The position numbers were made by a program, and so were the translations under genes. A DNA stretch of 64,000 nucleotides. It comes from Natronomonas sp. CBA1123. Its GTDB lineage: Archaea > Halobacteriota > Halobacteria > Halobacteriales > Haloarculaceae. The stretch is taken from NCBI RefSeq assembly GCF_009741925.1, contig NZ_WPCC01000014.1, positions 1 through 64,000 of the forward strand. Direction: 5' to 3'. The notes beneath the pieces were generated by a model. The model did no database searches, was not told the origin of the DNA, and saw only the letters and a list, made by a program, of their open reading frames with translations. Below, in pieces: positions 1-64,000 of the stretch (positions within the stretch are counted from its first letter, which is position 1; each line of letters opens with the position of its first letter).

Positions 1-821
1 GGGATGTCGTTCATCGGCGCTTCGATGCCCTCGCGCTTCTCGAAGCCGACGGAGCTGTCGTCCTGATAGATGACGCCTTGATACTCCTTGTCGCGGTCCA
101 TGATGAGGTCCTTCGCGGCGTCGTAGTCCGAGGAATCGTGGTCGAAGTCCTCGTCGGCCACGTCGACGATGGCGTCGCGGAAGTAGTCGTAGGTGTCGAC
201 ATCGTTGAACGTCACACACGGCGAGTAAACGTTCACGAAGCCGAAGCCGTCGTGTTCGATAGCCTTCTGGACGATTTCGGCGTGTCGCTGGCTGTCCGAG
301 GAGAACGACTGCGCGATGAACGTGCCACCGGCGGCGAGCGCGAGTGCGAGGGGGTTGACGGGCTGTTGGTTCGTACCGTCCGGCGACGTCGAGGTCTCGA
401 AGTCCTCACGCGAGGTCGGCGAGAACTGCCCCTTCGTCAGCCCGTAAATCCGGTTGTCCATAACGATGTACGTCATGTCGACGTTCCGGCGGACCGCGTG
501 GACGAAGTGGCCAGCCCCGATGGAGTAGCCGTCGCCGTCGCCGCCGGCGACCATCACTTCGAGTTCGGGATTGGCCATCTTCACGCCCGTTCCGACGGGG
601 AGGGCCCGGCCGTGGACGCCGTGCAGCGCATACGAGTGCATGTACGTCCCGATTTTCCCGGAACAGCCGATACCGGCGACCACGAACGTGTTGTCGGGGT
701 CGTTGCCGGTCTCGGCCAGCGCTTTCATCATGCCGTTCATCGTCCCGAAGTCACCGCAACCGGGACACCACGTGGGCTGTTTGTCGGATTTGAAATCCGT
801 AAATCGAATCTCGGAACTCAT
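1..821 (-). CDS. korB: 2-oxoacid:ferredoxin oxidoreductase, beta subunit (3' end outside window)
   Basis: This is the thiamine-diphosphate subunit of a 2-oxoacid:ferredoxin oxidoreductase, which oxidatively decarboxylates a 2-oxoacid with CoA and passes electrons to ferredoxin. About 273 codons are visible and the frame runs off the window edge without a stop. CPGCGD lies at residues 19-24, GIGCSGKIG follows, and the ThDP/Mg site reads GGDGDGYSIGAGH. The start ATG overlaps the stop of the alpha gene (ATGA), so the two are translationally coupled. The family is certain, but whether pyruvate or 2-oxoglutarate is preferred cannot be read from the sequence. Confidence 0.93.
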   Translation of the reverse strand, partial: MSSEIRFTDFKSDKQPTWCPGCGDFGTMNGMMKALAETGNDPDNTFVVAGIGCSGKIGTYMHSYALHGVHGRALPVGTGVKMANPELEVMVAGGDGDGYSIGAGHFVHAVRRNVDMTYIVMDNRIYGLTKGQFSPTSREDFETSTSPDGTNQQPVNPLALALAAGGTFIAQSFSSDSQRHAEIVQKAIEHDGFGFVNVYSPCVTFNDVDTYDYFRDAIVDVADEDFDHDSSDYDAAKDLIMDRDKEYQGVIYQDDSSVGFEKREGIEAPMNDI

Positions 822-2581
822 GCTTCCACCTCCGTCGCCTCGCCGAGGGCCGCTTTGACCTCGTCGGCGAGTTCGTCCGCCTTGAAGCGGACGCCGTTGT
901 ACTTGTTGATGCGCTCGACGCGCGTGAGCGTGTCGTGTTCGACGAGGTCCGCGAACTGACCGGTCGCGTTACACTCGACGACGATGACCTCGTCTGCGGC
1001 CTCGAACTCCTCGGTGAGGTCCGGCCGCGGGAAGATGTACGGCACCGAAATGAACCGCACGTCGATGCCGTCTTCTTCGAGGAACTCCATCGCTTCCAGC
1101 ATCGCACCTTCGTTGGACCCCCACGAGACGATGAGCGTGTCGGCGTCGGCGTCACCGAACTCGCGGTAGTCGAAGTTCTCCCGCTCGATTGCGGTTTCGA
1201 CCTTGCGGTCGCGTTTGTCGACCTGCTCGACGCGCATGTCGGTGTCTTCGGTCCGTCGGCCCAGTTCGTCGTGTTCGAGGCCGGTGGACATGTGAGCGCC
1301 ACCCTCGACGCCGGGGAACGACCGCGGACTGATGCCGTCGTCGGTGAGCGCGTGGGGCTTGAACTGCCCTTTCTCGTTTTGCCACTCGTCGATGTTCTCC
1401 TCGTCGACGACCTTCCCGCGGTCGATTTCGACCTCGTCCATGTCGAACGTCTCGGGTTCGAAGGTCTGTTCGGTGACCGCAAGCGAGAGGTCGGCCGTGA
1501 GGTAGACGGGGAGTTGGTACTTCTCGGCGAGGTTGAACGCCTCGACGGTCTTGTGGAAACACTCCGAAATCGTCGTCGGCGCCAGCACGAACCGCGGCAC
1601 CTCGCCGTGGCCGCCGTACAGCATCTGGTTGAGGTCGCCCTGCTCCTGTTTGGTCGGCATCCCCGTCGAGGGACCCGACCGCATCACGTTACAGATGACC
1701 AGCGGCGTCTCCGAGGTGGCGACCAGTCCGAACGTCTCCGTCATCAGGTCGATGCCGGGTCCGGAAGTGGCAGTCATCGAACGGGCGCCCGCACGCGCAC
1801 CGCCGAGCGCCATGTTGACCGCCGACAGCTCGTCTTCGGCCTGAACGACGACGCCACCGTAGTCCTCGATGCGGCCCTTCAGATACTCCATCACGTCCGT
1901 CGCGGGCGTGATTGGGTAGCCGGCGTAGAACCGACAGCCGCCGGCGAGAGCGCCCATCCCGATGGCTTCGTCGCCGTTCAGGAGGACGTAGTCGTTGTCC
2001 GTCGTCTCGAGGTCATCGTCAGTCGAGAGGTCCGTCTCCTCTTGGACGAACTCCGCGCCGAGGCGGGCGGCCTTCTTGTTGTTCTCGACGATGGCCTCGC
2101 CTTTCCCACCGAAGCGCTTCTCCAGCGACTCGTCGAGGTACTCGATGTTGAATCCAGTAACTTCACACGCGGCACCGAGTGCAACGATGTTGCGCATGAT
2201 GGCGCCACCGGCGTCCTCGGCGAGGCGCTTCAGCGGCACGTCGAGCCCCGTCATCTCGCCGGGGGCCTCGAAGTCCTTCATCATCGTCCGCTCGCCGTCG
2301 TAGATGATGACGGAGTCCTCGTGGAGTTCGTCGAGGTTTTCGTTGACGGTTCGCTCTGTCAGCGCAATCAGGATATCGAGTCTGTCGACGACACTCTCGA
2401 CGCGGTCGACCGACGTCCGTACCTTATACGCCGTGTATCCGCCACGGATTCGTGAGGCGAAGTCCTTCGAGGTAAAGACGTGGCGCCCCGCACGTGAGAG
2501 CGCCTGGGCAAAGATCTTCCCGGTCGAGTCGATCCCGTCGCCGGCTTCACCGCCGACGGCCCAGTTGAGGTCCTCTGGCAT
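818..2581 (-). CDS. korA: 2-oxoacid:ferredoxin oxidoreductase, alpha subunit (gamma-alpha fusion)
   Basis: This is the 587-residue partner of the beta subunit. The N-terminal ~190 residues form the gamma domain (GEAGDGIDSTG near residue 11, SRIRGGYTAYKVR near residue 43). The pyrimidine-binding alpha domain follows, with GYPITP at 221-226. Fusion of gamma and alpha is the usual archaeal KorA layout. I chose ATG 2581 (MPEDLNW) because the 32 residues upstream look unlike the family and cover the promoter region. It comes first in a korA-korB operon and is divergent from the flavin reductase gene at 2770. Confidence 0.93.
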   Translation of the reverse strand: MPEDLNWAVGGEAGDGIDSTGKIFAQALSRAGRHVFTSKDFASRIRGGYTAYKVRTSVDRVESVVDRLDILIALTERTVNENLDELHEDSVIIYDGERTMMKDFEAPGEMTGLDVPLKRLAEDAGGAIMRNIVALGAACEVTGFNIEYLDESLEKRFGGKGEAIVENNKKAARLGAEFVQEETDLSTDDDLETTDNDYVLLNGDEAIGMGALAGGCRFYAGYPITPATDVMEYLKGRIEDYGGVVVQAEDELSAVNMALGGARAGARSMTATSGPGIDLMTETFGLVATSETPLVICNVMRSGPSTGMPTKQEQGDLNQMLYGGHGEVPRFVLAPTTISECFHKTVEAFNLAEKYQLPVYLTADLSLAVTEQTFEPETFDMDEVEIDRGKVVDEENIDEWQNEKGQFKPHALTDDGISPRSFPGVEGGAHMSTGLEHDELGRRTEDTDMRVEQVDKRDRKVETAIERENFDYREFGDADADTLIVSWGSNEGAMLEAMEFLEEDGIDVRFISVPYIFPRPDLTEEFEAADEVIVVECNATGQFADLVEHDTLTRVERINKYNGVRFKADELADEVKAALGEATEVEA

Positions 2582-2704
2582 ACTACATCGGGGTTCTGCG
2601 CGGCGGACGTTAAGCCTTCTGAATATTGCCGCAGTTGAGCGGTTTTCCGGATTACAGCCCTCGAAAGCGACTTTCAACGACTACCGAGGGAAAACTTCAC
2701 ACGC

Positions 2705-2712
2705 GTTTATAT
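2705..2712 (+). promoter_or_regulatory. TATA-like box before the flavin reductase gene
   Basis: The sequence GTTTATAT lies about 60 bases before ATG 2770, so transcription would begin near 2735 with a leader of about 35 bases. The intergenic gap with korA is divergent, so both promoters sit in 2582-2769. Confidence 0.45.
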
Positions 2713-2769
2713 CGGATTTCCGGAGACGGCTTCGAAAGCGCCTTGCCGGCGGGGAAGCCCATACCGTAC

Positions 2770-3417
2770 ATGGACCCCATCGAGACGACCGTCGCTGCCG
2801 TCCGCGACGTCGGCCCCGACGCAGTCGCCATCGACCTCGACACCCCGCCGGCGTTCGACGCCGAACCGGGACAGTTCGTCAAACTCACCGCCACCGTCGG
2901 CGGCAAAGACGAATCGCGGTTCTACACCGTCTCCTCGCCGGACACCGACGACACCTTCGAGTTCACTATCAGCTACGACCCCGAGGAGGGCGGCGCGTTC
3001 AGCGAGTACCTCCTGAACCTCGAGGCCGGCGACACCGTGACGATTACCGGCCCCTTCGGCGACGACTATTACGAAGGCGAGCATCGAGCAATCGTCCTCG
3101 CCGGCGGCCCCGGTATCGGTCCCGCCGTCGCCATCGCCGAGCGCGCACTCGCCGAGGGCAACGAGGCCGCAATCGTCTACCGCGACGACACTCCGCTTCA
3201 CGAGGAGCGCCTCTCGAACATCGCCAACGCCGGAGCGTCGGTGTTCGTCCTCTCCGAAGACGAATCGCTCACCGACGCCGTCGCGGACGTGCTGACGAAC
3301 GCCGACGGCGAGCAGGTGTTCGTCTACGGCTTCGCCGACTTCCTCAAGGACGCCACCGCCGCAATCGAGGCCGCCGGCGGCGATGCCGACGCGGCGAAGG
3401 CAGAGAACTTCGGGTGA
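2770..3417 (+). CDS. FAD-dependent oxidoreductase, ferredoxin-NAD(P)+ reductase family
   Basis: This 215-residue protein has the two-domain ferredoxin reductase fold and moves electrons between NAD(P)H and an unknown carrier. The FAD-binding RFYTVSS is at residues 50-56 and the nucleotide-binding GGPGIGP at 112-118. There is no 2Fe-2S domain, so it is a stand-alone reductase module. ATG 2770 was preferred over a longer frame from 2626 because MDPIETTVAAV starts the beta-barrel directly and the upstream residues span the TATA box. It is divergent from korAB, which would fit ferredoxin re-oxidation, but that link is inferred only from position. Confidence 0.82.
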   Translation: MDPIETTVAAVRDVGPDAVAIDLDTPPAFDAEPGQFVKLTATVGGKDESRFYTVSSPDTDDTFEFTISYDPEEGGAFSEYLLNLEAGDTVTITGPFGDDYYEGEHRAIVLAGGPGIGPAVAIAERALAEGNEAAIVYRDDTPLHEERLSNIANAGASVFVLSEDESLTDAVADVLTNADGEQVFVYGFADFLKDATAAIEAAGGDADAAKAENFG

Positions 3418-3432
3418 ACCTCTACGCCGACC

Positions 3433-3472
3433 TTTTTGCACGCCCGCTCGCGGCGCGAGCGGGCGGCAAAAA
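3433..3472 (+). terminator. Very strong terminator-like hairpin after the flavin reductase
   Basis: Starting 16 bases after the stop codon at 3417, a nearly perfect inverted repeat pairs TTTTTGC (3433-3439) with GCAAAAA (3466-3472) and CGCCCGCTCGCG (3441-3452) with CGCGAGCGGGCG (3454-3465). Only A3440 is unpaired and the loop is one base. The A/T outer arms make it usable as a terminator on both strands. Confidence 0.6.
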
Positions 3473-3831
3473 CGTCGATGAAAAAGACACTGCGGGCCTC
3501 CCGCTGGTCGGCCCTTGGTCCCGCGCCTCCCTCCGGTCGGCGCGGCGGAACCGCTCGCGCCTGCGGCGCTCGCGGATGCTCTACTGGCCGAAGTTCGAAC
3601 CACCAGCTCGTCCGAGCATTCATATATCAAAACGAGACCATCCGCCGTATGCGCTGACCAGCCACCGACGGCCGTTCGGCTACCGTGCGGCTGGCCGTCG
3701 GATTAGGGGTGCTACTCCCACTGAACGCCGCCTGTTCGCTACCTACTCGCCACTGCTGGCACGTTCGGTGTCGTCGAGGAACGCCGCGACTCGTTGTTGT
3801 GCGTCCATGGCCTCGGCGCCGTCCCAGCGGA
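3473..3831. other. Gene-free stretch with GC-rich structured DNA and an isolated hairpin
   Basis: No convincing coding frame was found here. The first ~120 bases are GC-rich and rich in short inverted repeats. An ATATATCA-type box lies near 3620, followed by a hairpin with a perfect 9-base stem (3665-3673 with 3693-3701). A short minus-strand frame ending at 3744 runs into the neighbouring gene start and is not supported. Confidence 0.5.
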
Positions 3832-3839
3832 GTATAAAC
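3832..3839 (+). promoter_or_regulatory. TATA box of the ANL-like gene
   Basis: GTATAAAC lies about 29 bases before ATG 3862, the spacing expected when the transcript begins at the start codon (leaderless mRNA). Confidence 0.6.
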
Positions 3840-3861
3840 ACCCGGCGTCCGTAGTCGGAGT

Positions 3862-4563
3862 ATGGACGTACTCGGGGACGCAATCGACCGACAGCGCCGC
3901 ACCTCCGACATCGCGCTCCGGGCGCCCGCGGTCGGCCGAGCCTACGACTACCGACGGTTCTGTACGAGCGCGTGGAAAGTGGGGAACTTCCTCCGACACC
4001 TCGGCGTCCGGAGCGGGGCGGGCGTCGCCATCGCTGACGACCCGATTCCGGAACCGGTGTTGACGTTTTACGGTGCCGCGTTGCTCGGAGGCGTCGTTCG
4101 GTTCGGCCCGGCGGAATCGGTCGGCGACGACACGCGCGCGCTCGTCGTCCCTGTAGCGGACCTCGGCGAGTACGACGCCGGACCCTCCACGAAACAAGTC
4201 GCCTACGGCAGTCAACCCGATGACCCCACGGTCTCGTACTTCGAGCGCGACGTGTGGAGCGAGAACCCGACGGAACCGCCGGACCACATCACGCCGTCGG
4301 ACCCGTTGCTGGCGGCCTCCGAGGCGACGTACAGCCACGGCGACGTTCTCGGGGCCGCAACCGAAGTGGTCGACGACCACGGAGTCGCCTCCGACACGAC
4401 GGTCGCGGTTCGGGGGTCGTTCACCGCCCCGGGCGTCGTCGCCGCGGGGTTGGTCGCACCCATCGTGGCTGGCGGAACCGTCGTCGTCGGCCCGGGAGCA
4501 GAGGGAGACCTCGTCGTCGGCGGACCGAACAGCGACATCGCCGTCGAGACGCTGTTGGGCTGA
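3862..4563 (+). CDS. Short ANL-superfamily (acyl-CoA synthetase N-terminal-like) protein
   Basis: This 233-residue protein resembles only the front of an AMP-dependent acyl-CoA synthetase. Residues ~1-80 read like the usual opening (YDYRRFCTSAWKVGNFLRHLGV, then GVAIADDPIPEPVLTFYGAALLGGVV). A later block near 185-200 (GVVAAGLVAPIVAGGTVVVG) resembles the second substrate-handling strand set. The ATP-binding P-loop, the YGxTE motif and the C-terminal catalytic lid are absent, so it probably does not adenylate anything by itself. A clear TATA box 29 bases upstream supports this start and argues against a decayed fragment. Function unknown. Confidence 0.7.
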   Translation: MDVLGDAIDRQRRTSDIALRAPAVGRAYDYRRFCTSAWKVGNFLRHLGVRSGAGVAIADDPIPEPVLTFYGAALLGGVVRFGPAESVGDDTRALVVPVADLGEYDAGPSTKQVAYGSQPDDPTVSYFERDVWSENPTEPPDHITPSDPLLAASEATYSHGDVLGAATEVVDDHGVASDTTVAVRGSFTAPGVVAAGLVAPIVAGGTVVVGPGAEGDLVVGGPNSDIAVETLLG

Positions 4564-4628
4564 CTGCTGGCAGTCGTGGAAATCCAGCGTTAGGCGACAT
4601 GGCGTCGATGTTTAGGCCATCGTTCGTC

Positions 4629-5123
4629 TCAGTCGATGTCGCGGACGTCACCAAGAAACTCGTCGACAGTTGGCCTGTCTCCCGGCGTCTTTCCTTCGTA
4701 CGTTTTCGCCACGGTGGGTTCGCCGTCCGTCGTATCGAAGACGACCGCAAGCGGCATCCGCCCGACGAGGTCGTGAAGCGACCCGAGCGCACCGAATCGG
4801 GTCGGTTGGTCGTACTCGTCGCTAACGGCCTTCGAGGGGTCCGCCAAGAGCGAAAACGGCAGGTCGTATTGGCGGTGCCACTCCGCAGCGCGGTCGGCGG
4901 GTTCGGGCAACACCGCGACGACCGCAGCGTTCGCCTCCCGGAACGCTTCGTACCGAGCGGCGACGTCTTGGACCTGCTGTCGACACTTCGTGCAGTGGTA
5001 GTCCCGCTGGAACAGGAGGACGATACTGTCGGTGTCCGAATCGGTGGCGGCCTCCGAGAACTGGAATCGGTCGGGGCCGGAGGCGGCGTTCTCCAGTTCG
5101 AAATCGTGTGCTGACGTGTTCAT
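4629..5123 (-). CDS. Peroxiredoxin / thioredoxin-fold redoxin (AhpC/TSA-like)
   Basis: This 164-residue protein has a thioredoxin-like fold and probably reduces peroxides using a thiol donor. The active segment reads FQRDYHCTKCRQQV near residues 39-52, giving a CxxC pair where classic peroxiredoxins have T-x-x-C. The C-terminal half (MPLAVVFDTTDGEPTVAKTYEG) supplies the usual beta strands. The length is normal for the Bcp/AhpC group. The next gene on the other strand encodes a Rieske protein, but nothing shows a shared function. The CxxC leaves a thiol-disulfide oxidoreductase role open. Confidence 0.8.
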   Translation of the reverse strand: MNTSAHDFELENAASGPDRFQFSEAATDSDTDSIVLLFQRDYHCTKCRQQVQDVAARYEAFREANAAVVAVLPEPADRAAEWHRQYDLPFSLLADPSKAVSDEYDQPTRFGALGSLHDLVGRMPLAVVFDTTDGEPTVAKTYEGKTPGDRPTVDEFLGDVRDID

Positions 5124-5245
5124 CCATTGAAACCATCCGAACAGGGAGGACTTGTCGTTCGCGCGCTCGTGTGAGCGTCGCGGAAAACCGGAGTGCGGTC
5201 GCCGGCAGTCGGAAGGCTTGAACCGGCCCGGGTCGTGGCCCGGAT

Positions 5246-5656
5246 ATGGCCGAGGAGCGCATCGCCGACATCGAGGAGGTTCCCGAGGACTCGACGCTTC
5301 TGTTTACGGTTCGGGAGGGCTTCGACGAGAAGGAGGTCGTTCTCGTTCGACTGAACGGCGACATCGCCGCGTGGCGGAACTTCTGTCCCCACTGGACCGA
5401 CGTGCGACTCGACAAGGGAAGCGGCGCGGAGTTCCGCGACGGCGAAGTCGTCTGTACGCGTCACGGCGCGACGTTCGAACCCGATTCCGGACACTGCACG
5501 TACGGCCCCTGCGAGGGGTCGTATCTCGAAGAGGTCGACGTCGAAGTTCGTGACGGTGGCGTGTATCTCGCCGAAGACCACTACGAGTTCGACCACGTCG
5601 GTCCCAAGAGCGACCGCGACCTCTCCTCCGGACGTATCGGCTTCAGCGGGAATTAG
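5246..5656 (+). CDS. Rieske [2Fe-2S] ferredoxin-like protein
   Basis: This 136-residue soluble protein carries one Rieske cluster. The ligands are visible as CPHWT near residue 49 and CTRHGATF near residue 71. It has no signal peptide or membrane helix, which separates it from respiratory Rieske subunits. Such small proteins serve as electron carriers for oxygenases or nitrite reductases, but no partner is encoded next to it. The gene is convergent with pabC and their 3' ends overlap by 14 bases. Confidence 0.88.
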   Translation: MAEERIADIEEVPEDSTLLFTVREGFDEKEVVLVRLNGDIAAWRNFCPHWTDVRLDKGSGAEFRDGEVVCTRHGATFEPDSGHCTYGPCEGSYLEEVDVEVRDGGVYLAEDHYEFDHVGPKSDRDLSSGRIGFSGN

Positions 5657-6524
5657 CGTAACAGCGCGTTTCGACCCGCTCGTCGTACAGTCGCTGAAGC
5701 AGCGTCGTCAGCGGTCCACCGCCGATTTCGATGCCATCGAGCGTCGCAATCGGCCGGAGTTCCCACGTCGAGTTCGTCAGGAACGCCTCGTCGGCGTTCC
5801 GCACGTCGTCCGGCGTGTATCGCCCCGTCCGAACCGGGAAGTCCTCGGATTCGGCGAGTTCGATGACCACCTCTCGAGTGATGCCGGGGAGAATCGACCC
5901 CGTTTCGGGCGTCTTCAGCACGCCGTCGTCGACGAAAAACAGGTTGCTCGTCGCCCCCTCCGCGACGTGGCCGTTCATGTCCCGCATCAGCGCCTCGACC
6001 GGTCGGTACCCCTCGTTGGATGCCCGCCGGAGTTCAAGGCGAGCGAGAATGCCGTTGAGGTAGTTGTGGGTCTTGGCGTCGGACGGCACCGCACTGTCGG
6101 GGATTCGCCGCGTCTGCACCGACTGAACGACGGCGGAATCGTCCCAGACGCGCTGGCCGTCGACGCCCCCGCGCGGGAGCGGTTTCACGTACACGACGAC
6201 CGTGGGGTCGACGTCTTCGTCCGGCGTCAGTTTCCCGGGTTGGACCCCCCTGCTCACCGAGACGCGAACGTAGGCGTCCGCGAAGTCGTTGGCGTCCAGC
6301 GTCTCGGCGACGCGAACCGCGAGGTCGTCGGGGACGGCATCGGCCATCCCGAGCGTCTCGCAGGTTCGATGGAGCCGTTCGACGTGGCGGTCCCACGCGA
6401 ATACCTCGCCGCCGTAGGCCCGACACGTCTCGAAGGCAGCGTCTCCGTATCGAAATCCGCGGTCGTCGACGCTGACGGTCGCCTCGTCTCGGTCGCGTAG
6501 TGTTCCGTTTACGTGGTACTGCAT
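5643..6524 (-). CDS. pabC: Aminodeoxychorismate lyase (class IV aminotransferase fold)
   Basis: This 293-residue PLP enzyme of the branched-chain aminotransferase/ADC lyase family probably releases pyruvate from 4-amino-4-deoxychorismate to give p-aminobenzoate. The likely Schiff-base lysine is in SDAKTHNYLNG and the cofactor-binding glutamate region reads HVAEGATSNLFFV. It is the last gene of pabB-pabA-pabC, and its start overlaps the pabA 3' end by 16 bases. That operon context is the main reason for calling it a lyase rather than a branched-chain or D-amino acid aminotransferase. Confidence 0.86.
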   Translation of the reverse strand: MQYHVNGTLRDRDEATVSVDDRGFRYGDAAFETCRAYGGEVFAWDRHVERLHRTCETLGMADAVPDDLAVRVAETLDANDFADAYVRVSVSRGVQPGKLTPDEDVDPTVVVYVKPLPRGGVDGQRVWDDSAVVQSVQTRRIPDSAVPSDAKTHNYLNGILARLELRRASNEGYRPVEALMRDMNGHVAEGATSNLFFVDDGVLKTPETGSILPGITREVVIELAESEDFPVRTGRYTPDDVRNADEAFLTNSTWELRPIATLDGIEIGGGPLTTLLQRLYDERVETRCYANSR

Positions 6525-7093
6525 CGTGTACAGAACGTCGCAATCATGCGCTCACCGACCTCGGTGAGGATGCTCTCGGGGTGAAACTGCACGCCGACGT
6601 GGGGCTTGTCGCGATGGCGGACACCCATCACGACGCTCCGTTCGTCGTCGGTATGGGCCGTCTCTTCGAGAACTGACGGGATGTCACCACGCTCGACGGC
6701 GAGGGAGTGATACCGGCCGACCTCGAATCGCTCGGGGAGTGCTTCGAAGAGTCCCCGACCGTCGTGGGTCACCGAGGAGGGTTTCCCGTGGACGACGTCG
6801 GGCGCGTGGCCGACCGCGGCGCCGTTGGCGGCACACAGCGCCTGATGGCCCAGACAGACGCCGAGTGTCGGATAGGAGAGTTCCGCGAATATCGGCACAG
6901 ACACGCCCGCTTCCGACGGCGTACCGGGCCCCGGCGAGACGACGATTCCGTCGGGCTCTAAGCGTCGGATGTCCTCGACCGTTATCGCGTCGTTGCGTTC
7001 GACCACAACGTCCGCATGTGTGCCGACGTACTGGACGAGGTTGTAGACGAACGAGTCGTAGTTGTCGACGACGAGAATCGTGGGCGCCGTCAT
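6509..7093 (-). CDS. pabA: Aminodeoxychorismate/anthranilate synthase, glutamine amidotransferase subunit
   Basis: This 194-residue class I glutamine amidotransferase supplies ammonia to the chorismate-aminating subunit encoded just upstream. The nucleophile Cys80 is in GVCLGHQAL, and the other triad residues are His171 and Glu173 in HPES. The oxyanion region reads SPGPGTPS near residue 53. ATG 7093 overlaps the pabB stop (ATGA). TrpG is the alternative reading, but the neighbouring lyase gene favours p-aminobenzoate synthesis. Confidence 0.87.
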
Positions 7094-8577
7094 CGCTCCG
7101 TCGCCTCCACGGTGAGCGTGGTTCGTTCGTCCAGCGCCGCATCGAGGGCCTTGACGAGGGCGCGACCCTTGTCGAGGGTTTCGTCGTACTCGCTGTCGGG
7201 GTCGGAGTCGTGGACGATACCGGCGCCCACGCGGAGGTAATACCGGTCGGCGTGGCGGACGAGCGTGCGGATGACGATGTTGAGCGTCGCGCGGTCGTCG
7301 AAGCCGAAGACACCGATGGCACCGGTGTAGGGGCCGCGCGAACTCCGTTCGACCGAATCGATTATCTCCATCGTCCGCGGTTTCGGCGCGCCGGTAATCG
7401 TTCCGCCGGGGAAGACGGCCGCGACGGCGTCGGCCAGCGAGCAGTCCGCCCGGCGGCGCCCCTCGACGAGACTGACGAGGTGCATGACCTCCGAGTAGCG
7501 GTCGACGCGGCGGTACTCCCGAACGTCGACGCTGCCGTACTCGCTGACCTTTCCGAGGTCGTTCCGTTCGAGGTCGACGAGCATGGCGTGTTCGGCCCGC
7601 TCCTTCTCGTCGCCGAGGAGGTCGGCTTCGAGTTCGGCGTCGACCTCGGGGGTCTCCCCGCGCGGTCTGGTGCCGGCGATGGGTTCGGTCAAGAGTCGGT
7701 CGCCCTCGACATCGAGGAGGAGTTCGGGACTCGCGCTGACGAGGTCCACGCCCGGAAACTCGACGAGCGCCGAGTACGGCGCCGGATTCACTCGCCGGAG
7801 CGCGGCGTAGGCGTCGACCGGGTGTACGGCCGCCGGCGCCGAGAGCCGCTGGGAGACGTTGGCCTGAAACGTGTCTCCTTCGTGGATGTGCTCTTTGACG
7901 CGGCGGACGCGCTCGGCGAACGCCTCGCGCGTGCACTCGGAGTCGAACGTCGCACGCGAGCGCTCGGATGGCGGCCGGCCGACCGAGCGGTCGCCGGCGA
8001 TGGCTCGGGCGACGAGGTCACGGGCGCGGCCGAGTCCCCACTCGTAGGCGGCATCGACGCCGTCGTGTTCGTCGAGTCGCGGACACGCGGTTACTCGAAG
8101 CGTAGCCTCGCTCGTCCACGGCTCTTCCCACGCGGCCACGCGGTCGTACGTCGCCACCTGAAGCCGCGGTAAGCCGCGGTCCTCCTCGGCGTCGGAGAGT
8201 GTCTCCAGTTCGCGTGCGATGTCGTAGGAGAGCCACCCGAAGGCGCCACAGGGGTACGGCACGGTACAGGCACCCCGTACGAGCGTCTCCCCGGAAAGTA
8301 GCCCGTCGAGGGCGGCGAGTGACGGTGACGCAGACTCGGGGGAGACCGCGTCGGCTGAGACGGTGAGCCGCTCGATTGGGTCCGTCGCGAAGTACCCCCA
8401 CCCGGACTGTCCGCCGGTAGTTTCGAGGAGTACGTCGCCGCCGTCGCCGTTGCGCGCCCGACGGTACGCCTCGAAAGGGTCGGCGACGCGAACACGGAGT
8501 TCGACCGGAACCCGGGCGTCCGGCGGGGCGTCGGCTGCCGTCGAACCGAAATCGGCCCGGTCGGTGACGACTCGCAT
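7090..8577 (-). CDS. pabB: Aminodeoxychorismate synthase component I
   Basis: This 495-residue chorismate-binding enzyme is first in the p-aminobenzoate operon. The C-terminal catalytic domain shows the family landmarks [30 protein letters not shown] and [12 protein letters not shown] in the expected order. The N-terminal domain ([17 protein letters not shown]) resembles the regulatory half of TrpE/PabB. TrpE cannot be ruled out by motifs alone, but the pabA-pabC context supports PabB and a role in folate or other pterin-linked C1 metabolism. Confidence 0.87.
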
Positions 8578-8627
8578 CGATGAGAGAAAAGCGCCCGTTG
8601 GGTAACCGTTTTGCGGTCGCTCCTGCC

Positions 8628-9248
8628 TCAGAGGTCGGCGGCGTTGTCCTGCCAGCCGCTGATGCGCTTCGGCGAGAGGTCCGTCTCCTCGGCGAGTTCC
8701 TCGGGGTCGGCCTCGAGGAGGTCGTTGACGCTGTCGATGCCGGCGTCGTTGAGTCGGTTCGCGTAGGCGGGGCCGATACCGCTGACGTTCTCGACCGGGA
8801 CGCTACCGCCCTCTGGTTCGTCGGGGACCGGGCCGGCCGCCTCGGCCGGTTCGGCGGCCGAGGTGTCCGTACCGCTGTGGTTGCTCACATCGGTTCCGGT
8901 TTCGGCTGGTTCCGCCGAAACGTCCTCGTCGGTCGGCGGTTCCTCGGTCATCGAGCCCGTAGACGCGCTGGCGTCCGTGCCCGCCGCAACGGCGTCGTCG
9001 CTACCTTGGTCGACCGATTCGTCCGCGTCGTCGGTCTCCGCTTCGGCCGGTTCCTCGTCGGCTTCGGCTGCTTGCTCGTCGGTTCCTTTCACCGCTGCTT
9101 CGTTGTCGGCGTCCGGCTCCGGTTCCGGTTCCGGTTCCTCCTCCGGTTCGTGTTCGACGGTCACGTTCGTCGTCTCGGTGGACTCCTCCTCGGTGGAGTC
9201 GCTGGAGCCGAGGCCCAGCATGGTCCGAATGAGTTTGGTGATTGGCAT
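8628..9248 (-). CDS. Acidic protein with C-terminal helix-hairpin-helix domain
   Basis: This 206-residue protein has three parts: a short basic/hydrophobic N-terminus ([14 protein letters not shown]), about 130 residues of low-complexity acidic linker rich in Glu, Asp, Thr and Pro, and a helix-hairpin-helix pair at about 150-206 ([17 protein letters not shown], then [11 protein letters not shown]). The HhH fold normally binds DNA or mediates protein contacts. The linker includes an EPEPEPEP run. A TATA-like element 28 bases before ATG 9248 supports the start. It lies upstream of pabB on the same strand with a 50-base gap, but no functional link is evident. Confidence 0.75.
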
Positions 9249-9271
9249 GTACGAAAATACGTGTTGGACAG

Positions 9272-9279
9272 TACTTAAA
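9272..9279 (-). promoter_or_regulatory. TATA-like box of the HhH protein gene
   Basis: On the minus strand TTTAAGTA is centred about 28 bases upstream of ATG 9248, giving a leaderless transcript. Confidence 0.5.
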
Positions 9280-9321
9280 CCCCGCCGACTCCCGCAAACA
9301 CCGCGATGTCGCCGTTTCGGT

Positions 9322-10116
9322 TCAGAGCGACGCTCTCAGTGCTTCGTTCATGACATCGACCGGTGCATCCCGGTCGGTCCACAACTCGAACGCCTCGACG
9401 CCCTGAAACAGCAGCATCCAGGCCCCGTCGATAGTCCTCGCGCCAACCGCGGACGCCTCCCGAAGCAGTCGCGTCTCGATGGGGTCGTAGACGGCATCCA
9501 GCACCGCGAGGTCGGCGTGGAGCGCCGCCTTCGGAACCGGTGTCTCGTCGGACTCCATCCCGACGCTCGTCGCGTTGACCAGTACGTCGGCATCGGCGAG
9601 CAACGAGTCGAGTTTGTCGAGACCGTGAGCGCTCGCGTTCGGCACCGCGTCGGCGAGCGTCTCCGCGCGCGAGACGGTTCGATTGGCGATGTGAACGTCC
9701 ACCCCCTCGTCGGCGAGGGCGAAGGCGGCCGCCCGCCCCGCACCGCCGGCACCGACGACAACCGCGGTTCCCGAAAGCGACACGTCGTGGTGCTCGAAGG
9801 CCCGGGTGACACCGGCGGCATCGGTGTTGTGCCCCGTCGGCTCCCCCGAGAAGTCGACGGTGTTCACTGCGCCGATGCGCTCGGCCAGCGGGTCCGGGTC
9901 GACGAGCGCCAGCACGTTCTCTTTGAACGGGATGGTGACGTTGAGTCCGCGAACGCCGAGCGCGCTGGCGCCGTCGAGGGCGAGACCCAGCGAATCGCGT
10001 GATGGCTCGAACGTCACGTAGCGAGCGTCCATCTCCAGGGCGTCGTAGGCCGCCTCGTGCATCGGCGGCGACAGCGAGTGACCGACCGGGTTTCCGATGA
10101 GACCGAACACGTCCAT
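9322..10116 (-). CDS. aroE: Shikimate dehydrogenase (NADP+)
   Basis: This 264-residue enzyme reduces 3-dehydroshikimate to shikimate in the chorismate pathway. NPVGHSLSP lies at residues 9-17, catalytic Lys65 is in [10 protein letters not shown], and Asp99 is in GHNTDAAG. The NADP-binding loop VGAGGAG is at 121-127, and the closing motif reads [17 protein letters not shown]. Length matches AroE. ATG 10116 is chosen because a CTTGTATG box lies about 27 bases upstream. Its product feeds chorismate to the nearby pab genes, although they are not in one operon. Confidence 0.93.
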
Positions 10117-10162
10117 ACCACCGCCTCGCGGCGGACCCATACAAGCGTGTCCGTTCGACACC

Positions 10163-10639
10163 TCACTCGTCGTGAATCCACGGCACGCGGAAGCCGGGGT
10201 AGACGGCCGCGACGACGACCGAACCGGTGTCCTCGACGGTGTGTCCCCGGACACACAGCGTCTCCTCGCGCCAGTCCCACTCCCGGAGTTCTTTCGCCCC
10301 CGCCAACGACGCCCTGAGTTCCGCTCGGACCTCGGTTTCGGAGTCGCCGGTGGCTTCCATGAACACGCCGCCGCTGGGCGAAGTGGCCCACCCGAGACCG
10401 GCCGCCAACGTCTCGCCGTCGGTCGAACTCGACCGCTCGGCGAGGACGACCGAGACGGGCGTTCCAGTCGGTGCGGACTGTTCGTGCCGACCCGCCTCGA
10501 CGACCGTCGCGTCGGCGGGGACGACCGAGGACAACTGCAGGAGGTTGTAGTTGTGGACGCCGGCTTCGGCCAATGCCGCGTCGAAGGCACTCAACTCCGT
10601 CGGGGCCTCGGCGGCCCCCCAGACGACATCGATTTCCAT
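10163..10639 (-). CDS. pdaD: Pyruvoyl-dependent arginine decarboxylase
   Basis: This 158-residue proenzyme should cleave itself between Ser37 and Ser38 in [13 protein letters not shown], turning Ser38 into the pyruvoyl group that decarboxylates arginine to agmatine. The downstream [16 protein letters not shown] and the C-terminal GSVVVAAVY match the PdaD family. In archaea agmatine is needed for agmatidine in tRNA-Ile2 and for polyamines. ATG 10639 (MEIDVVWG) is selected because the longer frame crosses the promoter region of the divergent dtdA gene. Confidence 0.9.
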
Positions 10640-10695
10640 TGTGAATCCGTCGTCGGCGAACGGTCTTAGGCCCTCCCATCGAGTACACCGACGGC

Positions 10696-10703
10696 CTTTA
10701 TCC
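10696..10703 (+). promoter_or_regulatory. TATA-like box of dtdA
   Basis: CTTTATCC lies 28 bases before ATG 10725, at leaderless spacing. Confidence 0.5.
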
Positions 10704-10724
10704 GGGTCGTCACCAAGCCCGCCC

Positions 10725-12050
10725 ATGCTCGCAGTCGTCGTCTCCCGGGCCGACAGCGCTTCCGAACACATCGGTGAACGATTGCTGGACCGCGAGGAGT
10801 GGACCGAACACGAAGACGAAAGCCGTTCCGAGGGGAAAGGTGGCGGGACCTACTACCGCACCGACGGCGCCGAACTCCGCACGTTCGAGGACCTCCATCT
10901 GTACCTCGACGGCGCTGCGGCGGCGTTCGACGACCCCGACATGCTCGTCTTCGCCTCGCGACACTCCGGGGACACCGGGCCGCTGCTGACCGCACACGCG
11001 ACCGGTAACTTCGGCCCCGCCGAGTACGGCGGGGGAGAAGGCTCGCTCGCCCGAGCCGCGCCGAACGCGCTCAAACACGTCCGTGAGTCGTTCGCGGAGT
11101 ACGCCCCCGAGGGCTACGATGTGGGTATCGAGTGCACCCACCACGGCCCGAGTCTCGTCGGCTGTCCGTCGCTGTTCGTGGAGTTGGGTAGCGGTGAAGA
11201 CGAGTGGGCCGACCCGGCCGGCGCCGAGGCCGTCGCCGAAGCCATCCTCGACCTCCGGGGCGTCGACCCCGCAACCGAACGAACCGTCGTCGGGTTCGGC
11301 GGCGGCCACTACGCACCCCGGTTCGACCGGATACTGACCGAAACCGACTGGGCGGTCGGTCACATCGCCGCCGACTGGTCGCTCGACGACATGGGTGACC
11401 CCGGCGAAGCGAAGGCGGTCATCGCGAAGGCGTTCCGGGCCAGCGGCACCGAGTTCGCGCTCCTCGACGGTGACCACCCCGAGTTGGAAGCTGTCATCGA
11501 CGACCTCGGCTTCCTTTCGGTGTCAGAGACGTGGCTCCGGGAGACGACAGGCGTTCCCCTCGAACTCGTCGAAGAACTGGAGCGTGACCTCACCGCCATC
11601 GACGATGGCCTCCGGTTCGGTTCCCCCGCCATCGATTACGACGGCGAGTACGTCCTCGAGGAACTCCCCGAAGAACTGCTCGAGGAGGCCAACGGCGTCG
11701 ACCGCGAGGCCGTTCTGGAGGCCGTCTCCGAGCGCGCACTCGCCTACGAGACGCTGGAGGGGGCCTCACTCGTCGGCGGCCCGGTGGCGTTGCCCGAAAC
11801 CGGCAGTTACCGAAACATCGTCGAGTCCCTCGCGGCCGTCCTCGAATCGAAGTACGACACCGTCGAGGTACGCGACGGCGAGGTGTTCGCCGCGCGGGCG
11901 GTGTTCGACCCCGAACTCGCCCGGGACGCCGGTATCGAGGAAGGGCCGGCGTTCGGACGGCTCTCGTCGGGCGAAAGCGTCGAAGCCGACGGCGAGACGG
12001 TCGAACCGGCCGACGTTCGGCGCGCGCGAGAGCAGCGCTTCGAGTTCTGA
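10725..12050 (+). CDS. dtdA: D-aminoacyl-tRNA deacylase, archaeal type
   Basis: This 441-residue archaeal DtdA should hydrolyse D-amino acids from mischarged tRNA. The recognisable parts are the N-terminal VVVSRADSAS, the block VFASRHSGDTGPLLTAHATGNFGPAEYGG near residues 70-100, and the central GIECTHHGPSLVGCPSLFVELGS and VGFGGGHYAPRF motifs with conserved His residues. The C-terminal ~190 residues form the haloarchaeal extension. ATG 10725 fits the TATA box. Downstream lies ftsZ1. Confidence 0.9.
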   Translation: MLAVVVSRADSASEHIGERLLDREEWTEHEDESRSEGKGGGTYYRTDGAELRTFEDLHLYLDGAAAAFDDPDMLVFASRHSGDTGPLLTAHATGNFGPAEYGGGEGSLARAAPNALKHVRESFAEYAPEGYDVGIECTHHGPSLVGCPSLFVELGSGEDEWADPAGAEAVAEAILDLRGVDPATERTVVGFGGGHYAPRFDRILTETDWAVGHIAADWSLDDMGDPGEAKAVIAKAFRASGTEFALLDGDHPELEAVIDDLGFLSVSETWLRETTGVPLELVEELERDLTAIDDGLRFGSPAIDYDGEYVLEELPEELLEEANGVDREAVLEAVSERALAYETLEGASLVGGPVALPETGSYRNIVESLAAVLESKYDTVEVRDGEVFAARAVFDPELARDAGIEEGPAFGRLSSGESVEADGETVEPADVRRAREQRFEF

Positions 12051-12099
12051 CCCGACCGGTTTTATATCGTCGCTACTGGTTTATCGGCTGAACCGAGTC

Positions 12100-12189
12100 A
12101 TGAGGCCGAACATCGGTCGATTTCGTGCGACGGGCGTCAGACATCGGGGAAAGATACTTTATCCGCGTGCGCAACAGCGGCAGGCATAA
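12100..12189 (+). CDS. Possible 29-residue upstream ORF before ftsZ1
   Basis: A 30-codon frame beginning [12 protein letters not shown] ends with TAA at 12187-12189, overlapping the ftsZ1 ATG by one base. A TTTATAT box near 12060 could drive it. The peptide is basic and unlike any family I know. It could be a leader peptide, or chance coding in the ftsZ1 promoter region. Confidence 0.2.
12156..12163 (+). promoter_or_regulatory. TATA box of ftsZ1
   Basis: ACTTTATC lies about 30 bases upstream of ATG 12189. A second, stronger-looking TTTATATC at 12061-12068 would give a longer transcript, so two promoters are possible. Confidence 0.5.
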
Positions 12190-13361
12190 TGGACTCGATT
12201 ATCGAGGACGCTATCGGCGAAGCCGAAGAGGATGGGGAGGCGCCGGCTGGGGAGCCGGCGTCGGCCGGTTCCAACGGGACCGGAGCCGAGACCGACGCCG
12301 ACGTGAAAGGGTCGGGAACGATGACCGACGAGGAACTGGCGAGCGTCGTCAAGGACCTCGAAACGAAGATTACCGTCGTCGGCTGCGGCGGCGCCGGCGG
12401 CAACACCGTCACCCGGATGTCCGAGGCCGGCATCCACGGCGCAAAACTGGTCGCCGCCAACACCGACGCCCAACACCTCGCGACCGAGGTCGAAGCCGAC
12501 GAGAAAATCCTCATCGGCCGCCAGCGAACCGGCGGTCGCGGCGCCGGTAGCGTCCCGAAAATCGGCGAAGAGGCCGCCCAAGAGGACATCGAGGACATCA
12601 CGAAGTCCATCGACGGTTCGGATATGGTGTTCATCACCGCCGGCCTCGGCGGTGGCACCGGCACCGGTTCCGCACCGGTCGTCGCACAGGCCGCCCAAGA
12701 GAAGGGCGCGCTCACCATCGCCATCGTGACGATTCCGTTCACCGCGGAAGGAGAACGCCGGCGAGCCAACGCCGATGCCGGCCTCGAACGGCTCCGTGCC
12801 GTCGCCGACACCGTCATCGTCATCCCGAACGACCGACTGCTCGATTACGCGCCGAACATGCCGTTGCAGGACGCCTTCAAAATCTGTGACCGCGTCCTGA
12901 TGCGCAGCGTCAAGGGGATGACCGAGCTCATCACCAAGCCCGGACTCGTCAACGTCGACTTCGCCGACGTGAAGACCATCATGGAGAACGGCGGCGTCGC
13001 CATGATTGGACTGGGCGAGAGCGACTCGGAGAACAAAGCCCAAGACTCCATCCGGTCGGCGCTCCGGTCGCCGCTGCTCGACGTGGAGTTCGACGGCGCC
13101 AACAGCGCCCTCGTCAACGTCGTCGGTGGTCCCGACATGTCCATCGAGGAGGCCGAGGGCGTCGTCGAGGAGATTTACGACCGCATCGACCCCGACGCAC
13201 GTATCATCTGGGGCGCCTCCGTCAATCCCGAGTTCGACGGCAAGATGGAGACGATGATCGTCGTGACAGGTGTCGAAAGCCCCCAGATTTACGGCAAGAG
13301 CGAGGCCGAAGCCGAGCGCGCGATGGCGGAGGGCGGCGACGACATCGACTACGTCGAGTAG
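12189..13361 (+). CDS. ftsZ1: Cell division protein FtsZ, type 1
   Basis: This 390-residue tubulin-superfamily GTPase polymerises at midcell. The nucleotide loop GCGGAGGNT begins at residue 65, the tubulin signature GGGTGTG is at 154-160, and the T7 loop region reads [12 protein letters not shown] ~45-residue acidic N-terminal extension ([17 protein letters not shown]) precedes the core, as in haloarchaeal FtsZ1. Placement directly before secE-spt5 also matches FtsZ1 in other haloarchaea. No long C-terminal tail is present beyond DDIDYVE. Confidence 0.93.
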
Positions 13362-13405
13362 CGACAACCAACAGGTAGAAAACCCCTGAGCAGGAACGGG
13401 AGGAC

Positions 13406-14017
13406 ATGAACACGCCGAAAGACCTCTCGTCGTACGTTCGGGTGCTCAAACTCGCGAGCACGCCGTCGTGGGACGAGTTCTCGAAGGTGTCCACCATCGC
13501 CGGCATCGGCATCCTGCTCGTGGGCTTCATCGGCTTCGCCATCTTCGCGATTATGACGTTCGTTCCCGGAGCCCTGATGTCGTCGGTTTACGCAGTCAAG
13601 ACCACCGCGAGCCAGGAGCGGACGGTCGCTGACATGATTATCAGCCGCGAGGAGCCCGATATCCACGCCGCCCTCGCGCCGGACTCGCTGACCAGCTACG
13701 TGATGGTCGAAGCCGACGGACCGGCTGCCATCGAGCGAGCACTCGAAGACATTCCTCACGCCCGCAATCTGGTCCCCGGCGAATCCTCGATTACCGAGGT
13801 CGAACACTTCCTGAGCCCGAAGCCGGACGTCGAAGGCATCGCGGAAGGCGACATCGTCGAACTCATCGCCGGCCCGTTCAAAGGCGAGAAAGCACAGGTC
13901 CAGCGCATCGACGAGGGGAAAGACCAGGTCACCGTCGAACTGTACGAGGCGACGGTTCCGATTCCGGTCACGGTCCGCGGCGACCAGATTCGCGTTCTCG
14001 ACAGCGAAGAGCGGTAA
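13406..14017 (+). CDS. secE-spt5: SecE (Sec61 gamma) fused in frame to Spt5/NusG
   Basis: The frame encodes 203 residues made of two normally separate proteins. Residues 1-57 are SecE, the single-helix translocon subunit ([20 protein letters not shown], then a membrane helix at ~30-54 ending TFVPGAL). Residues 58-203 are a complete Spt5. At 13571-13579 the DNA reads GCCCTGATG. Removing one C of the CCC run would give GCC-TGA, ending SecE with a stop overlapping the spt5 ATG (TGATG), the expected layout. A genuine fusion or a one-base insertion in the consensus are both possible. Confidence 0.75.
13577..14017 (+). CDS. spt5: Transcription elongation factor Spt5 (NusG homologue)
   Basis: Read from its own ATG 13577, this is a 146-residue archaeal Spt5. 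The NGN domain ([18 protein letters not shown] to VEHFL) binds the RNA polymerase clamp and a C-terminal KOW domain follows ([19 protein letters not shown]). With Spt4 it raises processivity. Nothing is missing, so it would work independently if translation starts at 13577. It is open to SecE in the same frame (see the fusion entry). Its stop is followed within five bases by the inserted tnpB element. Confidence 0.88.
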
Positions 14018-14020
14018 ACT

Positions 14021-14170
14021 ACCCCACCCTACTCCCTCGGCGCTCCGCGCCTCGGTCCTTGAGGGTGGGGTTTTGATGTGGACTCCCAGCAATCAATCGC
14101 CAGCAATCGGCTGGTGATTCTCGCCGTTCAACGTCCCACCATTTATACGCAGGTCTACTTCTGCGTCTCC
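14021..14170 (-). ncRNA. Candidate omega RNA (reRNA) of the tnpB element
   Basis: For TnpB proteins the guide RNA is known to come from the 3' end of tnpB plus the element's right end, with the guide read from the DNA just beyond that end. Here that would be the minus-strand 3' end of tnpB and the hairpin at 14022-14070, with the guide copied from the end of spt5 (left of 14021). The 5' limit given is a guess. Confidence 0.35.
14022..14070 (-). repeat. Right-end palindrome of the tnpB element
   Basis: CCCCACCCT (14022-14030) pairs perfectly with AGGGTGGGG (14062-14070). The loop contains a second palindrome around CGGCGCTCCGCGCC. On the plus strand it is followed by TTTT, so it may also terminate secE-spt5 transcription. 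In this family the right-end hairpin forms part of the RNA scaffold bound by TnpB. Confidence 0.65.
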
Positions 14171-15340
14171 GCTCCCCGGCTTGGGCGAGGAACGGAGTCT
14201 GTGTGTCTGCTTTCGAGCGTACCGTAGCCCGATATTTTTCGCACCGTTGTAGTCCGCGTTCACCTCATACCCACACTTCTGGCACTCAAAGTGTTCTCCG
14301 TGGCGGTTATTCTCGTGTGTGAACCCACAGTCCGTTCGAGAACAGCGTTGGGATGTGTGGTTCGGCTCGACCTGTTCCACGGAGACCTCCTGTTCAGGGG
14401 CTTTGTAGGAGACGTACTCAAGCAGGCGTCGGAACGCCCAGACGTGGTGCCACTTTGCGTGTGGAAGCCGCTCTCGAATGTCGGTTAAATCCTCGAACGC
14501 AATCACGTCGCAGTCGTGAGTGAGGGCTTCCTCGACGAGTTCGTTGGCGACCGTGTGGATGTATTGTTTGCGCCAGGCTTCTTCACGCTTCCCGAGGCGA
14601 AGCAGGGCCTTGTGTGCGGCCTGCGTGCCGCGCCGTTGCATCTCGCCACGTCGCTTCTCGAACTCACGACACCAGTGGTCGTAGTCGTCCCCCTGCCAAA
14701 ACGTGCCGGTTGAGGACACAGCGAGGCTATTGACGCCGAGGTCGATACCGAGGACCGTTTGGTCGGGGTGCCCGGTGTCTTCCGAAACCTCATCGTCACC
14801 GTCTGTTCGCCGCGTCGAAAGGTTGAGGTAGAACTCGTCAGTGGCCACGTCGTACCGAAGCGTACTCTCGCGGAACTCGTAGTTCTCGGAGAGTACGTAC
14901 CGCTCGTAGGGCGTCGGACTGTCTGCCGGGAGAACGAACGACGGTTCGACTCGGCCCTCAACAGTTGCCAGCGACACCTTGTTCCGGTAGAAGGTCGCGC
15001 TCCGCGTGTCGTAGTCCATCGTTTCGGCGGTGAACGTCGGTTGAGAGACGCGCTGTCCCTTTTTCCACCGTTCGACACACGCTTTGACAGCTTCGACAGC
15101 GCGTTTGATAGCGGCTTGGACAAGTTGGGCCTGTAGGTCTGTCTCCTCTCGAAGTTCGGAGTAGAGCGCGTCACGGACCTCTCGTTTGTTGGTCTTACAC
15201 TCGGTATAGGAGGTGTCGGACCAACAGTAGTCGGCGGTTCGGTTCGCGCAGTACAGGTATTGCTCGGCGGTTCGGTGGAGTGCGTCGCGTTGCTCGTCGG
15301 AAACGGCGATTTTCACGACGGCGGTTCGACGCACACCCAT
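14093..15340 (-). CDS. tnpB: RNA-guided endonuclease TnpB
   Basis: This 415-residue TnpB has a complete RuvC site: Asp200 in GIDLGVN, Glu283 in AFEDLTDIRERLP and Asp363 in NADYNGAKN. The zinc ribbon uses Cys333, Cys338, Cys353 and Cys356. An N-terminal helix-turn-helix-like region (residues ~15-100) should bind the guide RNA. Intact motifs suggest it is active. ATG 15340 (MGVRRTAVVK) is preferred to ATG 15355 because a TATA box lies about 28 bases upstream of it. There is no tnpA alongside. Confidence 0.9.
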   Translation of the reverse strand: MGVRRTAVVKIAVSDEQRDALHRTAEQYLYCANRTADYCWSDTSYTECKTNKREVRDALYSELREETDLQAQLVQAAIKRAVEAVKACVERWKKGQRVSQPTFTAETMDYDTRSATFYRNKVSLATVEGRVEPSFVLPADSPTPYERYVLSENYEFRESTLRYDVATDEFYLNLSTRRTDGDDEVSEDTGHPDQTVLGIDLGVNSLAVSSTGTFWQGDDYDHWCREFEKRRGEMQRRGTQAAHKALLRLGKREEAWRKQYIHTVANELVEEALTHDCDVIAFEDLTDIRERLPHAKWHHVWAFRRLLEYVSYKAPEQEVSVEQVEPNHTSQRCSRTDCGFTHENNRHGEHFECQKCGYEVNADYNGAKNIGLRYARKQTHRLRSSPKPGSGDAEVDLRINGGTLNGENHQPIAGD

Positions 15341-15362
15341 GTTTTCAGAGAACACCCGACGG

Positions 15363-15371
15363 TACTTATAG
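15363..15371 (-). promoter_or_regulatory. TATA box of tnpB
   Basis: On the minus strand CTATAAGTA is centred about 27 bases before ATG 15340, supporting that start over the ATG five codons upstream. Confidence 0.55.
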
Positions 15372-15427
15372 ACTTGGGGGTCGAACGGTCATAGTGTGGC
15401 GGTTGTGTCGTACCATGTCGGTTTCCT

Positions 15428-15470
15428 CCCCGACCTACTCGCTCACTCCGTTCGCTCCTTGAGGTTGGGG
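15428..15470 (-). repeat. Left-end palindrome of the tnpB element
   Basis: CCCCGACCT (15428-15436) pairs with AGGTTGGGG (15462-15470) with one mismatch. The middle resembles the right-end palindrome (CTACT before, CTCCTTGAGG after) and has the same orientation, as expected for the two hairpins recognised by one TnpA. Confidence 0.55.
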
Positions 15471-15534
15471 GCTCCACCTCGAAAGTGCTGAAACCGTACT
15501 CGCTATTCTCCGGCAACAATCAGCGGACAGGACG

Positions 15535-15855
15535 TTACTCGTCGGTTCCCACGTCCGAGCTCGCGTCGGCGTCGAGGCCAAGCCGCTGGACGACCGTTTC
15601 GATATCGGCTTCGTCCTCGACCGTCGAGAGCACTCGCTCCCGGCGGCGGATGTCGTCGGTATCGGCGTCGTAGTGGCGGAGGTACTCCGCCCGCGAGTGC
15701 TCCGAGAAGGCGTGTCGAATCCCGAAATATCCGTCGGGGACGACGGTACCGCAGACGGCACACTGGTGGCGGTCGTGGGCCGTCGCCTGATGGACGAGCA
15801 ACTCCTCTACGGTCTCGTCTTCGAACCCACAGCCAGCGATGTCACACTCCCACAT
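15535..15855 (-). CDS. Small C2H2-type zinc finger protein
   Basis: This 106-residue protein starts with two zinc-finger-like units: C..C..H..H in MWECDIAGCGFEDETVEELLVHQATAH, and CAVCGTVVPDGYFGIRHAFSEH. A charged helical tail follows (DDIRRRERVLSTVEDEAD). Small proteins of this kind are common in haloarchaea and have no settled function; DNA or protein binding is plausible. It lies just outside the left end of the tnpB element and appears undamaged. Confidence 0.75.
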   Translation of the reverse strand: MWECDIAGCGFEDETVEELLVHQATAHDRHQCAVCGTVVPDGYFGIRHAFSEHSRAEYLRHYDADTDDIRRRERVLSTVEDEADIETVVQRLGLDADASSDVGTDE

Positions 15856-15935
15856 AGGCGGGGACTCGGTACGGTGCCCTAAAAGCGTTCGCGCCGAATC
15901 GGAACCGCTAACGGCACCGCGTCGATAGCCGGCGT

Positions 15936-16691
15936 ATGGACGAGTTCCGCGTCGACGCCCACGTGAAGGTGCTCGACGAGCAGGTCGCCGAGCGCGCGAA
16001 ACGACGGGGTCTCGACGCCATCGTGTACGCGCCGCACTTCAAGCGACTCCCCGACATCGAGGCTCGCGCCGAGCGGTTCACCGACGACGAACTGCTCGTC
16101 GTTCCCGCCCGCGAGGTGTTCACCGGCGACTGGCGGAACCGAAAACACGTCCTCGCGGTCGGGCTCTCCGACCCCGTCCCGGATTTCATCAGCCTCGAGG
16201 GCGCGATGGCCGAGTTCGACCGGCAGGACGCGGCCGTCCTCGCACCCCACCCCGAGTTCGCGACGGTGAGTCTGGAGTCACACGACCTCCGTGCCCACGC
16301 CGAGCAGATACACGGCATCGAGCTGTACAACCCGAAACACTGGCAACACCACAACGAACGCGCACGGGAGTTACAGCGTGAGTTCGACCTGCCACCGTTC
16401 GGGTCGTCGTACGCCCATCTCCCGGGGACCGTCGGCGAGGTGTGGACGGCCTTCGAGGAGTCCTTCGACACCGCCGCGGAACTCACCGAGGCGTTTCGGG
16501 ACGGGGCACCACGGAAGGTGTTTCATCGGGACGGCGTCGAACACCGACTCCGGTGTGGCGCGGAGTTCCTCCATCTGTTCTACGAGAACACCTGGGAGAA
16601 AGTCGACCGACTGTTCCTCTCCGGGACGGAACCGACACACCCGGACCACATCGCCTACGGGGGTCGCTTCGACGGCGTGAGCGTCTATTAG
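15936..16691 (+). CDS. PHP-domain-like metal-dependent phosphoesterase
   Basis: This 251-residue protein resembles the PHP superfamily of metal-dependent phosphoesterases. It opens with DAHVKVLDEQVAERAKRRG (where PHP proteins usually have H-x-H) and continues IVYAPHFKRLPD, VVPAREVFTGD and AVLAPHPEFATVSLE. The HxH opening is reduced to one His, so the metal site may be unusual. GSSYAHLPGTVGEVWTAF fits the late SDAH region of the fold, also altered. Substrate unknown. It ends overlapping the convergent DUF457 gene by four bases. Confidence 0.7.
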   Translation: MDEFRVDAHVKVLDEQVAERAKRRGLDAIVYAPHFKRLPDIEARAERFTDDELLVVPAREVFTGDWRNRKHVLAVGLSDPVPDFISLEGAMAEFDRQDAAVLAPHPEFATVSLESHDLRAHAEQIHGIELYNPKHWQHHNERARELQREFDLPPFGSSYAHLPGTVGEVWTAFEESFDTAAELTEAFRDGAPRKVFHRDGVEHRLRCGAEFLHLFYENTWEKVDRLFLSGTEPTHPDHIAYGGRFDGVSVY

Positions 16692-17182
16692 AGTACGGCG
16701 TTCGTGATTTCGGCGGCCGTCGGCAGGTCGACGTACTGCGGAAGGACGTGGATGACCGCGGCGGCCACGGCGAGTTCCAGCCCCGTAATCACGAGCGTGA
16801 CGACGTTGGCGAACTTACTGGAGGTGGTGACGCCGGTTGGGAAGCCGTACTCGTCGCTCAAAAGCGGGTAGAACAGCGCGACACCGCGTTTACTGCCGAC
16901 GATGTCGAGGACGTAGTGGGTGAGAACACCGACCCAGACGTACTGGAGATTGCCGAACACCACCGGAAAGGCGAGGAACACGAACAGTACGGGGAGGTTG
17001 TGGAGTGTCTTGCGGTGCTTGCCGAACGCCGTGTCCACGTCGGGAAACAGCGCCCCGAGCGATAGCGGGACTGTAACCGCGAAAACGGTTCGTGCCGTCT
17101 CCATCGTCCCGGACGGTTCAAGAATGAAGCCGAGACCGATGCCGAGTGCAATCGCGTTCAGGACGTGCCCTTCTTTGTCCAT
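16688..17182 (-). CDS. Membrane-bound metal-dependent hydrolase, DUF457/YdjM-like
   Basis: This 164-residue membrane protein has about four helices. HVLNAIALGIGLGF at the start, LGALFPDVD near residue 42 and LTHYVLDIVGSKRGVALFYPL near residue 87 carry the conserved His and Asp residues of the DUF457 (YdjM/LexA-regulated) family. These are predicted phosphatase-like membrane hydrolases with unknown substrate. Length is typical. Confidence 0.78.
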   Translation of the reverse strand: MDKEGHVLNAIALGIGLGFILEPSGTMETARTVFAVTVPLSLGALFPDVDTAFGKHRKTLHNLPVLFVFLAFPVVFGNLQYVWVGVLTHYVLDIVGSKRGVALFYPLLSDEYGFPTGVTTSSKFANVVTLVITGLELAVAAAVIHVLPQYVDLPTAAEITNAVL

Positions 17183-17214
17183 CGACGGATAGGTCTCTCT
17201 CGGCTACCAAAAAC

Positions 17215-17709
17215 CTACTCGCCGACGGCGGCGTCGGCCAAATCCTCCAGCGCCCGTTCGGCGATTTGTCGCTTGATTTCCGTCCGGCTGCCGTCGAAGA
17301 CGTATCGCTCGACTGAACACCACGACTCACCAGTTCCCCAGTCGCCAGCGTGGGCGATTCCGATATACACCGTTCCGACGGGCTTTTCGTCGGTACCGCC
17401 ACTCGGCCCGGCGATGCCGGTGGTAGCGACGCCCCACGTCACGCCCGCACCGTCGCGGACGCCGCGGGCCATCTGTTCGGCGACCGGTTCGCTGACCGCC
17501 CCTTCGCTGTCGAGAATCTCCCGCGGGACGCCCAACTCCTCCAGTTTCGCGTCGTAGGTGTAGGTGACGACCGACCTATCGAAGTAGTCGCTCGACCCCG
17601 GGACATCGGTCAACAGCGACCCGATGAGGCCGCCGGTACAGGATTCGGCCGTGGCGACGTACTCGCCGCGCTCCCTGAGAACCTCTCCGATGCGTTCCTC
17701 GATTGCCAT
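17215..17709 (-). CDS. pncC: Nicotinamide-nucleotide amidase (CinA C-terminal family)
   Basis: This 164-residue stand-alone CinA C-terminal domain should deamidate NMN to NaMN during NAD recycling. The signature TAESCTGGLIGSLLTDVPGSS lies near residue 18 and TGIAGPSGGTDEKPVGTVYIG near residue 100. ATG 17709 (MAIEERIGEV) is chosen because the upstream extension covers the intergenic region shared with the divergent aminotransferase gene. There is no N-terminal MoaB-like CinA domain. Confidence 0.88.
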   Translation of the reverse strand: MAIEERIGEVLRERGEYVATAESCTGGLIGSLLTDVPGSSDYFDRSVVTYTYDAKLEELGVPREILDSEGAVSEPVAEQMARGVRDGAGVTWGVATTGIAGPSGGTDEKPVGTVYIGIAHAGDWGTGESWCSVERYVFDGSRTEIKRQIAERALEDLADAAVGE

Positions 17710-17790
17710 ACCCGACTCCTCGCGGCGAGCGGACTTGAAACGGGCGGTGGAAAGCGACAAACCGACGTAGCCGCCGTCCACAGCAGGGGT

Positions 17791-18894
17791 ATGGACGACT
17801 ACGAGCGGCCGCTGTTCTTCCATCTCATGGAGTACGCGGCCGAAGCGGACCGCGATGTCGTCGACATGGTGTCCGGCAACCCCGACTGGGAGGCTCCCGA
17901 GGCGCTTCGGGAGGGCCTCCGGGAGTACGCCGACGCGCCGGTCGACGACTTCCAGTACCCGCCGAGCGAGGGCCTCACCGAACTGCGTGAGGAAATCGCG
18001 GCGCGGCGTGGTGTCGACGTCGAGCGCGTCGTCATCACGAACGGCGCCGGCGAAGCGAACTACCTCGCGATGGCGACCGCGCTAGAGGCACTGGACGGTG
18101 ACGAGGTACTGCTGGCCGACCCCGTCTACCCCTACTACCACAAACGAACCGAGATGCTCGACGGGACGCCGCGGTACGTCGCCGCCGACCACGACGGAAC
18201 CCTCGACGCGGAAGCGGTTCGAGCGAACGCGAGCGACGACACCGCCGCCATCGTCGTCAACTCACCGAACAACCCCACCGGCGGCGTGTACGGCCGGGAG
18301 ACGAAACGCGAACTGGTCGACATCGCCGAGGAGCACGACGCCCTGCTCGTCTCCGACGAGGTGTACGACCACTTCGTCTACGACGAGGGACGTTTCGCCT
18401 CCGTCCTGGAGTTCGAGTCGGAGAACAGCGTCGTCACCAACGCCTTCTCGAAGTCGATGGCGATTACGGGCTTCCGCGTCGGCTACGCCGTCTTCCCCGA
18501 GTGGCTGATGGACGCGGTTCGGACTCGCCACATGCTCGTCAACGTCGCCGGTTCTCGACCCGCCCAGTACGCGGTGTTGAGGGCGCTCCGGGAGACGCCA
18601 GCGGAGTACTACGAGCAGAACAGACGAATGCTCGAAGAGCGCATCGACGCCTTCTGTGCCGCCTTAGAGGAAGCCGGCGCCGAGTACACCCGCCCGCGTG
18701 GGAGTTTCTACGTGATGGCGCGCTTCGACGGCTACCCGGGCACGCTGTCGAACGTCGAGCGACTCATCGACGAGGCGGGCGTCGCAGGGATGCCGGGCGA
18801 CGCCTTCGGCGAGTCACGCGCGGAGTGGCTCCGCTTTGCACTCGTGACGCCTCGGGCGGAGGAGGCGGCCCGACGGCTGGCGGAGTACTTCTAA
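17791..18894 (+). CDS. Class I/II aminotransferase (PLP-dependent)
   Basis: This 367-residue aminotransferase shows the complete fold type I core: ITNGAGEANYLAMATAL for the phosphate-binding turn, NSPNNPTGGVY, SDEVYDHFVYD with the pyridine-binding Asp, and the Schiff-base Lys in NAFSKSMAITGFRVGYA. It belongs with the aspartate/aromatic aminotransferases. The amino acid used cannot be told from the motifs. It is divergent from pncC and stands alone. ATG 17791 begins directly with family-like sequence. Confidence 0.88.
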   Translation: MDDYERPLFFHLMEYAAEADRDVVDMVSGNPDWEAPEALREGLREYADAPVDDFQYPPSEGLTELREEIAARRGVDVERVVITNGAGEANYLAMATALEALDGDEVLLADPVYPYYHKRTEMLDGTPRYVAADHDGTLDAEAVRANASDDTAAIVVNSPNNPTGGVYGRETKRELVDIAEEHDALLVSDEVYDHFVYDEGRFASVLEFESENSVVTNAFSKSMAITGFRVGYAVFPEWLMDAVRTRHMLVNVAGSRPAQYAVLRALRETPAEYYEQNRRMLEERIDAFCAALEEAGAEYTRPRGSFYVMARFDGYPGTLSNVERLIDEAGVAGMPGDAFGESRAEWLRFALVTPRAEEAARRLAEYF

Positions 18895-18985
18895 CGCGGC
18901 CCTCGCGGGCTACTCGGACTCACGGACCGCCGGAATCCGCGGTCGCTCGGCGCGACGGCGTCCACGCCGTCTGGCTGCGTCTCGA

Positions 18986-18995
18986 CATATAAACC
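18986..18995 (+). promoter_or_regulatory. TATA box of the rhomboid gene
   Basis: CATATAAACC is centred about 27 bases upstream of ATG 19018, supporting that start codon. Confidence 0.55.
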
Positions 18996-19017
18996 CTCGC
19001 AGGGGCGGCCGTGTCGA

Positions 19018-19959
19018 ATGGGCAACATCCAAACGACTTTGCCTGCCGACCGGCTAACCCGGGTAATGGCGAACTGCGACGTGTGCGGCAAGCACGTAAA
19101 CATGCCGTACAACTGCCGGCACTGTGGTGGGACCTACTGCAGCGAACACCGGCTCCCGGAGAACCACAACTGCCCCGGCCTGGAGAGTTGGAACGACCCG
19201 CAGAACGTCTTCGACAGCGGGTTCGACGACTCGGTGAACGACAGCGGCGGGACGGCCTCGAGCGCGCTCGGGAAACTCGGCCTCGACACCGGTGCCGGCG
19301 GGCCGTTGGGCTACTTCCGGAACAACGTCTCGTATTTGTTCCTCGGAATCATCGTTGTCGTCTTCGCTCTACAACTAGCCGTAATCGCAATTCAACCGAG
19401 GCTTCACCAGAGTATATTCACCCTGACAACTGCACACCCGGAATACGTTTGGACGTGGGTAATTTCGGTCTTCTCACACAGCCCAGTCAATCCAACACAT
19501 ATTCTGTTCAACGGCATCGTGCTGTACTTCTTCGGCCCTATCGTCGAGCGACAAATCGGCTCGAAGAAGTTCACCATCCTCTTTCTCGTCAGCGGGATGG
19601 CTGCCGGACTCGGACAGGTCGGCGTCGGACTGCTCACCAGCGAGCAGGTCGCCGTCCTCGGCGCGTCCGGCGCGCTGATGGCGCTTCTGGGCGTCCTTGC
19701 GATGACCTCGCCGGACCTGAAGGTGCTGCTGTTCTTCTTCATTCCCGTCTCGATGCGGACGCTCGCGTTCCTCTACGCCATCGGGTCGGTCGTGTTCTTC
19801 GTCGCCGACGGCGGCCCGCTCAGCGGCGTCGCCCACTTCGCCCACCTCACCGGCCTCGTCATCGGTCTGTGGTACGGCAACCGCATCAAACACGAGGTTG
19901 GACGCGGCCCGGGACAGTTGAACATCGGCCCCGGTCGCGGTGGCGGCGGCCTCCGATGA
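19018..19959 (+). CDS. Rhomboid-family intramembrane serine protease with N-terminal zinc finger
   Basis: This 313-residue membrane protease has an AN1-like zinc finger at about 19-52 (CDVCGKHVNMPYNCRHCGGTYCSEHR) followed by six predicted helices. The rhomboid motifs are HILFNGIVLYFFGP with the oxyanion His/Asn, catalytic Ser in GASGA near residue 222, and catalytic His in HFAHLTGLVIG. The TATA position favours ATG 19018, although family members often begin at the equivalent of ATG 19066. The gene stop overlaps the endonuclease V start (ATGA). Bases ~19370-19510 are clearly less GC-rich than the rest. Confidence 0.87.
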   Translation: MGNIQTTLPADRLTRVMANCDVCGKHVNMPYNCRHCGGTYCSEHRLPENHNCPGLESWNDPQNVFDSGFDDSVNDSGGTASSALGKLGLDTGAGGPLGYFRNNVSYLFLGIIVVVFALQLAVIAIQPRLHQSIFTLTTAHPEYVWTWVISVFSHSPVNPTHILFNGIVLYFFGPIVERQIGSKKFTILFLVSGMAAGLGQVGVGLLTSEQVAVLGASGALMALLGVLAMTSPDLKVLLFFFIPVSMRTLAFLYAIGSVVFFVADGGPLSGVAHFAHLTGLVIGLWYGNRIKHEVGRGPGQLNIGPGRGGGGLR

Positions 19960-20696
19960 ACGTCGTCGAAGAGCGATTCCTCCCCGACCCGTCGCTGTCT
20001 CGTGCGGAAATGGAGGCCCTCCAGCGGGACATCGCCGAGGCAGCCGTCTTCGAGGACGACATCGACTTCGACCCCGATGACATCGCCTCCGGTGAGGCTC
20101 TCGTCGCCGGCGTCGACCAGGCGTTCCTCGACGAGCGTGCCGTCTCGGCGGTCGTCGTCCTGCGCGGCGACGAGGTGGTGGAACGGACCAGCGCCGTCAC
20201 GCCGCTGTCGATTCCCTACATTCCCGGCCTGCTCGCCTTCCGTGAGGGCGACCCCATCGTCGCAGCACTGGAGAACCTCAATGTCGACCCGGACCTGCTG
20301 GTCTTCGACGGAAGCGGTCGCATCCACTTCCGAGAGGCCGGCATCGCCACCCACGTCGGCGTGCTGTTCGACACCCCCGCCGTCGGCGTCGCGAAGAACC
20401 TGCTGTGTGGGGAACCGCGGCAGTCGGTCGACTCGCTGCCCGAGGGCGCCCGCGTCGCAATCGAGGCCGACGACTCGATGCCGGACACGCCAGCCGGCGA
20501 GACGGTCGGCTACGCCTACCAGAGCCGACAGTACCCCGATTCGACGAACATCAATCCGCTGTACGTCTCCTCGGGGCATCGACTGTCGGCGAAGACGGCT
20601 GTTGACTGCGTGGCCGCCTGCGGCGGCGCGTACAAACTCCCCGAACCGACGCGGTTGGCCGACGCCTACGCTGATGAACTGAAGGAGACGGTCTAA
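19956..20696 (+). CDS. nfi: Endonuclease V
   Basis: This 246-residue enzyme nicks DNA near deoxyinosine and other deaminated bases. The catalytic acidic residues lie in AGVDQAF, YIPGLLAFREG and VFDGSGRIHFREAG, in normal order. The late GYAYQSRQYPDSTNINPLYVSSGHR matches the family C-terminal part. ATG 19956 overlaps the rhomboid stop. A much longer in-frame extension from 19011 exists but lies entirely over the rhomboid gene and is not real. Confidence 0.91.
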   Translation: MNVVEERFLPDPSLSRAEMEALQRDIAEAAVFEDDIDFDPDDIASGEALVAGVDQAFLDERAVSAVVVLRGDEVVERTSAVTPLSIPYIPGLLAFREGDPIVAALENLNVDPDLLVFDGSGRIHFREAGIATHVGVLFDTPAVGVAKNLLCGEPRQSVDSLPEGARVAIEADDSMPDTPAGETVGYAYQSRQYPDSTNINPLYVSSGHRLSAKTAVDCVAACGGAYKLPEPTRLADAYADELKETV

Positions 20697-20698
20697 CG

Positions 20699-21355
20699 TT
20701 AGAGCAACTCCGCGAGGCCGTGGAGCGTTTCGAGTTCGTACGTCGGGTCCACGGAGAGGTCGACGCTCCGGCAGTGTGGCCGGCGCAGAAACACCGAATC
20801 GAGGCCGGCACGGTGGGCCGCGAGCACGTCGCTTTCGCTGTCACCGACGTACAGCGCCGACCCGCCGCCCAAGTCGTCGAGGGCGCGCTCGACGTAGTGA
20901 GTGTTCGGCTTCTTCAGACCGAGGCTCTCGACAGTTTTCTCGCGGCCGTAGTAGGTGTCGAAGTCGTCTCCGAACTCGAAGAACTCCAGTACGAACTCGA
21001 TGGTGCTGTGGTGGTTGTTGCTCACGACGCCACGCGGGCGGGGAACCTCGGAGACTGCAGCAGTATCGTCGTAGCGGTCTCGGTTGCCAGCCCTGAACGA
21101 CTCGAACTGCGATTGCTCGTCGTGGTGTTCGCGAGCGTTCCAGAGGGCGACCGGGTCGATGTCGTAGGCAGCGCCGATGTCGTCGAGAACCTCGCTGGTG
21201 ACGCCGCTCGTGAGGTCTTGGACGTGCCCCTCGTCGGGGTCGTCGACGCCGACCGACTGGAATGCCTGTTGGATGGCCGCCGTCTGCGTCTCGGCGCTCG
21301 GCGGTTCGACCAACACGCCGTCGCTGTCGAAGAGGACCGCGTCGTAGGAGGGCAC
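20699..21355 (-). CDS. HAD-superfamily hydrolase (phosphoglycolate phosphatase-like)
   Basis: This 218-residue HAD hydrolase has motif I DSDGVLVE at residues 10-17 (the nucleophile is the first Asp), motif II GVVSNNHHST, the motif III Lys in GLKKPNTHYVERAL, and motif IV YVGDSESDVLAAHRAG. A helical C1 cap lies between motifs I and II. Substrate unknown; phosphoglycolate or other small phosphates are typical. It is convergent with endonuclease V, with two bases between stops. Confidence 0.86.
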   Translation of the reverse strand: MPSYDAVLFDSDGVLVEPPSAETQTAAIQQAFQSVGVDDPDEGHVQDLTSGVTSEVLDDIGAAYDIDPVALWNAREHHDEQSQFESFRAGNRDRYDDTAAVSEVPRPRGVVSNNHHSTIEFVLEFFEFGDDFDTYYGREKTVESLGLKKPNTHYVERALDDLGGGSALYVGDSESDVLAAHRAGLDSVFLRRPHCRSVDLSVDPTYELETLHGLAELL

Positions 21356-21424
21356 TGTCTCGTGGTTCCACGAGCGAGGAGTTGGACGTTTCGGTCCACG
21401 AGCGGCCTGTGGACAGCCTTCGCC

Positions 21425-21433
21425 AGTATATCA
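21425..21433 (+). promoter_or_regulatory. TATA-like box of the SDR gene
   Basis: AGTATATCA lies about 38 bases before ATG 21466, predicting a leader of roughly ten bases. Confidence 0.45.
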
Positions 21434-21465
21434 ACGACTAACTACCGCCCCGCCGAGCGAACCGT

Positions 21466-22293
21466 ATGAGCAATCGGACGGTTCTCATCACCGGCTGTTC
21501 GTCCGGCATCGGCCGGGCGACGGCGTACGCCTTCCTCGACGAGGAGTGGCAGGTGTACGCGACCGCACGGAACCCCGCCGACATCCAGAAGTTGGGCGAG
21601 GCGGGCTGTGACATCGGCACCATCGACGTGACCGACCCCGAGGATTGTGAGCGCGTCGTCGACCGCATCATCGAGGAAGAGGGTCGCATCGACTCGCTGG
21701 TCAACAACGCGGGCTACGGCCAACACGGCCCGATAGAGGACATCGACGACGACCTCTTCGCAAAGCAGTTCGAAGTGAACGTCTTCGGTCCCCACCGCCT
21801 CGTCCGCGAAGTGCTGCCGCACATGCGCGAGCGTGAGGAGGGTACCATCGTCAACGTCTCCTCGGTCGCCGGCCGACTGGCGACCCCGGGAATGGGCCCG
21901 TATTCGGCGTCGAAACACGCCATGGAGGGGTACAGCGACTCCCTCCGACTCGAAGTCGAGCCGTTCGGCATCGACGTGAGCGTCGTCCAGCCCGGTCCCG
22001 TGAAGACGAGTTTCCGCGAGCGCGTCGACAACGAACTCGGACGGCTCGACCGCACCGACGCCTACGCCGACCTCTACGAGTTCCAGGAGGACGCCTCGCT
22101 GTTCGGCGCCGACAGTCCAATCGCGGTCCACCCCGCCGAAGTTGCCGAGGCCATCGTCGAGGCGTCGGTGACCCCGGACCCCGAACCACGCTACGTCGTC
22201 GGCCGCGTCGCCCAACTGCTGATTTACGCCAGCTACCTACCCGACCGCGTCAGCGACCGCGTCTTCGAGGCGATTCGAAAGTACACGTCGTGA
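21466..22293 (+). CDS. Short-chain dehydrogenase/reductase
   Basis: This 275-residue SDR oxidoreductase is of the classical type. TGCSSGIGRATA at residues 9-20 binds the cofactor, NNAGYG is present, and the catalytic Tyr/Lys are in YSASKHAMEGYS. The Ser is in VSSVAGR. The extended C-terminus (PDRVSDRVFEAIRKY) resembles retinol dehydrogenase or 17-beta-HSD-like SDRs. The substrate is not identifiable. Its stop overlaps the GTG start of the glycerate kinase gene, so the two are probably one operon. Confidence 0.9.
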   Translation: MSNRTVLITGCSSGIGRATAYAFLDEEWQVYATARNPADIQKLGEAGCDIGTIDVTDPEDCERVVDRIIEEEGRIDSLVNNAGYGQHGPIEDIDDDLFAKQFEVNVFGPHRLVREVLPHMREREEGTIVNVSSVAGRLATPGMGPYSASKHAMEGYSDSLRLEVEPFGIDVSVVQPGPVKTSFRERVDNELGRLDRTDAYADLYEFQEDASLFGADSPIAVHPAEVAEAIVEASVTPDPEPRYVVGRVAQLLIYASYLPDRVSDRVFEAIRKYTS

Positions 22294-23609
22294 CGTTCGC
22301 CGACCCGCCGACCGACTCGCCGGCCCACGAACTCGCTGTCGACTGCCTGACGGCCGGTATCGAGGCGTCGCTTCCGACCCGAGCCGTCGAGCGACACTGC
22401 CGGCTCGAGGGCGAGACGCTCACAATCCGAGACACCGAGTACGACCTCTCGGCGTACGACGAGGTTCTCGTTCTCGGCGGCGGGAAGGGAAGCGACCACC
22501 TCGCGGCCGCACTGGAGGGGCTGTTGGGCGAGAAACTTACCGGCGGCGTCGTCGTCACGGACGAGCGGACCGCCGACCCCGACCGCGTGACTGTTCTGAA
22601 CGGCGAACACCCCTCACCAGGGGAAGGAAGCGTCGCTGGCGCCTCGGCCGTACTGGAGCGTGCGGCCGCCGCCACCGACCGTACGCTCGTGCTCGCCGCG
22701 ATAGCCGGCGGCGGAAGCGCGCTGCTGTGTGCGCCCGCCGAGGGACTCACCGTCGAGAACCTGCGGACAGTCACGGACGGATTACTCGACGCCGGCGCAT
22801 CTATCGACGAAATAAACACGGTCCGGCGCGCCTGCTCCCGAATCAAAGGCGGGGGTCTCGCGGCTGCTGCCGCTCCAGCTACCGTCGTCGGCGTGCTGGT
22901 CAGCGACGTGGTCGGCGATGACCCAGCCGTCATCGCCAGCGGCCCGACAGTACCGACCGAGACCGACCCCGAGGTTGCCCTCGCGGTGCTGGAGCGATAC
23001 GGCGTCGGGAGCGACGTTCGCTCGTGGCTTGCGGACGCAGCGCCGACGAAAGCGACCGATACCGCTGTGGATAACCACATCGTCGTCTCGGGCCGGGATG
23101 CCATCGACGCCGCCCGCGACGTTGTCCGTGAAGCCGGCTACGAACCGTGCGTTCTCTCGACGCGAATCGAAGGGGAGGCCAGCGAAGCGGGGCGGTTCCA
23201 CGCCGCCGTCGCCGCCGAAGTCGCCGACTTGGGGGACCCCATCGAACCGCCGGCCGTCCTGTTGTCGGGCGGCGAGACGACGGTCACCGTCACCGGCGAC
23301 GGCGACGGCGGCCCGAACTGTGAGTTCGCACTCGCTGGGGCCGTCGACCTCCCGCCAGATGCCGTGCTTGCGGCAATCGACACCGACGGCGGCGACGGCA
23401 GCACCGACGCCGCAGGCGCGGTGGTCGACGCCTCGACTGTCACCGACCCGACGACCGCATCCGATGTGCTCGCGAACAACGACAGTTACGGCTACCTCGA
23501 CGACCGCGGGGCGCTACTCAGATGCGGCGCGACCGGGACGAACGTAAACGACCTTCGAGTTGTGGTAATTCCGGGTAGCCGACATAGTTTTGCCAGTGGC
23601 CGGAGTTAG
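22290..23609 (+). CDS. gckA: Glycerate 2-kinase (DUF4147/MOFRL family)
   Basis: This 439-residue kinase should phosphorylate D-glycerate to 2-phosphoglycerate. The N-terminal DUF4147 domain has VLVLGGGKGSDHLA, GEHPSPGEGS and AIAGGGSALLCAPAEGL. The C-terminal MOFRL domain has LLSGGETTVTVTGDGDGGPNCEFALAGA and DTDGGDGSTDAAGAV. Translation begins at GTG 22290, overlapping the SDR stop (GTGA). The C-terminus runs about ten residues past the usual LRVVVIP end. Confidence 0.87.
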   Translation: MTFADPPTDSPAHELAVDCLTAGIEASLPTRAVERHCRLEGETLTIRDTEYDLSAYDEVLVLGGGKGSDHLAAALEGLLGEKLTGGVVVTDERTADPDRVTVLNGEHPSPGEGSVAGASAVLERAAAATDRTLVLAAIAGGGSALLCAPAEGLTVENLRTVTDGLLDAGASIDEINTVRRACSRIKGGGLAAAAAPATVVGVLVSDVVGDDPAVIASGPTVPTETDPEVALAVLERYGVGSDVRSWLADAAPTKATDTAVDNHIVVSGRDAIDAARDVVREAGYEPCVLSTRIEGEASEAGRFHAAVAAEVADLGDPIEPPAVLLSGGETTVTVTGDGDGGPNCEFALAGAVDLPPDAVLAAIDTDGGDGSTDAAGAVVDASTVTDPTTASDVLANNDSYGYLDDRGALLRCGATGTNVNDLRVVVIPGSRHSFASGRS

Positions 23610-23616
23610 GCTACGC

Positions 23617-23787
23617 GTGGAACCCCGCTACGTCGCCGTCATCGGAATGCACGTCGTCGTCGCCCTCGCGTTCGTCGCCCTCGCGGTGCGGAACGTCCTC
23701 CACGGTGACATCGTCAACGCAACGCTACAGGGCGTCATCGGGGCGTTGGTGCTGGTCCTCGGCGTCGGTATCACTCGAATCGCGTAG
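23617..23787 (+). CDS. Tiny two-helix membrane protein
   Basis: This 56-residue protein read from GTG 23617 (VEPRYVAVIGMHVVVALAFV) has two hydrophobic helices separated by a polar turn (RNVLHGDIVNATLQG). Alternative starts at TTG 23590 and GTG 23596 give a few more residues. It follows the glycerate kinase gene by seven bases on the same strand. Function unknown. The next small gene encodes a similar two-helix protein. Confidence 0.55.
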   Translation: MEPRYVAVIGMHVVVALAFVALAVRNVLHGDIVNATLQGVIGALVLVLGVGITRIA

Positions 23788-23823
23788 CGACGCTGCTTTG
23801 TCCGTCCGCTCCGAGTCCCGACC

Positions 23824-23982
23824 ATGGACCGAGGGACGCTACTGAGAATCGGCGGTCTCGTGGTCGGCTTCTTCCTGCTCGGACAGGCAGCGCGTGCCGT
23901 CGCCGACGGAGAACTCGTCCTCGCCGCCCTCGGGGCCGTCATCGGCATCGCCGTCCTCTTGACGGCGTTTCAACTCGACTAA
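23824..23982 (+). CDS. Tiny two-helix membrane protein
   Basis: This 52-residue protein (MDRGTLLRIGGLVVGFFLLG start) has two predicted membrane helices with AVADGELVLAALG between them. The overall layout resembles the preceding 56-residue protein, so the pair may be ancient duplicates or partners. It ends overlapping the convergent get3-like gene by four bases. Function unknown. Confidence 0.6.
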   Translation: MDRGTLLRIGGLVVGFFLLGQAARAVADGELVLAALGAVIGIAVLLTAFQLD

Positions 23983-25069
23983 TCGAGACAGGAACCGACG
24001 ACGCCCAACATCGCCTCGCCCTGCACCGCCTCGGCGAACAGCGGCACTCGTTTCACGTCCCGCCCACGGAACAGTTCCTGTGCCCGCTGGAGTGCCGACC
24101 GCTGGACCTCCCAGCGCCGCCGACAGAACTCACAGTGTTCGGTGTCCGGTGCGACGAACCACTCCTCGTCGAAGCCCGCGACGTCGGTCAGGTCCTCGCT
24201 CACGCGGTTGACGACGACGGTGCCGACGGGAATCCCGAACCCCTCCAGGCGGTCGATGAGCCGTTCGCTCTCGACGACGCTCATCTCCTCGGGCACCATC
24301 ACGACCCGGAAGTCGGTCCGTGAGGGGTCCCGAAGCGCGGTCCGGAGGCGCTCGATTTTCGACGACAACTCCCGTAAATCGTCGACGCCCTCTTCCATAT
24401 CCTCGTCGCTCCCGCCGCCGAACAGTCCACCGAGGCTGCCCGCCATCCCCGACAGTTTCTCCCGGAAGGCGAGCAGCCGTCCGACCATCGAATCCATCAC
24501 GTCCGGGAGTTCGAGCAGCCGCAGGGTGTGTCCCGTCGGCGCCGTGTCCACGACGACCCGGTCGAATCGCGGGTCGTCGAGATATTCAAGGAGTAGTTGC
24601 ATCGCCGCCGCCTCGTCGGCGCCCGGCATCGCACCGCCGGCCAGCGGATGGTCGCCGCCGCCGAGCATCCCTTCGAGACCACCGAGACCGCCCATCGCGC
24701 CGTCCGTGCCGCCGGCACCGCCGGCGTCGAACTCAGCGTCGGCCTGACCTTCTTTGTCGGTGACGAACGGCCCTTCAGAGGCCGCTTCGGGGTCGATTTC
24801 GACCGCGTACAGCGGTATGTCGTCTTTGATTCGCGTCGGCTCCGAGCCGATGTCGACGTTCAGCGTGTCCGAAAGCGAGTGGGCCGGGTCCGTCGAGACC
24901 ACCAGCGTCGCCGTCCCGTCGCGGGCGCTGGCCAGCCCCGTCGCCGCCGCACAGGTGGTCTTGCCGACGCCGCCTTTCCCGCCGTAGAGGACGTATCCGG
25001 GGCGTCGACGCCGACCGGTAACTCGGATTCGTCGACCGACTCGACCGGCTCGACGCTGAGTTCGCTCAT
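23979..25069 (-). pseudogene. Get3/ArsA-family ATPase broken by a one-base deletion
   Basis: The locus encodes a ~363-residue TRC40/Get3/ArsA-type ATPase if one missing base is restored. It begins at ATG 25069 (MSELSVEPVESVDESELPVG) and reaches VDAP at 24998. After two extra bases (24997-24996) the family sequence YVLYGGKGGVGKTT continues in another frame from 24995. The deviant Walker A, STDPAHSLSDTL, VVVDTAPTGHTLRLLELP and a late CEFC pair are all intact. No start codon in the second frame would include the P-loop. It is either a recent pseudogene or a sequence error. Confidence 0.8.
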
Positions 25070-25164
25070 ACCGCCGGTCGGCACTCGTCGCTTGTGTACC
25101 CGTCGATACTAGGGACGTGTGTTGTTGTGTGAACCGAGCGTGGGAACGAGAACAACACGACCAC

Positions 25165-25269
25165 GAAAGCCCTCGGCGCGGTGGCGGTCGCTGCTCGGGA
25201 TACCCTCACTTCGTTCGGGTAGTGCCCGAGCAGCGGCGCTCCTTCGGCGCCACCGCGCCTCGCCCTTTC
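25165..25269. repeat. Nested palindromic intergenic element
   Basis: Three nested pairs of arms are perfect: GGCGCGGTGGCG (25175-25186) with CGCCACCGCGCC (25248-25259), GCTGCTCGGG (25190-25199) with CCCGAGCAGC (25225-25234), and TACCC (25201-25205) with GGGTA (25217-25221). GAAAG and CTTTC close the outside (25165-25169, 25265-25269). It would fold into a long hairpin as DNA or RNA. It may be a dispersed element rather than a terminator. Confidence 0.6.
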
Positions 25270-25537
25270 AGTCCACCAAGGATGTCGCTGTTCGACCCGC
25301 TGTAACCCTGCCCTTCCCCGGGTCGCGAGGGCCGCCTCCGGCGGCCACTCGCTCCCGGCCGAACTTCGTTGTCCGGCGTACAAAAACGCGCGAGGGTGAG
25401 GGAGGCGGTTGGGGAAGCCAGGGGTTGCGGTACTGTGCTGTCCTTGGCGGACGAGTCGGGACGACTTCGAGGGTGTCGGAGATACTGCTCTCACCGCAGT
25501 AATCAAAGACTCAACGAAGACATCCGGTGTCAGCGAT
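25270..25537. other. Remainder of the gene-free stretch upstream of the DUF5788-like gene
   Basis: No protein frame is convincing here. A second perfect palindrome lies at 25325-25352 (GCGAG and GGCCGCC arms). The following ~120 bases are G-rich on the plus strand and unlike coding DNA. With the element at 25165-25269 it forms about 350 bases of structured sequence. Confidence 0.5.
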
Positions 25538-25545
25538 TGTTATTT
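25538..25545 (+). promoter_or_regulatory. TATA-like box of the gene at 25571
   Basis: TGTTATTT lies about 29 bases before GTG 25571. This spacing decides the start in favour of that GTG over the longer upstream frame. Confidence 0.5.
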
Positions 25546-25570
25546 GCCCCTCCAACTCCCACGTCGAGAC

Positions 25571-26005
25571 GTGCAGGAGTACGAGCGGAAACAGCTCCTC
25601 GAACGCATCGGTCGCGAGAGCGCGACGCTCGGCGTCGACATCCCCGACCGCATCGACGTGCAGGGCGATGAAGTCGAACTGCAGTCGTTCGTCTTCGAAA
25701 TCAAGCGGCTCGATTCGGTGCCGCCCGGCGAGCGCGACCGCGTCGAGCAGGCAAAGCGAAATCTCCGGCGGGAGCGCCTCGAACGGAAGGAGCGAATCGA
25801 GGAGGGCGAAATCAGTTTCGAGGCGGGCGAGGAGTTGGCCGACGCCATCATCGGTATCGACCGGGCACTGGAGGCCCTAGAGAACCTCAATGCGGGAAGC
25901 GTCGAAGCCGAGGCGAAGCGACAGGAAGCCGCCGACACGAAACGGTGGATGGACTTCCTGAAGCAGGCGATGGGCCATGACGACGACGGACCGGCGGTGC
26001 GATAA
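25571..26005 (+). CDS. Conserved haloarchaeal protein of unknown function (possibly DUF5788)
   Basis: This 144-residue, highly charged, mostly helical protein starts at GTG 25571 (VQEYERKQLLERIGRESATL). It has a central VQGDEVELQSFVFEIKRLD, then a long Arg/Glu-rich helix (KRNLRRERLERKERIEEGEI) and a C-terminal helix ending KRWMDFLKQAMG. Nine bases separate it from polX, so co-transcription is likely. I connect it with a haloarchaeal DUF from memory of such neighbourhoods, not by a search. Confidence 0.65.
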   Translation: MQEYERKQLLERIGRESATLGVDIPDRIDVQGDEVELQSFVFEIKRLDSVPPGERDRVEQAKRNLRRERLERKERIEEGEISFEAGEELADAIIGIDRALEALENLNAGSVEAEAKRQEAADTKRWMDFLKQAMGHDDDGPAVR

Positions 26006-26013
26006 CCACAGCC

Positions 26014-27759
26014 ATGAGCAGGAACGCCGAAATCGCGGCGCTGCTAGAGGAGTTCGCCGACCACCTCGACGCCCGCGACGTCGACTACAAGCCGAACAGC
26101 TACCGCCGAGCAGCCGACAGCGTCCGAGGCCACACCGTCGCCGTCGAGGCGCTTCGCGAGGAGGGCGGCGAGGAAGCCATCAAGGAAATCGAGGACGTGG
26201 GCGACGCCATCGCCTCGAAAATCGTCGAGTACCTCGACACCGGCGAAATCGAGGAGTTGGAGGAGCTCCGCGAAGGCCTGCCCGTCGAGATGGACGCACT
26301 CACCGCCGTCGAGGGCGTCGGCCCCAAGACCGTCAAGGCGCTGTACGACGCCCTCGGCGTGGAAACCTTAGAGGACCTCGAAGCCGCCGCCGAGGCCGGC
26401 GAGATACAGGATGTAAAGGGGTTCGGCGCCAAGACCGAGGAGAACATCCTCGAGGCGATTCCGTTCGCCCGCGAATCCAGAGCGCGAAGTCTTCTCGGAG
26501 AGGCCCGTCCCGTCGCCGACCGGGTGTTGGCGTTCTTCGAGAGCCTCGATGCCGTCGAGCGCGTCGACGTGGCGGGGTCGCTGCGCCGCTGGCGGCCCAC
26601 CATCGGCGACATCGACGTTCTCGTCGGGTCGGGCGACGCCGACGCGGTCATCGAGGCGTTCGAATCCTGGGAGGAAGCCGGCACGGTCATCGAGGCCGGC
26701 ACGAGCAAGGCATCGGTCCGAAAGAACGACATGCGAGTCGATTTGCGCGTCGTCGTCGACGAGGAGTTCGGCGCCGCCCTCCAGTATTTCACCGGCAGCA
26801 AGGACCACAACGTCGCCGTCCGGAACCGCGCCATCGACATGGGATTGAAAGTCAACGAGTACGGCGTCTTCGACGTGAGCGAGGTCGACGACCCCGATGC
26901 CGGACAACGCGTCGGCGAACGCGTCGCCGGCGAAACCGAAGAGGGCGTCTACGACGCACTCGACATGGCGTGGATGGCTCCCGAGTTACGGGAGAATCGG
27001 GGAGAGGTCGATGCCGCCGCGGCCGGCGAGCTGCCCGACCTGCTCACGACCGACGATGTTCGCGGCGACCTCCACCTCCATACGGAGCACTCCGACGGCG
27101 AGACGACCATCGAGGCGATGGCCGACGCCGCCGCCGACTTCGGTCACGACTACATCTCCGTCGCCGACCACGCCACCGGGCCGGGGATGGTCGGCGGCGT
27201 CGGTCTGACCGACGAGGAACTGCGGGACCAAATCGGAGAAATCCGCGCCGTCGACGACACAGTCGACATCGACGTCTTCGCCGGCGTCGAGGCCAACATC
27301 GGCGCCGACGGCAGTGTCTCGGTCGGCGAGGACGTACTCGCCGAGTTGGACTGCGTCGTCGCCTCTCCCCACAGCGGCCTCGACGGCGACGGTACCGACC
27401 GTATCGTCACCGCCATCGAACACCCCGAAGTCGACATCGTCGGCCACCCCACGGGTCGGTTGTTGAACCAGCGGCCGGGACTCGACCTCGACATCGAGCG
27501 GGTCGCCGACGCCGCCGCCGACAGCGGGACCGCCCTCGAAATCAACGCCGACCCACACCGCCTCGACCTCCGTTCGAGCAACGTCAAAGTCGCAATCGAA
27601 GCCGGCGCGACCATCGCCATCGACACTGACGCCCACCGCCCCGGCGCCTACGACTCGATTCGCTACGGCGTCCACACGGCCCGGCGCGGGTGGGCCGAAG
27701 CCGACGACGTGCTCAACACCCGAGACGCCGACGGCGTCCGGGAGTTCCTAGGGCTGTGA
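26014..27759 (+). CDS. polX: DNA polymerase X family with PHP exonuclease domain
   Basis: This 581-residue repair polymerase has the order HhH, polymerase, PHP. Helix-hairpin-helix units lie near 50-65 and 95-130 (GVGPKTVKALYDALGV, GFGAKTEENI). The nucleotidyltransferase metal motif is GDIDVLVGSGDAD near residue 205. The C-terminal PHP domain has LHLHTEHSDGE, ISVADHATG, GVEANIGADGS, GHPTGRLLNQR, EINADPHRLDL and DTDAHRPG, a complete exonuclease metal site. It should act in base excision or end repair. The stop overlaps the Mut7-C gene start (GTGA). Confidence 0.94.
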   Translation: MSRNAEIAALLEEFADHLDARDVDYKPNSYRRAADSVRGHTVAVEALREEGGEEAIKEIEDVGDAIASKIVEYLDTGEIEELEELREGLPVEMDALTAVEGVGPKTVKALYDALGVETLEDLEAAAEAGEIQDVKGFGAKTEENILEAIPFARESRARSLLGEARPVADRVLAFFESLDAVERVDVAGSLRRWRPTIGDIDVLVGSGDADAVIEAFESWEEAGTVIEAGTSKASVRKNDMRVDLRVVVDEEFGAALQYFTGSKDHNVAVRNRAIDMGLKVNEYGVFDVSEVDDPDAGQRVGERVAGETEEGVYDALDMAWMAPELRENRGEVDAAAAGELPDLLTTDDVRGDLHLHTEHSDGETTIEAMADAAADFGHDYISVADHATGPGMVGGVGLTDEELRDQIGEIRAVDDTVDIDVFAGVEANIGADGSVSVGEDVLAELDCVVASPHSGLDGDGTDRIVTAIEHPEVDIVGHPTGRLLNQRPGLDLDIERVADAAADSGTALEINADPHRLDLRSSNVKVAIEAGATIAIDTDAHRPGAYDSIRYGVHTARRGWAEADDVLNTRDADGVREFLGL

Positions 27760-28229
27760 GCGGACAGGAGTCGTCGTTTCACCCCGAGTCGGACCGGCTG
27801 TTGCTCGACGTGATGCTCGGGAAACTCGCCGTCTACCTGCGACTGTGCGGCTACGACGCGGCCTACGCCGGCGACCGCGGCGTCGAGGCCGACGACCGCA
27901 TCCTCGATATCGTGACCGAGGAAAACAGGACGCTTCTCACCCGCGACGTGTCGTTGGCCGGGCAGGCTGAGTCCTCGATACTCCTCACGAAACGGAACAT
28001 CGAGGACCAGCTGGCCGAGTTACGCGAGGCGGGCGTCGAGTTGGCCGTCGCCGAAACCCCGACCCGGTGTGGTCGGTGTAACGGTTCGCTCCTCGCGGTC
28101 GACGCCACCGAGGAGACACCGGAGTACGCACCCGACCCCGACGACACCGACTGCTGGCGCTGTCGGGAGTGTGGGCAACTGTTCTGGAAGGGAAGCCACT
28201 GGAAACGGATGAAGGAGACGTTGAATTAG
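27756..28229 (+). CDS. Mut7-C RNase (PIN-like) domain protein with zinc ribbon
   Basis: This 157-residue protein starts at GTG 27756 within the polX stop. The Mut7-C PIN-like nuclease fold shows LLLDVMLGKLAVYLRLCGYD, then VEADDRILDI and LLTRDVSLA with conserved Asp residues. A four-cysteine zinc ribbon follows (CGRCNGSLL and CWRCRECGQLFWKGSHW). It is expected to cut RNA, with unknown target. Coupling to polX suggests shared regulation but not necessarily a shared pathway. Confidence 0.85.
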   Translation: MSGQESSFHPESDRLLLDVMLGKLAVYLRLCGYDAAYAGDRGVEADDRILDIVTEENRTLLTRDVSLAGQAESSILLTKRNIEDQLAELREAGVELAVAETPTRCGRCNGSLLAVDATEETPEYAPDPDDTDCWRCRECGQLFWKGSHWKRMKETLN

Positions 28230-29200
28230 CGGTTCGTGTTCCGCGTCCACTGCTCGCAGGCGTCCATATCGTCCATCTGCTCGCTGTGGAGGCCGCAGTA
28301 CGGCACCATGCCGTCGTCGGTACGGACGTACCGGAAGTGCTTGCAGTTGCCGCAGTAGGTGTCGCCGACGGGCGCCGAGGGTTCGTCGTCGAGGAACTCG
28401 GCGTCATCGGTCGTCGATTGCGGCGTGCTGACGGAGTCGGTCGTCGTCGACCCGCCATCGGTTACGCCGGCGCTCGAATTACCGAAGCCGTCGTTTCGGG
28501 ACCGCGTCGACGCGTTCGAGGCGTTCGACCGCGTGCTCGTGTTCGCGTGGGTTACCGTCGCGCCATCGTCGTGGGTCGTACTGCCGGTGGACTCCTCGGC
28601 GTGGTTCGTCTGGGTTTCGACGTTGCCGTCGGGCGTGCCGCCGAGCAGGCCGATGCCGCCGAGCGTCCCTTTCAAGCGGTCGTTGGACACCTCGACGACC
28701 TTCGTCTCGCCCTCTTTCGTGATTTCGAGTTTGACGGTGCCGCCGGGGTCGTTGCGCGCCTTGAAGTTCGCGACGGCGGTGAACAGACACCACGAGGTGA
28801 CGAGCGTCCCGAAGAAGTACACCGTGGCGACGACGAGCGTCATCGACGTGTCCCCGGAGCCGCCGACCCAATCGACGGGGTAGGCGCCGTTGAACAGGAC
28901 GACGCCGGCGGCGCTGACGGCCGCTCCGGCGAAGGCCGCGACGCGAACCTTCCGCGAGGACCGCGGCAGGACGGTCATGGTTCCGAGCAGCACCGCCGGC
29001 AGCCCGAGGCCGCCGAGGACGCCGGCGATTCGACGGGCCTCGAACATATCGAAGCCGAAACGGCTGCCGACGCCGGTGGCTGCGATGACGATACCAGCAA
29101 CGAGTAGGACCGCGCCGACCCCGAACAGCGCGACACCGGCGTACAGCCGCCGGAGGCCGGCCCCGTTGCCTCCCTTGTAGACCTCCGTGAGGCTAGCCAT
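28226..29200 (-). CDS. Multi-helix membrane protein with Ser/Thr linker and C-terminal zinc-ribbon-like motif
   Basis: This 324-residue protein starts at ATG 29200 (MASLTEVYKGGNG). Residues ~20-150 contain four predicted membrane helices. A soluble strand block (GGTVKLEITKEGETKVVEV) follows, then ~80 residues rich in Thr, Ser, Asn and Asp. The end has a cysteine cluster (TYCGNCKHFRYVRTDDGM, then PYCGLH and DACEQW) that could bind metal. I recall it as a haloarchaeal DUF (perhaps DUF7139) of unknown role. Its 3' end overlaps the Mut7-C gene by four bases. Confidence 0.68.
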   Translation of the reverse strand: MASLTEVYKGGNGAGLRRLYAGVALFGVGAVLLVAGIVIAATGVGSRFGFDMFEARRIAGVLGGLGLPAVLLGTMTVLPRSSRKVRVAAFAGAAVSAAGVVLFNGAYPVDWVGGSGDTSMTLVVATVYFFGTLVTSWCLFTAVANFKARNDPGGTVKLEITKEGETKVVEVSNDRLKGTLGGIGLLGGTPDGNVETQTNHAEESTGSTTHDDGATVTHANTSTRSNASNASTRSRNDGFGNSSAGVTDGGSTTTDSVSTPQSTTDDAEFLDDEPSAPVGDTYCGNCKHFRYVRTDDGMVPYCGLHSEQMDDMDACEQWTRNTNR

Positions 29201-29294
29201 GGGAACGTCTAGAGTCTCCTGACACAAAACACTACGTCAGACGCACGCACGACACGTGTCGATTCGCTGGGTAGAACGGCTCTCGCCTCGGTTC

Positions 29295-30041
29295 CTACTC
29301 GTCGACCGCTCGAATGCGCCGTTCCGCCGCTTCGAGTGCCACCTCGCGGTCGAAGTTCTCGATGATAGCGTCGAGTTCGTCCGCGCTCGCAGCTGCGAGG
29401 TCACGAGCGTGGGCGGTGATGTTCGGCACGGCGCGGATGAGATTGTCGATGATGGGAACCGTCGCCGACTTGGCCGACCGCGACATCGGGTTGAGGTCGA
29501 CGACGAGTTCGGTCTTGCCCATCTCCGCGAGGGCCTCCGCACGGTCGCCGTCCTCCAGCGGGACGAGGACCACGTCGGCGCTGCCGATACCGTCGGCGTC
29601 GACCTTCGCCCGCTCGTGGTCCAGCCCGGGAATCCGGCCGTCGGCCGTCAATCCGAGAACCTCCTCGGCGCCGTGTTCGCGGAGGTGGTCGGCGATTCGC
29701 CCCATCCGCTCTTCGGTTCGGTTGAACAGGTTCACTTCCAGAGCCGCACCCGTTGATTCGGCGAGTTCGACCATCTCGCTAGGAGCCAGCGCTGCGACGT
29801 TGCCGTTGATAGAGAGGACGGCGTGGTCAGCGCGCAGGAGGTACGCCGCCGCGACGCGTTCGGCGTCGTCGGCGCTGGGAATCGTCTCCTCGCCGAGGAG
29901 GTAGTCGAAGGCCTCGCCGCGACCCTGTGCGATGAGTCCCTGTCTGGACGTGATGCCGAGGTCGACCCCCTCCTCGATACGGTGTCGCGTCAAAAGCGAC
30001 TCGTATCGGGGGTGTGACTCCGGAATCTCCGGACCGGTCAT
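29295..30041 (-). CDS. pps: 4-phosphopantoate--beta-alanine ligase (archaeal phosphopantothenate synthetase)
   Basis: This 248-residue enzyme joins 4-phosphopantoate and beta-alanine with ATP in the archaeal CoA route. The family pattern is clear: HPRYESLLTRHRIEEGVDLGITSRQGLIAQGRGEAFDYLLGE at the N-terminus, SINGNVAAL, NLFNRTEERM, then VDLNPMSRSAK and VPIIDNLIRAVPN. It works with pantoate kinase, encoded about 2 kb upstream on the same strand. A two-gene insertion separates the pair. Confidence 0.93.
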   Translation of the reverse strand: MTGPEIPESHPRYESLLTRHRIEEGVDLGITSRQGLIAQGRGEAFDYLLGEETIPSADDAERVAAAYLLRADHAVLSINGNVAALAPSEMVELAESTGAALEVNLFNRTEERMGRIADHLREHGAEEVLGLTADGRIPGLDHERAKVDADGIGSADVVLVPLEDGDRAEALAEMGKTELVVDLNPMSRSAKSATVPIIDNLIRAVPNITAHARDLAAASADELDAIIENFDREVALEAAERRIRAVDE

Positions 30042-30086
30042 GCGAATGGGTGGGCGACGGGCCGATAAAAGGCTCCCGTTCGGCGC

Positions 30087-30671
30087 TCAGACCGGCGCGC
30101 CCTCGAACACCCAGAGGGCGACGGACGGCGAAAACGCGAGGAGACCACCGAGGACGACCGTCGTTGCGACCGTCCGCCAGTCGAAGGTCCCCTCGCCGTC
30201 GTAGCGCCACAGTTGAAGCCCGACGAAGGCGCTCGCGACGACGACTCCGCCGACGATTAACAGCGACGGCATGAGAGACGGCGAGGAACCCCTCGACACC
30301 GCGAAGTCGGCGCCGAAACCGAGGGCGCCGACGACGGCAGCCGCGAGGACGTAGGCGACGCCCGCGACGACGTGTCGGATGGCTGCCGTCGTCGACAGGG
30401 GTTCGTCGGCGGCCGGAAGCGTCGTCGGTGACGCGAAGGTGCCGAGACCCAGATATAACAACGGCAGCGTTCCGACGGCAACGACGACGGCGTAGGGGAA
30501 CACCGACGAGACGGCGAGAATGAACACCGCAGTCGCGATTGCGTACGTTCTGAACGTCGCCTCGCCCAACACCAGCGGTGGCACGAACAGGAGTGCCGCC
30601 ACGACGAGGGCGAACAGCGAAACAGGAACCGAGACGGGGCGAAACCGTTCGGCGGACGCGTGGAGGGACAT
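30087..30671 (-). CDS. Membrane protein of unknown function
   Basis: This 194-residue protein has about five or six predicted helices (for example VPVSLFALVVAALLFVPPLV near residue 15 and LLIVGGVVVASAFVGLQL near residue 140). No catalytic motif is visible. It lies between pps and the condensation-domain gene on the same strand, so it may be part of that transcription unit. Confidence 0.65.
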   Translation of the reverse strand: MSLHASAERFRPVSVPVSLFALVVAALLFVPPLVLGEATFRTYAIATAVFILAVSSVFPYAVVVAVGTLPLLYLGLGTFASPTTLPAADEPLSTTAAIRHVVAGVAYVLAAAVVGALGFGADFAVSRGSSPSLMPSLLIVGGVVVASAFVGLQLWRYDGEGTFDWRTVATTVVLGGLLAFSPSVALWVFEGAPV

Positions 30672-30711
30672 CGATTTTCGTTTCGGACCCGGTTACAAAT
30701 GTCTTCTGTCG

Positions 30712-32031
30712 TCAGCCGCCGGTGGTGTCTCGGACCGTCGCGCGCAACTGCTCACAGAAGCGGTCCGCGAACGACTCGGCGGCCGCAGCGTCGAACCCCG
30801 AGCGGATGTACCGGAACCCGAGGTGGAGTCTGTTCCCGACGGTCGCGACGCCGATACTGACCGGCGTCGGCGGCCAACACGGCGGCGTGAACCACAACTG
30901 TTCGAACGTCCCCTCGGGCAGCGCCGGCAGGTCGGGAATCCGACCGAGGTTCGACAGCACCGCCGTATCCAGCAGGCGTTCGCCGGGGCCATCGAGCAGT
31001 CGGGGAAGTCGCTTTCGGACCGAAAGCGGCAGCGTCGCCGAGGCGAGGTGCCACCATTCGAGATACCCCAGCGGTCGGTCGCTCCGTTTGGTGTGACGCG
31101 TCTGTTCGGTCACTCGCGAGAGGGTCCTCGCCACGTCCCGACGATGCGAGGCGTCGGTGGTGACGCTATCGAAGAGGGTGTACAGCCCGACACCGTCGTA
31201 GAATCGCTCTTGGGGGCGGACGTTCACCGGCATCATGAGACCGATTTTGTCCGGCCCGTCGGGGGCGGAAGCGTTCCATCGGTCGATAGTGAGATGCAGG
31301 GCCGCAAGGAGCAGGTCGTTGACCGTGGATTCCTCCGGTCCCCCGCCGATGAGGCGACGCGTCAGGTCGGCATCGAGGTGTCTGTGGGCGAATCGCCATT
31401 CGACGGAACTCGAATCCCCCGCGGAGAGCCTCGCAGGTGGGTCGAAGAGATAGCTGAGTCGCCGGGCGGCGGCACCCATCGACCGAAGGCGGCGCCTCGG
31501 GTCGGTGGGCCGAATCGTCCGAATCATCTCTCGGGGCGACTTCTCGACGGGGTGCGGGGTCGGGTCGTCACCGCGATACGCGACGAGCAGCGCGTACAGC
31601 ACTCGGAGTGCGCCGACGCCGTCCATCGAGACGTGGCTGGCACAGACACAGAGCCGGTCGCCGCCGTCGGTGCCACCGCCGCGAACCACCAGCAACCGGA
31701 TGGGAAGCTCCCGTTCGAGGTCGAATCGCCGGCCGTAGAATCGCCGTCGGAGCCCACCGAGGTCGGCGTCGTCCGAGTCAACGGTTTCGAGGGGAACGTC
31801 GGCGGGCCCGTCGGGAATCACCCAGGCGTAGTCCGTCGGACCGCTGTCGTCCCGACGGCGGCGACCCTTCACTACCGGGTAGGCTTCGCAGGCCCGTCTG
31901 GCGGCCGTCGCGAGCCGTTCGGCGTCGAGTCGCGCCGTCGTCGTGGCTTCGGCCTGTATGTTCAACGGCGTGTAGGCTCGCTCGATGTGGAAGACGGCTT
32001 CCTGTAATCGAGTGAACGGAACCCGTCTCAC
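30712..32031 (-). CDS. Condensation-domain / acyltransferase-like protein
   Basis: This ~439-residue protein has the chloramphenicol acetyltransferase-like fold used by condensation domains and acyltransferases. The HxxxD-type motif appears as CASHVSMDGVGALR near residue 138. Later parts include STVNDLLLAALHLTIDRW, MPVNVRPQE and TAVLSNLGRIPDLP, all typical. The start is uncertain: GTG 32031 (RRVPFTRLQEAVFHIERAY) looks like the family start, while ATG 32199 would overlap pantoate kinase by ~60 bases. It could move an acyl or peptidyl group; the substrate is unknown. No peptide synthetase modules accompany it. Confidence 0.72.
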   Translation of the reverse strand: MRRVPFTRLQEAVFHIERAYTPLNIQAEATTTARLDAERLATAARRACEAYPVVKGRRRRDDSGPTDYAWVIPDGPADVPLETVDSDDADLGGLRRRFYGRRFDLERELPIRLLVVRGGGTDGGDRLCVCASHVSMDGVGALRVLYALLVAYRGDDPTPHPVEKSPREMIRTIRPTDPRRRLRSMGAAARRLSYLFDPPARLSAGDSSSVEWRFAHRHLDADLTRRLIGGGPEESTVNDLLLAALHLTIDRWNASAPDGPDKIGLMMPVNVRPQERFYDGVGLYTLFDSVTTDASHRRDVARTLSRVTEQTRHTKRSDRPLGYLEWWHLASATLPLSVRKRLPRLLDGPGERLLDTAVLSNLGRIPDLPALPEGTFEQLWFTPPCWPPTPVSIGVATVGNRLHLGFRYIRSGFDAAAAESFADRFCEQLRATVRDTTGG

Positions 32032-32140
32032 GAGTCGCCCTCTCGCATGTGCGTACCGACGGGCGGTAGCGTCAAAAACATCGGCCCGTCCACCGACCGC
32101 AACGGCTGTCGGGAGGCTGGAGGTACCCGTCGTGTTCCCG

Positions 32141-32956
32141 TTACCGAACGTGTGCGCCCGGCAGACACACCTCACATCGCTCGGCGTCGTAGCCTGCATC
32201 CGAGAGCCCGCTGTCGAGTGCGAACACCGTCTCCCCGAGCATCGCCATCGAGGCGTCGCCGCCGGCCTCCGAAACGTCGCGAATCGCCTCTTCGAGGCGG
32301 GGCGTCAGGAGGTCCGCCTCGCGTGCGAAGCGCCGCGAGGCGGCCATCATCGTCTCCAGCGTCGGTTCGGCGACGAGTTGCGACAGCGCCTGCTTGCCCG
32401 CCGCGGACAGCTCCTCGGTGTCGCCACCGAGGACGTCCTCGGTCGACAGTTCACCGAAGGTGACGTACTCGATTTGCCGGCGGTCGGGGATGCCGTCCAT
32501 CGCGCCGTGGGCCGGCGCGCCCGGTTCCAGTCGAACCGGGAACCCCCCGCGAGCCTGTCCGACCACGTCGCCGAGTCCCGTCCCAGCCTGTACCTCCGCG
32601 CCGTGAGCGATGGTGACGAGTTCGTTCTCCGACAGTTGGCGGTCGAACACACGGTTGGCGACGAGTGCGGTACCGAGGGCGAGCGCGCCGGAGACCCCGA
32701 ATCCCGAACCGAGCGGGAGGTCGGTTTCGGCGACGACGCGGGCGTTGGCCCGGAGGGCCCCCAACACCCGGTCGACGGCCTCGATTTCGAGTTCCTCACC
32801 GTTGAGTTCGAGCCCATCACCGGCTTCGAGTCGCACGGTCACGCCGTCGGCGAGGGCGACGCCCGCTCCTCGGGAGCCGGCTTTCGTCGGGTCGTCGTCC
32901 GGGTGGGCACTGAAAAAGGCGGTCACGTGGCCCGGAACGAACGCCGCGTCTGTCAT
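32141..32956 (-). CDS. pok: Pantoate kinase (GHMP family)
   Basis: This 271-residue archaeal pantoate kinase makes 4-phosphopantoate, the substrate of pps. The GHMP ATP motif is LPLGSGFGVSGALALGTALV near residue 79. Other marks are VPGHVTAFFSAH at the start, SRGAGVALADGVTV, and GTGLGDVVGQARGGFPVR. ATG 32956 (MTDAAFVPG) is preferred because the upstream frame crosses the gap toward the Mrp operon. The C-terminus carries two Cys (ERCEVCLPG). Confidence 0.92.
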   Translation of the reverse strand: MTDAAFVPGHVTAFFSAHPDDDPTKAGSRGAGVALADGVTVRLEAGDGLELNGEELEIEAVDRVLGALRANARVVAETDLPLGSGFGVSGALALGTALVANRVFDRQLSENELVTIAHGAEVQAGTGLGDVVGQARGGFPVRLEPGAPAHGAMDGIPDRRQIEYVTFGELSTEDVLGGDTEELSAAGKQALSQLVAEPTLETMMAASRRFAREADLLTPRLEEAIRDVSEAGGDASMAMLGETVFALDSGLSDAGYDAERCEVCLPGAHVR

Positions 32957-33088
32957 GAGATGGCTTCCGTGACGCGCCGTTTTAAGACTTGCTCGACGGA
33001 TTTCGGCACGCGCCGCCGTCGGAACCCGCCGGCCGGAAGAACAACCGTTTTGGTGTGGCTGCCAGAACACCCAACACAGTGACTAGCC

Positions 33089-34165
33089 GTGCCTGAGGAG
33101 CCACCAGACCAAGCCGTCGACGAGGCGATTCTCGTTCCGGTCGGCGAGTCCGTCACGCTGCGGAACACCGTCGCCTACGCGGTCCGCGAAGCGCTCGCGG
33201 CCTCGGGCGAGATACACTTCGTCGCACCGCTGGCATCCAGCGCCATCGGGGACGTGAGCGCCGACGGAAAAGCCGAACTCGAGGAACTGCTCGAACGGGC
33301 GACCGTCTGGGCGGAGGAAGACGCCGGCGACGAGGCGGCCGACCTCCGTATCGAGACGGCCGTCGTCGGCGCCGACGAGTACCTCTTCGGCCCCGACGAT
33401 TACGCTCGCGTTCTCACCGACTACGCCCGAAGCCACGGCGTCGAGCGCGTCGTCGTCGACCCGGAGTACAGCCCCGGCGGCAACGTTCCCCTGTTACGCC
33501 CCCTGCAGGTCGCCCTCGTCGAGGCGGGGCTGACGGTCGAGGAGGCGCCGGTCGACCGGCCGACCCGTCGTGGCCAACTCCTCCGACGCGGTGGCCTGCT
33601 GCAGTTCGCCACGCTGTTCGGCGTCTCGTTTCTGTTCTATCAACTCCTCAGCGGATTCACACTCTCGGGGTTCGACCTCGTTACCGGCGTCGTTTCGGCG
33701 ACGGTCGTCGCCGCCCTGTTGCACCGCATCGCGTTCAGCGACCGGATGCGCCTCGGCGTCATCGCCAAACGGCTCGTTCGACTCGCCATCTTCGTCCCGT
33801 ATCTCGTCTACGAAATCGTCGTCTCGAACCTCCTCGTGGCGTACGTCGTCCTGCATCCGAAGATGCCCATCGAACCGCGGACGGTCGAGGTTCGCTCGGC
33901 CGTCTGGGGCGGGATGCCGGTGACGACGCTGGCAAACAGCATCACGCTCACGCCGGGAACGCTCACCGTCCGAGTTCGCGGACAGGACTTCATGGTCCAC
34001 TCGCTCATCCCGGCCGCCCGAGAGGGACTGTTCGACGGGTCGCTCGAACGGGCCGTCCGGTTCGTCTTTTACGGCCGGGATGCCGCCGGCATTTCGACGC
34101 CGCGGGAGCGCGACGACTGCCGAATACTCGATACGGTCACCGAGAACGGAGGTGAGGAGGACTGA
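33089..34165 (+). CDS. mnhE: Mrp antiporter subunit E fused to an N-terminal Usp-like domain
   Basis: This 358-residue protein has two parts. Residues ~10-150 look like a universal-stress-protein fold (EAILVPVGESVTLRNTVAYA and VERVVVDPEYSPGGNVPLLR). Residues ~165-320 are MrpE/MnhE, with helices (LLQFATLFGVSFLFYQLLSG) and the diagnostic PKMPIEPRTVEVRS, LANSITLTPGTLTV and LIPAARE. Start is GTG 33089. It begins the nine-gene Mrp operon, and its stop overlaps mnhF (TGATG). A typical MnhE is only ~160-200 residues. Confidence 0.9.
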   Translation: MPEEPPDQAVDEAILVPVGESVTLRNTVAYAVREALAASGEIHFVAPLASSAIGDVSADGKAELEELLERATVWAEEDAGDEAADLRIETAVVGADEYLFGPDDYARVLTDYARSHGVERVVVDPEYSPGGNVPLLRPLQVALVEAGLTVEEAPVDRPTRRGQLLRRGGLLQFATLFGVSFLFYQLLSGFTLSGFDLVTGVVSATVVAALLHRIAFSDRMRLGVIAKRLVRLAIFVPYLVYEIVVSNLLVAYVVLHPKMPIEPRTVEVRSAVWGGMPVTTLANSITLTPGTLTVRVRGQDFMVHSLIPAAREGLFDGSLERAVRFVFYGRDAAGISTPRERDDCRILDTVTENGGEED

Positions 34166-34434
34166 TGGTCAACGACATCTTGCTGGGCGCCGCCGCGGTG
34201 TTCGTCGTCCTCGTCATCGTAGTGCTGTATCGAGCCGTTCGGGGACCGACGATGCAGGACCGCGTGTTGGCGGTGAACGTCATCGGAACGAACACCGTCG
34301 TCATCCTCGCGCTGTTGTCGGCCGCCTTGGACGTACCGTACTTCCTCGACATCGCACTGGTGTACGCGCTGTTGAACTTCCTGATGGCCGTCGCCATCTC
34401 GAAGTTCACCGTCGAGCGTGGAGGGGTGATGTGA
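34165..34434 (+). CDS. mnhF: Mrp antiporter subunit F
   Basis: This 89-residue subunit has three helices, with the family core YRAVRGPTMQDRVLAVNVIGTNTV after helix 1. MnhF is an accessory membrane part of the Mrp cation/H+ antiporter. The start overlaps the mnhE stop, and mnhG begins one base after its stop. Confidence 0.9.
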   Translation: MVNDILLGAAAVFVVLVIVVLYRAVRGPTMQDRVLAVNVIGTNTVVILALLSAALDVPYFLDIALVYALLNFLMAVAISKFTVERGGVM

Positions 34435-34435
34435 C

Positions 34436-34741
34436 GTGACGCCGACCGAAATCGCCGTCATCATCTTCCTCGGCGGCGGGCTGTTCTTCACGCTCGTCGC
34501 CGCAGTCGGCGTCATCCGCCTGCCGGACATCTACTCCCGTGCCCACACTGCCAGTCAGGCCGACACTCTCGGTGCGGGCCTGACGCTCGTCGCCGTCGCA
34601 CTCACGCTCGGACTGGAGATATCGACCCTCAAGACCGTGCTCCTGTTGGTGTTCATCTTCATCACGAACCCGACGGCCGCCCACGCGGTCGCCCGCGCCG
34701 CACACGAACAGGACATCGAACCCTGGAGGGAAGACCGATGA
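34436..34741 (+). CDS. mnhG: Mrp antiporter subunit G
   Basis: This 101-residue subunit is recognised by GVIRLPDIYSRAHTASQADTLG and the late FIFITNPTAAHAVARAAH. It has three helices. It starts at GTG 34436 and its stop lies inside ATGATG at the start of the next gene. Confidence 0.91.
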   Translation: MTPTEIAVIIFLGGGLFFTLVAAVGVIRLPDIYSRAHTASQADTLGAGLTLVAVALTLGLEISTLKTVLLLVFIFITNPTAAHAVARAAHEQDIEPWREDR

Positions 34742-35277
34742 TGGAGTACGTCGCCTACGCGTTGGTCATCTTCGTCATCCTGACAGGCATCGCGACGGCG
34801 CTGCTGCGGGACGTACTCGCGGCCATCATCGTCTTCGCCGCCTACAGCCTCGGGATGGCACTGCTGTACACGCTGCTGTTGGCGCCGGACGTGGGACTCA
34901 CCGAAGCCGTCATCGGCGCCGGCGTGACGACTATCCTGTTGCTTTTGACCATCGTGAAGACGGTTCGACCGGGCGGCGAGCGGACTTTCGAGCGCTTGGA
35001 CCCGCGAGCAGCGCTGGCCTGCGGCGCCCTCGCCGTCGTCTTCGGGTTGACGCTGCCCGACCTGCCGGCCGTCGGCGACCCGAACTCGCCGATTCTCAGT
35101 TACGACGCGGTCACCGGCCACTACCTCACACAGTCGTACGCCGAAACCGGCGTCGAGAACACCGTCACGGCCGTGCTGGCGGCCTACCGTGGGTTCGACA
35201 CCTTCGGCGAGGCGACCGTCGTCTTCGCCGCCGGAGTGGCGGTTCTCGTCGTCCTGCGACGGGAGGTGTTCACATGA
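34738..35277 (+). CDS. Mrp antiporter MbhD/MbhE-like subunit (DUF4040)
   Basis: This 179-residue membrane protein matches the part usually found at the C-terminus of large MrpA. It has the DUF4040/MbhD region (VFAAYSLGMALLYTLLLAPDVGLTEAVIGAG) followed by an MbhE-like half (LTQSYAETGVENTVTAVLAAYRGFDTFGEATVVFAAG). As a separate gene it resembles the Mbh/Mrp systems with split MrpA. Translation starts at 34738 or 34741. Confidence 0.85.
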   Translation: MMEYVAYALVIFVILTGIATALLRDVLAAIIVFAAYSLGMALLYTLLLAPDVGLTEAVIGAGVTTILLLLTIVKTVRPGGERTFERLDPRAALACGALAVVFGLTLPDLPAVGDPNSPILSYDAVTGHYLTQSYAETGVENTVTAVLAAYRGFDTFGEATVVFAAGVAVLVVLRREVFT

Positions 35278-35798
35278 GCGACACGGACGAAGACAGCGAG
35301 ATTCCGGAGGAGTCTCGGGAAAGCGAGACAGCCGAAGCCGAAGAGGAGACGTTCCCGGCACAACGGCGCGCCTACACCGAAAGCGAGGTCATCATGAGCA
35401 CCGTCCGCGTCGTGACGCCGTTCGTGCTCACGTTCGGACTGTACATCACCTTCCACGGCGCCGATTCGCCGGGCGGCGGATTCCAGGGCGGCGCCTTGGT
35501 CGGCGTCGTCGTGTTGATGCTCGCCTTCGCCTTCGGCATCGACCCGACCCGCCGGTGGCTCGGCACGAAGGCGGTGACGCTCGTCGCGAGCCTCGGGTTG
35601 CTCGTCTTCGCCGCCATCGGCCTCGGAAGCGTCGTCCTGGGCGGTGCGTTCCTTGAGTACACGCGGTACCCGCTGGAAGACGCTGCCAAATACGGCATCG
35701 AAGCCGTCGAAATCGGCGGCATCGCGCTCATCGTCGCCGGCGTCATCATGGGGCTGTTCTTCCTGACGGCCGCCGGCCCCGGAGGTGACGTGGAATGA
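35274..35798 (+). CDS. mnhB: Mrp antiporter subunit B
   Basis: This 174-residue MnhB starts with an acidic soluble stretch of ~40 residues (DTDEDSEIPEESRESETAEA) not found in bacterial MnhB. The membrane part follows, with the diagnostic FGLYITFHGADSPGGGFQGGALVG near residue 60. It has four helices. ATGA overlaps connect it to both neighbours. Confidence 0.91.
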   Translation: MSDTDEDSEIPEESRESETAEAEEETFPAQRRAYTESEVIMSTVRVVTPFVLTFGLYITFHGADSPGGGFQGGALVGVVVLMLAFAFGIDPTRRWLGTKAVTLVASLGLLVFAAIGLGSVVLGGAFLEYTRYPLEDAAKYGIEAVEIGGIALIVAGVIMGLFFLTAAGPGGDVE

Positions 35799-36157
35799 TA
35801 GAGTTACTCGCCACTCGGTGGGCCTACGCGGCGTTCATCCTGCTGATGGTCACCGGGATTTACATGATGATAGCCAACGCCAACCTCGTCAAGAAGGTCA
35901 TCGGGTTGAACCTGTTCCAGAGCGCAGTCTTCCTGTTTTTCATCGCCTCGGCGTACGTCGTCGACGGCTCCGTCCCCATCGTCCACTCGGAGGGCGGCGG
36001 GGGCCCCTACGTCAGTCCGCTGCCACACGTCATCGTCCTGACCGCCATCGTCGTCGGTGTCAGTCTCACCGCCGTCGCCTTGGCGCTCATCGTCCGCATC
36101 TACGGGGAGTACGGCACCCTCGACGAGGCCGTCCTCCGGGAGGTGTCCGATGACTGA
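35795..36157 (+). CDS. mnhC: Mrp antiporter subunit C (NuoK-like)
   Basis: This 120-residue NuoK-like subunit has three helices. The core reads TGIYMMIANANLVKKVIGLNLFQSAVFLFFI, and PLPHVIVLTAIVVGVSLTAVALAL follows, matching MnhC. It overlaps the first MnhD-like gene by eight bases. Confidence 0.92.
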   Translation: MIELLATRWAYAAFILLMVTGIYMMIANANLVKKVIGLNLFQSAVFLFFIASAYVVDGSVPIVHSEGGGGPYVSPLPHVIVLTAIVVGVSLTAVALALIVRIYGEYGTLDEAVLREVSDD

Positions 36158-37691
36158 TATCGTCCTCCCGCTGCTCATCGCGGTGCCCATCGTCGCGGCC
36201 GTCGCGCCGCTACTGTTGAGCCTCTGGAGTACCGAAACCGGCTGGCCCGTCGCAACCGTCGCCGCCCTCATCGAGACCGGACTGGCCGCCGTACTGCTTC
36301 GGTCGGTGTATCTCGACGGGCGTCTCGTCCACGAGGTCGGCGGCTACCCCGCGCCGTACGGCATCGAGTTGGTCGGTGACGGCCTCTCGGCACCCATCGT
36401 CGCGCTCGTTGCCGTCGTCTCCCTCGGCGTCCTCGCCTTCGCCCGCAGCGCCGGCCCACGTCGCAACAGTTTCTACAGCGCCTACCTGCTGTGTGTCGGT
36501 GGCCTGATGGGCATCTCGATTACCGGCGACCTGTTCAACATGTTCGTCTTCCTCGAAATCACGGGCATCGCGACGTACGCACTCGTCGCCGCCGACCGCT
36601 CCGGGGAGTCGGCCATCGCGGCACTGAAGTACCTGCTGTTGGGAACGACCGGCGCCTCGCTGTTCCTCATCGGCGTCGGCTATGCGCTCATCTCGACGGG
36701 GACGCTCAACATGGTCGACCTCTCGGTGCGACTCGCGGAGATTTACACCACGCCGGGCGGCTCTCGCGTGGTCCTCGCGTCGTTCGGCTTCATCGCCGTC
36801 GGGCTGGGACTGAAAGCCGCCATCTTCCCGCTTCACACGTGGCAACCGGACGCGTACACCTACGCGCCAGATACGGTGACCGTCTTCATCGCCGCGTTGG
36901 CGTCGACGGTGTACGCCTACGCCCTCGGTCGGGTCGTGCTGACGGTGTTCACCGTCGACTTCTTCGATGCCGTGCCACTCGCACAGGACGGCTTGCTCGC
37001 GCTGGCGACGGTCAGCATCCTCGCCGGCAGCGCCCTCGCGGCCGTCCAATCGGAGGTCAAGCGGATGTTCGCCTACTCCTCGGTCGCACAGTTCGGCCTC
37101 GTCGTCGCCGCCTTCGCACTTGCGACGCCCGACTCGGTCCTCGGTGGCGTCATCCACCTCGTCGGCCACGGATTGATGAAGGGCGGCCTCTTCGCTGCGG
37201 CCGCCATCCTCGCGGCGCGACACGGCGCCCGGACGGTCGACGACTACGCCCGCCTCGGCTACCGCTCGCCGGTCGTCGCGGCCGCACTGGGCGTCCTCGG
37301 GTTCGCGCTCGTCGGCGTTCCGCCATCCATCGGCTTCCTCGGGAAGTGGTACGTCGCCCTGGGCGCGGTGCGTGCGGAAGCGTGGCCCGTCGCGGTCGTC
37401 GTCTTCCTCAGCACGCTGTTCACGCTGGTGTACGTCGCCCGCCTGCTCGAACGACTGTACTTCGCCGACCCCGGCACCGCAGCAACGCCGGCACCGGGTG
37501 AAGCCGTCACCGACGGTGGCGACGAGGATGAGACGGCCGACCGGGTCGACAGCCGCGTCCCCGACTCCGTCTCGGTCGGCATGGTCGCGGTCGTCGTTCT
37601 CACCGCGCTCGTCGTCGTCGCCCTCGGCTTCGCGACGAGTGGCTTCGAGACGCTTCTCGACCCCGTTCTCACCGAGGTGTTCTCCCAATGA
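36150..37691 (+). CDS. mnhD: Mrp antiporter subunit D (NuoN/MnhD-like), copy 1
   Basis: This 513-residue proton-conducting subunit has about 14 helices. Channel residues are recognisable in NMFVFLEITGIATYALVA (Glu of helix 5), GLKAAIFPLHTWQPDAYTYAP, FAYSSVAQFG and VGHGLMKGGLFAAAA. A polar loop near residues 455-485 (GGDEDETADRVDSR) precedes the last helix. ATG 36150 (MTDIVLPLL) is the likely start. The closest role is MnhD. Confidence 0.91.
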   Translation: MTDIVLPLLIAVPIVAAVAPLLLSLWSTETGWPVATVAALIETGLAAVLLRSVYLDGRLVHEVGGYPAPYGIELVGDGLSAPIVALVAVVSLGVLAFARSAGPRRNSFYSAYLLCVGGLMGISITGDLFNMFVFLEITGIATYALVAADRSGESAIAALKYLLLGTTGASLFLIGVGYALISTGTLNMVDLSVRLAEIYTTPGGSRVVLASFGFIAVGLGLKAAIFPLHTWQPDAYTYAPDTVTVFIAALASTVYAYALGRVVLTVFTVDFFDAVPLAQDGLLALATVSILAGSALAAVQSEVKRMFAYSSVAQFGLVVAAFALATPDSVLGGVIHLVGHGLMKGGLFAAAAILAARHGARTVDDYARLGYRSPVVAAALGVLGFALVGVPPSIGFLGKWYVALGAVRAEAWPVAVVVFLSTLFTLVYVARLLERLYFADPGTAATPAPGEAVTDGGDEDETADRVDSRVPDSVSVGMVAVVVLTALVVVALGFATSGFETLLDPVLTEVFSQ

Positions 37692-39538
37692 CTGAAGTCG
37701 TAGACCCACGGCCCATCGCGGCCGTCCTGATATCCGTCGTCGGAACGTTCGCCATCCTCGCGGCACACCGTCGCCCCAACGTCCGGGAAGGCGTGACGCT
37801 CGCCGTCGCGTTTGGGAAGTTCGGCATCATCGCCAGCATGATTCCCGGCGTCCTCGCCGGTGACGTCTACGTCTGGTCGCTGGGGTCGTTCGTCATCGAC
37901 ATTCCCTTCGAGTTGCGCGCGGACGCCTTGGGACTGCTGTTCGGGACGCTCGCGAGCTTGCTGTGGATAATCACGTCGCTGTACAGCATCGGCTACATGC
38001 GCGGACTGGGCGAACACAGCCAGACACGGTACTTCGCGTCGTTCGCGATGAGTCTCAGCGCCGCCGTCGGCATCGCCTTCGCCTCGAACCTGCTCGTGTT
38101 GTTCGTCTTCTACGAAGTGCTGACCGCGGCGACGTACCCGCTCGTCGCCCACGACGAAACCGAGGAGGCTCGCAAAGCCGGCCGGAAGTACCTCGCCTAC
38201 ACGTTCGGCGGCGGCGTCGCCGTGTTGGCCGGGACGGCCGCCGTCTACTGGCTGGCCGGCACCGTCGCGTTCACGCCGGGCGGCATCGACGCACTCGCGA
38301 CCGCCGACCCGACGCTGGCACGGGGCGCGTTTGCCCTGCTCGCGGCCGGATTCGGCGTCAAGGCCGGTCTGATGCCGCTACACTCGTGGCTCCCCGACGC
38401 GATGGTCGCGCCGACGCCCGTCTCGGGACTGCTCCACGCCGTCGCCGTCGTCAAGTCGGGCGTCTTCGGCATCTCGCGGGTCGTCCTCGACGTGTACGGC
38501 CCCGAAGCCGTCGCGGACCTCGGGGTCGGCCTCGCCTTGGGATCGGTTGCCGCCATCACGCTCGTCGCCGCGAGCGTCATCGCACTCCGGAAAGACAACC
38601 TCAAGCGCCGACTGGCGTACTCGACGGTGAGTCAACTCTCCTACATCGTCCTCGGGTTGTCGATACTCCACCCCGACGCCATCACCGGCGGCTTGCTGCA
38701 CATCCCCGCCCACGCGTTCATGAAACTCACCCTGTTCTTCTGTGCGGGCATCATCCACGTCGAAACCCACACCGACGACATCAGCGACATGGCCGGTATC
38801 GGCAAGCGGATGCCGCTGACGATGGCGGCCTTCGCCGTCGCCGCCGCGGGGATGGCCGGCATTCCGCTGGTCGCCGGCTTCGTCAGCAAGTTCTACCTGC
38901 TCGTCGGCACCGTCTCCGTCGGCAACTACGTCTTCGCCGGCGCGCTGTTGCTCTCGGGTATCCTCAACATCGCGTACTTCTGGCCGGTCGTCTATCAGGC
39001 GTTCTTCGAGAGCGAGGACGCCCACGACGCCAAACCGCTCGTCGAGAACCCCCTCGGCGGCGCGGGCCGTTCCTCGCTGGCACAGACGGACGGCGGCCGT
39101 CCCGAAGACGAGGACGACGAGGAAGACGACCTCGACGTCGACCCCGAGGAACTCGGTCGGCCGGACTTCAGCGGCAGTTCGGAAAAACGCGATTACAGCG
39201 AACCCGCACCGCTCGTCGACGGCGAGTACGCCGTCGACCAGAACCCCAGCGACCACACCGTCGACGAGGGGGACGAAGGCGACGACGCTGACGACCACAC
39301 TCCTGAAGACCACCACGACACCGAGGAACATCACCACGAACACCACCACGGCGGCCCGCCGCCGAGCGGGTGGACCCGGAGCGGTTGGTTCGGCGGCGAG
39401 AGCACGTGGTTCATGCTCGGCCCCATCCTCGCGGCGATGACGGGGTCGGTCGTCCTCGGTCTCGTTCCGCACGCGGCGGTGTTCCTGCGACTCATCGACG
39501 GCATCGTCTCGGCGGTACTCGCGGGGGTGACGTTCTGA
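37688..39538 (+). CDS. Mrp antiporter subunit D-like, copy 2, with His-rich acidic loop
   Basis: This 616-residue MnhD/NuoL-like subunit has the proton-channel motifs LLVLFVFYEVLTAATYPLVAH, AAGFGVKAGLMPLHSWLPDA, LAYSTVSQLSYIVLG and PAHAFMKLTLFFCAGII. About 110 residues near the end (roughly 460-570) form a soluble insertion that is strongly acidic and then His-rich (EDHHDTEEHHHEHHHGG) before the last two helices. This loop could bind metal. Coupled by ATGA to the genes on either side. Confidence 0.88.
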   Translation: MTEVVDPRPIAAVLISVVGTFAILAAHRRPNVREGVTLAVAFGKFGIIASMIPGVLAGDVYVWSLGSFVIDIPFELRADALGLLFGTLASLLWIITSLYSIGYMRGLGEHSQTRYFASFAMSLSAAVGIAFASNLLVLFVFYEVLTAATYPLVAHDETEEARKAGRKYLAYTFGGGVAVLAGTAAVYWLAGTVAFTPGGIDALATADPTLARGAFALLAAGFGVKAGLMPLHSWLPDAMVAPTPVSGLLHAVAVVKSGVFGISRVVLDVYGPEAVADLGVGLALGSVAAITLVAASVIALRKDNLKRRLAYSTVSQLSYIVLGLSILHPDAITGGLLHIPAHAFMKLTLFFCAGIIHVETHTDDISDMAGIGKRMPLTMAAFAVAAAGMAGIPLVAGFVSKFYLLVGTVSVGNYVFAGALLLSGILNIAYFWPVVYQAFFESEDAHDAKPLVENPLGGAGRSSLAQTDGGRPEDEDDEEDDLDVDPEELGRPDFSGSSEKRDYSEPAPLVDGEYAVDQNPSDHTVDEGDEGDDADDHTPEDHHDTEEHHHEHHHGGPPPSGWTRSGWFGGESTWFMLGPILAAMTGSVVLGLVPHAAVFLRLIDGIVSAVLAGVTF

Positions 39539-41340
39539 TGATAGAGAGCATCCCGCCGTTCGTTCCGGTCCTCATCGCGGCCGTAATCGCCGCCGTCGCG
39601 CCACGAAAAGTCGGTCACGCAGTCGGGTTCCTCGCCACCGCCGGCGTCGCCGTCGGCGTCCTGTTGGTGCCCGAAGGTACGCTCATCGCGGGGCAGTTGT
39701 TCGGCTTCGAGACGGTGCTGTATGCGGTCGACGACTTCTCGCGGTTGATGGGGCTCATCTTCGGCCTCATCGGCGCCGCCGCGGTGCTGTATTCCTATTC
39801 GAGCGAGGCCGACGGCAAGCAGACCGCCGCCGCACTCGGCTACGTCGGAACGAGTCTCGGCGCCGTCTTCGCCGGCGACTGGCTGACGCTCGTGTTCTTC
39901 TGGGAGCTGATGGCCGTCACCAGCACCCTTCTGGTCTGGTACTACGGCGGCCGCGCCGTCCGGACGGGCTTCCGGTATGCACTTGCCCACGGCATCGGCG
40001 GCACGCTCGTCCTCGGTGCCGTCGTCTGGCAGTACGTCGAGGTCGGGTCGTTCCTCTTCGGCGCGGCCACCGGTGTCGTCGGCCCCGTCGCGCCAATCCT
40101 GATGGCCGTCGGCATCGGCGTCAACGTCGGCTTCATCGGCCTGCACACGTGGCTGCCGGACACCTATCCGAGCCCACACATCGCCGCCAGCGTCTTCCTC
40201 TGTGTGTACACGACGAAGACCGGGGTCTACGCGATGTTCCGGGCGTTCCCCGAGGGGAACCTCTGGATTGCCTACATGGGCGGGGCGATGGCCGTCTTCG
40301 GCGCCTCGATGGCGCTGCTACAGGAGGACATGCGCCGACTGCTGTCGTATCACATCATCTCGCAGGTCGGCTACATGGTCGCCGGCGTCGGCATCATGAG
40401 CGATTTGGCGACCGCCGGCGCCTTCGGCCACGTCTTCAACCACATCCTGTACAAGGCGCTGCTGTTCATGTCCATCGGCGTCGTCATCTACCGCACCGGC
40501 ATCGAGGACATCACCGAGGTCGGCGGCCTCTGGAAGGTGATGCCCGTCACGTTCATCTCGTATCTGTTCGGCGCGGCCGCTATCTCGGGCGTTCCGGGCT
40601 TCAACGGCTTCGTCAGCAAGGGTATCGTCATCGCCGAGGCCCACTACAGCATGGACACCTTCGTCATCGGCTCGAAGAGCATGTTCCTCGGCGGCGAGGA
40701 CCTGCTGTGGTGGATGCTCATCATCGGCGGCGTCGGGACGTTCATGTCGTTCATCAAGTTGGGCTACTACGTCTTCTTCCACGGCCCGGCGAGTATCGAC
40801 CCCGACGACGCGAAAATCGGACAGGCCGCACCGATGCTGGCGGTCGGGAGCCTCTGTCTGGCCTTCGGGCTCCTGCCCGGCGTCCTCTTCGAACTCCTGC
40901 CGTACACCGACGTGGTGACGGCAGAGTACACCACCTACACCACCCCCCACGTCATCGAAGGTGTCGTCTTGGGCGTCGCCGGCTTCGTCGGCTTCTTCGC
41001 GCTGAAGAACGTCCTCTCGCGGCTGACGTGGATTCCCGATGTCGACCGCGTGCTCAACCCCGCCGTCTTCTACGGCGGCCGCGCGCTCGTCGTCGCCGTC
41101 ACCGAGACGTGGGCAGCCGTCGACCGCGTCGCCGTCGCCGCCGCAAGCGGGGCACTCCGCGTCGGCAGCGACCCACAGCACTTCGCCTACACGACGGCGA
41201 AGCGACTGCCGGGCATCGAAGCCGATACCCGTCCGAACGGCGGCCGCCCGGAAACCATCGACCTTCAGGTGTCGATGGGAACCAGCGTCTTCCTCATCGT
41301 GATGACGCTGCTCGGCGCGCTCGCGGTGCTGTTGTTGTAG
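39538..41340 (+). CDS. Mrp antiporter subunit D-like, copy 3
   Basis: This 600-residue MnhD/NuoL-like subunit starts at ATG 39538, overlapping the previous stop by one base. Key motifs are LTLVFFWELMAVTSTLLVWYYGG, VNVGFIGLHTWLPDTYPSPH, LLSYHIISQVGYMVAG and FNHILYKALLFMSIGVVIYRTG. The C-terminal part (DDAKIGQAAPMLAVGSLCLA) is like MnhD3/MbhH-type subunits of haloarchaea. It is the last gene of the operon. Confidence 0.9.
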   Translation: MIESIPPFVPVLIAAVIAAVAPRKVGHAVGFLATAGVAVGVLLVPEGTLIAGQLFGFETVLYAVDDFSRLMGLIFGLIGAAAVLYSYSSEADGKQTAAALGYVGTSLGAVFAGDWLTLVFFWELMAVTSTLLVWYYGGRAVRTGFRYALAHGIGGTLVLGAVVWQYVEVGSFLFGAATGVVGPVAPILMAVGIGVNVGFIGLHTWLPDTYPSPHIAASVFLCVYTTKTGVYAMFRAFPEGNLWIAYMGGAMAVFGASMALLQEDMRRLLSYHIISQVGYMVAGVGIMSDLATAGAFGHVFNHILYKALLFMSIGVVIYRTGIEDITEVGGLWKVMPVTFISYLFGAAAISGVPGFNGFVSKGIVIAEAHYSMDTFVIGSKSMFLGGEDLLWWMLIIGGVGTFMSFIKLGYYVFFHGPASIDPDDAKIGQAAPMLAVGSLCLAFGLLPGVLFELLPYTDVVTAEYTTYTTPHVIEGVVLGVAGFVGFFALKNVLSRLTWIPDVDRVLNPAVFYGGRALVVAVTETWAAVDRVAVAAASGALRVGSDPQHFAYTTAKRLPGIEADTRPNGGRPETIDLQVSMGTSVFLIVMTLLGALAVLLL

Positions 41341-41361
41341 GGAGGGTCCCACCGATACCCA

Positions 41362-41369
41362 GTTATTTA
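41362..41369 (+). promoter_or_regulatory. TATA-like box of the gene at 41395
   Basis: GTTATTTA lies about 29 bases before ATG 41395, giving this gene its own leaderless transcript apart from the Mrp operon. Confidence 0.5.
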
Positions 41370-41394
41370 CCTATTCGAGCGGACATCCCGCCCG

Positions 41395-41694
41395 ATGCCC
41401 TCCAAAATCGAAGACACACTGCTCAGCGAACCGTCCGGTCGATGGAACGCGGCGGTCATGTTCGCCGGGTCGCTCCTCTTTTCCGGTGCGTACGTGTATT
41501 TCGGGGTCTTGGGCGATTCCTCGACGGTCCACGAACTCTTCTTTGCGGTCGGATTGGCGCTGTCCGGAATCGCAGAATCCCTGCCGACGGAGCGACGACG
41601 GGCGGCAGGTGGCTTTCGAATCGCGTCGATGGCAGTGTTCGCGACACTGCTCGGTCTTCTGGCTTTTGCCCCCGAGGTAATCGTTGGCCCGTAG
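41395..41694 (+). CDS. Small three-helix membrane protein
   Basis: This 99-residue protein has helices near 20-38, 46-62 and 76-95 (ending LGLLAFAPEVIVGP). No catalytic motif is visible. A TATA box fits the start. It is convergent with aspS. Function unknown. Confidence 0.65.
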   Translation: MPSKIEDTLLSEPSGRWNAAVMFAGSLLFSGAYVYFGVLGDSSTVHELFFAVGLALSGIAESLPTERRRAAGGFRIASMAVFATLLGLLAFAPEVIVGP

Positions 41695-41734
41695 TAGGAG
41701 CAAAAAGCGGTGTATTCGACAGACGCGCCGTCGT

Positions 41735-43036
41735 CTACGGGCTCAGACGTTGACGGTCGCGGGGGAAGAGTACGGCCTCTCGAATGTTCGAGAGGTCCAG
41801 CATCGTCATGATGAGTCGCTCGGCGCCGAGACCCCAGCCGGCGTGGGGCGGCATGCCGTAATCGAACATCTTCGTGTAGTACTCGAAGGCCTCGGGGTCG
41901 AGCCCCTGCTGTTCGAACCCTTCGATGAGGTGGTCACGGCGGTGTTCACGCTGGCCGCCGGAGACGAGTTCCATCCGCGGGTGCATCATGTCGAAGCCCG
42001 TCGACAGTTCGCCGTCGTCGTGGTCCATGATGTAGAACGGCTTGATTTCGGCGGGCCAGTCGGTGATGAAGTAGTGGCCGCCCACGTCGTCGCCCAACGC
42101 CTTCTCGCCCTCGGTCGGGAGGTCGTCGCCCCACACCAACTGCTCGTCGAGTTCGCCGGTGGCGTTGATGCGCTCGATGGCTTCCTCGTAGCTCAGCCGC
42201 GGGAACGGCGTCTCAGGCGGTTCGAACTCCGCTTCGAGGTCCAGCGCTTCGAGTTGCCGCTGGCAGTTCTCCGCGACCGCCTCGTAGGCCGACACGACGA
42301 CGGACTCACAGACGTCCATCGCGTCGTTGTGGTCACAGAAGGCGCCCTCGAAGTCGATGGAGGTCGCCTCGTTGAGGTGTCGGGGCGTGTTGTGCTCCTC
42401 GGCGCGGAAGATGGGGCCGATTTCGAAGACGCGTTCGAGGTTCGAACCGGCGACGAGCTGTTTGAACAGCTGTGGGCTCTGGTTCATGAACGCCTCCTGG
42501 CCGAAGTAGGTGATGGGGAACAGCTCGGTGCCGCCTTCCGTTCCCGTCGCGACGATTTTCGGCGTGTTGATTTCGGTGGCGTCGGCCTCGCGGAACGCCT
42601 CCCGGACCGCACGCATGACCTCGGCGCGAATCTCGAAGATGGCCTGTCCCTCCTCGCGGCGGAGGTCCAGCGTCCGGTTGTCGAGGCGCGTGGACAGTTC
42701 GGCGTCGACCTTCCCGGAGGGGTCCAGCGGTAGTTCCGTATCGGCCTCCGAAATTACCTCGACCGATTCGGGCGTGACCTCGACGCCGGTCGGCGCGCGA
42801 GGCTCCTCCTCGACGGCGCCGGTCACCGAAACGACCGACTCACGGGAGGCGCCGAGCCCCGTCTCCACGAGGTCGTCGTCCATCTCGTCTTTCTCGAACT
42901 TCACCTGAATCCGGCCGGAGGTGTCGCGCAGAATGAGGAACGCGATGCCACCGAGGTCCCGGATTTCATGGACCCAGCCGGCGACAGTGACCTCATCGCC
43001 GGGCTCGGCGTCCGCCGTGTACGTACGGTTCTCCAT
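41735..43036 (-). CDS. aspS: Aspartyl-tRNA synthetase, archaeal (probably non-discriminating)
   Basis: This 433-residue class IIb synthetase charges tRNA with aspartate. The N-terminal OB fold ([30 protein letters not shown]) is followed by motif 2 ([18 protein letters not shown]) and motif 3 ([14 protein letters not shown]). The length is typical of the archaeal type. Haloarchaeal AspRS commonly also charges tRNA-Asn, with correction by GatCAB; gatB lies ~8 kb away. ATG 43036 (MENRTYTAD) is preferred over an upstream start. Confidence 0.93.
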
Positions 43037-43134
43037 ACCCGCGAGTGGGGCGGCCGACCCTTTAAGTCCCACTTTTCGACTCGCCCACGGAACGAGCCGT
43101 CCAGTGGTCGGTCACAACCCGGGCGGCCGTCCGT

Positions 43135-43839
43135 CTACAGCAGGTTCAGCGTCCGGGAGACCTGCCGTTCGGCGGTTCGCTGGATGAACGCCGGCTGTCG
43201 GACGGCCTCGTCGACGAGCGCCGTCGCCGGCGACGAACGGTCACCCTCGAAGAGGTGAGTCGTCTCCACGTCGGCAGCGATGTGACCGAGCAGTTGGAAC
43301 ATCGCCGAGTACCGAACCTGTCGGACCTGGTTGCCGGTCACGTCGAGGTCGCCGGTCAGAAGCGCCGACGCGACCGGGCGGCCGTCGACGATTTGCCGCC
43401 ACGTGCTGTAAGGTGCGCTGACCTCGAATCCGACGTCGTGTTCTTCGGGACTGCCGACGACCTCGACGCCGGTGCAGTCACCACCCTCCAAACCGATATA
43501 GGCATAAAGCGTGCCGTCGGTGACGTTCTCTTCGAGTTGATAGAGGAGTTCCCGCACCTGTGCGGGCAACGACGGCCGCAGCGCCTCGCCGAACGTCTCC
43601 GGAGCGTCCGCGAGCGTCACGTCACCGATTCCCTCGCGAACGTCCTCCGGGATACCGGCGAGGGCCTGTTCGGGGAGTTCAGCGAGCGTCGTCTCTTCAA
43701 GCGGTAACTCGGAGATGACGAGCATGATGTCACCGTTGAAGCCGCGACCCCAGCTACCAGCGAGTTCATCGAGGGCATCGCTCTCGTCGAGCAGGCGTCC
43801 GTATTCGTCCAACCACTGTTCCGTGGGATACAGAGTCAT
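43135..43839 (-). CDS. SCP2 sterol-binding domain-like protein
   Basis: This 234-residue protein starts MTLYPTEQWLDEYGRLLDES. The central part (DGTLYAYIGLEGGDCTGVEVVGSPEEHDVGFEVSAPYSTWRQIVDGRPVASALLTGDLDVTGN) has the strand order of the SCP2 fold, which holds lipid-like ligands. It is mostly acidic and soluble. Ligand and role unknown. Downstream of the bat-like gene but with its own start region, where TTTATTAT lies ~36 bases upstream. Confidence 0.68.
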   Translation of the reverse strand: MTLYPTEQWLDEYGRLLDESDALDELAGSWGRGFNGDIMLVISELPLEETTLAELPEQALAGIPEDVREGIGDVTLADAPETFGEALRPSLPAQVRELLYQLEENVTDGTLYAYIGLEGGDCTGVEVVGSPEEHDVGFEVSAPYSTWRQIVDGRPVASALLTGDLDVTGNQVRQVRYSAMFQLLGHIAADVETTHLFEGDRSSPATALVDEAVRQPAFIQRTAERQVSRTLNLL

Positions 43840-43953
43840 GACCAACAGTACCACATACACGTTCACCTACATAATAAATACACGGTTATACCGAGATGTG
43901 AGGCAAAACCCGGGTCCGACCACACACCGACTCCAAAGATACGGGGAGTCCGG

Positions 43954-44595
43954 TCAGTCGATGGTCTCCTCGACGAGACGGGCGTATCCTCGGCGAAGCC
44001 GTTCGGACACCGCCTGATTGGAGACGCCGAGTTCCGCCGCGAGGTCGGTCGTCGTCGCCGAGCGTGGAACGTCGAAGTACCCCAGTTCGTGGGCGAGTTC
44101 GAGCGTTTCCCGCTGTTCCTCGGTGAGCGCCCGAGCGCCGTCGTCCCGCTGTGTCGACCCGTAAATCCGTTCGAGACGAAACTCGACGCCGTTGTCCTCG
44201 AGGTACTGTCGGTACGCCGACAGCGCCTCGCGGTCGGGAAACCGCGTCCGTGCGTGCCACCACCCGTCGGCGTAGCGGGCTTCCAGCCGCTCGGCGCCCA
44301 GCTCGACCCACGCCGGATACAGCGCCACCCCGATTCGGTCGGTCGTGGTGATGCGATACAGTCGGTCGCCGTCGACCTCGCTCAACACCCCGAACTCGCC
44401 GACCGTCGGGTCCGATTCCAGCGCCGCATCGAACGCCGCACCGTCGGCGATGGTCGCCCAGACGAACAGAATCGGCTTCGTCGGTTCGGTCGCGTACGAC
44501 CGCTCGACGTCGAGTTCGACCTCGGAGACGGTACCGAGAGTCTCCCCCAACGCGAGTTCGTCGGACCGGACCGCGTACTCGGCGATGACGCTCAT
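43954..44595 (-). CDS. Bat-like HTH transcription regulator (HTH_10)
   Basis: This 213-residue regulator ends with a helix-turn-helix of the bacterio-opsin activator type: LTEEQRETLELAHELGYFDVPR, then TTTDLAAELGVSNQAVSERLRRG. The N-terminal ~150 residues resemble the sensor part of such regulators, without a PAS or GAF signature that I can see. ATG 44595 (MSVIAEYAVR) fits a TATA-like CTTATCAT about 28 bases upstream. The halorhodopsin gene is 5 kb away, so control of that gene is speculative. Confidence 0.86.
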   Translation of the reverse strand: MSVIAEYAVRSDELALGETLGTVSEVELDVERSYATEPTKPILFVWATIADGAAFDAALESDPTVGEFGVLSEVDGDRLYRITTTDRIGVALYPAWVELGAERLEARYADGWWHARTRFPDREALSAYRQYLEDNGVEFRLERIYGSTQRDDGARALTEEQRETLELAHELGYFDVPRSATTTDLAAELGVSNQAVSERLRRGYARLVEETID

Positions 44596-44674
44596 CGATA
44601 CAGGCCGTTTTGCCGCAAAGATGATAAGTCCGTTCGTGACCCGTCGAAGACACGACTGCGAGAAGACGGACGCT

Positions 44675-45400
44675 TCAAGCGCCGTCGCTCCGTTCGGCGC
44701 TACCGTCTTTGGCCCCCCGAACGGTCTCCCGAACCGCGTCGACGCCCTCGTCGTGGACCAAATCGCCGACGATGACGGTGTCGGCACACTGCCCCATCTC
44801 GTAGGCGGCGTCGTAGTCGCCGACGCCACCGCCGTAGAACACCGTCGCATCCTCGACTGCCTCGGTCGCCGCCTGGACGATATCAGGGTCGCCGAGCGTC
44901 CCCGAATACTCGATGTAGATGATTTCCTGTCCGAACATCTGCTCGGCGACTTCGGCGTAGGCCGCCACCTCGGAGGCGTCGAGATTGCAATCCGCCTCGG
45001 TGTACTCGGCGACCGAGGAGTCGGGGTTGAGAACGATGTACGCCTCGGTGAACGTGCGGTCCCAATCGATATCGGCATCGAGGCGAGCCCACTCCTTGTG
45101 GGCCCCGGTCGTCCAGAACACGTCACCCGCGTTCAACACGATGGGGATGAAGTAGCCGTCGAGTCCCTCGCGGTGGACGACCGACCCGACGTTCGACGGT
45201 TCGATGTAGACGGGAATGTCGTAGGCCGCGGTCGCCTCGACGACGCGAGCCATCTTCTCTTCGGTCATCCCTGTCGTCCCGCCGATTTCGATGGCGTCGG
45301 TCCCGGTCGCACACACGTCCTCGAACGTCTCGCCGTCCACGAGCGTCTTGTCGGGGTCGAGTTTGACGATGTGGTCCCAGTTCGCCCAAGGCGCGCTCAT
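44675..45400 (-). CDS. Geranylgeranylglyceryl phosphate synthase
   Basis: This 241-residue PcrB-type TIM barrel joins sn-glycerol 1-phosphate to geranylgeranyl diphosphate, the first ether bond of archaeal lipids. Visible landmarks are [52 protein letters not shown] and [19 protein letters not shown] 45400 ([11 protein letters not shown]) is chosen over an upstream start. Confidence 0.93.
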
Positions 45401-45466
45401 ACCCTCTCGAAACCCGCGGGCGGCTAAAAACACCTCGCTTTACTCGGCGGACGCCGCCGGTGAGAA

Positions 45467-46624
45467 TTACGGCAGTCCGGACGACTCCGGTGCGACTGTC
45501 AGGTTCCGCGTGAACCGCATCCGGTCGGTCTGGTACGTCATCTCGACGGAGGTGTCGTAGACGGCTGTTGTTGTGTAGGGACCATCAGGGGTTGGGCTAG
45601 ACCGATAAACGTCGTCGTCACACGACCCGAGAACTCCCGTCCAACATGTTAATGAATCTAGTAAGTCTCCGATAAAATCATCATACTCATCTTCAATTTT
45701 GTTTTGGAAGTCGTCTTCATGCTCACCTATAATAATCTGATATGTTCCCTGAGCATTATTACCACCGACAAAGTACATATCGTGTTTACCGATCTCTTCG
45801 GTGAAAGAGAGTTCCGAACACGCTTGTGTATCTTGACCGCTGACCAATTCATTTTTTCCGAACCGGATGCTTGCTTGGGTGCCACTAATTTGACAGACTC
45901 CAACCACATCTTCCGAACCATCATCCTCAGTGATGACAGCGGTGACCTTGTTGTCTGCCTCAACTAAATAGACACGCCAGACAGAGGAACCATCATCAAA
46001 CTGGACCCAGAATACATCATTCCCCGTTAATATAGTACTCAAGAGATTGGTCAAATCGTCCAGAAGGCCACCGTCAACCGTCTTAAGACTGTCTTTTTCC
46101 ACAGTCATGTTGAATGCCCGAGTATTTGCATCAGGAACCACGAGCCAACTCGTCCGACCAGTTATTCCAAATGGGTCAAGTGTCGTATCTATTAACTCTT
46201 GGTCCAAATCATTACCAGCAGGCATGAAGTCATTCGTATCCGACTGAATTACGCGCGTCCCGTTCTGCATCGCCGCCACCTCGGAGGAGGCAAACCGCCC
46301 GTTTTGGACGCTCGACGCCACCTGGTGTTGGTCCCACGTCGAGACGTTCTGTCTAATCGCCGACCGGCGCTCGACGTAACTGGCGGTGTCGCTGTTGTAG
46401 TTCGCCTCCCGCATCGACCGGGTGAGGCGTTCGGTCGTCGGGGGGTCGTCCGCGAGCGCCTGTGAGGAGCCCTCGACCTCCCGCGACGAGAGGTTCTCCG
46501 TGTAGATGGCGCCGTTGACCACGAGGGCGAGGCCGACCAGAAGCACCGCTATCAGCAGTCCCGCAATGAGTATCATCTGCCCTCGTTCCTCGCGTATCGA
46601 TTCCCACATACCCCGTTCTCGCAT
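45467..46624 (-). CDS. Pilin-like secreted/membrane protein with AT-rich core
   Basis: This 385-residue protein begins with a short charged segment and one hydrophobic helix at ~16-38 (RGQMILIAGLLIAVLLVGLA), the layout of TadE-like pilins in haloarchaea; it may belong to the DUF7261 group. Most of the chain lies outside the membrane. Four Cys (VCQI, TQAC, LTCW, GSCD) may form disulfides. The DNA from ~45640 to ~46250 is much more AT-rich than both ends of the gene while staying in frame. The next gene upstream is topA. Confidence 0.7.
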   Translation of the reverse strand: MRERGMWESIREERGQMILIAGLLIAVLLVGLALVVNGAIYTENLSSREVEGSSQALADDPPTTERLTRSMREANYNSDTASYVERRSAIRQNVSTWDQHQVASSVQNGRFASSEVAAMQNGTRVIQSDTNDFMPAGNDLDQELIDTTLDPFGITGRTSWLVVPDANTRAFNMTVEKDSLKTVDGGLLDDLTNLLSTILTGNDVFWVQFDDGSSVWRVYLVEADNKVTAVITEDDGSEDVVGVCQISGTQASIRFGKNELVSGQDTQACSELSFTEEIGKHDMYFVGGNNAQGTYQIIIGEHEDDFQNKIEDEYDDFIGDLLDSLTCWTGVLGSCDDDVYRSSPTPDGPYTTTAVYDTSVEMTYQTDRMRFTRNLTVAPESSGLP

Positions 46625-46681
46625 ATGTTGACAACGAGCACCAATAAGTTCGTGGCCTGTATCGACCGCTGAATCGACCGC

Positions 46682-49185
46682 TCAGTCCGCTGCGACGCCG
46701 GCGTTGGCCTGGGCCTGCCACTCCCGAACCCGGTCGGCGGAGACGCCCTGTACCTCTCCCGCGACGACCTCGGCGTCGGCACCCCGGAGGTCCTCCAGCG
46801 ACTCGATGCCCGCTTCGGCGAGTTTTGCGGCGGTCTTCTCGCCGATTCCGTCGAGGTCCTCGACGGCCGACACCGCCTGTCGCTCCTGATACTCCTCGAA
46901 GTTGCAGATGGGACAGCCCAACTCCCAGGGGTCGTCGTCGTCCTCGCCGTCGACGATGTGGAGATGCGGCAGGCCGTGTTCCTCACACTGTTCGTCGGTG
47001 ACGACGATGTCGCCACGCCGGGGCAGCGGCAACGAGTACTCACACTCCGGATACCGGGTACACCCCACGAGGCGGGACCCCGAGCGGAGTTGCTTGATGG
47101 CGAGTTCGCCGCCGTGTTCCTCGCCACACTCGGGACACGGACCGATTATCTCGTCGTCGGCTTCCTCGGCTTCCTCGGCCTTACACCGCGGACAGCCGTG
47201 GACGAACGTGTTGCGACCGGCGAGCATCTTCACGTGACGGAGGTCGTGTTCCTCACAGCGTTCGTCGAGGACGGTCGGCTCGCCCTGGCTCGGCAGCGGG
47301 AGGGTGTAGCGACACTCCGGGAAGCCGTCACAGCCGACGAAGTACGACCCCCGACGGGACCGCCGAACCAGGAGGTCCTCACCGCACTCCGGACACGGCC
47401 CGAGCGTCCGGTCGGCCTTCATCGACTCCCGGAGGTGTTCGCCGATTTCCTCCCGGGAGTCGTGGAGTTCCTCGAAAATCGTCGCCAGCATCTCGCGGGA
47501 TTCGGCGGTCACCTCGTCGTAGTTCTTCTCGCCCTCGGCGATGGCCCGCATGTCGTCTTCGAGTTGGGCGGTCATCTCCTCGTCGACGATGCGGTCGGCG
47601 AACTCCTCGGCGGCCTCGACGACGGCCATCGCGAGTTTGGTCGGTCGTGGTGGGTCGCCCTCGATGTAACCGCGGTCGTACAGTTTCTGGAGGGTGTTGT
47701 GGCGGGTGGCTTTCGTCCCCAAGCCGAGGCCCTCCATCGTCTCGATGAGCCGCGACTGGCCGCGACGGCGGGGCGGTTGGGTCTGTTTGGCCTCGATGCG
47801 AGCGTCCTCGATGTCGAGAACTTCGCCCTCCTCGACGTCGGGGACGTAGTTCTCGCTCGTCGAGCCGTAGGGGTACACCTCGTGGTAGCCGGCCTCGACG
47901 AGGCGCTTGCCGTTGGCCTTCAGCAGACAGCCGTTGGCGTCGGCGACGACCTTGAGATGTTCCCATTCGGCGGCGTCGGCAACGGTTGCGAAGAACCGTC
48001 GGACGACGAGCTCGTACACGTCCCACTCGTCGTCCGAGAGGTCCTGCTTTCCGGGAATCTCGCCGGTCGGATGGATGGGCGGGTGGTCGGTCGTCTCCTC
48101 GTCGCCCGCCGTCGGTTCGATGTCGCCGGCATCGAGCAGCGACTGGGCGTCCTCCGAGAAGGGATGGTGGCCGACGAACGACTCCAGGAGGTCGGAAGGC
48201 TCGAGGTCGTCGGGGTAGACGGTGTTGTCCGTCCGCGGATAAGTGATGTAGCCGGCGGTGTACAGTTCCTCGGCGACGCTCATCGCCTTCTGGGCGGAGA
48301 GGCCGATAGAGCCGGCGGCACGGATGTACTGAGTGGTGTTGAACGGCTCGGGCGGGTCGTCGCTGCGGCGGCGGCGGTTGACCGACTCGACGATGGCCTC
48401 CCGCGCCCCCTGCAGTTGCTCGAAGGCCGCCTCGGCGTCGCTTTCGTCCCAGACGCGCTCGTTTTCGGTGCCGTCCTCTCGGTAGAAATACTGGGCTTCG
48501 AAGCGTTCCTCGCTCTTCAGGAGGTCGGCGAACAGCTCCCAGTAGTCGTCGGGGTCGAACGCCTGAATCTCGCGTTCGCGGTCGACGATGAGTTTCAGCG
48601 TCGGCGACTGCACCCGGCCGACGGAGATGAAGTCCTCGCCCAACTGCTTGGCCGAAAGCGAGAGGAATCGAGTGAGTGCGGCGCCCCACAGTAGGTCGAC
48701 GACCTGTCGGGCCTCCCCCGCGGCCGCGAGGTCGAAATCGAGGTCGTCGGGGTCGGCGAAGGCGCTTTTCACCTCGTTTTCGGTAATCGAGGAGAACCGG
48801 ACCCGGGAGATGGGCACGTCGGCGACCTCCTCGATGAGTTCGTAGGCCTCCTTGCCGATGAGTTCGCCCTCACGGTCGTAGTCAGTGGCGATGACCGCTT
48901 CGTCGCACTCCTCGGCCAGCGATTGCAGCGTCCGGACGATGTTCTCCTGTGTCGGCGTCTTGACCACGTCGCGTCGACCAACTCCGCCGGTTGAACGTCA
49001 CGCCAGTCGGCGTACTCGGCGGGGAAGTCGACGCCGACGACGTGGCCGGAGAGGCCGACACAGCGCTTGTCGCCCCAGCGATAGACGTTGACGCCGTTTC
49101 GGCGCTCGGCGGACGCGCCGCCGTCGGAGAGGATGTCGGCGATACGCCGTGCGGCGTTGTCCTTTTCGGTGACGATGAGTTCCAC
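46682..49185 (-). pseudogene. topA: DNA topoisomerase I, broken by a one-base deletion
   Basis: The locus encodes a ~834-residue type IA topoisomerase if one base is restored. It starts at GTG 49185 (ELIVTEKDNAARRIADILSD) and reads GLSGHVVGVDFPAEYADWRD up to GCG at 48970. The family sequence VVKTPTQENIVRTLQ then continues from 48967 in another frame, as if GCGGACGTG had become GCGACGTG. All else is intact: TOPRIM DYDREGELIG, catalytic Tyr in GYITYPRTDNT, several C-terminal zinc ribbons (CPECGE), and a terminal HhH (GIGEKTAAKLAEAGI). Either a sequencing error or real loss. Confidence 0.85.
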
Positions 49186-49369
49186 GAGTACCTCGGGGTA
49201 CGCCGACTCGGGGTTTCAACCTTTCGTCGTAACAGCCATAAAACCGCATTAGGGGGCGCCTGCGGGCGTCTGAGCGCGTGCGCGGCGCGCCTCACGCACG
49301 CGAGTGGAGTCCGAGTGGGTCGCTTTCCGGACCGGCACCCTCTTGCTCGCGTAGTCCCGACGAGCGCAC

Positions 49370-49963
49370 ATGGAGGAGTCCACCGCACGGAAACTCCGTT
49401 TCGGTACGCTGCAGGTCGTCGGCGCCGTCGCAGTCATCCACCTCGTCGTCGGCGTCGCCGAGCTGGCACGCCTCGGCCGGGCCGGTCTGCTCGGACAGTA
49501 CTTCGCGGGCGAGCAGGCGCTGTCCCAGCCGGAACCGTGGCTGTTCACGCTGGCGGCACTCGCCATCCTCGCAGGTATCCTCGCCACGTCCGCCGGCGCC
49601 CTCGACTACCGTCGGGCGTACGTCCTCGGCATCGGCGTGATGGTCGTCTTCGTCGTCGGGTGGCTGGCGTGGCACTCCGTCCTCGAACACGGCCTCTCCG
49701 GCGCCGGCGAGGTGGCTTCGGCCGACCACAGCCACGGAGGACTCGGCGAAGTCGTCTCGTCTCACTACATCGACCCGCTCGTCGGTATGTTCACCGGCGC
49801 GGACCAACCCGGACAGGTGACGCTGGCCGTCGTCTCGAAGACGCTGGAAGTCGTCGCTGCGGTGCTGTTGGGAGTGCTGTTGGCGCTCGACCCGCGCGTC
49901 GATGACCCCGACAACCCCGTCGCGAGGATGGGAGAAAACGTCGACAACGCCGAAAGCGACTGA
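49370..49963 (+). CDS. Four-helix membrane protein of unknown function
   Basis: This 197-residue protein has helices near 12-32, 58-78, 85-103 and 152-172. A soluble HSHGGLGEVVSSHYIDPL segment lies between helices 3 and 4. No family motif is recognised. It is divergent from topA, with 184 bases between them that include a short GCGCGTGCGCGGCGCGC-type palindrome. Confidence 0.65.
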   Translation: MEESTARKLRFGTLQVVGAVAVIHLVVGVAELARLGRAGLLGQYFAGEQALSQPEPWLFTLAALAILAGILATSAGALDYRRAYVLGIGVMVVFVVGWLAWHSVLEHGLSGAGEVASADHSHGGLGEVVSSHYIDPLVGMFTGADQPGQVTLAVVSKTLEVVAAVLLGVLLALDPRVDDPDNPVARMGENVDNAESD

Positions 49964-49987
49964 GCGTCCACCGAACCCGAAGCGTCG

Positions 49988-50842
49988 TCAGTCGTCGGCC
50001 GGGGCTCCCGTCCCCACTGCACCGGCGTTTGCTCGCTCGACAGTGTCTTGGTTATCGGCGACCCACCGCAGGAGGATGTACGCGAAGACGTATTTTGCGA
50101 GCACGTCGAGTGCCGAATAGCCCCACGACGTGACGCCGACCGACTGGACGAGTGCGAACCCTTCGACGCCGACCGCCCAGATTATCGGATAGCCGAGCCA
50201 GAGGACGACCGTCAGCGTCCGGAGCGTCCCGAATATGTCGTCGGTGCCGGCGGCTTCGGCGGCCGCCGGCCACTCCGCCAACAGGGCGTAGAGAACGACG
50301 ACGAAGAAGCTACAGCTGACGAGGTAGAACGCCCACCGGAAGGCGTACGAGGAGGTGGTCAGCGCCGCCGCGAGCCCGGTGAGACACATCCCGATGTCGG
50401 CGGCGATGACGACGAGCAAATCACTGCGGTCGACGTCGGCCAACAGCCCCAACGCGAGTAGAATCAACGGCGTCGACAGCGCCCACGTCAGATACCGACC
50501 CCACTGGCTGAGGACCATTTCACCTTCGAGCGCGTGGCCAGGTGGCATCTCGATGAGTCCGACCGTCAGCCCCGAGAGCAAACCCAGATAGCTCGACAGC
50601 GACACCAGCGGTATCAAAAGCGTCGCCCCCCAGATGAGTTTCGCCCGTGGCGACTGGACGCTCCGACCCATATACACAAACAGCAGGACGGACAGTCCGG
50701 CCAACGCGACGTTCACCCACAGTGACGCACTCAGTAGCGCGTCGTTTCGAATCCGGCCGAGCAGTTCCGCCTGCGACGTTTGAAGCAGGAGCGCGTCCGC
50801 CAGTACGGCCCCCTCGGTAAGTGCTGACTCGAACATCAGCAT
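49988..50842 (-). CDS. hop: Halorhodopsin (light-driven chloride pump)
   Basis: This 284-residue microbial rhodopsin has seven helices. The chloride-pump TSA motif is exact: Thr119 and Ser123 in RYLTWALSTP, and Ala130. The retinal Schiff-base Lys250 and Asp246 lie in SALDVLAKYVFAYILLRW. Bacteriorhodopsin would have Asp at position 119. The long N-terminus before helix A (~35 residues) is usual for halorhodopsin. Starts at ATG 50842 or 50836. No bop, brp or sensory transducer gene is next to it. Confidence 0.93.
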   Translation of the reverse strand: MLMFESALTEGAVLADALLLQTSQAELLGRIRNDALLSASLWVNVALAGLSVLLFVYMGRSVQSPRAKLIWGATLLIPLVSLSSYLGLLSGLTVGLIEMPPGHALEGEMVLSQWGRYLTWALSTPLILLALGLLADVDRSDLLVVIAADIGMCLTGLAAALTTSSYAFRWAFYLVSCSFFVVVLYALLAEWPAAAEAAGTDDIFGTLRTLTVVLWLGYPIIWAVGVEGFALVQSVGVTSWGYSALDVLAKYVFAYILLRWVADNQDTVERANAGAVGTGAPADD

Positions 50843-50899
50843 AGTACTACGTCGCGCAGGGTGTTCAAACCGGTACCCAACCAGTAGGGAAACCCCTCG

Positions 50900-51472
50900 T
50901 CAGTAGTGGTGGTACTCGACCGAGTACCACGACCACGACCCGTCGGTGTAGTCGTCAACGTAGCCGCTGTCGGAGAGCGAAGAGAGGTCGCCGATGTACG
51001 ACCCCATCGCGGTGTCGGCCGGGTACCACACCATTCCACTCGAATCCGTCTCGTAGTTGAACCAGCCCGTCGAGTACCCCTGACTGCCGTAGAAATCGCC
51101 GAGGTCGTTGGCGATTATCGCGGTGTCTTCGCCCTCGTCTGCGAGGTACACCTCCGGGAGCATGTGTCGGCTCCCGTCGGGCGCTTCGACGGTCGCCAGC
51201 CGTGTCGTCGCGCCGATGGCTTCCAGTAGCGAGGCGACGAGGACGGCTTGGCAGTCACAGTCGCCAGCACCCGTCTCCAAGGTTTCCTCGGGCGGGGCGA
51301 TGTAGTTCCGCGAACGCGGGTCGGGGACGTAGTTGATGGTCTCGTTGACGTGGTGGTGAATCGCCGCCGCTTGGTGATACGAGAAGTCGCTGCCCGCCGA
51401 GGTGTAGTCGCTGGCCACAGAGACCGCAGTCGAACGAACCGCCATCGGGTCGACGCGTTGACCGGGATTCAT
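50900..51472 (-). CDS. Transglutaminase-like cysteine protease fold protein
   Basis: This 190-residue protein has the transglutaminase-like triad: Cys in GAGDCDCQAVLVASLLEAIG, His in GSRHMLPEVYL and Asp in IIANDLGDFYG. It has no signal peptide. Such proteins cut or modify peptides, but the target is unknown. The Tyr/Ser/Asp-rich tail (DDYTDGSWSWYSVEYHHY) is unusual. The start overlaps the gatB stop by one base (TGATG), so it is translated with gatB. Confidence 0.8.
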   Translation of the reverse strand: MNPGQRVDPMAVRSTAVSVASDYTSAGSDFSYHQAAAIHHHVNETINYVPDPRSRNYIAPPEETLETGAGDCDCQAVLVASLLEAIGATTRLATVEAPDGSRHMLPEVYLADEGEDTAIIANDLGDFYGSQGYSTGWFNYETDSSGMVWYPADTAMGSYIGDLSSLSDSGYVDDYTDGSWSWYSVEYHHY

Positions 51473-52965
51473 CAGTTTTCGGCGAGTGACTCCCGAAGCA
51501 GTTCGTTGACCGTACCGGGGTCGGCGCTGCCGCCCGTCTCCTGCATCACCTGCCCGACGAGGAAGTTGAGCGCGCCGTCCTCGCCGGCGTGGTAGTCCTC
51601 GACGGCGTCGGGGTTGGCCTCGATGGCGGACTCCACGGCCGACTCGACGGCACCTTCGTCGGTCTTGCCGAGGCCTTCCTCCTCGACGATGTCGTCCGGC
51701 GTGAGTTCGTCGTCGAGCATTCGCCGGAGAACGATTTCCTCGGCGTTTTTCGTCGTGATTTCGTCGTCGTCGACCAAATCGACGAGACGCGCGAACTCGT
51801 CGAGGCGACCCTCGATGTCGGTAATCGACATGTCGCGGTAGTTCAACTCGCCGAGAAGGTTGTCGGCGACCCACGTCGCCGCCAGTCCGGCGTCGAACGT
51901 CTCGGCGATGCGCTCGTAGAAGTCCGCGACCTGTTTCGTGGAGGTGAGTTTCGAGGCCGATTCGGCATCGAGGCCGTACTCCGCTTGGAACCGCTCGCGG
52001 CGGGCGTCGGGCAGTTCCGGGATGTCGATTTTCGCCTTCCAGTCGGAGACGCGCAGCGGCGGCAAGTCAGCCTCCCGGAAGTAGCGGTAGTCCTTCTCCT
52101 CTTCCTTCGAACGCATCGAGACGGTGATGCCGCGGGACTCGTCCCAGTGGCGCGTCTCCTGTTGGATTTCGCGGCCGCGCTGGATGGCGTTTTTCTGGCG
52201 AGTCTCCTCGTAGGCGAGTGCCTTCTCGGCGCCTTTGTGACTGGAGATGTTCTTAACCTCGGTGCGGTTGGCCGATTCGAGTACGTCGGTCGAAATCGCG
52301 CCGTCGTCGTCCACCTCACTCGCGTCGACGATAGAGAGGTTGGCGTCGACGCGGAGACTGCCGTCCCGTGTGGCGTCGAAGACGCCGAGATATTCGAGCA
52401 CTTCCGTGAGTTTCGCGAGGAACGCTCGGGCCTCCTCGGCGCCGCGGAAGTCAGGGGCGGTGACGATTTCCATCAGCGGCGTCCCGGCGCGGTTGTAGTC
52501 GACGAGCGTGTACTCGGCGGTGTCGATGGAGCCCCCGGCGTGTTGAAGACTGCCGGGGTCCTCCTCGAGGTGAGCGCGTTCGATGCGGACGCTCCGGCGC
52601 TCGCCTTCGACGGAGAATTCGAGTTCGCCGCCGTCACACACCGGCGCGTCGTACTGCGTTATCTGGAAGTTCTTCGGCAGGTCGGGGTAGTAGTAGTTCT
52701 TCCGGTGGAACCGGGTTTCCTCGGGGATGTCCGAATCGAGCGCCTTCCCCACCTTCACGGCGGCCTCGACGGCCCCCTCGTTGAGCACCGGAAGCGCTCC
52801 CGGCAGCCCCAGACAGACGGGACAGGTCCGGGTGTTCGGCTCCTCGTCGGCGGCGGCGTCGGTCGAACAGCCACAGAAAATCTTCGTGTCCGTCTCGAGT
52901 TGGACGTGAACCTCCAGCCCGATGACGGCCGTCAGGTCACGTTGCTCGGCGGTCTGTGCGGTCAT
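51472..52965 (-). CDS. gatB: Asp-tRNA(Asn)/Glu-tRNA(Gln) amidotransferase subunit B
   Basis: This 497-residue subunit performs the kinase and transamidation steps that turn Asp-tRNA(Asn) or Glu-tRNA(Gln) into the amide form. The opening GLEVHVQLETDTKIFCGCST and CPVCLGLPGALPVLNE give the Cys pairs of the zinc site. KNYYYPDLPKNFQITQYD and EEDPGSLQHAG follow. The C-terminal YqeY-like tail is complete (GKTDEGAVESAVESAI). It fits the non-discriminating aspS nearby. gatA and gatC are not in the window. Confidence 0.94.
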   Translation of the reverse strand: MTAQTAEQRDLTAVIGLEVHVQLETDTKIFCGCSTDAAADEEPNTRTCPVCLGLPGALPVLNEGAVEAAVKVGKALDSDIPEETRFHRKNYYYPDLPKNFQITQYDAPVCDGGELEFSVEGERRSVRIERAHLEEDPGSLQHAGGSIDTAEYTLVDYNRAGTPLMEIVTAPDFRGAEEARAFLAKLTEVLEYLGVFDATRDGSLRVDANLSIVDASEVDDDGAISTDVLESANRTEVKNISSHKGAEKALAYEETRQKNAIQRGREIQQETRHWDESRGITVSMRSKEEEKDYRYFREADLPPLRVSDWKAKIDIPELPDARRERFQAEYGLDAESASKLTSTKQVADFYERIAETFDAGLAATWVADNLLGELNYRDMSITDIEGRLDEFARLVDLVDDDEITTKNAEEIVLRRMLDDELTPDDIVEEEGLGKTDEGAVESAVESAIEANPDAVEDYHAGEDGALNFLVGQVMQETGGSADPGTVNELLRESLAEN

Positions 52966-53083
52966 TGGGTGTACGTACTCGCGGGGATGCATTAGGCTAA
53001 CGAACGGATGCGGGAAGCAGACTACCGAACGGAGGTGGGTCGCCCGCGCGACGTATCAGAACTGTTGTCAATGTCTGACGCAC

Positions 53084-53091
53084 CTTTATAC
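53084..53091 (+). promoter_or_regulatory. TATA box of the coiled-coil gene before smc
   Basis: CTTTATAC lies 28 bases before ATG 53115. It probably serves the whole coiled-coil protein-smc-scpA unit. Confidence 0.55.
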
Positions 53092-53114
53092 GTCCGGGGG
53101 CGCCCAATGGAGGT

Positions 53115-53423
53115 ATGTCCGGGAACCGAGTGGAGGAACTCGAGGCCAAGGTGCGTGATTTGGAAGCGACCATCGACGGGCTGACCGACGAGTTGGTCGA
53201 AACCAAGGAGCGACTCCACGCCGTCGAGAGCGAAGTCAACATCGAAAACGACGTGCTCGAGGGTCGGATGACCCGAGCCGAAGCACAGGAGCAGACGCCC
53301 GAGCAGGAGACCGAGGACGCGGCCGACGACGGGGAAGCGTCGGCCGACGAGGTTAACAGCGAGGAGGCCGACGGGGAGGACAACGCGGACTCCGAGTCCG
53401 GCGACGACATCATCGTCGCCTGA
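53115..53423 (+). CDS. Short coiled-coil acidic protein (smc operon leader gene)
   Basis: This 102-residue protein has a coiled coil at ~5-45 (RVEELEAKVRDLEATIDGLT) followed by a very acidic unordered tail. I recall it as a haloarchaeal protein often before smc (possibly DUF7518). With 24 bases to smc it is almost certainly co-transcribed. A role with condensin is suggested only by position. Confidence 0.7.
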   Translation: MSGNRVEELEAKVRDLEATIDGLTDELVETKERLHAVESEVNIENDVLEGRMTRAEAQEQTPEQETEDAADDGEASADEVNSEEADGEDNADSESGDDIIVA

Positions 53424-53447
53424 TTCGGGGACGCCACGAGCGCCCCC

Positions 53448-56400
53448 ATGCATATCAAAGAGCTCGTCCTCGACAACTTCAAGAGCTTCGGCCGTAAGAC
53501 TCGAATCCCGTTTTACGAGGACTTCACCACCATCAGCGGTCCGAACGGCTCCGGGAAATCCAACATCATCGACTCGATTCTGTTCGCGCTCGGATTGGCC
53601 CGTACCTCGGGCATCCGCGCGGACAAACTGACCGACCTCATCTACAATCCGGGCCACGACGACGCCGACGACGGCTTCGCCGGCGAGCGTGAGGCCGCCG
53701 TCGAGGTCATCCTCGACAACGCCGACGGCACGCTCTCCCGAGACCAGGTCGTCTCCGCCGCCGGCTCGGAGAAGGTCGGCGACGTCGAGGAGATTTCGAT
53801 TCGCCGACGGGTCAAACAGACCGACGAGGACACCTACTACTCCTATTACTACCTCAACGGTCGGTCGGTGAACCTCTCCGATATCCGCGATTTGCTCGCA
53901 CAGGCGGGCGTGACACCCGAAGGGTACAACGTCGTGATGCAGGGGGACGTGACCGAAATCATCACGATGACCGCCGGCAACCGCCGAGAAATCATCGACG
54001 AAATCGCCGGCGTCGCCGAATTCGACGCCAAGAAGGCCGACGCCTTCGAGGAGTTAGAGACGGTCCAAGAGCGCGTCGACGAGGCGGAACTCCGCATCGA
54101 GGAGAAGGAGACGCGGCTGGACCAACTCGAAGACGAACGCGAGACGGCACTCGAGTACAAGGACCTCAAAGACGAGAAGGCCGAGTACGAAGGGTATCAG
54201 AAGGCCGCGGAACTCGAGGACAAACGCGAGGAATTCGAAGCCGCGACCGAGAAACGCGAAGAGAAAGCGGCCGAACTGGAGGACCTCCAGCGCGAACTCG
54301 ACGAACGGCAAGGAAAAGTCACCCGCCTCGAGGAGGACCTCGCGGACCTCAACGCCGAAATCGAACGGAAAGGCGAGGACGAACAGCTCGCCATCAAACG
54401 CGAAATCGAGGAGATAAAAGGCGAAATTTCGCGGCTCGAAGACAAAGTCGAGGCCGCAGAGGAGCGCATCGAGGACAGCGAGGCCAAGCGGCGACAGGCG
54501 TTCGTCCAGGTCGACCGCAAACAGGAGAAAATCGAGGACCTCGAAGCGGACATCCGCAACAAGAAGGTCGAGAAGTCCTCGCTGAAGGCCGACGTACAGG
54601 AGAAGGAGAGCGAACTCGAGGACGTCGAGGCCGAAATCGAGGCCGTCGACACCGAGTACGAAGAAGTTCGCGACGCTCTGGAGGCCAAACGCGAGGCGAT
54701 ACAGGAGGCCAAAGACGAGCGCAACGACCTCCAGCGCGAGCAGGACCGCCTTCTGGACGAGTCCCGACGGCGCTCGAAGGAGGAACGCGAGAAGCGCGAG
54801 GAAATCGAGGCCGCCGAGGACCGACTCCCCGAGTTGGACGCTGAACTCTCGGACCTCGAAAACGAACTGGAGAAGGCCGAGGCCAACCGCGGGACCATCA
54901 CGGAAGTCGTCGAGGACCTTCGCGAGGAGAAACGCGGCTTACAGGAGGACCTCGAATCCGTCGAGGACGACCTTTCGGCGAAACAGCAGGAGTACGCCGA
55001 ACTCGAGGCCCGCGCCGGCGAGAGCGGCGACACCTCGTATGGCCGGGCGGTGACGACGATTCTGAACGCCGATATGAACGGCGTCCACGGCACCGTCGGG
55101 CAGTTGGGCGGCGTCTCCGCCGAGTACGCGACGGCGTGTGAGACCGCCGCAGGTGGGCGGTTGGCGAACGTCGTCGTCGACGACGACGGCGTCGGCCAGC
55201 GCTGTATCGAACATCTCAAATCCAGAAACGCCGGTCGAGCGACGTTCCTGCCGATGACGGAGATGCACAGTCGGTCGCTACCGTCGGCGCCCGACCTGCC
55301 CGGCGTCGTCGACTTCGCGTACAACCTCATCGACTTCGATTCGACGTATTCGGAGGTGTTCTCCTACGTCGTCGGCGACACGCTCGTCGTCGAGGACATG
55401 GAGACCGCCCGCGATTTGATGGGCGAGTTCCGACTCGTCACGCTGGACGGCGACCTCGTCGAGAAGTCGGGTGCGATGACCGGTGGGTCGAAATCCGGCT
55501 CCCGGTACTCCTTTACGAAGAGCGGCAAGGGTCAACTCGAACGCGTCGCCGAGCGCATCACCCAACTGGAGGACGAAAAGCAGTCGATTCGTGAGGACAT
55601 CCGCGACGTGGAGGAACGACTCGACGACGCCCGCGACCGCCAATCCGACGCCGCCGAAACCGTCCGCGACATCGAAAACGACATCGAGTCCGTCGAAAGC
55701 GACCGCGAATCCGTCGAGTCGAAAATCGAGTCACTGGAGGACGAACTCGCCGACATCGAGGACGAACGCGAGGACGTGAAAGCCGAGATGGCCTCTGTCG
55801 AGGACGACATCGAGGCGAAAAACGAGGAGATAGAGGAATTAGAGGCCGAAATCGAGGAGCTAGAGCAGGAACTCGCCGACTCCGACATTCCGGAGTTGAC
55901 GAGCAAGGCGGAGGAAATCCGCGGAGAGATTTCCGACATCGAAGACCGGATGGACGACCTCGACGGCGACCTCAACGAGCTCGAACTCGAAAAGCAGTAC
56001 GCCGAGGAGGCGATCGAGGAACTCCACGACGACATCGAGACGGCCCAGAACCGAAAGGCCGAGGCCGAAGACCGCGTCGTCGAGTTGGAGGAGGCCATCG
56101 CCGACGAGGAGGGGAAACTCGAAGCCAAGGAGGAAGCCGTCGCGGAACTGGAGGACGAACTCTCGGAGTTGAAGGGCGAACGTGAGGAACTGAAGGGCGA
56201 ACTCGCCGACGCGAAATCGGCGCGCGACGAACAGAAAGAGCAGGTCTCCCGCGTCGAGTCGAAACTGGCGGACATAGAGGAGAAACTCGAGCGCCTCGAG
56301 TGGGAAATCGACGAGTTGAGTTCACAGGTCGGCGAGTACGACCCCGAGGAGATTCCGGACCACGAGACGGTCACCTCCGAAATCGCCCGTCTCGAAGCCG

Positions 56401-57026
56401 AGATGACGGCCCTAGAGCCGGTGAACATGAAGGCCATCGACGAGTACGACCGCGTGGCCGAGGAACTCGACGACTTAGAGGAGAAACGCGACACGCTCGT
56501 CGAGGAAGCCGACGGCATCCGGGAGCGCATCGATGCCTACGAAGCGAGGAAGAAAGAGACGTTCATGGAGGCCTACGAGGGCATCAACGAGCAGTTCCAG
56601 GACATCTTCGCCCGCCTCTCAAGTGGGTCCGGGGAGCTCGTCTTGGAGGACCCCGAGGACCCCTTCGAGGGCGGACTGACGATGAAGGCCCAACCGGGCG
56701 ACAAGCCGGTCCAGCGACTCGATGCGATGTCCGGCGGCGAGAAATCGCTGACGGCACTGGCGTTCATCTTCGCCATCCAGCGGTACAACCCTGCACCGTT
56801 CTACGCGCTCGACGAGGTCGACGCGTTCCTCGATGCCGCCAACGCCGAAATGGTCGGCGAGATGGTCGAGGAGTTGGCCGGCGACGCCCAGTTCGTCGTC
56901 GTCTCCCACCGGGCGGCGCTTCTGGAGCGCTCCGAGCGCGCCATCGGCGTGATGATGCAAGACGAGAACGTCTCGGCGGTGACGGGTATCGACCTGTCGT
57001 CGGGGGAGGTGCCAGCAGATGATTGA
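53448..57026 (+). CDS. smc: Chromosome segregation protein SMC
   Basis: This 1192-residue condensin ATPase folds back on itself. Walker A is GPNGSGKSNIIDSILFALG near residue 30. Two long coiled coils flank a hinge at ~520-660 (GVHGTVGQLGGVSAEYATACETA). The C-terminal head has the signature MSGGEKSLTALAFIFA and Walker B FYALDEVDAFLDAAN. Length and order are complete. The gene overlaps scpA by eight bases, indicating a fixed pair. ScpB is not in this window. Confidence 0.96.
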   Translation: MHIKELVLDNFKSFGRKTRIPFYEDFTTISGPNGSGKSNIIDSILFALGLARTSGIRADKLTDLIYNPGHDDADDGFAGEREAAVEVILDNADGTLSRDQVVSAAGSEKVGDVEEISIRRRVKQTDEDTYYSYYYLNGRSVNLSDIRDLLAQAGVTPEGYNVVMQGDVTEIITMTAGNRREIIDEIAGVAEFDAKKADAFEELETVQERVDEAELRIEEKETRLDQLEDERETALEYKDLKDEKAEYEGYQKAAELEDKREEFEAATEKREEKAAELEDLQRELDERQGKVTRLEEDLADLNAEIERKGEDEQLAIKREIEEIKGEISRLEDKVEAAEERIEDSEAKRRQAFVQVDRKQEKIEDLEADIRNKKVEKSSLKADVQEKESELEDVEAEIEAVDTEYEEVRDALEAKREAIQEAKDERNDLQREQDRLLDESRRRSKEEREKREEIEAAEDRLPELDAELSDLENELEKAEANRGTITEVVEDLREEKRGLQEDLESVEDDLSAKQQEYAELEARAGESGDTSYGRAVTTILNADMNGVHGTVGQLGGVSAEYATACETAAGGRLANVVVDDDGVGQRCIEHLKSRNAGRATFLPMTEMHSRSLPSAPDLPGVVDFAYNLIDFDSTYSEVFSYVVGDTLVVEDMETARDLMGEFRLVTLDGDLVEKSGAMTGGSKSGSRYSFTKSGKGQLERVAERITQLEDEKQSIREDIRDVEERLDDARDRQSDAAETVRDIENDIESVESDRESVESKIESLEDELADIEDEREDVKAEMASVEDDIEAKNEEIEELEAEIEELEQELADSDIPELTSKAEEIRGEISDIEDRMDDLDGDLNELELEKQYAEEAIEELHDDIETAQNRKAEAEDRVVELEEAIADEEGKLEAKEEAVAELEDELSELKGEREELKGELADAKSARDEQKEQVSRVESKLADIEEKLERLEWEIDELSSQVGEYDPEEIPDHETVTSEIARLEAEMTALEPVNMKAIDEYDRVAEELDDLEEKRDTLVEEADGIRERIDAYEARKKETFMEAYEGINEQFQDIFARLSSGSGELVLEDPEDPFEGGLTMKAQPGDKPVQRLDAMSGGEKSLTALAFIFAIQRYNPAPFYALDEVDAFLDAANAEMVGEMVEELAGDAQFVVVSHRAALLERSERAIGVMMQDENVSAVTGIDLSSGEVPADD

Positions 57027-58056
57027 CGAGTCGGACGACGAACAGCAGGAGGACGGCGCCGAAAAGCGAACCGACGGCGGCGCCGCCGAGGAGATTCCGC
57101 TGAACATCGCGGGCCACGACGACGAGAAGCGAAAGCGGGAGGCCGACGGTGTCGAGGCGAACGGGGATGGCCCGAAGGCCAACGGCGACGGCTCGAAAAC
57201 CAACGGCGAGACCCCCGACGAGGAGTCGGTCCTCTCGGAGTTCGACGTCTCGGACCCGCGGGAGACCGACGACGACGAGGTCGAACCCGTCGAGTTGCTC
57301 GTCCAGTTGGCCGACGACGGCGAAATCGACCCGTGGGACATCGACGTGGTGACGGTGACCGACAAGTTCCTCGACCGCCTCGACGAGGCGGATTTGCGGA
57401 CCGGCGGACGGGCGCTGTTCTACGCGTCGGTGCTGTTGCGGATGAAAAGCGACGCGATGTGGACCGACGACGAACCCGAAGACGAGTGGGAGGAGGAACC
57501 CTGGGAAACCCAGCCGCCGGAGGAGGGCGGCCCGGCAATCGACCCCTTCGAGCAGTTGGAAGCCGAGATGGACCGCCGCATCGAGCGGAAACGGGCACGC
57601 GGTATGCCCCAGACCCTCGACGAGTTGGTGCGTGACCTCCGGGAACACGAACGGGAGACGTGGTGGAAGGAGTCGAGAACGTACGACACCTCCGAGTCGC
57701 CGTCGGGCTTTTCGCGGGGGACGCAGACGCTGGATTACCACGGCGCTGACGACCTCCGGATGGACGACGAGCCGACGGCAGACGACGTGACCGGGACGGC
57801 CCACGACGAACACATGGAGGACATCATCAACGACGTGTACGTCGAACTACAGGGCCACTACGACCAGGGACGTGAGGAGGTGCTGTTCGCGGAAGTCCGG
57901 GAGGCCGGCGGCTCCCGGGTGAACACGTTCCTCGGATTGCTGTTTCTCGCCCATCGTGGACAGGTTCGCCTCCAACAAGACGAACTGTTCGGCGATTTGT
58001 GGGTACAGGACCCCGCCGCAGTTCCCGCCGAAGAGGCCGCTCCAGCCGACGACTGA
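57019..58056 (+). CDS. scpA: Segregation and condensation protein ScpA
   Basis: This 345-residue kleisin bridges the SMC heads. The first ~90 residues are a polar, repetitive extension (NGDGPKANGDGSKTNGE). The kleisin N-terminal domain then reads VEPVELLVQLADDGEIDPWDIDVVTVTDKFLDRL, followed by RALFYASVLLRMKSDAMW. The C-terminal winged helix is at ~285-330 (EVLFAEVREAGGSRVNTFLGLLFLAHRGQVRLQQDELFGDLWV). Confidence 0.93.
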   Translation: MIDESDDEQQEDGAEKRTDGGAAEEIPLNIAGHDDEKRKREADGVEANGDGPKANGDGSKTNGETPDEESVLSEFDVSDPRETDDDEVEPVELLVQLADDGEIDPWDIDVVTVTDKFLDRLDEADLRTGGRALFYASVLLRMKSDAMWTDDEPEDEWEEEPWETQPPEEGGPAIDPFEQLEAEMDRRIERKRARGMPQTLDELVRDLREHERETWWKESRTYDTSESPSGFSRGTQTLDYHGADDLRMDDEPTADDVTGTAHDEHMEDIINDVYVELQGHYDQGREEVLFAEVREAGGSRVNTFLGLLFLAHRGQVRLQQDELFGDLWVQDPAAVPAEEAAPADD

Positions 58057-58099
58057 CCACCATCTCCGTTCGAAAAAACCCCTGCAACGTTTGCCGGTG

Positions 58100-58109
58100 A
58101 ATTTATTTG
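58100..58109 (+). promoter_or_regulatory. TATA-like box of the 36-residue ORF
   Basis: AATTTATTTG lies about 31 bases before ATG 58136. The palindrome at 58116-58134 sits between it and the start codon. Confidence 0.5.
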
Positions 58110-58115
58110 TGGCAA

Positions 58116-58134
58116 TGTGGTAGTGAATACCACA
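58116..58134. promoter_or_regulatory. Perfect palindrome, likely operator
   Basis: TGTGGTA (58116-58122) and TACCACA (58128-58134) are perfect inverted arms around GTGAA. The position between the TATA-like box and ATG 58136 is where a repressor dimer would block transcription. The binding protein is unknown. Confidence 0.55.
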
Positions 58135-58135
58135 C

Positions 58136-58246
58136 ATGACACCGACTCGCCTCAGAGAACGACTGGAAGAGACACGCGACCGGGTAGACCCCGACGACGT
58201 CGTGACGGCGCTGACGTACGTCCGTGAAGACGGGCGTCAGCGGTAA
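58136..58246 (+). CDS. Candidate 36-residue charged protein
   Basis: ATG 58136 opens a 37-codon frame (MTPTRLRERLEETRDRVDPD start) that ends TYVREDGRQR. It would form one amphipathic helix. It has a TATA-like box and a palindrome before the start, which argues against chance. Its 3' end overlaps the convergent MTA phosphorylase gene by ten bases. Function unknown. Confidence 0.5.
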   Translation: MTPTRLRERLEETRDRVDPDDVVTALTYVREDGRQR

Positions 58247-59082
58247 TCGTCGAGAAGGAGTTCCAGTTTCTGGCGTTTTTCGTGGCCGATAGCCTCGGCT
58301 GGCGTGTTGATGGCGCCGTCCAGCGCCGACCGACAGTCGCAGTCACAGTCGCTGTCGACTGACCCGACGACGGCGTCCAAGAGGTCGCTCATCGACTCCT
58401 CGTTGGCCGCGGCGTGACCCAGCACCGTCTCCAGTGAGACCTCCTCTTCGTCGTGCCACACGTCGTAGTCGGTGATGCCGGTGACGGCGGCGTAACACAG
58501 TTCTGCTTCGCGTGCGAGGTGGGCCTCCGGAACCGTCGTCATCCCGATGAGGTCGAACCCTCGCTCGCGGTAGAACTCGCTTTCGGCCCGCGTGGAGAAC
58601 TGCGGGCCCTCGATACAGACGTAGGTACCGCCGTCTTCGACCTCAGCATCAGTCGCATCTGCCGCCTCCACGAGCGCTTCGGAGAGATGTGGACAGTACG
58701 GGTCGGCCATCGAAACGTGGGCGACGATGCCGTCGCCGAAAAAGGACCGCGGCCGGTCGCGGGTCCGGTCGAACAACTGGTCGGGGACGACGAGCGTCCG
58801 CGGCGGGAGCGATTCCCAGAGACTGCCGACGGCGTTCGTGGCGACGACGTGGTCGACGCCGGCCTGTTTCAGCGCGTGGATGTTCGCCCGGTACGGCACG
58901 TTCGTCGGGTCGTACTGATGGTTCCGGCCGTGTCGCGGGAGGAAGGCGACCTCCCGTCCATCGACCTCGCCGACCTCCAGCGGTGCACTGGGGGACCCGA
59001 ACGGCGTCTTGACGCGCTCTTCGTAGGTGTTCTCGAAGCCGAGCGACTCGTAGATGCCGCTGCCACCGATGATGCCGAGCAT
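58237..59082 (-). CDS. mtnP: S-methyl-5'-thioadenosine phosphorylase family
   Basis: This 281-residue purine phosphorylase should split methylthioadenosine (or methylthioinosine). Motifs are GIIGGSGIYES at 3-13, LPRHGRNHQYDPTNVPYRANIHALKQ, TNAVGSLWE, CIEGPQFSTRAESEFYR and MTTVPEAHLAREAELCYAAVTGITDYDVW. A C-terminal Cys cluster (DSDCDCDCRSALDGAI) is an odd addition. ATG 59082 is the family start. The choice between MTAP and MTIP substrate is not certain. Confidence 0.9.
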   Translation of the reverse strand: MLGIIGGSGIYESLGFENTYEERVKTPFGSPSAPLEVGEVDGREVAFLPRHGRNHQYDPTNVPYRANIHALKQAGVDHVVATNAVGSLWESLPPRTLVVPDQLFDRTRDRPRSFFGDGIVAHVSMADPYCPHLSEALVEAADATDAEVEDGGTYVCIEGPQFSTRAESEFYRERGFDLIGMTTVPEAHLAREAELCYAAVTGITDYDVWHDEEEVSLETVLGHAAANEESMSDLLDAVVGSVDSDCDCDCRSALDGAINTPAEAIGHEKRQKLELLLDDYR

Positions 59083-59189
59083 GGGAGGGAGTTCGGTCGG
59101 GTGGTACTTCGGTGTATGTCCCGCCGCTGGCTCCCGGTCGGGACACACACGCGAGCAACACCCATGTGCCGGCGACGCCTCTATCGGCT

Positions 59190-59897
59190 ATGGACGACCC
59201 GCTCGCGTTGGCCGAGGCGTATCTGCGGTCGGTGCGTCGCAGCGAGTCGGCACACGAAATCGCCGCCTCCCTGCGTGACCTGCCGCGGGAGCGACTCCAC
59301 GCGGCGCTCGACGGCGATGCCGAGCGACTCGCCTTCTGGCTGAACGTCTACAATGCGACCGCACAGTCGGTGCTTTCTGCGGACCCGGCGGCGTTCGAGG
59401 CTCGCTCGTCGTTCTTCCGAGCGCCGCTTGTGGCCGTCTCGGGTCGGGACCTCTCGTTAGACGACGTGGAACACGGTATGCTTCGTCGGTCCCATCCGAA
59501 GTGGGGGTTCGGCTACGTCCCGAACCCCTTCTCTGACGCCTTCGAACGTGCCTTCCGCGTCGAGGAGCGTGACCCGCGAATCCACTTCGCGCTGAACTGC
59601 GGAGCAGCCTCCTGTCCCCCCATCGCGGCCTACGAGGCGGACCGAATCGACGCCCAACTCGACCTCGCGTCCGGCGGCTATCTCGACAGTGAGGCCGTCT
59701 ACGACGCCGAGGCAGGTGTGGTGACCATCCCGCGACTCATGCTGTGGTTTCGCGGCGACTTCGGCGGCCGACGCGGAATCCTCCAGTTCCTCCGGAAGTA
59801 CGACGCGATACCAGCCGATGTGACGCCCGACATCGACTACGCCGACTACGACTGGTCGCTGGACGCGGGACGCTTCGCGCCCGTCTCGGAGTGGTGA
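59190..59897 (+). CDS. DUF547-domain protein
   Basis: This 235-residue protein matches DUF547, with FWLNVYNATAQSVLS near residue 50 and HFALNCGAASCPPIAAYEA near residue 128. The conserved Cys and His suggest a catalytic site related to the transglutaminase/NlpC type, though no activity is established. ATG 59190 (MDDPLALAEAYLRSV) is preferred. It is divergent from mtnP and convergent with the prenyltransferase gene. Confidence 0.83.
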   Translation: MDDPLALAEAYLRSVRRSESAHEIAASLRDLPRERLHAALDGDAERLAFWLNVYNATAQSVLSADPAAFEARSSFFRAPLVAVSGRDLSLDDVEHGMLRRSHPKWGFGYVPNPFSDAFERAFRVEERDPRIHFALNCGAASCPPIAAYEADRIDAQLDLASGGYLDSEAVYDAEAGVVTIPRLMLWFRGDFGGRRGILQFLRKYDAIPADVTPDIDYADYDWSLDAGRFAPVSEW

Positions 59898-59898
59898 C

Positions 59899-60837
59899 CT
59901 ACGCGAAGACAGCCAGATACCCCCACGCCAGCAGTTGGGCGACGGCGACGAGAACCATCCCGACGACCGCCGGAAACGGCTCCTCGCGGCGGGTGTAGCG
60001 GACGCCGCCCCAGACGAACAGCGGCAGCGCCGGCAGCGTCGCGGCGGTGACGAGTCGGGGAATCGGGTCGACCCCCGGCAGCGGCGCCGTATCGGCCGTG
60101 AGGACGTACAGCGAGACGACCCCGGTGGTCGTGACAAGCCAGTACGTCGTCCGGAGGCGGCGCTTCGACCACCGCGTCGGCAGGGTGTACTTCCCCACGT
60201 CGGCGTCGGGCATCCGGTCGGGCCACTGCGTTTCGAGAAGGTTGACGAACACGAACAGGGTAAACGGGACGACGGCGAGGGCGACATCAACCGTGAGACC
60301 CCCCAGCACCGCCGCGCCGTAACACGGCAACAGCAGCCCGCCCAGAAGAGCGTTGTCGAGTTCGCCGACGCCGTGCCACGCCAGCGACAGCGGCGGGAGC
60401 GAGTACTGCAATCCGAGAACGGCGATACTGGCCAACAGCACCGCGGCAGCCGTCGACAGAAGACCTGCGAGCAAGAGCCCGACCCCGGCGAGGGCTCCGA
60501 CGACGAGTGTGACGGCCATCGCCTCGCGTGCGAGACGGCGCGGGAGACCAGTGACGTGGAGCGCGCCACTGCCGCCCGAAAACGGTGTCCGGTCGGCATC
60601 GGCGTCGGTTTCGTAATCCGCGTACTCGTTGGCGTAGTGGACGGCCGCCGCCGTGGGAACGAGCGCAGCCACGCCGGCGAGGACCGCGCGGGCATCGAGA
60701 GACGTTCCGCTGGCCACGGCGATGGCGACGCCGAGGGCGTACACAGCGACGATGAGCAACAACTGGGACGGGCGGCTCATCTTCCAGAGTGCCCACGCCC
60801 GCGGCACCGCCTCTCGGAGGGCCGCATCCACGCTCAT
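59899..60837 (-). CDS. UbiA-family prenyltransferase (MenA-like)
   Basis: This 312-residue membrane enzyme has about nine helices. The first Asp-rich motif is NEYADYETDADADR near residue 70 and the second is DRMPDADVGKYTLPTRW near residue 210. It transfers a prenyl chain to an aromatic or lipid acceptor. The motif details resemble MenA and related enzymes more than DGGGP synthase. It is last in an operon after the HD and phosphoribosyltransferase genes, with ATGA overlap to the HD gene. Confidence 0.85.
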   Translation of the reverse strand: MSVDAALREAVPRAWALWKMSRPSQLLLIVAVYALGVAIAVASGTSLDARAVLAGVAALVPTAAAVHYANEYADYETDADADRTPFSGGSGALHVTGLPRRLAREAMAVTLVVGALAGVGLLLAGLLSTAAAVLLASIAVLGLQYSLPPLSLAWHGVGELDNALLGGLLLPCYGAAVLGGLTVDVALAVVPFTLFVFVNLLETQWPDRMPDADVGKYTLPTRWSKRRLRTTYWLVTTTGVVSLYVLTADTAPLPGVDPIPRLVTAATLPALPLFVWGGVRYTRREEPFPAVVGMVLVAVAQLLAWGYLAVFA

Positions 60838-61427
60838 CGGTTTCGCTTTGCGGTCTCGTAGCGCTCGTGAATCGACTCGAACAGTTCACGGCCGCGGTCG
60901 GTTGACAGCCGTGGTTCGCCGGTCGCGAAGAACTCGTCGAGGTCGTCGAACTCCTCGAAGTGGGGATTGTCGGCGTCGGGGTCGTAACGTTGCTGTCGCT
61001 CGTATACCAGCGCCTGCAGGCAGGTGTCGAGGATGTCCATGTCCTTGACGAAGCGGGCCTCGGGGGTGTCTCGGGCCTCGTACTCCGCCCACACCTCGTG
61101 AATCTCCTCGCCGAGCGCCGCGAGCGGGCCCGCCATCGCCTCGCGTTCACGGCGCTCCTTCTCCTCGGCGTCGACGGATTGGGCGCCGGCTTCTGCGCGA
61201 GTGGCGATGTCGCCGGTTTCGGCTTCGGCCACGTCGTGGGCGATAGCCAACGTCAGCGCCCGCTCGCGGTCCACTTCAGGCGGACAGAAGCGGACGACGA
61301 GCAACGCGACGCCCCACGTGTGGGCCGCGACGGATTCGGGGGCCTCGATGCCACGGAGTTGCCAGCCGGTGCGCGTCTCGTCTTTCAGGGCGTACGCCTC
61401 GACGAGGGCGTCCAGCGAGTCGGACAC
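60834..61427 (-). CDS. HD-domain hydrolase (YfbR/HDDC2-like 5'-deoxynucleotidase)
   Basis: This 197-residue protein starts at GTG 61427 (VSDSLDALVEAYALKDETR). The metal-binding residues are in SVAAHTWGVALLV, IAHDVAEAETGDIATR and FVKDMDILDTCLQ, as in HD nucleotidases that remove 5' phosphates from dNMPs. It starts one base after the stop of the phosphoribosyltransferase gene. Together they suggest nucleotide salvage. Confidence 0.83.
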   Translation of the reverse strand: MSDSLDALVEAYALKDETRTGWQLRGIEAPESVAAHTWGVALLVVRFCPPEVDRERALTLAIAHDVAEAETGDIATRAEAGAQSVDAEEKERREREAMAGPLAALGEEIHEVWAEYEARDTPEARFVKDMDILDTCLQALVYERQQRYDPDADNPHFEEFDDLDEFFATGEPRLSTDRGRELFESIHERYETAKRNR

Positions 61428-61428
61428 G

Positions 61429-62121
61429 TCAGGCCAGTTGCCACCGGTCCTCGCCGACCCGTTCGGCGGCGTCCCGGCGGACCATCTCTTCGAGGACCTC
61501 GTCGAGGCGGTTCGGTTGGGCGATTTCCATGCCGATACGCTCGACGCGGTGGAACTCCGCGAGGTAGTGGCGGATGTCGCCGCGCGTGAACGTGTCGGCG
61601 TCGGCTTTCTCCATGACGCCACTGATGAGGTCTATCATGTCCTCGATGAAGTTCCACGGATAGACGACCCACGTCCACTCCTCAAGGCGCTCGCCGACGA
61701 ACTGGGGTTCGAACTCGCTGGTCTGGAGCAACTGCAGCGTCGCGGTTCGGACCTCCGAGGCACCGCGGTCGGTGACGTACTCGTGGGCCCGCTCGATGGA
61801 ACCACCGGTGTCGGCGATGTCGTCGATGACGAGGACGTCTTTCCCTTCGACGCTCCCCTCGGGCATCGGATAGCGAACGGTCGGTTCGTCCGCCTTCTGT
61901 CCGGTACCGACGTAGTGTTCCATCTTCAGGCTCGTCAAATCGTCCATGCCGAGGAAGTCACAGATACAGCGGCCGGCGAACCAGCCGCCGCGCGCGAGCG
62001 CGACGACGACATCCGGTTCGAACTCGGCGGCTTTGACCTGATTCGAGACGCCGCGGCACAGCCCGTAGATGTACTCCCAGTTGGTAATCGTACACTTGAA
62101 CTCGTCCGGGAGGTCGCTCAT
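61429..62121 (-). CDS. Purine-type phosphoribosyltransferase
   Basis: This 230-residue PRTase has the PRPP loop VLVIDDIADTGGS near residue 97 and the ARGGWFAGRCICDFLGMDDL region near residue 43. The C-terminal ~90 residues form an extra helical domain (DMIDLISGVMEKADADTF, then a winged-helix-like end). Base specificity is uncertain: such haloarchaeal proteins are annotated as hypoxanthine/guanine or general PRTases. Confidence 0.84.
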   Translation of the reverse strand: MSDLPDEFKCTITNWEYIYGLCRGVSNQVKAAEFEPDVVVALARGGWFAGRCICDFLGMDDLTSLKMEHYVGTGQKADEPTVRYPMPEGSVEGKDVLVIDDIADTGGSIERAHEYVTDRGASEVRTATLQLLQTSEFEPQFVGERLEEWTWVVYPWNFIEDMIDLISGVMEKADADTFTRGDIRHYLAEFHRVERIGMEIAQPNRLDEVLEEMVRRDAAERVGEDRWQLA

Positions 62122-62180
62122 ACCGGGTGGGAGGAACGCCGGTGTCGTTAATCTGTCCGTCCGTCGCGGGGCGAACGTCT

Positions 62181-62657
62181 ATGTCTCGGCCGGCCGACGA
62201 CTCGACCATGCCCGATTTCGAGCGTTTCGACCACGAGAGTCACATGGCCGAGGCCATCGACCTCGCCCGCGAGGCGGTCGACCGCGGCGACCGACCGTTC
62301 GGGTCGGTGCTCGTCGTCGGCGACGAGGTCGTCATGCGCGAATCCAACCGCGTGCTCACCGAAGACGACGTTCGACGGCATCCGGAGCTCCACCTCGCCT
62401 ATCGGGCCCTCCGGGAACTCGACGCCGAGACGCGGGCCGAGGCGGTGATGTACACGAGCACCGAACCCTGCCCGATGTGCAGCGGCGGGATGCGGTACGC
62501 GGGGTTCGGCCGAGTCGTCTACAGCGTCGGCGCCGACGAAGTCGTCGAGTTCGCCGGCGGCGAACCCGCGACACGCGCCTCGGAGATACTCGACTGCCCA
62601 GTCGTCGGCGGCGTCGCAAACGAGGCTGGCCGCGCCGTCCACGAGTCGTTCTGGTAG
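62181..62657 (+). CDS. Nucleoside/guanine deaminase-like CMP/dCMP deaminase family
   Basis: This ~158-residue zinc deaminase has the catalytic HPE (His-x-Glu) in DVRRHPELHLAYRALR and the Cys pair in TEPCPMCSGGMRYAGFGRVVY. It is probably a guanine or nucleoside deaminase. ATG 62181 is the first after a weak TATA-like GTTAAT; ATG 62208 (MPDFERFDHES) is an equally reasonable start. It is divergent from the phosphoribosyltransferase gene and could share the salvage role. Confidence 0.83.
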   Translation: MSRPADDSTMPDFERFDHESHMAEAIDLAREAVDRGDRPFGSVLVVGDEVVMRESNRVLTEDDVRRHPELHLAYRALRELDAETRAEAVMYTSTEPCPMCSGGMRYAGFGRVVYSVGADEVVEFAGGEPATRASEILDCPVVGGVANEAGRAVHESFW

Positions 62658-62720
62658 TGGTACGAGAACGGCTGGCATCCCGCCACCTCACTTAACAAAC
62701 CCGCGCTCCGTGGCGGGTGT

Positions 62721-63620
62721 ATGGACACGCGACGTGCGCTCTTGGTCGACGCTTTCACCAGCGAACCGCTTTCCGGCAACGCCGCCGGCGTCGTTCCCGA
62801 CGCCGAGGGACTGGACGCCGAGCAGATGCAGGCGGTGGCGAACGAGCTCGGCGCCTCCGAGACCGCCTTCCTGTTGCCGAGCGACGATGCCGACCGTAAA
62901 GTCAGGTACTTCACGCCGACACAGGAGGTCGACCTCTGTGGCCACGCGACGATAGCGAGTCACGGCTTCCTCGCCGAAGCGGGCGAACTCGACGCCGAGG
63001 CGACGCTGGAGACGAACGTCGGCGTCCTCGACATCGACATCGAGGACGGAACGGTGTGGATGACACAGGACACCGCCGACGTGGAACGGGTCGACCTCGA
63101 CTACGAGCGGGTCGCTGACGCGCTGGGCGCCGACCCCGCGACGCTGGAAGACATCGGCGCCGACTTGCCGTTGGCGACGGCCACCACTGGCCTGCCGTTC
63201 CTCGTCGTCCCCGTGAACTTCCTCGAGGGCGTCTCGAACCTCGACCCCGATATGAGTGCCGTCGCGGACCTCACAGAGGAGGTGGGCGTGACGGGCGTCT
63301 ACGCGTTCACCTTCGACGCCCTCGACGCCGAGTCGACGCTCCACGGGCGGATGTTCGCGCCCGCGGCGGGCGTCGACGAGGACCCCGTCACCGGAACCGC
63401 CTCGGGCGCAGTCGGTGCGTACCTCCGTGAGGTGCGGGCTTTCGACGGTGAGTTGCCCGAGGAAATGGTGTTCGAACAGGGCCACTTCGTCGACCGACCC
63501 GGGACGGTTCGGGTACGGGCGAGAGCCGACCCCGTCTCCGTCGGCGGCCGAGCGGTGACGGCACTCGACGGGTCGGTCGTCGTCCCGGAGTACGAGGCCG
63601 ACGACATCATCGAGGCCTGA
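62721..63620 (+). CDS. PhzF-family isomerase
   Basis: This 299-residue protein has the PhzF double-hotdog layout. Motifs are DAFTSEPLSGNAAGVV near residue 10, ETAFLLPS with the catalytic Glu, VDLCGHATIASHGFLAE, and DEDPVTGTASGAVGAYL. These enzymes isomerise or epimerise small acids; the substrate is unknown. CTTAACAAAC about 27 bases upstream supports ATG 62721. Confidence 0.87.
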   Translation: MDTRRALLVDAFTSEPLSGNAAGVVPDAEGLDAEQMQAVANELGASETAFLLPSDDADRKVRYFTPTQEVDLCGHATIASHGFLAEAGELDAEATLETNVGVLDIDIEDGTVWMTQDTADVERVDLDYERVADALGADPATLEDIGADLPLATATTGLPFLVVPVNFLEGVSNLDPDMSAVADLTEEVGVTGVYAFTFDALDAESTLHGRMFAPAAGVDEDPVTGTASGAVGAYLREVRAFDGELPEEMVFEQGHFVDRPGTVRVRARADPVSVGGRAVTALDGSVVVPEYEADDIIEA

Positions 63621-63729
63621 GACGCGCCGACACGGCTTGAAAAGAGTTTTATCGACGCCGTGGCACGTGCCGATAGCTTCGGTCCCCGAAGCGCGAATCG
63701 CTCGCTAACCGACCCTCTCCGACCCTCCA

Positions 63730-64000
63730 ATGGACGAGACAACACCACACGACGGTATCGACAGACGAACGTATCTCGGCGGCGCGGCGCTGGCCGCTAC
63801 CGCAGGACTCGCCGGGTGTTCCTCGCCGTTCGGTAACGGCGACGACGGCAACGGCGACGACAACGAAAGCGACGACGGTATCGACCCCGAGGAAGTCGGC
63901 AACTCGCCGACGGTGAGCTTCGCGATGGAGCAACTCGACGGCCGGGTCGTGACCGCCACGAGCAACGGCCCCGACGAGGTAGACCGTGAGAACGTCGAAC
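63730..64000 (+). CDS. Tat-exported lipoprotein, 3' end outside window
   Basis: About 90 codons are visible. A twin-arginine signal (DRRTYLGGAALAATAGLAGC) ends in a lipobox with the modified Cys near residue 31, followed by an acidic Gly/Asp/Asn linker (NGDDGNGDDNESDDG) and the start of a soluble domain (VSFAMEQLDGRVVTATSNG). It is a haloarchaeal surface lipoprotein anchored by lipid. Function not visible. Confidence 0.8.
   Translation, partial: MDETTPHDGIDRRTYLGGAALAATAGLAGCSSPFGNGDDGNGDDNESDDGIDPEEVGNSPTVSFAMEQLDGRVVTATSNGPDEVDRENVE

Follow-up and report, generated by a model that had tools for sequence, protein, structure and literature searches.

A one-base gap in topA of a Natronomonas draft genome, most likely a consensus error

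The draft genome of Natronomonas sp. CBA1123, whose nearest named relative is N. gomsonensis YCN60, comprises 89 contigs (3.45 Mb). In this draft, the gene for topoisomerase I is split between two reading frames. Does this isolate carry a truly broken topA, is the break bypassed during translation, or is an intact gene misrepresented in the deposited sequence? The window analysed here is the whole stretch of DNA made up of the first 64,000 nucleotides of contig NZ_WPCC01000014.1, and all positions in it are counted from its first letter.

The topA locus and the site of the break

topA lies on the minus strand, from a GTG at 49185 to a stop at 46682, and is divided by one missing base into the following parts:

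48970..49185, minus strand: first 72 codons of topA in the normal frame, with the GTG start and the N-terminal TOPRIM strand with its Glu
48970..48972, minus strand: site lacking one base that every aligned relative has
46682..48969, minus strand: remainder of topA in the other frame, with the rest of Toprim, Topoisom_bac, Zn ribbons and helix-hairpin-helix
48769..48969, minus strand: out-of-frame tail after codon 72, in which the predicted product ends at 138 aa

The minus-strand frames bear out the reading given in an earlier note on this DNA: the 72 codons from GTG 49185 specify a normal topoisomerase I N-terminus, ending with GAG TTG GTC GAC GCG (the last of these at 48972-48970), and the rest of the protein is found in another frame, from GTG 48967 (VVKTPTQENIV) to the stop at 46682, i.e., 761 codons. 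In the starting frame, GCG is followed by ACG TGG TCA, homology is gone past codon 72, and a stop is reached at 48769, after 138 aa. Aligned to the N. gomsonensis protein, frame -2 covers residues 1-72 with 100% identity, and frame -1 covers residues 73-834 with 98%; the two parts meet at 48970 with 0 residues lost relative to this protein, and exactly one base is thus missing. Adding one base does join them exactly, as the earlier note had proposed, although the G that it restored is one of several equivalent spellings of the gap. The nearest relatives have an alanine codon GCC before GAC where the window has GCG, and this last codon is thus itself a product of the missing base. The gap lies outside any long homopolymer, and Tandem Repeats Finder detected no local repeat on which slippage might have occurred.

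The gene is an ordinary single-copy haloarchaeal topA, encoding a type IA topoisomerase. Residues 76-487 of the long frame match the Topoisom_bac core (PF01131, E 6.4e-127), and its translation contains YITYPRTDN, the active-site Tyr region. It is the same gene, with the same GTG start and domain order, as haloarchaeal topA (NF005555, PRK07220) and its N. gomsonensis YCN60 counterpart (L032/L004), from which it differs by one base fewer at codon 72/73. The TOPRIM domain is not complete in any one reading frame: the 138-aa frame matches positions 1-83 of NCBIfam NF005555 and encodes the first TOPRIM part, with the N-terminal Glu of the catalytic site, while the long frame holds only Pfam Toprim positions 39/41-96. 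The loss of this strand and its Glu, which had been anticipated for a real break, thus agrees with the domain matches; the catalytic Glu would be missing from the long product, which is predicted to be inactive. This topA is the only Topoisom_bac gene in the 89 contigs, and no second type IA topoisomerase copy was found in the draft.

The site in relatives and the age of the break

Aligning the site with topA of close relatives, the check suggested in the earlier note, showed the extra base in all 28 relatives aligned, and the one-base gap in the window alone (1/29 nucleotide sequences). The base and an open frame are present in both of the closest genomes, G009 and that of N. gomsonensis (G015; 98% protein identity). 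Of 89 topA loci examined, 85 have one uninterrupted frame; besides that of the window, three are broken, all at other positions: near the C terminus (L030), at about residue 421 in a contig-end MAG (L085), and at residue 168 (L073).

The last of these, the topA gene of Halolamina pelagica CDK2 (L073:2770-5279), is probably another draft error. Several haloarchaeal topA genes contain an in-frame insert near residue 425; those of L077:3001-6876 and L080:3001-6909 carry LAGLIDADG and intein-splicing domains, and topA inteins have already been listed (PMC4071816). Split topA matches are also present in G013, G029, G031, and G035.

Both halves of the window gene are still under strong purifying selection. 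Compared with G015, dN is 0.013 and dS 0.207; 3' of the break, dN/dS is ~0.06 against G015 and ~0.05 against G009. The first 72 codons show only synonymous differences from G015, with 0 amino-acid changes, and the ratio of nonsynonymous to synonymous codon changes is 5:24 on the window lineage, against 11:64 on the G015 lineage. As neither half has drifted, the break is either absent from the organism or very young. The decay of an old pseudogene, another type IA enzyme having taken over its function, has the broken frame in its favour and nothing else; it is contradicted by dN/dS and by the unchanged first 72 codons, and the genome holds no second type IA enzyme. This explanation was therefore rejected on dN/dS, and its probability is next to nil.

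Translational recoding, with ribosomes shifting by -1 at the site to make full-length TopA, would account for the exact abutment of the two frames, as such a shift would yield a protein of normal length, and -1 frameshifting has been reported for haloarchaeal viruses (PMC5009743). However, all aligned relatives read straight through, so that the two-frame arrangement is not conserved, the site (C GAC GCG ACG) is not an X XXY YYZ slippery heptamer, no stop adjoins it, and the 81 nt downstream fold less stably than shuffled sequences (z +1.9). With slippery heptamer, conservation, and stimulatory structure all absent, a programmed -1 frameshift in topA was rejected as very improbable.

Other one-base breaks in the draft

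The comparison with the corresponding parts of G015 and G009 covered this contig in full (69 kb) and, from three others, ~120 kb; the 69-kb contig was additionally compared with G018 and G001. Besides topA, three conserved genes with one-base breaks were found in the ~190 kb sampled, all intact in relatives. One of these lies in the window:

23979..25070, minus strand: ArsA/GET3-type ATPase (PF02374), one base lost near 24996, just before the P-loop

This ATPase gene has one base fewer than that of N. gomsonensis, is 98% identical after the break, and is in one frame in G018 and G001. The two others, a Na_sulph_symp permease gene (contig C1, near 19350; L118) and a DUF5781 gene (contig C2, near 12887; L121), have one more C and one more base, respectively, in a C run, which breaks the frame. 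Inspection of the corresponding parts of the N. gomsonensis assembly gave no confirmed counterpart breaks, and that of G009 at most one or two. Extrapolated to the entire draft, the four breaks in ~190 kb probably mean tens of such breaks.

Frame switches near 43108, 20700, and 66637, among others, were not counted: they concern long open frames for which a convincing homologue is lacking and which look like spurious or non-coding stretches. At 13406-14017 of the window, secE and spt5 are fused in one 203-aa open frame. In G015 and G018 the secE stop overlaps the spt5 start, and in the window two small length changes (net +1) abolish the secE stop, leaving spt5 intact.

Consensus error or recent mutation

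Intact relatives, purifying selection on both halves, and the other breaks in the draft uphold the earlier preference for an error or a very recent mutation over old decay. Between these two, a scattered sequencing or assembly consensus error is the probable explanation, favoured because the scattered one-base breaks sit in genes under selection: the deposited topA consensus would lack one base at 48970-48972, the gene itself being intact in the living organism. The topA gap resembles known frame breaks of this origin, in which otherwise conserved genes are each interrupted by a solitary one-base indel, with several cases per genome; it differs from them in that its site is not a long homopolymer, and it is known here from the consensus sequence alone. 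Reference-based detection of frame breaks is available in Kastor (PMC12007338), and frame transitions have been surveyed (PMC3711429). Against a consensus error, the topA gap is outside the long homopolymers where such errors most often fall, the breaks are few, at four in ~190 kb, and genuine pseudogenes of recent origin would look identical.

Less likely is a genuine loss-of-function mutation of very recent date, possibly tolerated, which the isolate carries in all or only some of its many chromosome copies. The products would be an N-terminal fragment of 138 aa and perhaps, from the internal GTG, a C-terminal protein of 761 aa that is inactive, and the cell would get by on gyrase and Topo VI, the latter presumably present, going by the haloarchaeal pattern. 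In favour of such a mutation, one clean event accounts for the break, gyrB is intact in this genome, and a mixed state could be sheltered by the many genome copies that haloarchaea can carry (~20 per cell in H. volcanii; PMC7776575). The argument that topoisomerase I should matter for growth proves weaker than it had been made: deletion of topA (Topo III) in Sulfolobus islandicus gives viable, slow-growing cells (PMC8185306), so that essentiality alone is insufficient to prove an error. In Haloferax volcanii, gyrase and Topo VI are reported to be essential and the status of TopoIA is not settled (PMC7776575); none of the papers found in our literature search tests directly whether a haloarchaeon tolerates deletion of topA. 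However, topA was found, in single copy, in 40/40 relatives searched, relaxed selection is not seen in the window gene, and a general cause is suggested by the draft's further one-base breaks.

The topA gap is thus most likely an error and not a real biological feature, in which case the matter is one of annotation only, since the topA of this genome would be listed as a pseudogene in error. It is rather improbable that this Natronomonas isolate lives with no active type IA topoisomerase, which would show the enzyme to be dispensable in a haloarchaeon with gyrase and Topo VI. Were the break real, survival would hinge on these two enzymes, and the isolate would offer a natural test of the need for type IA topoisomerase in haloarchaea.
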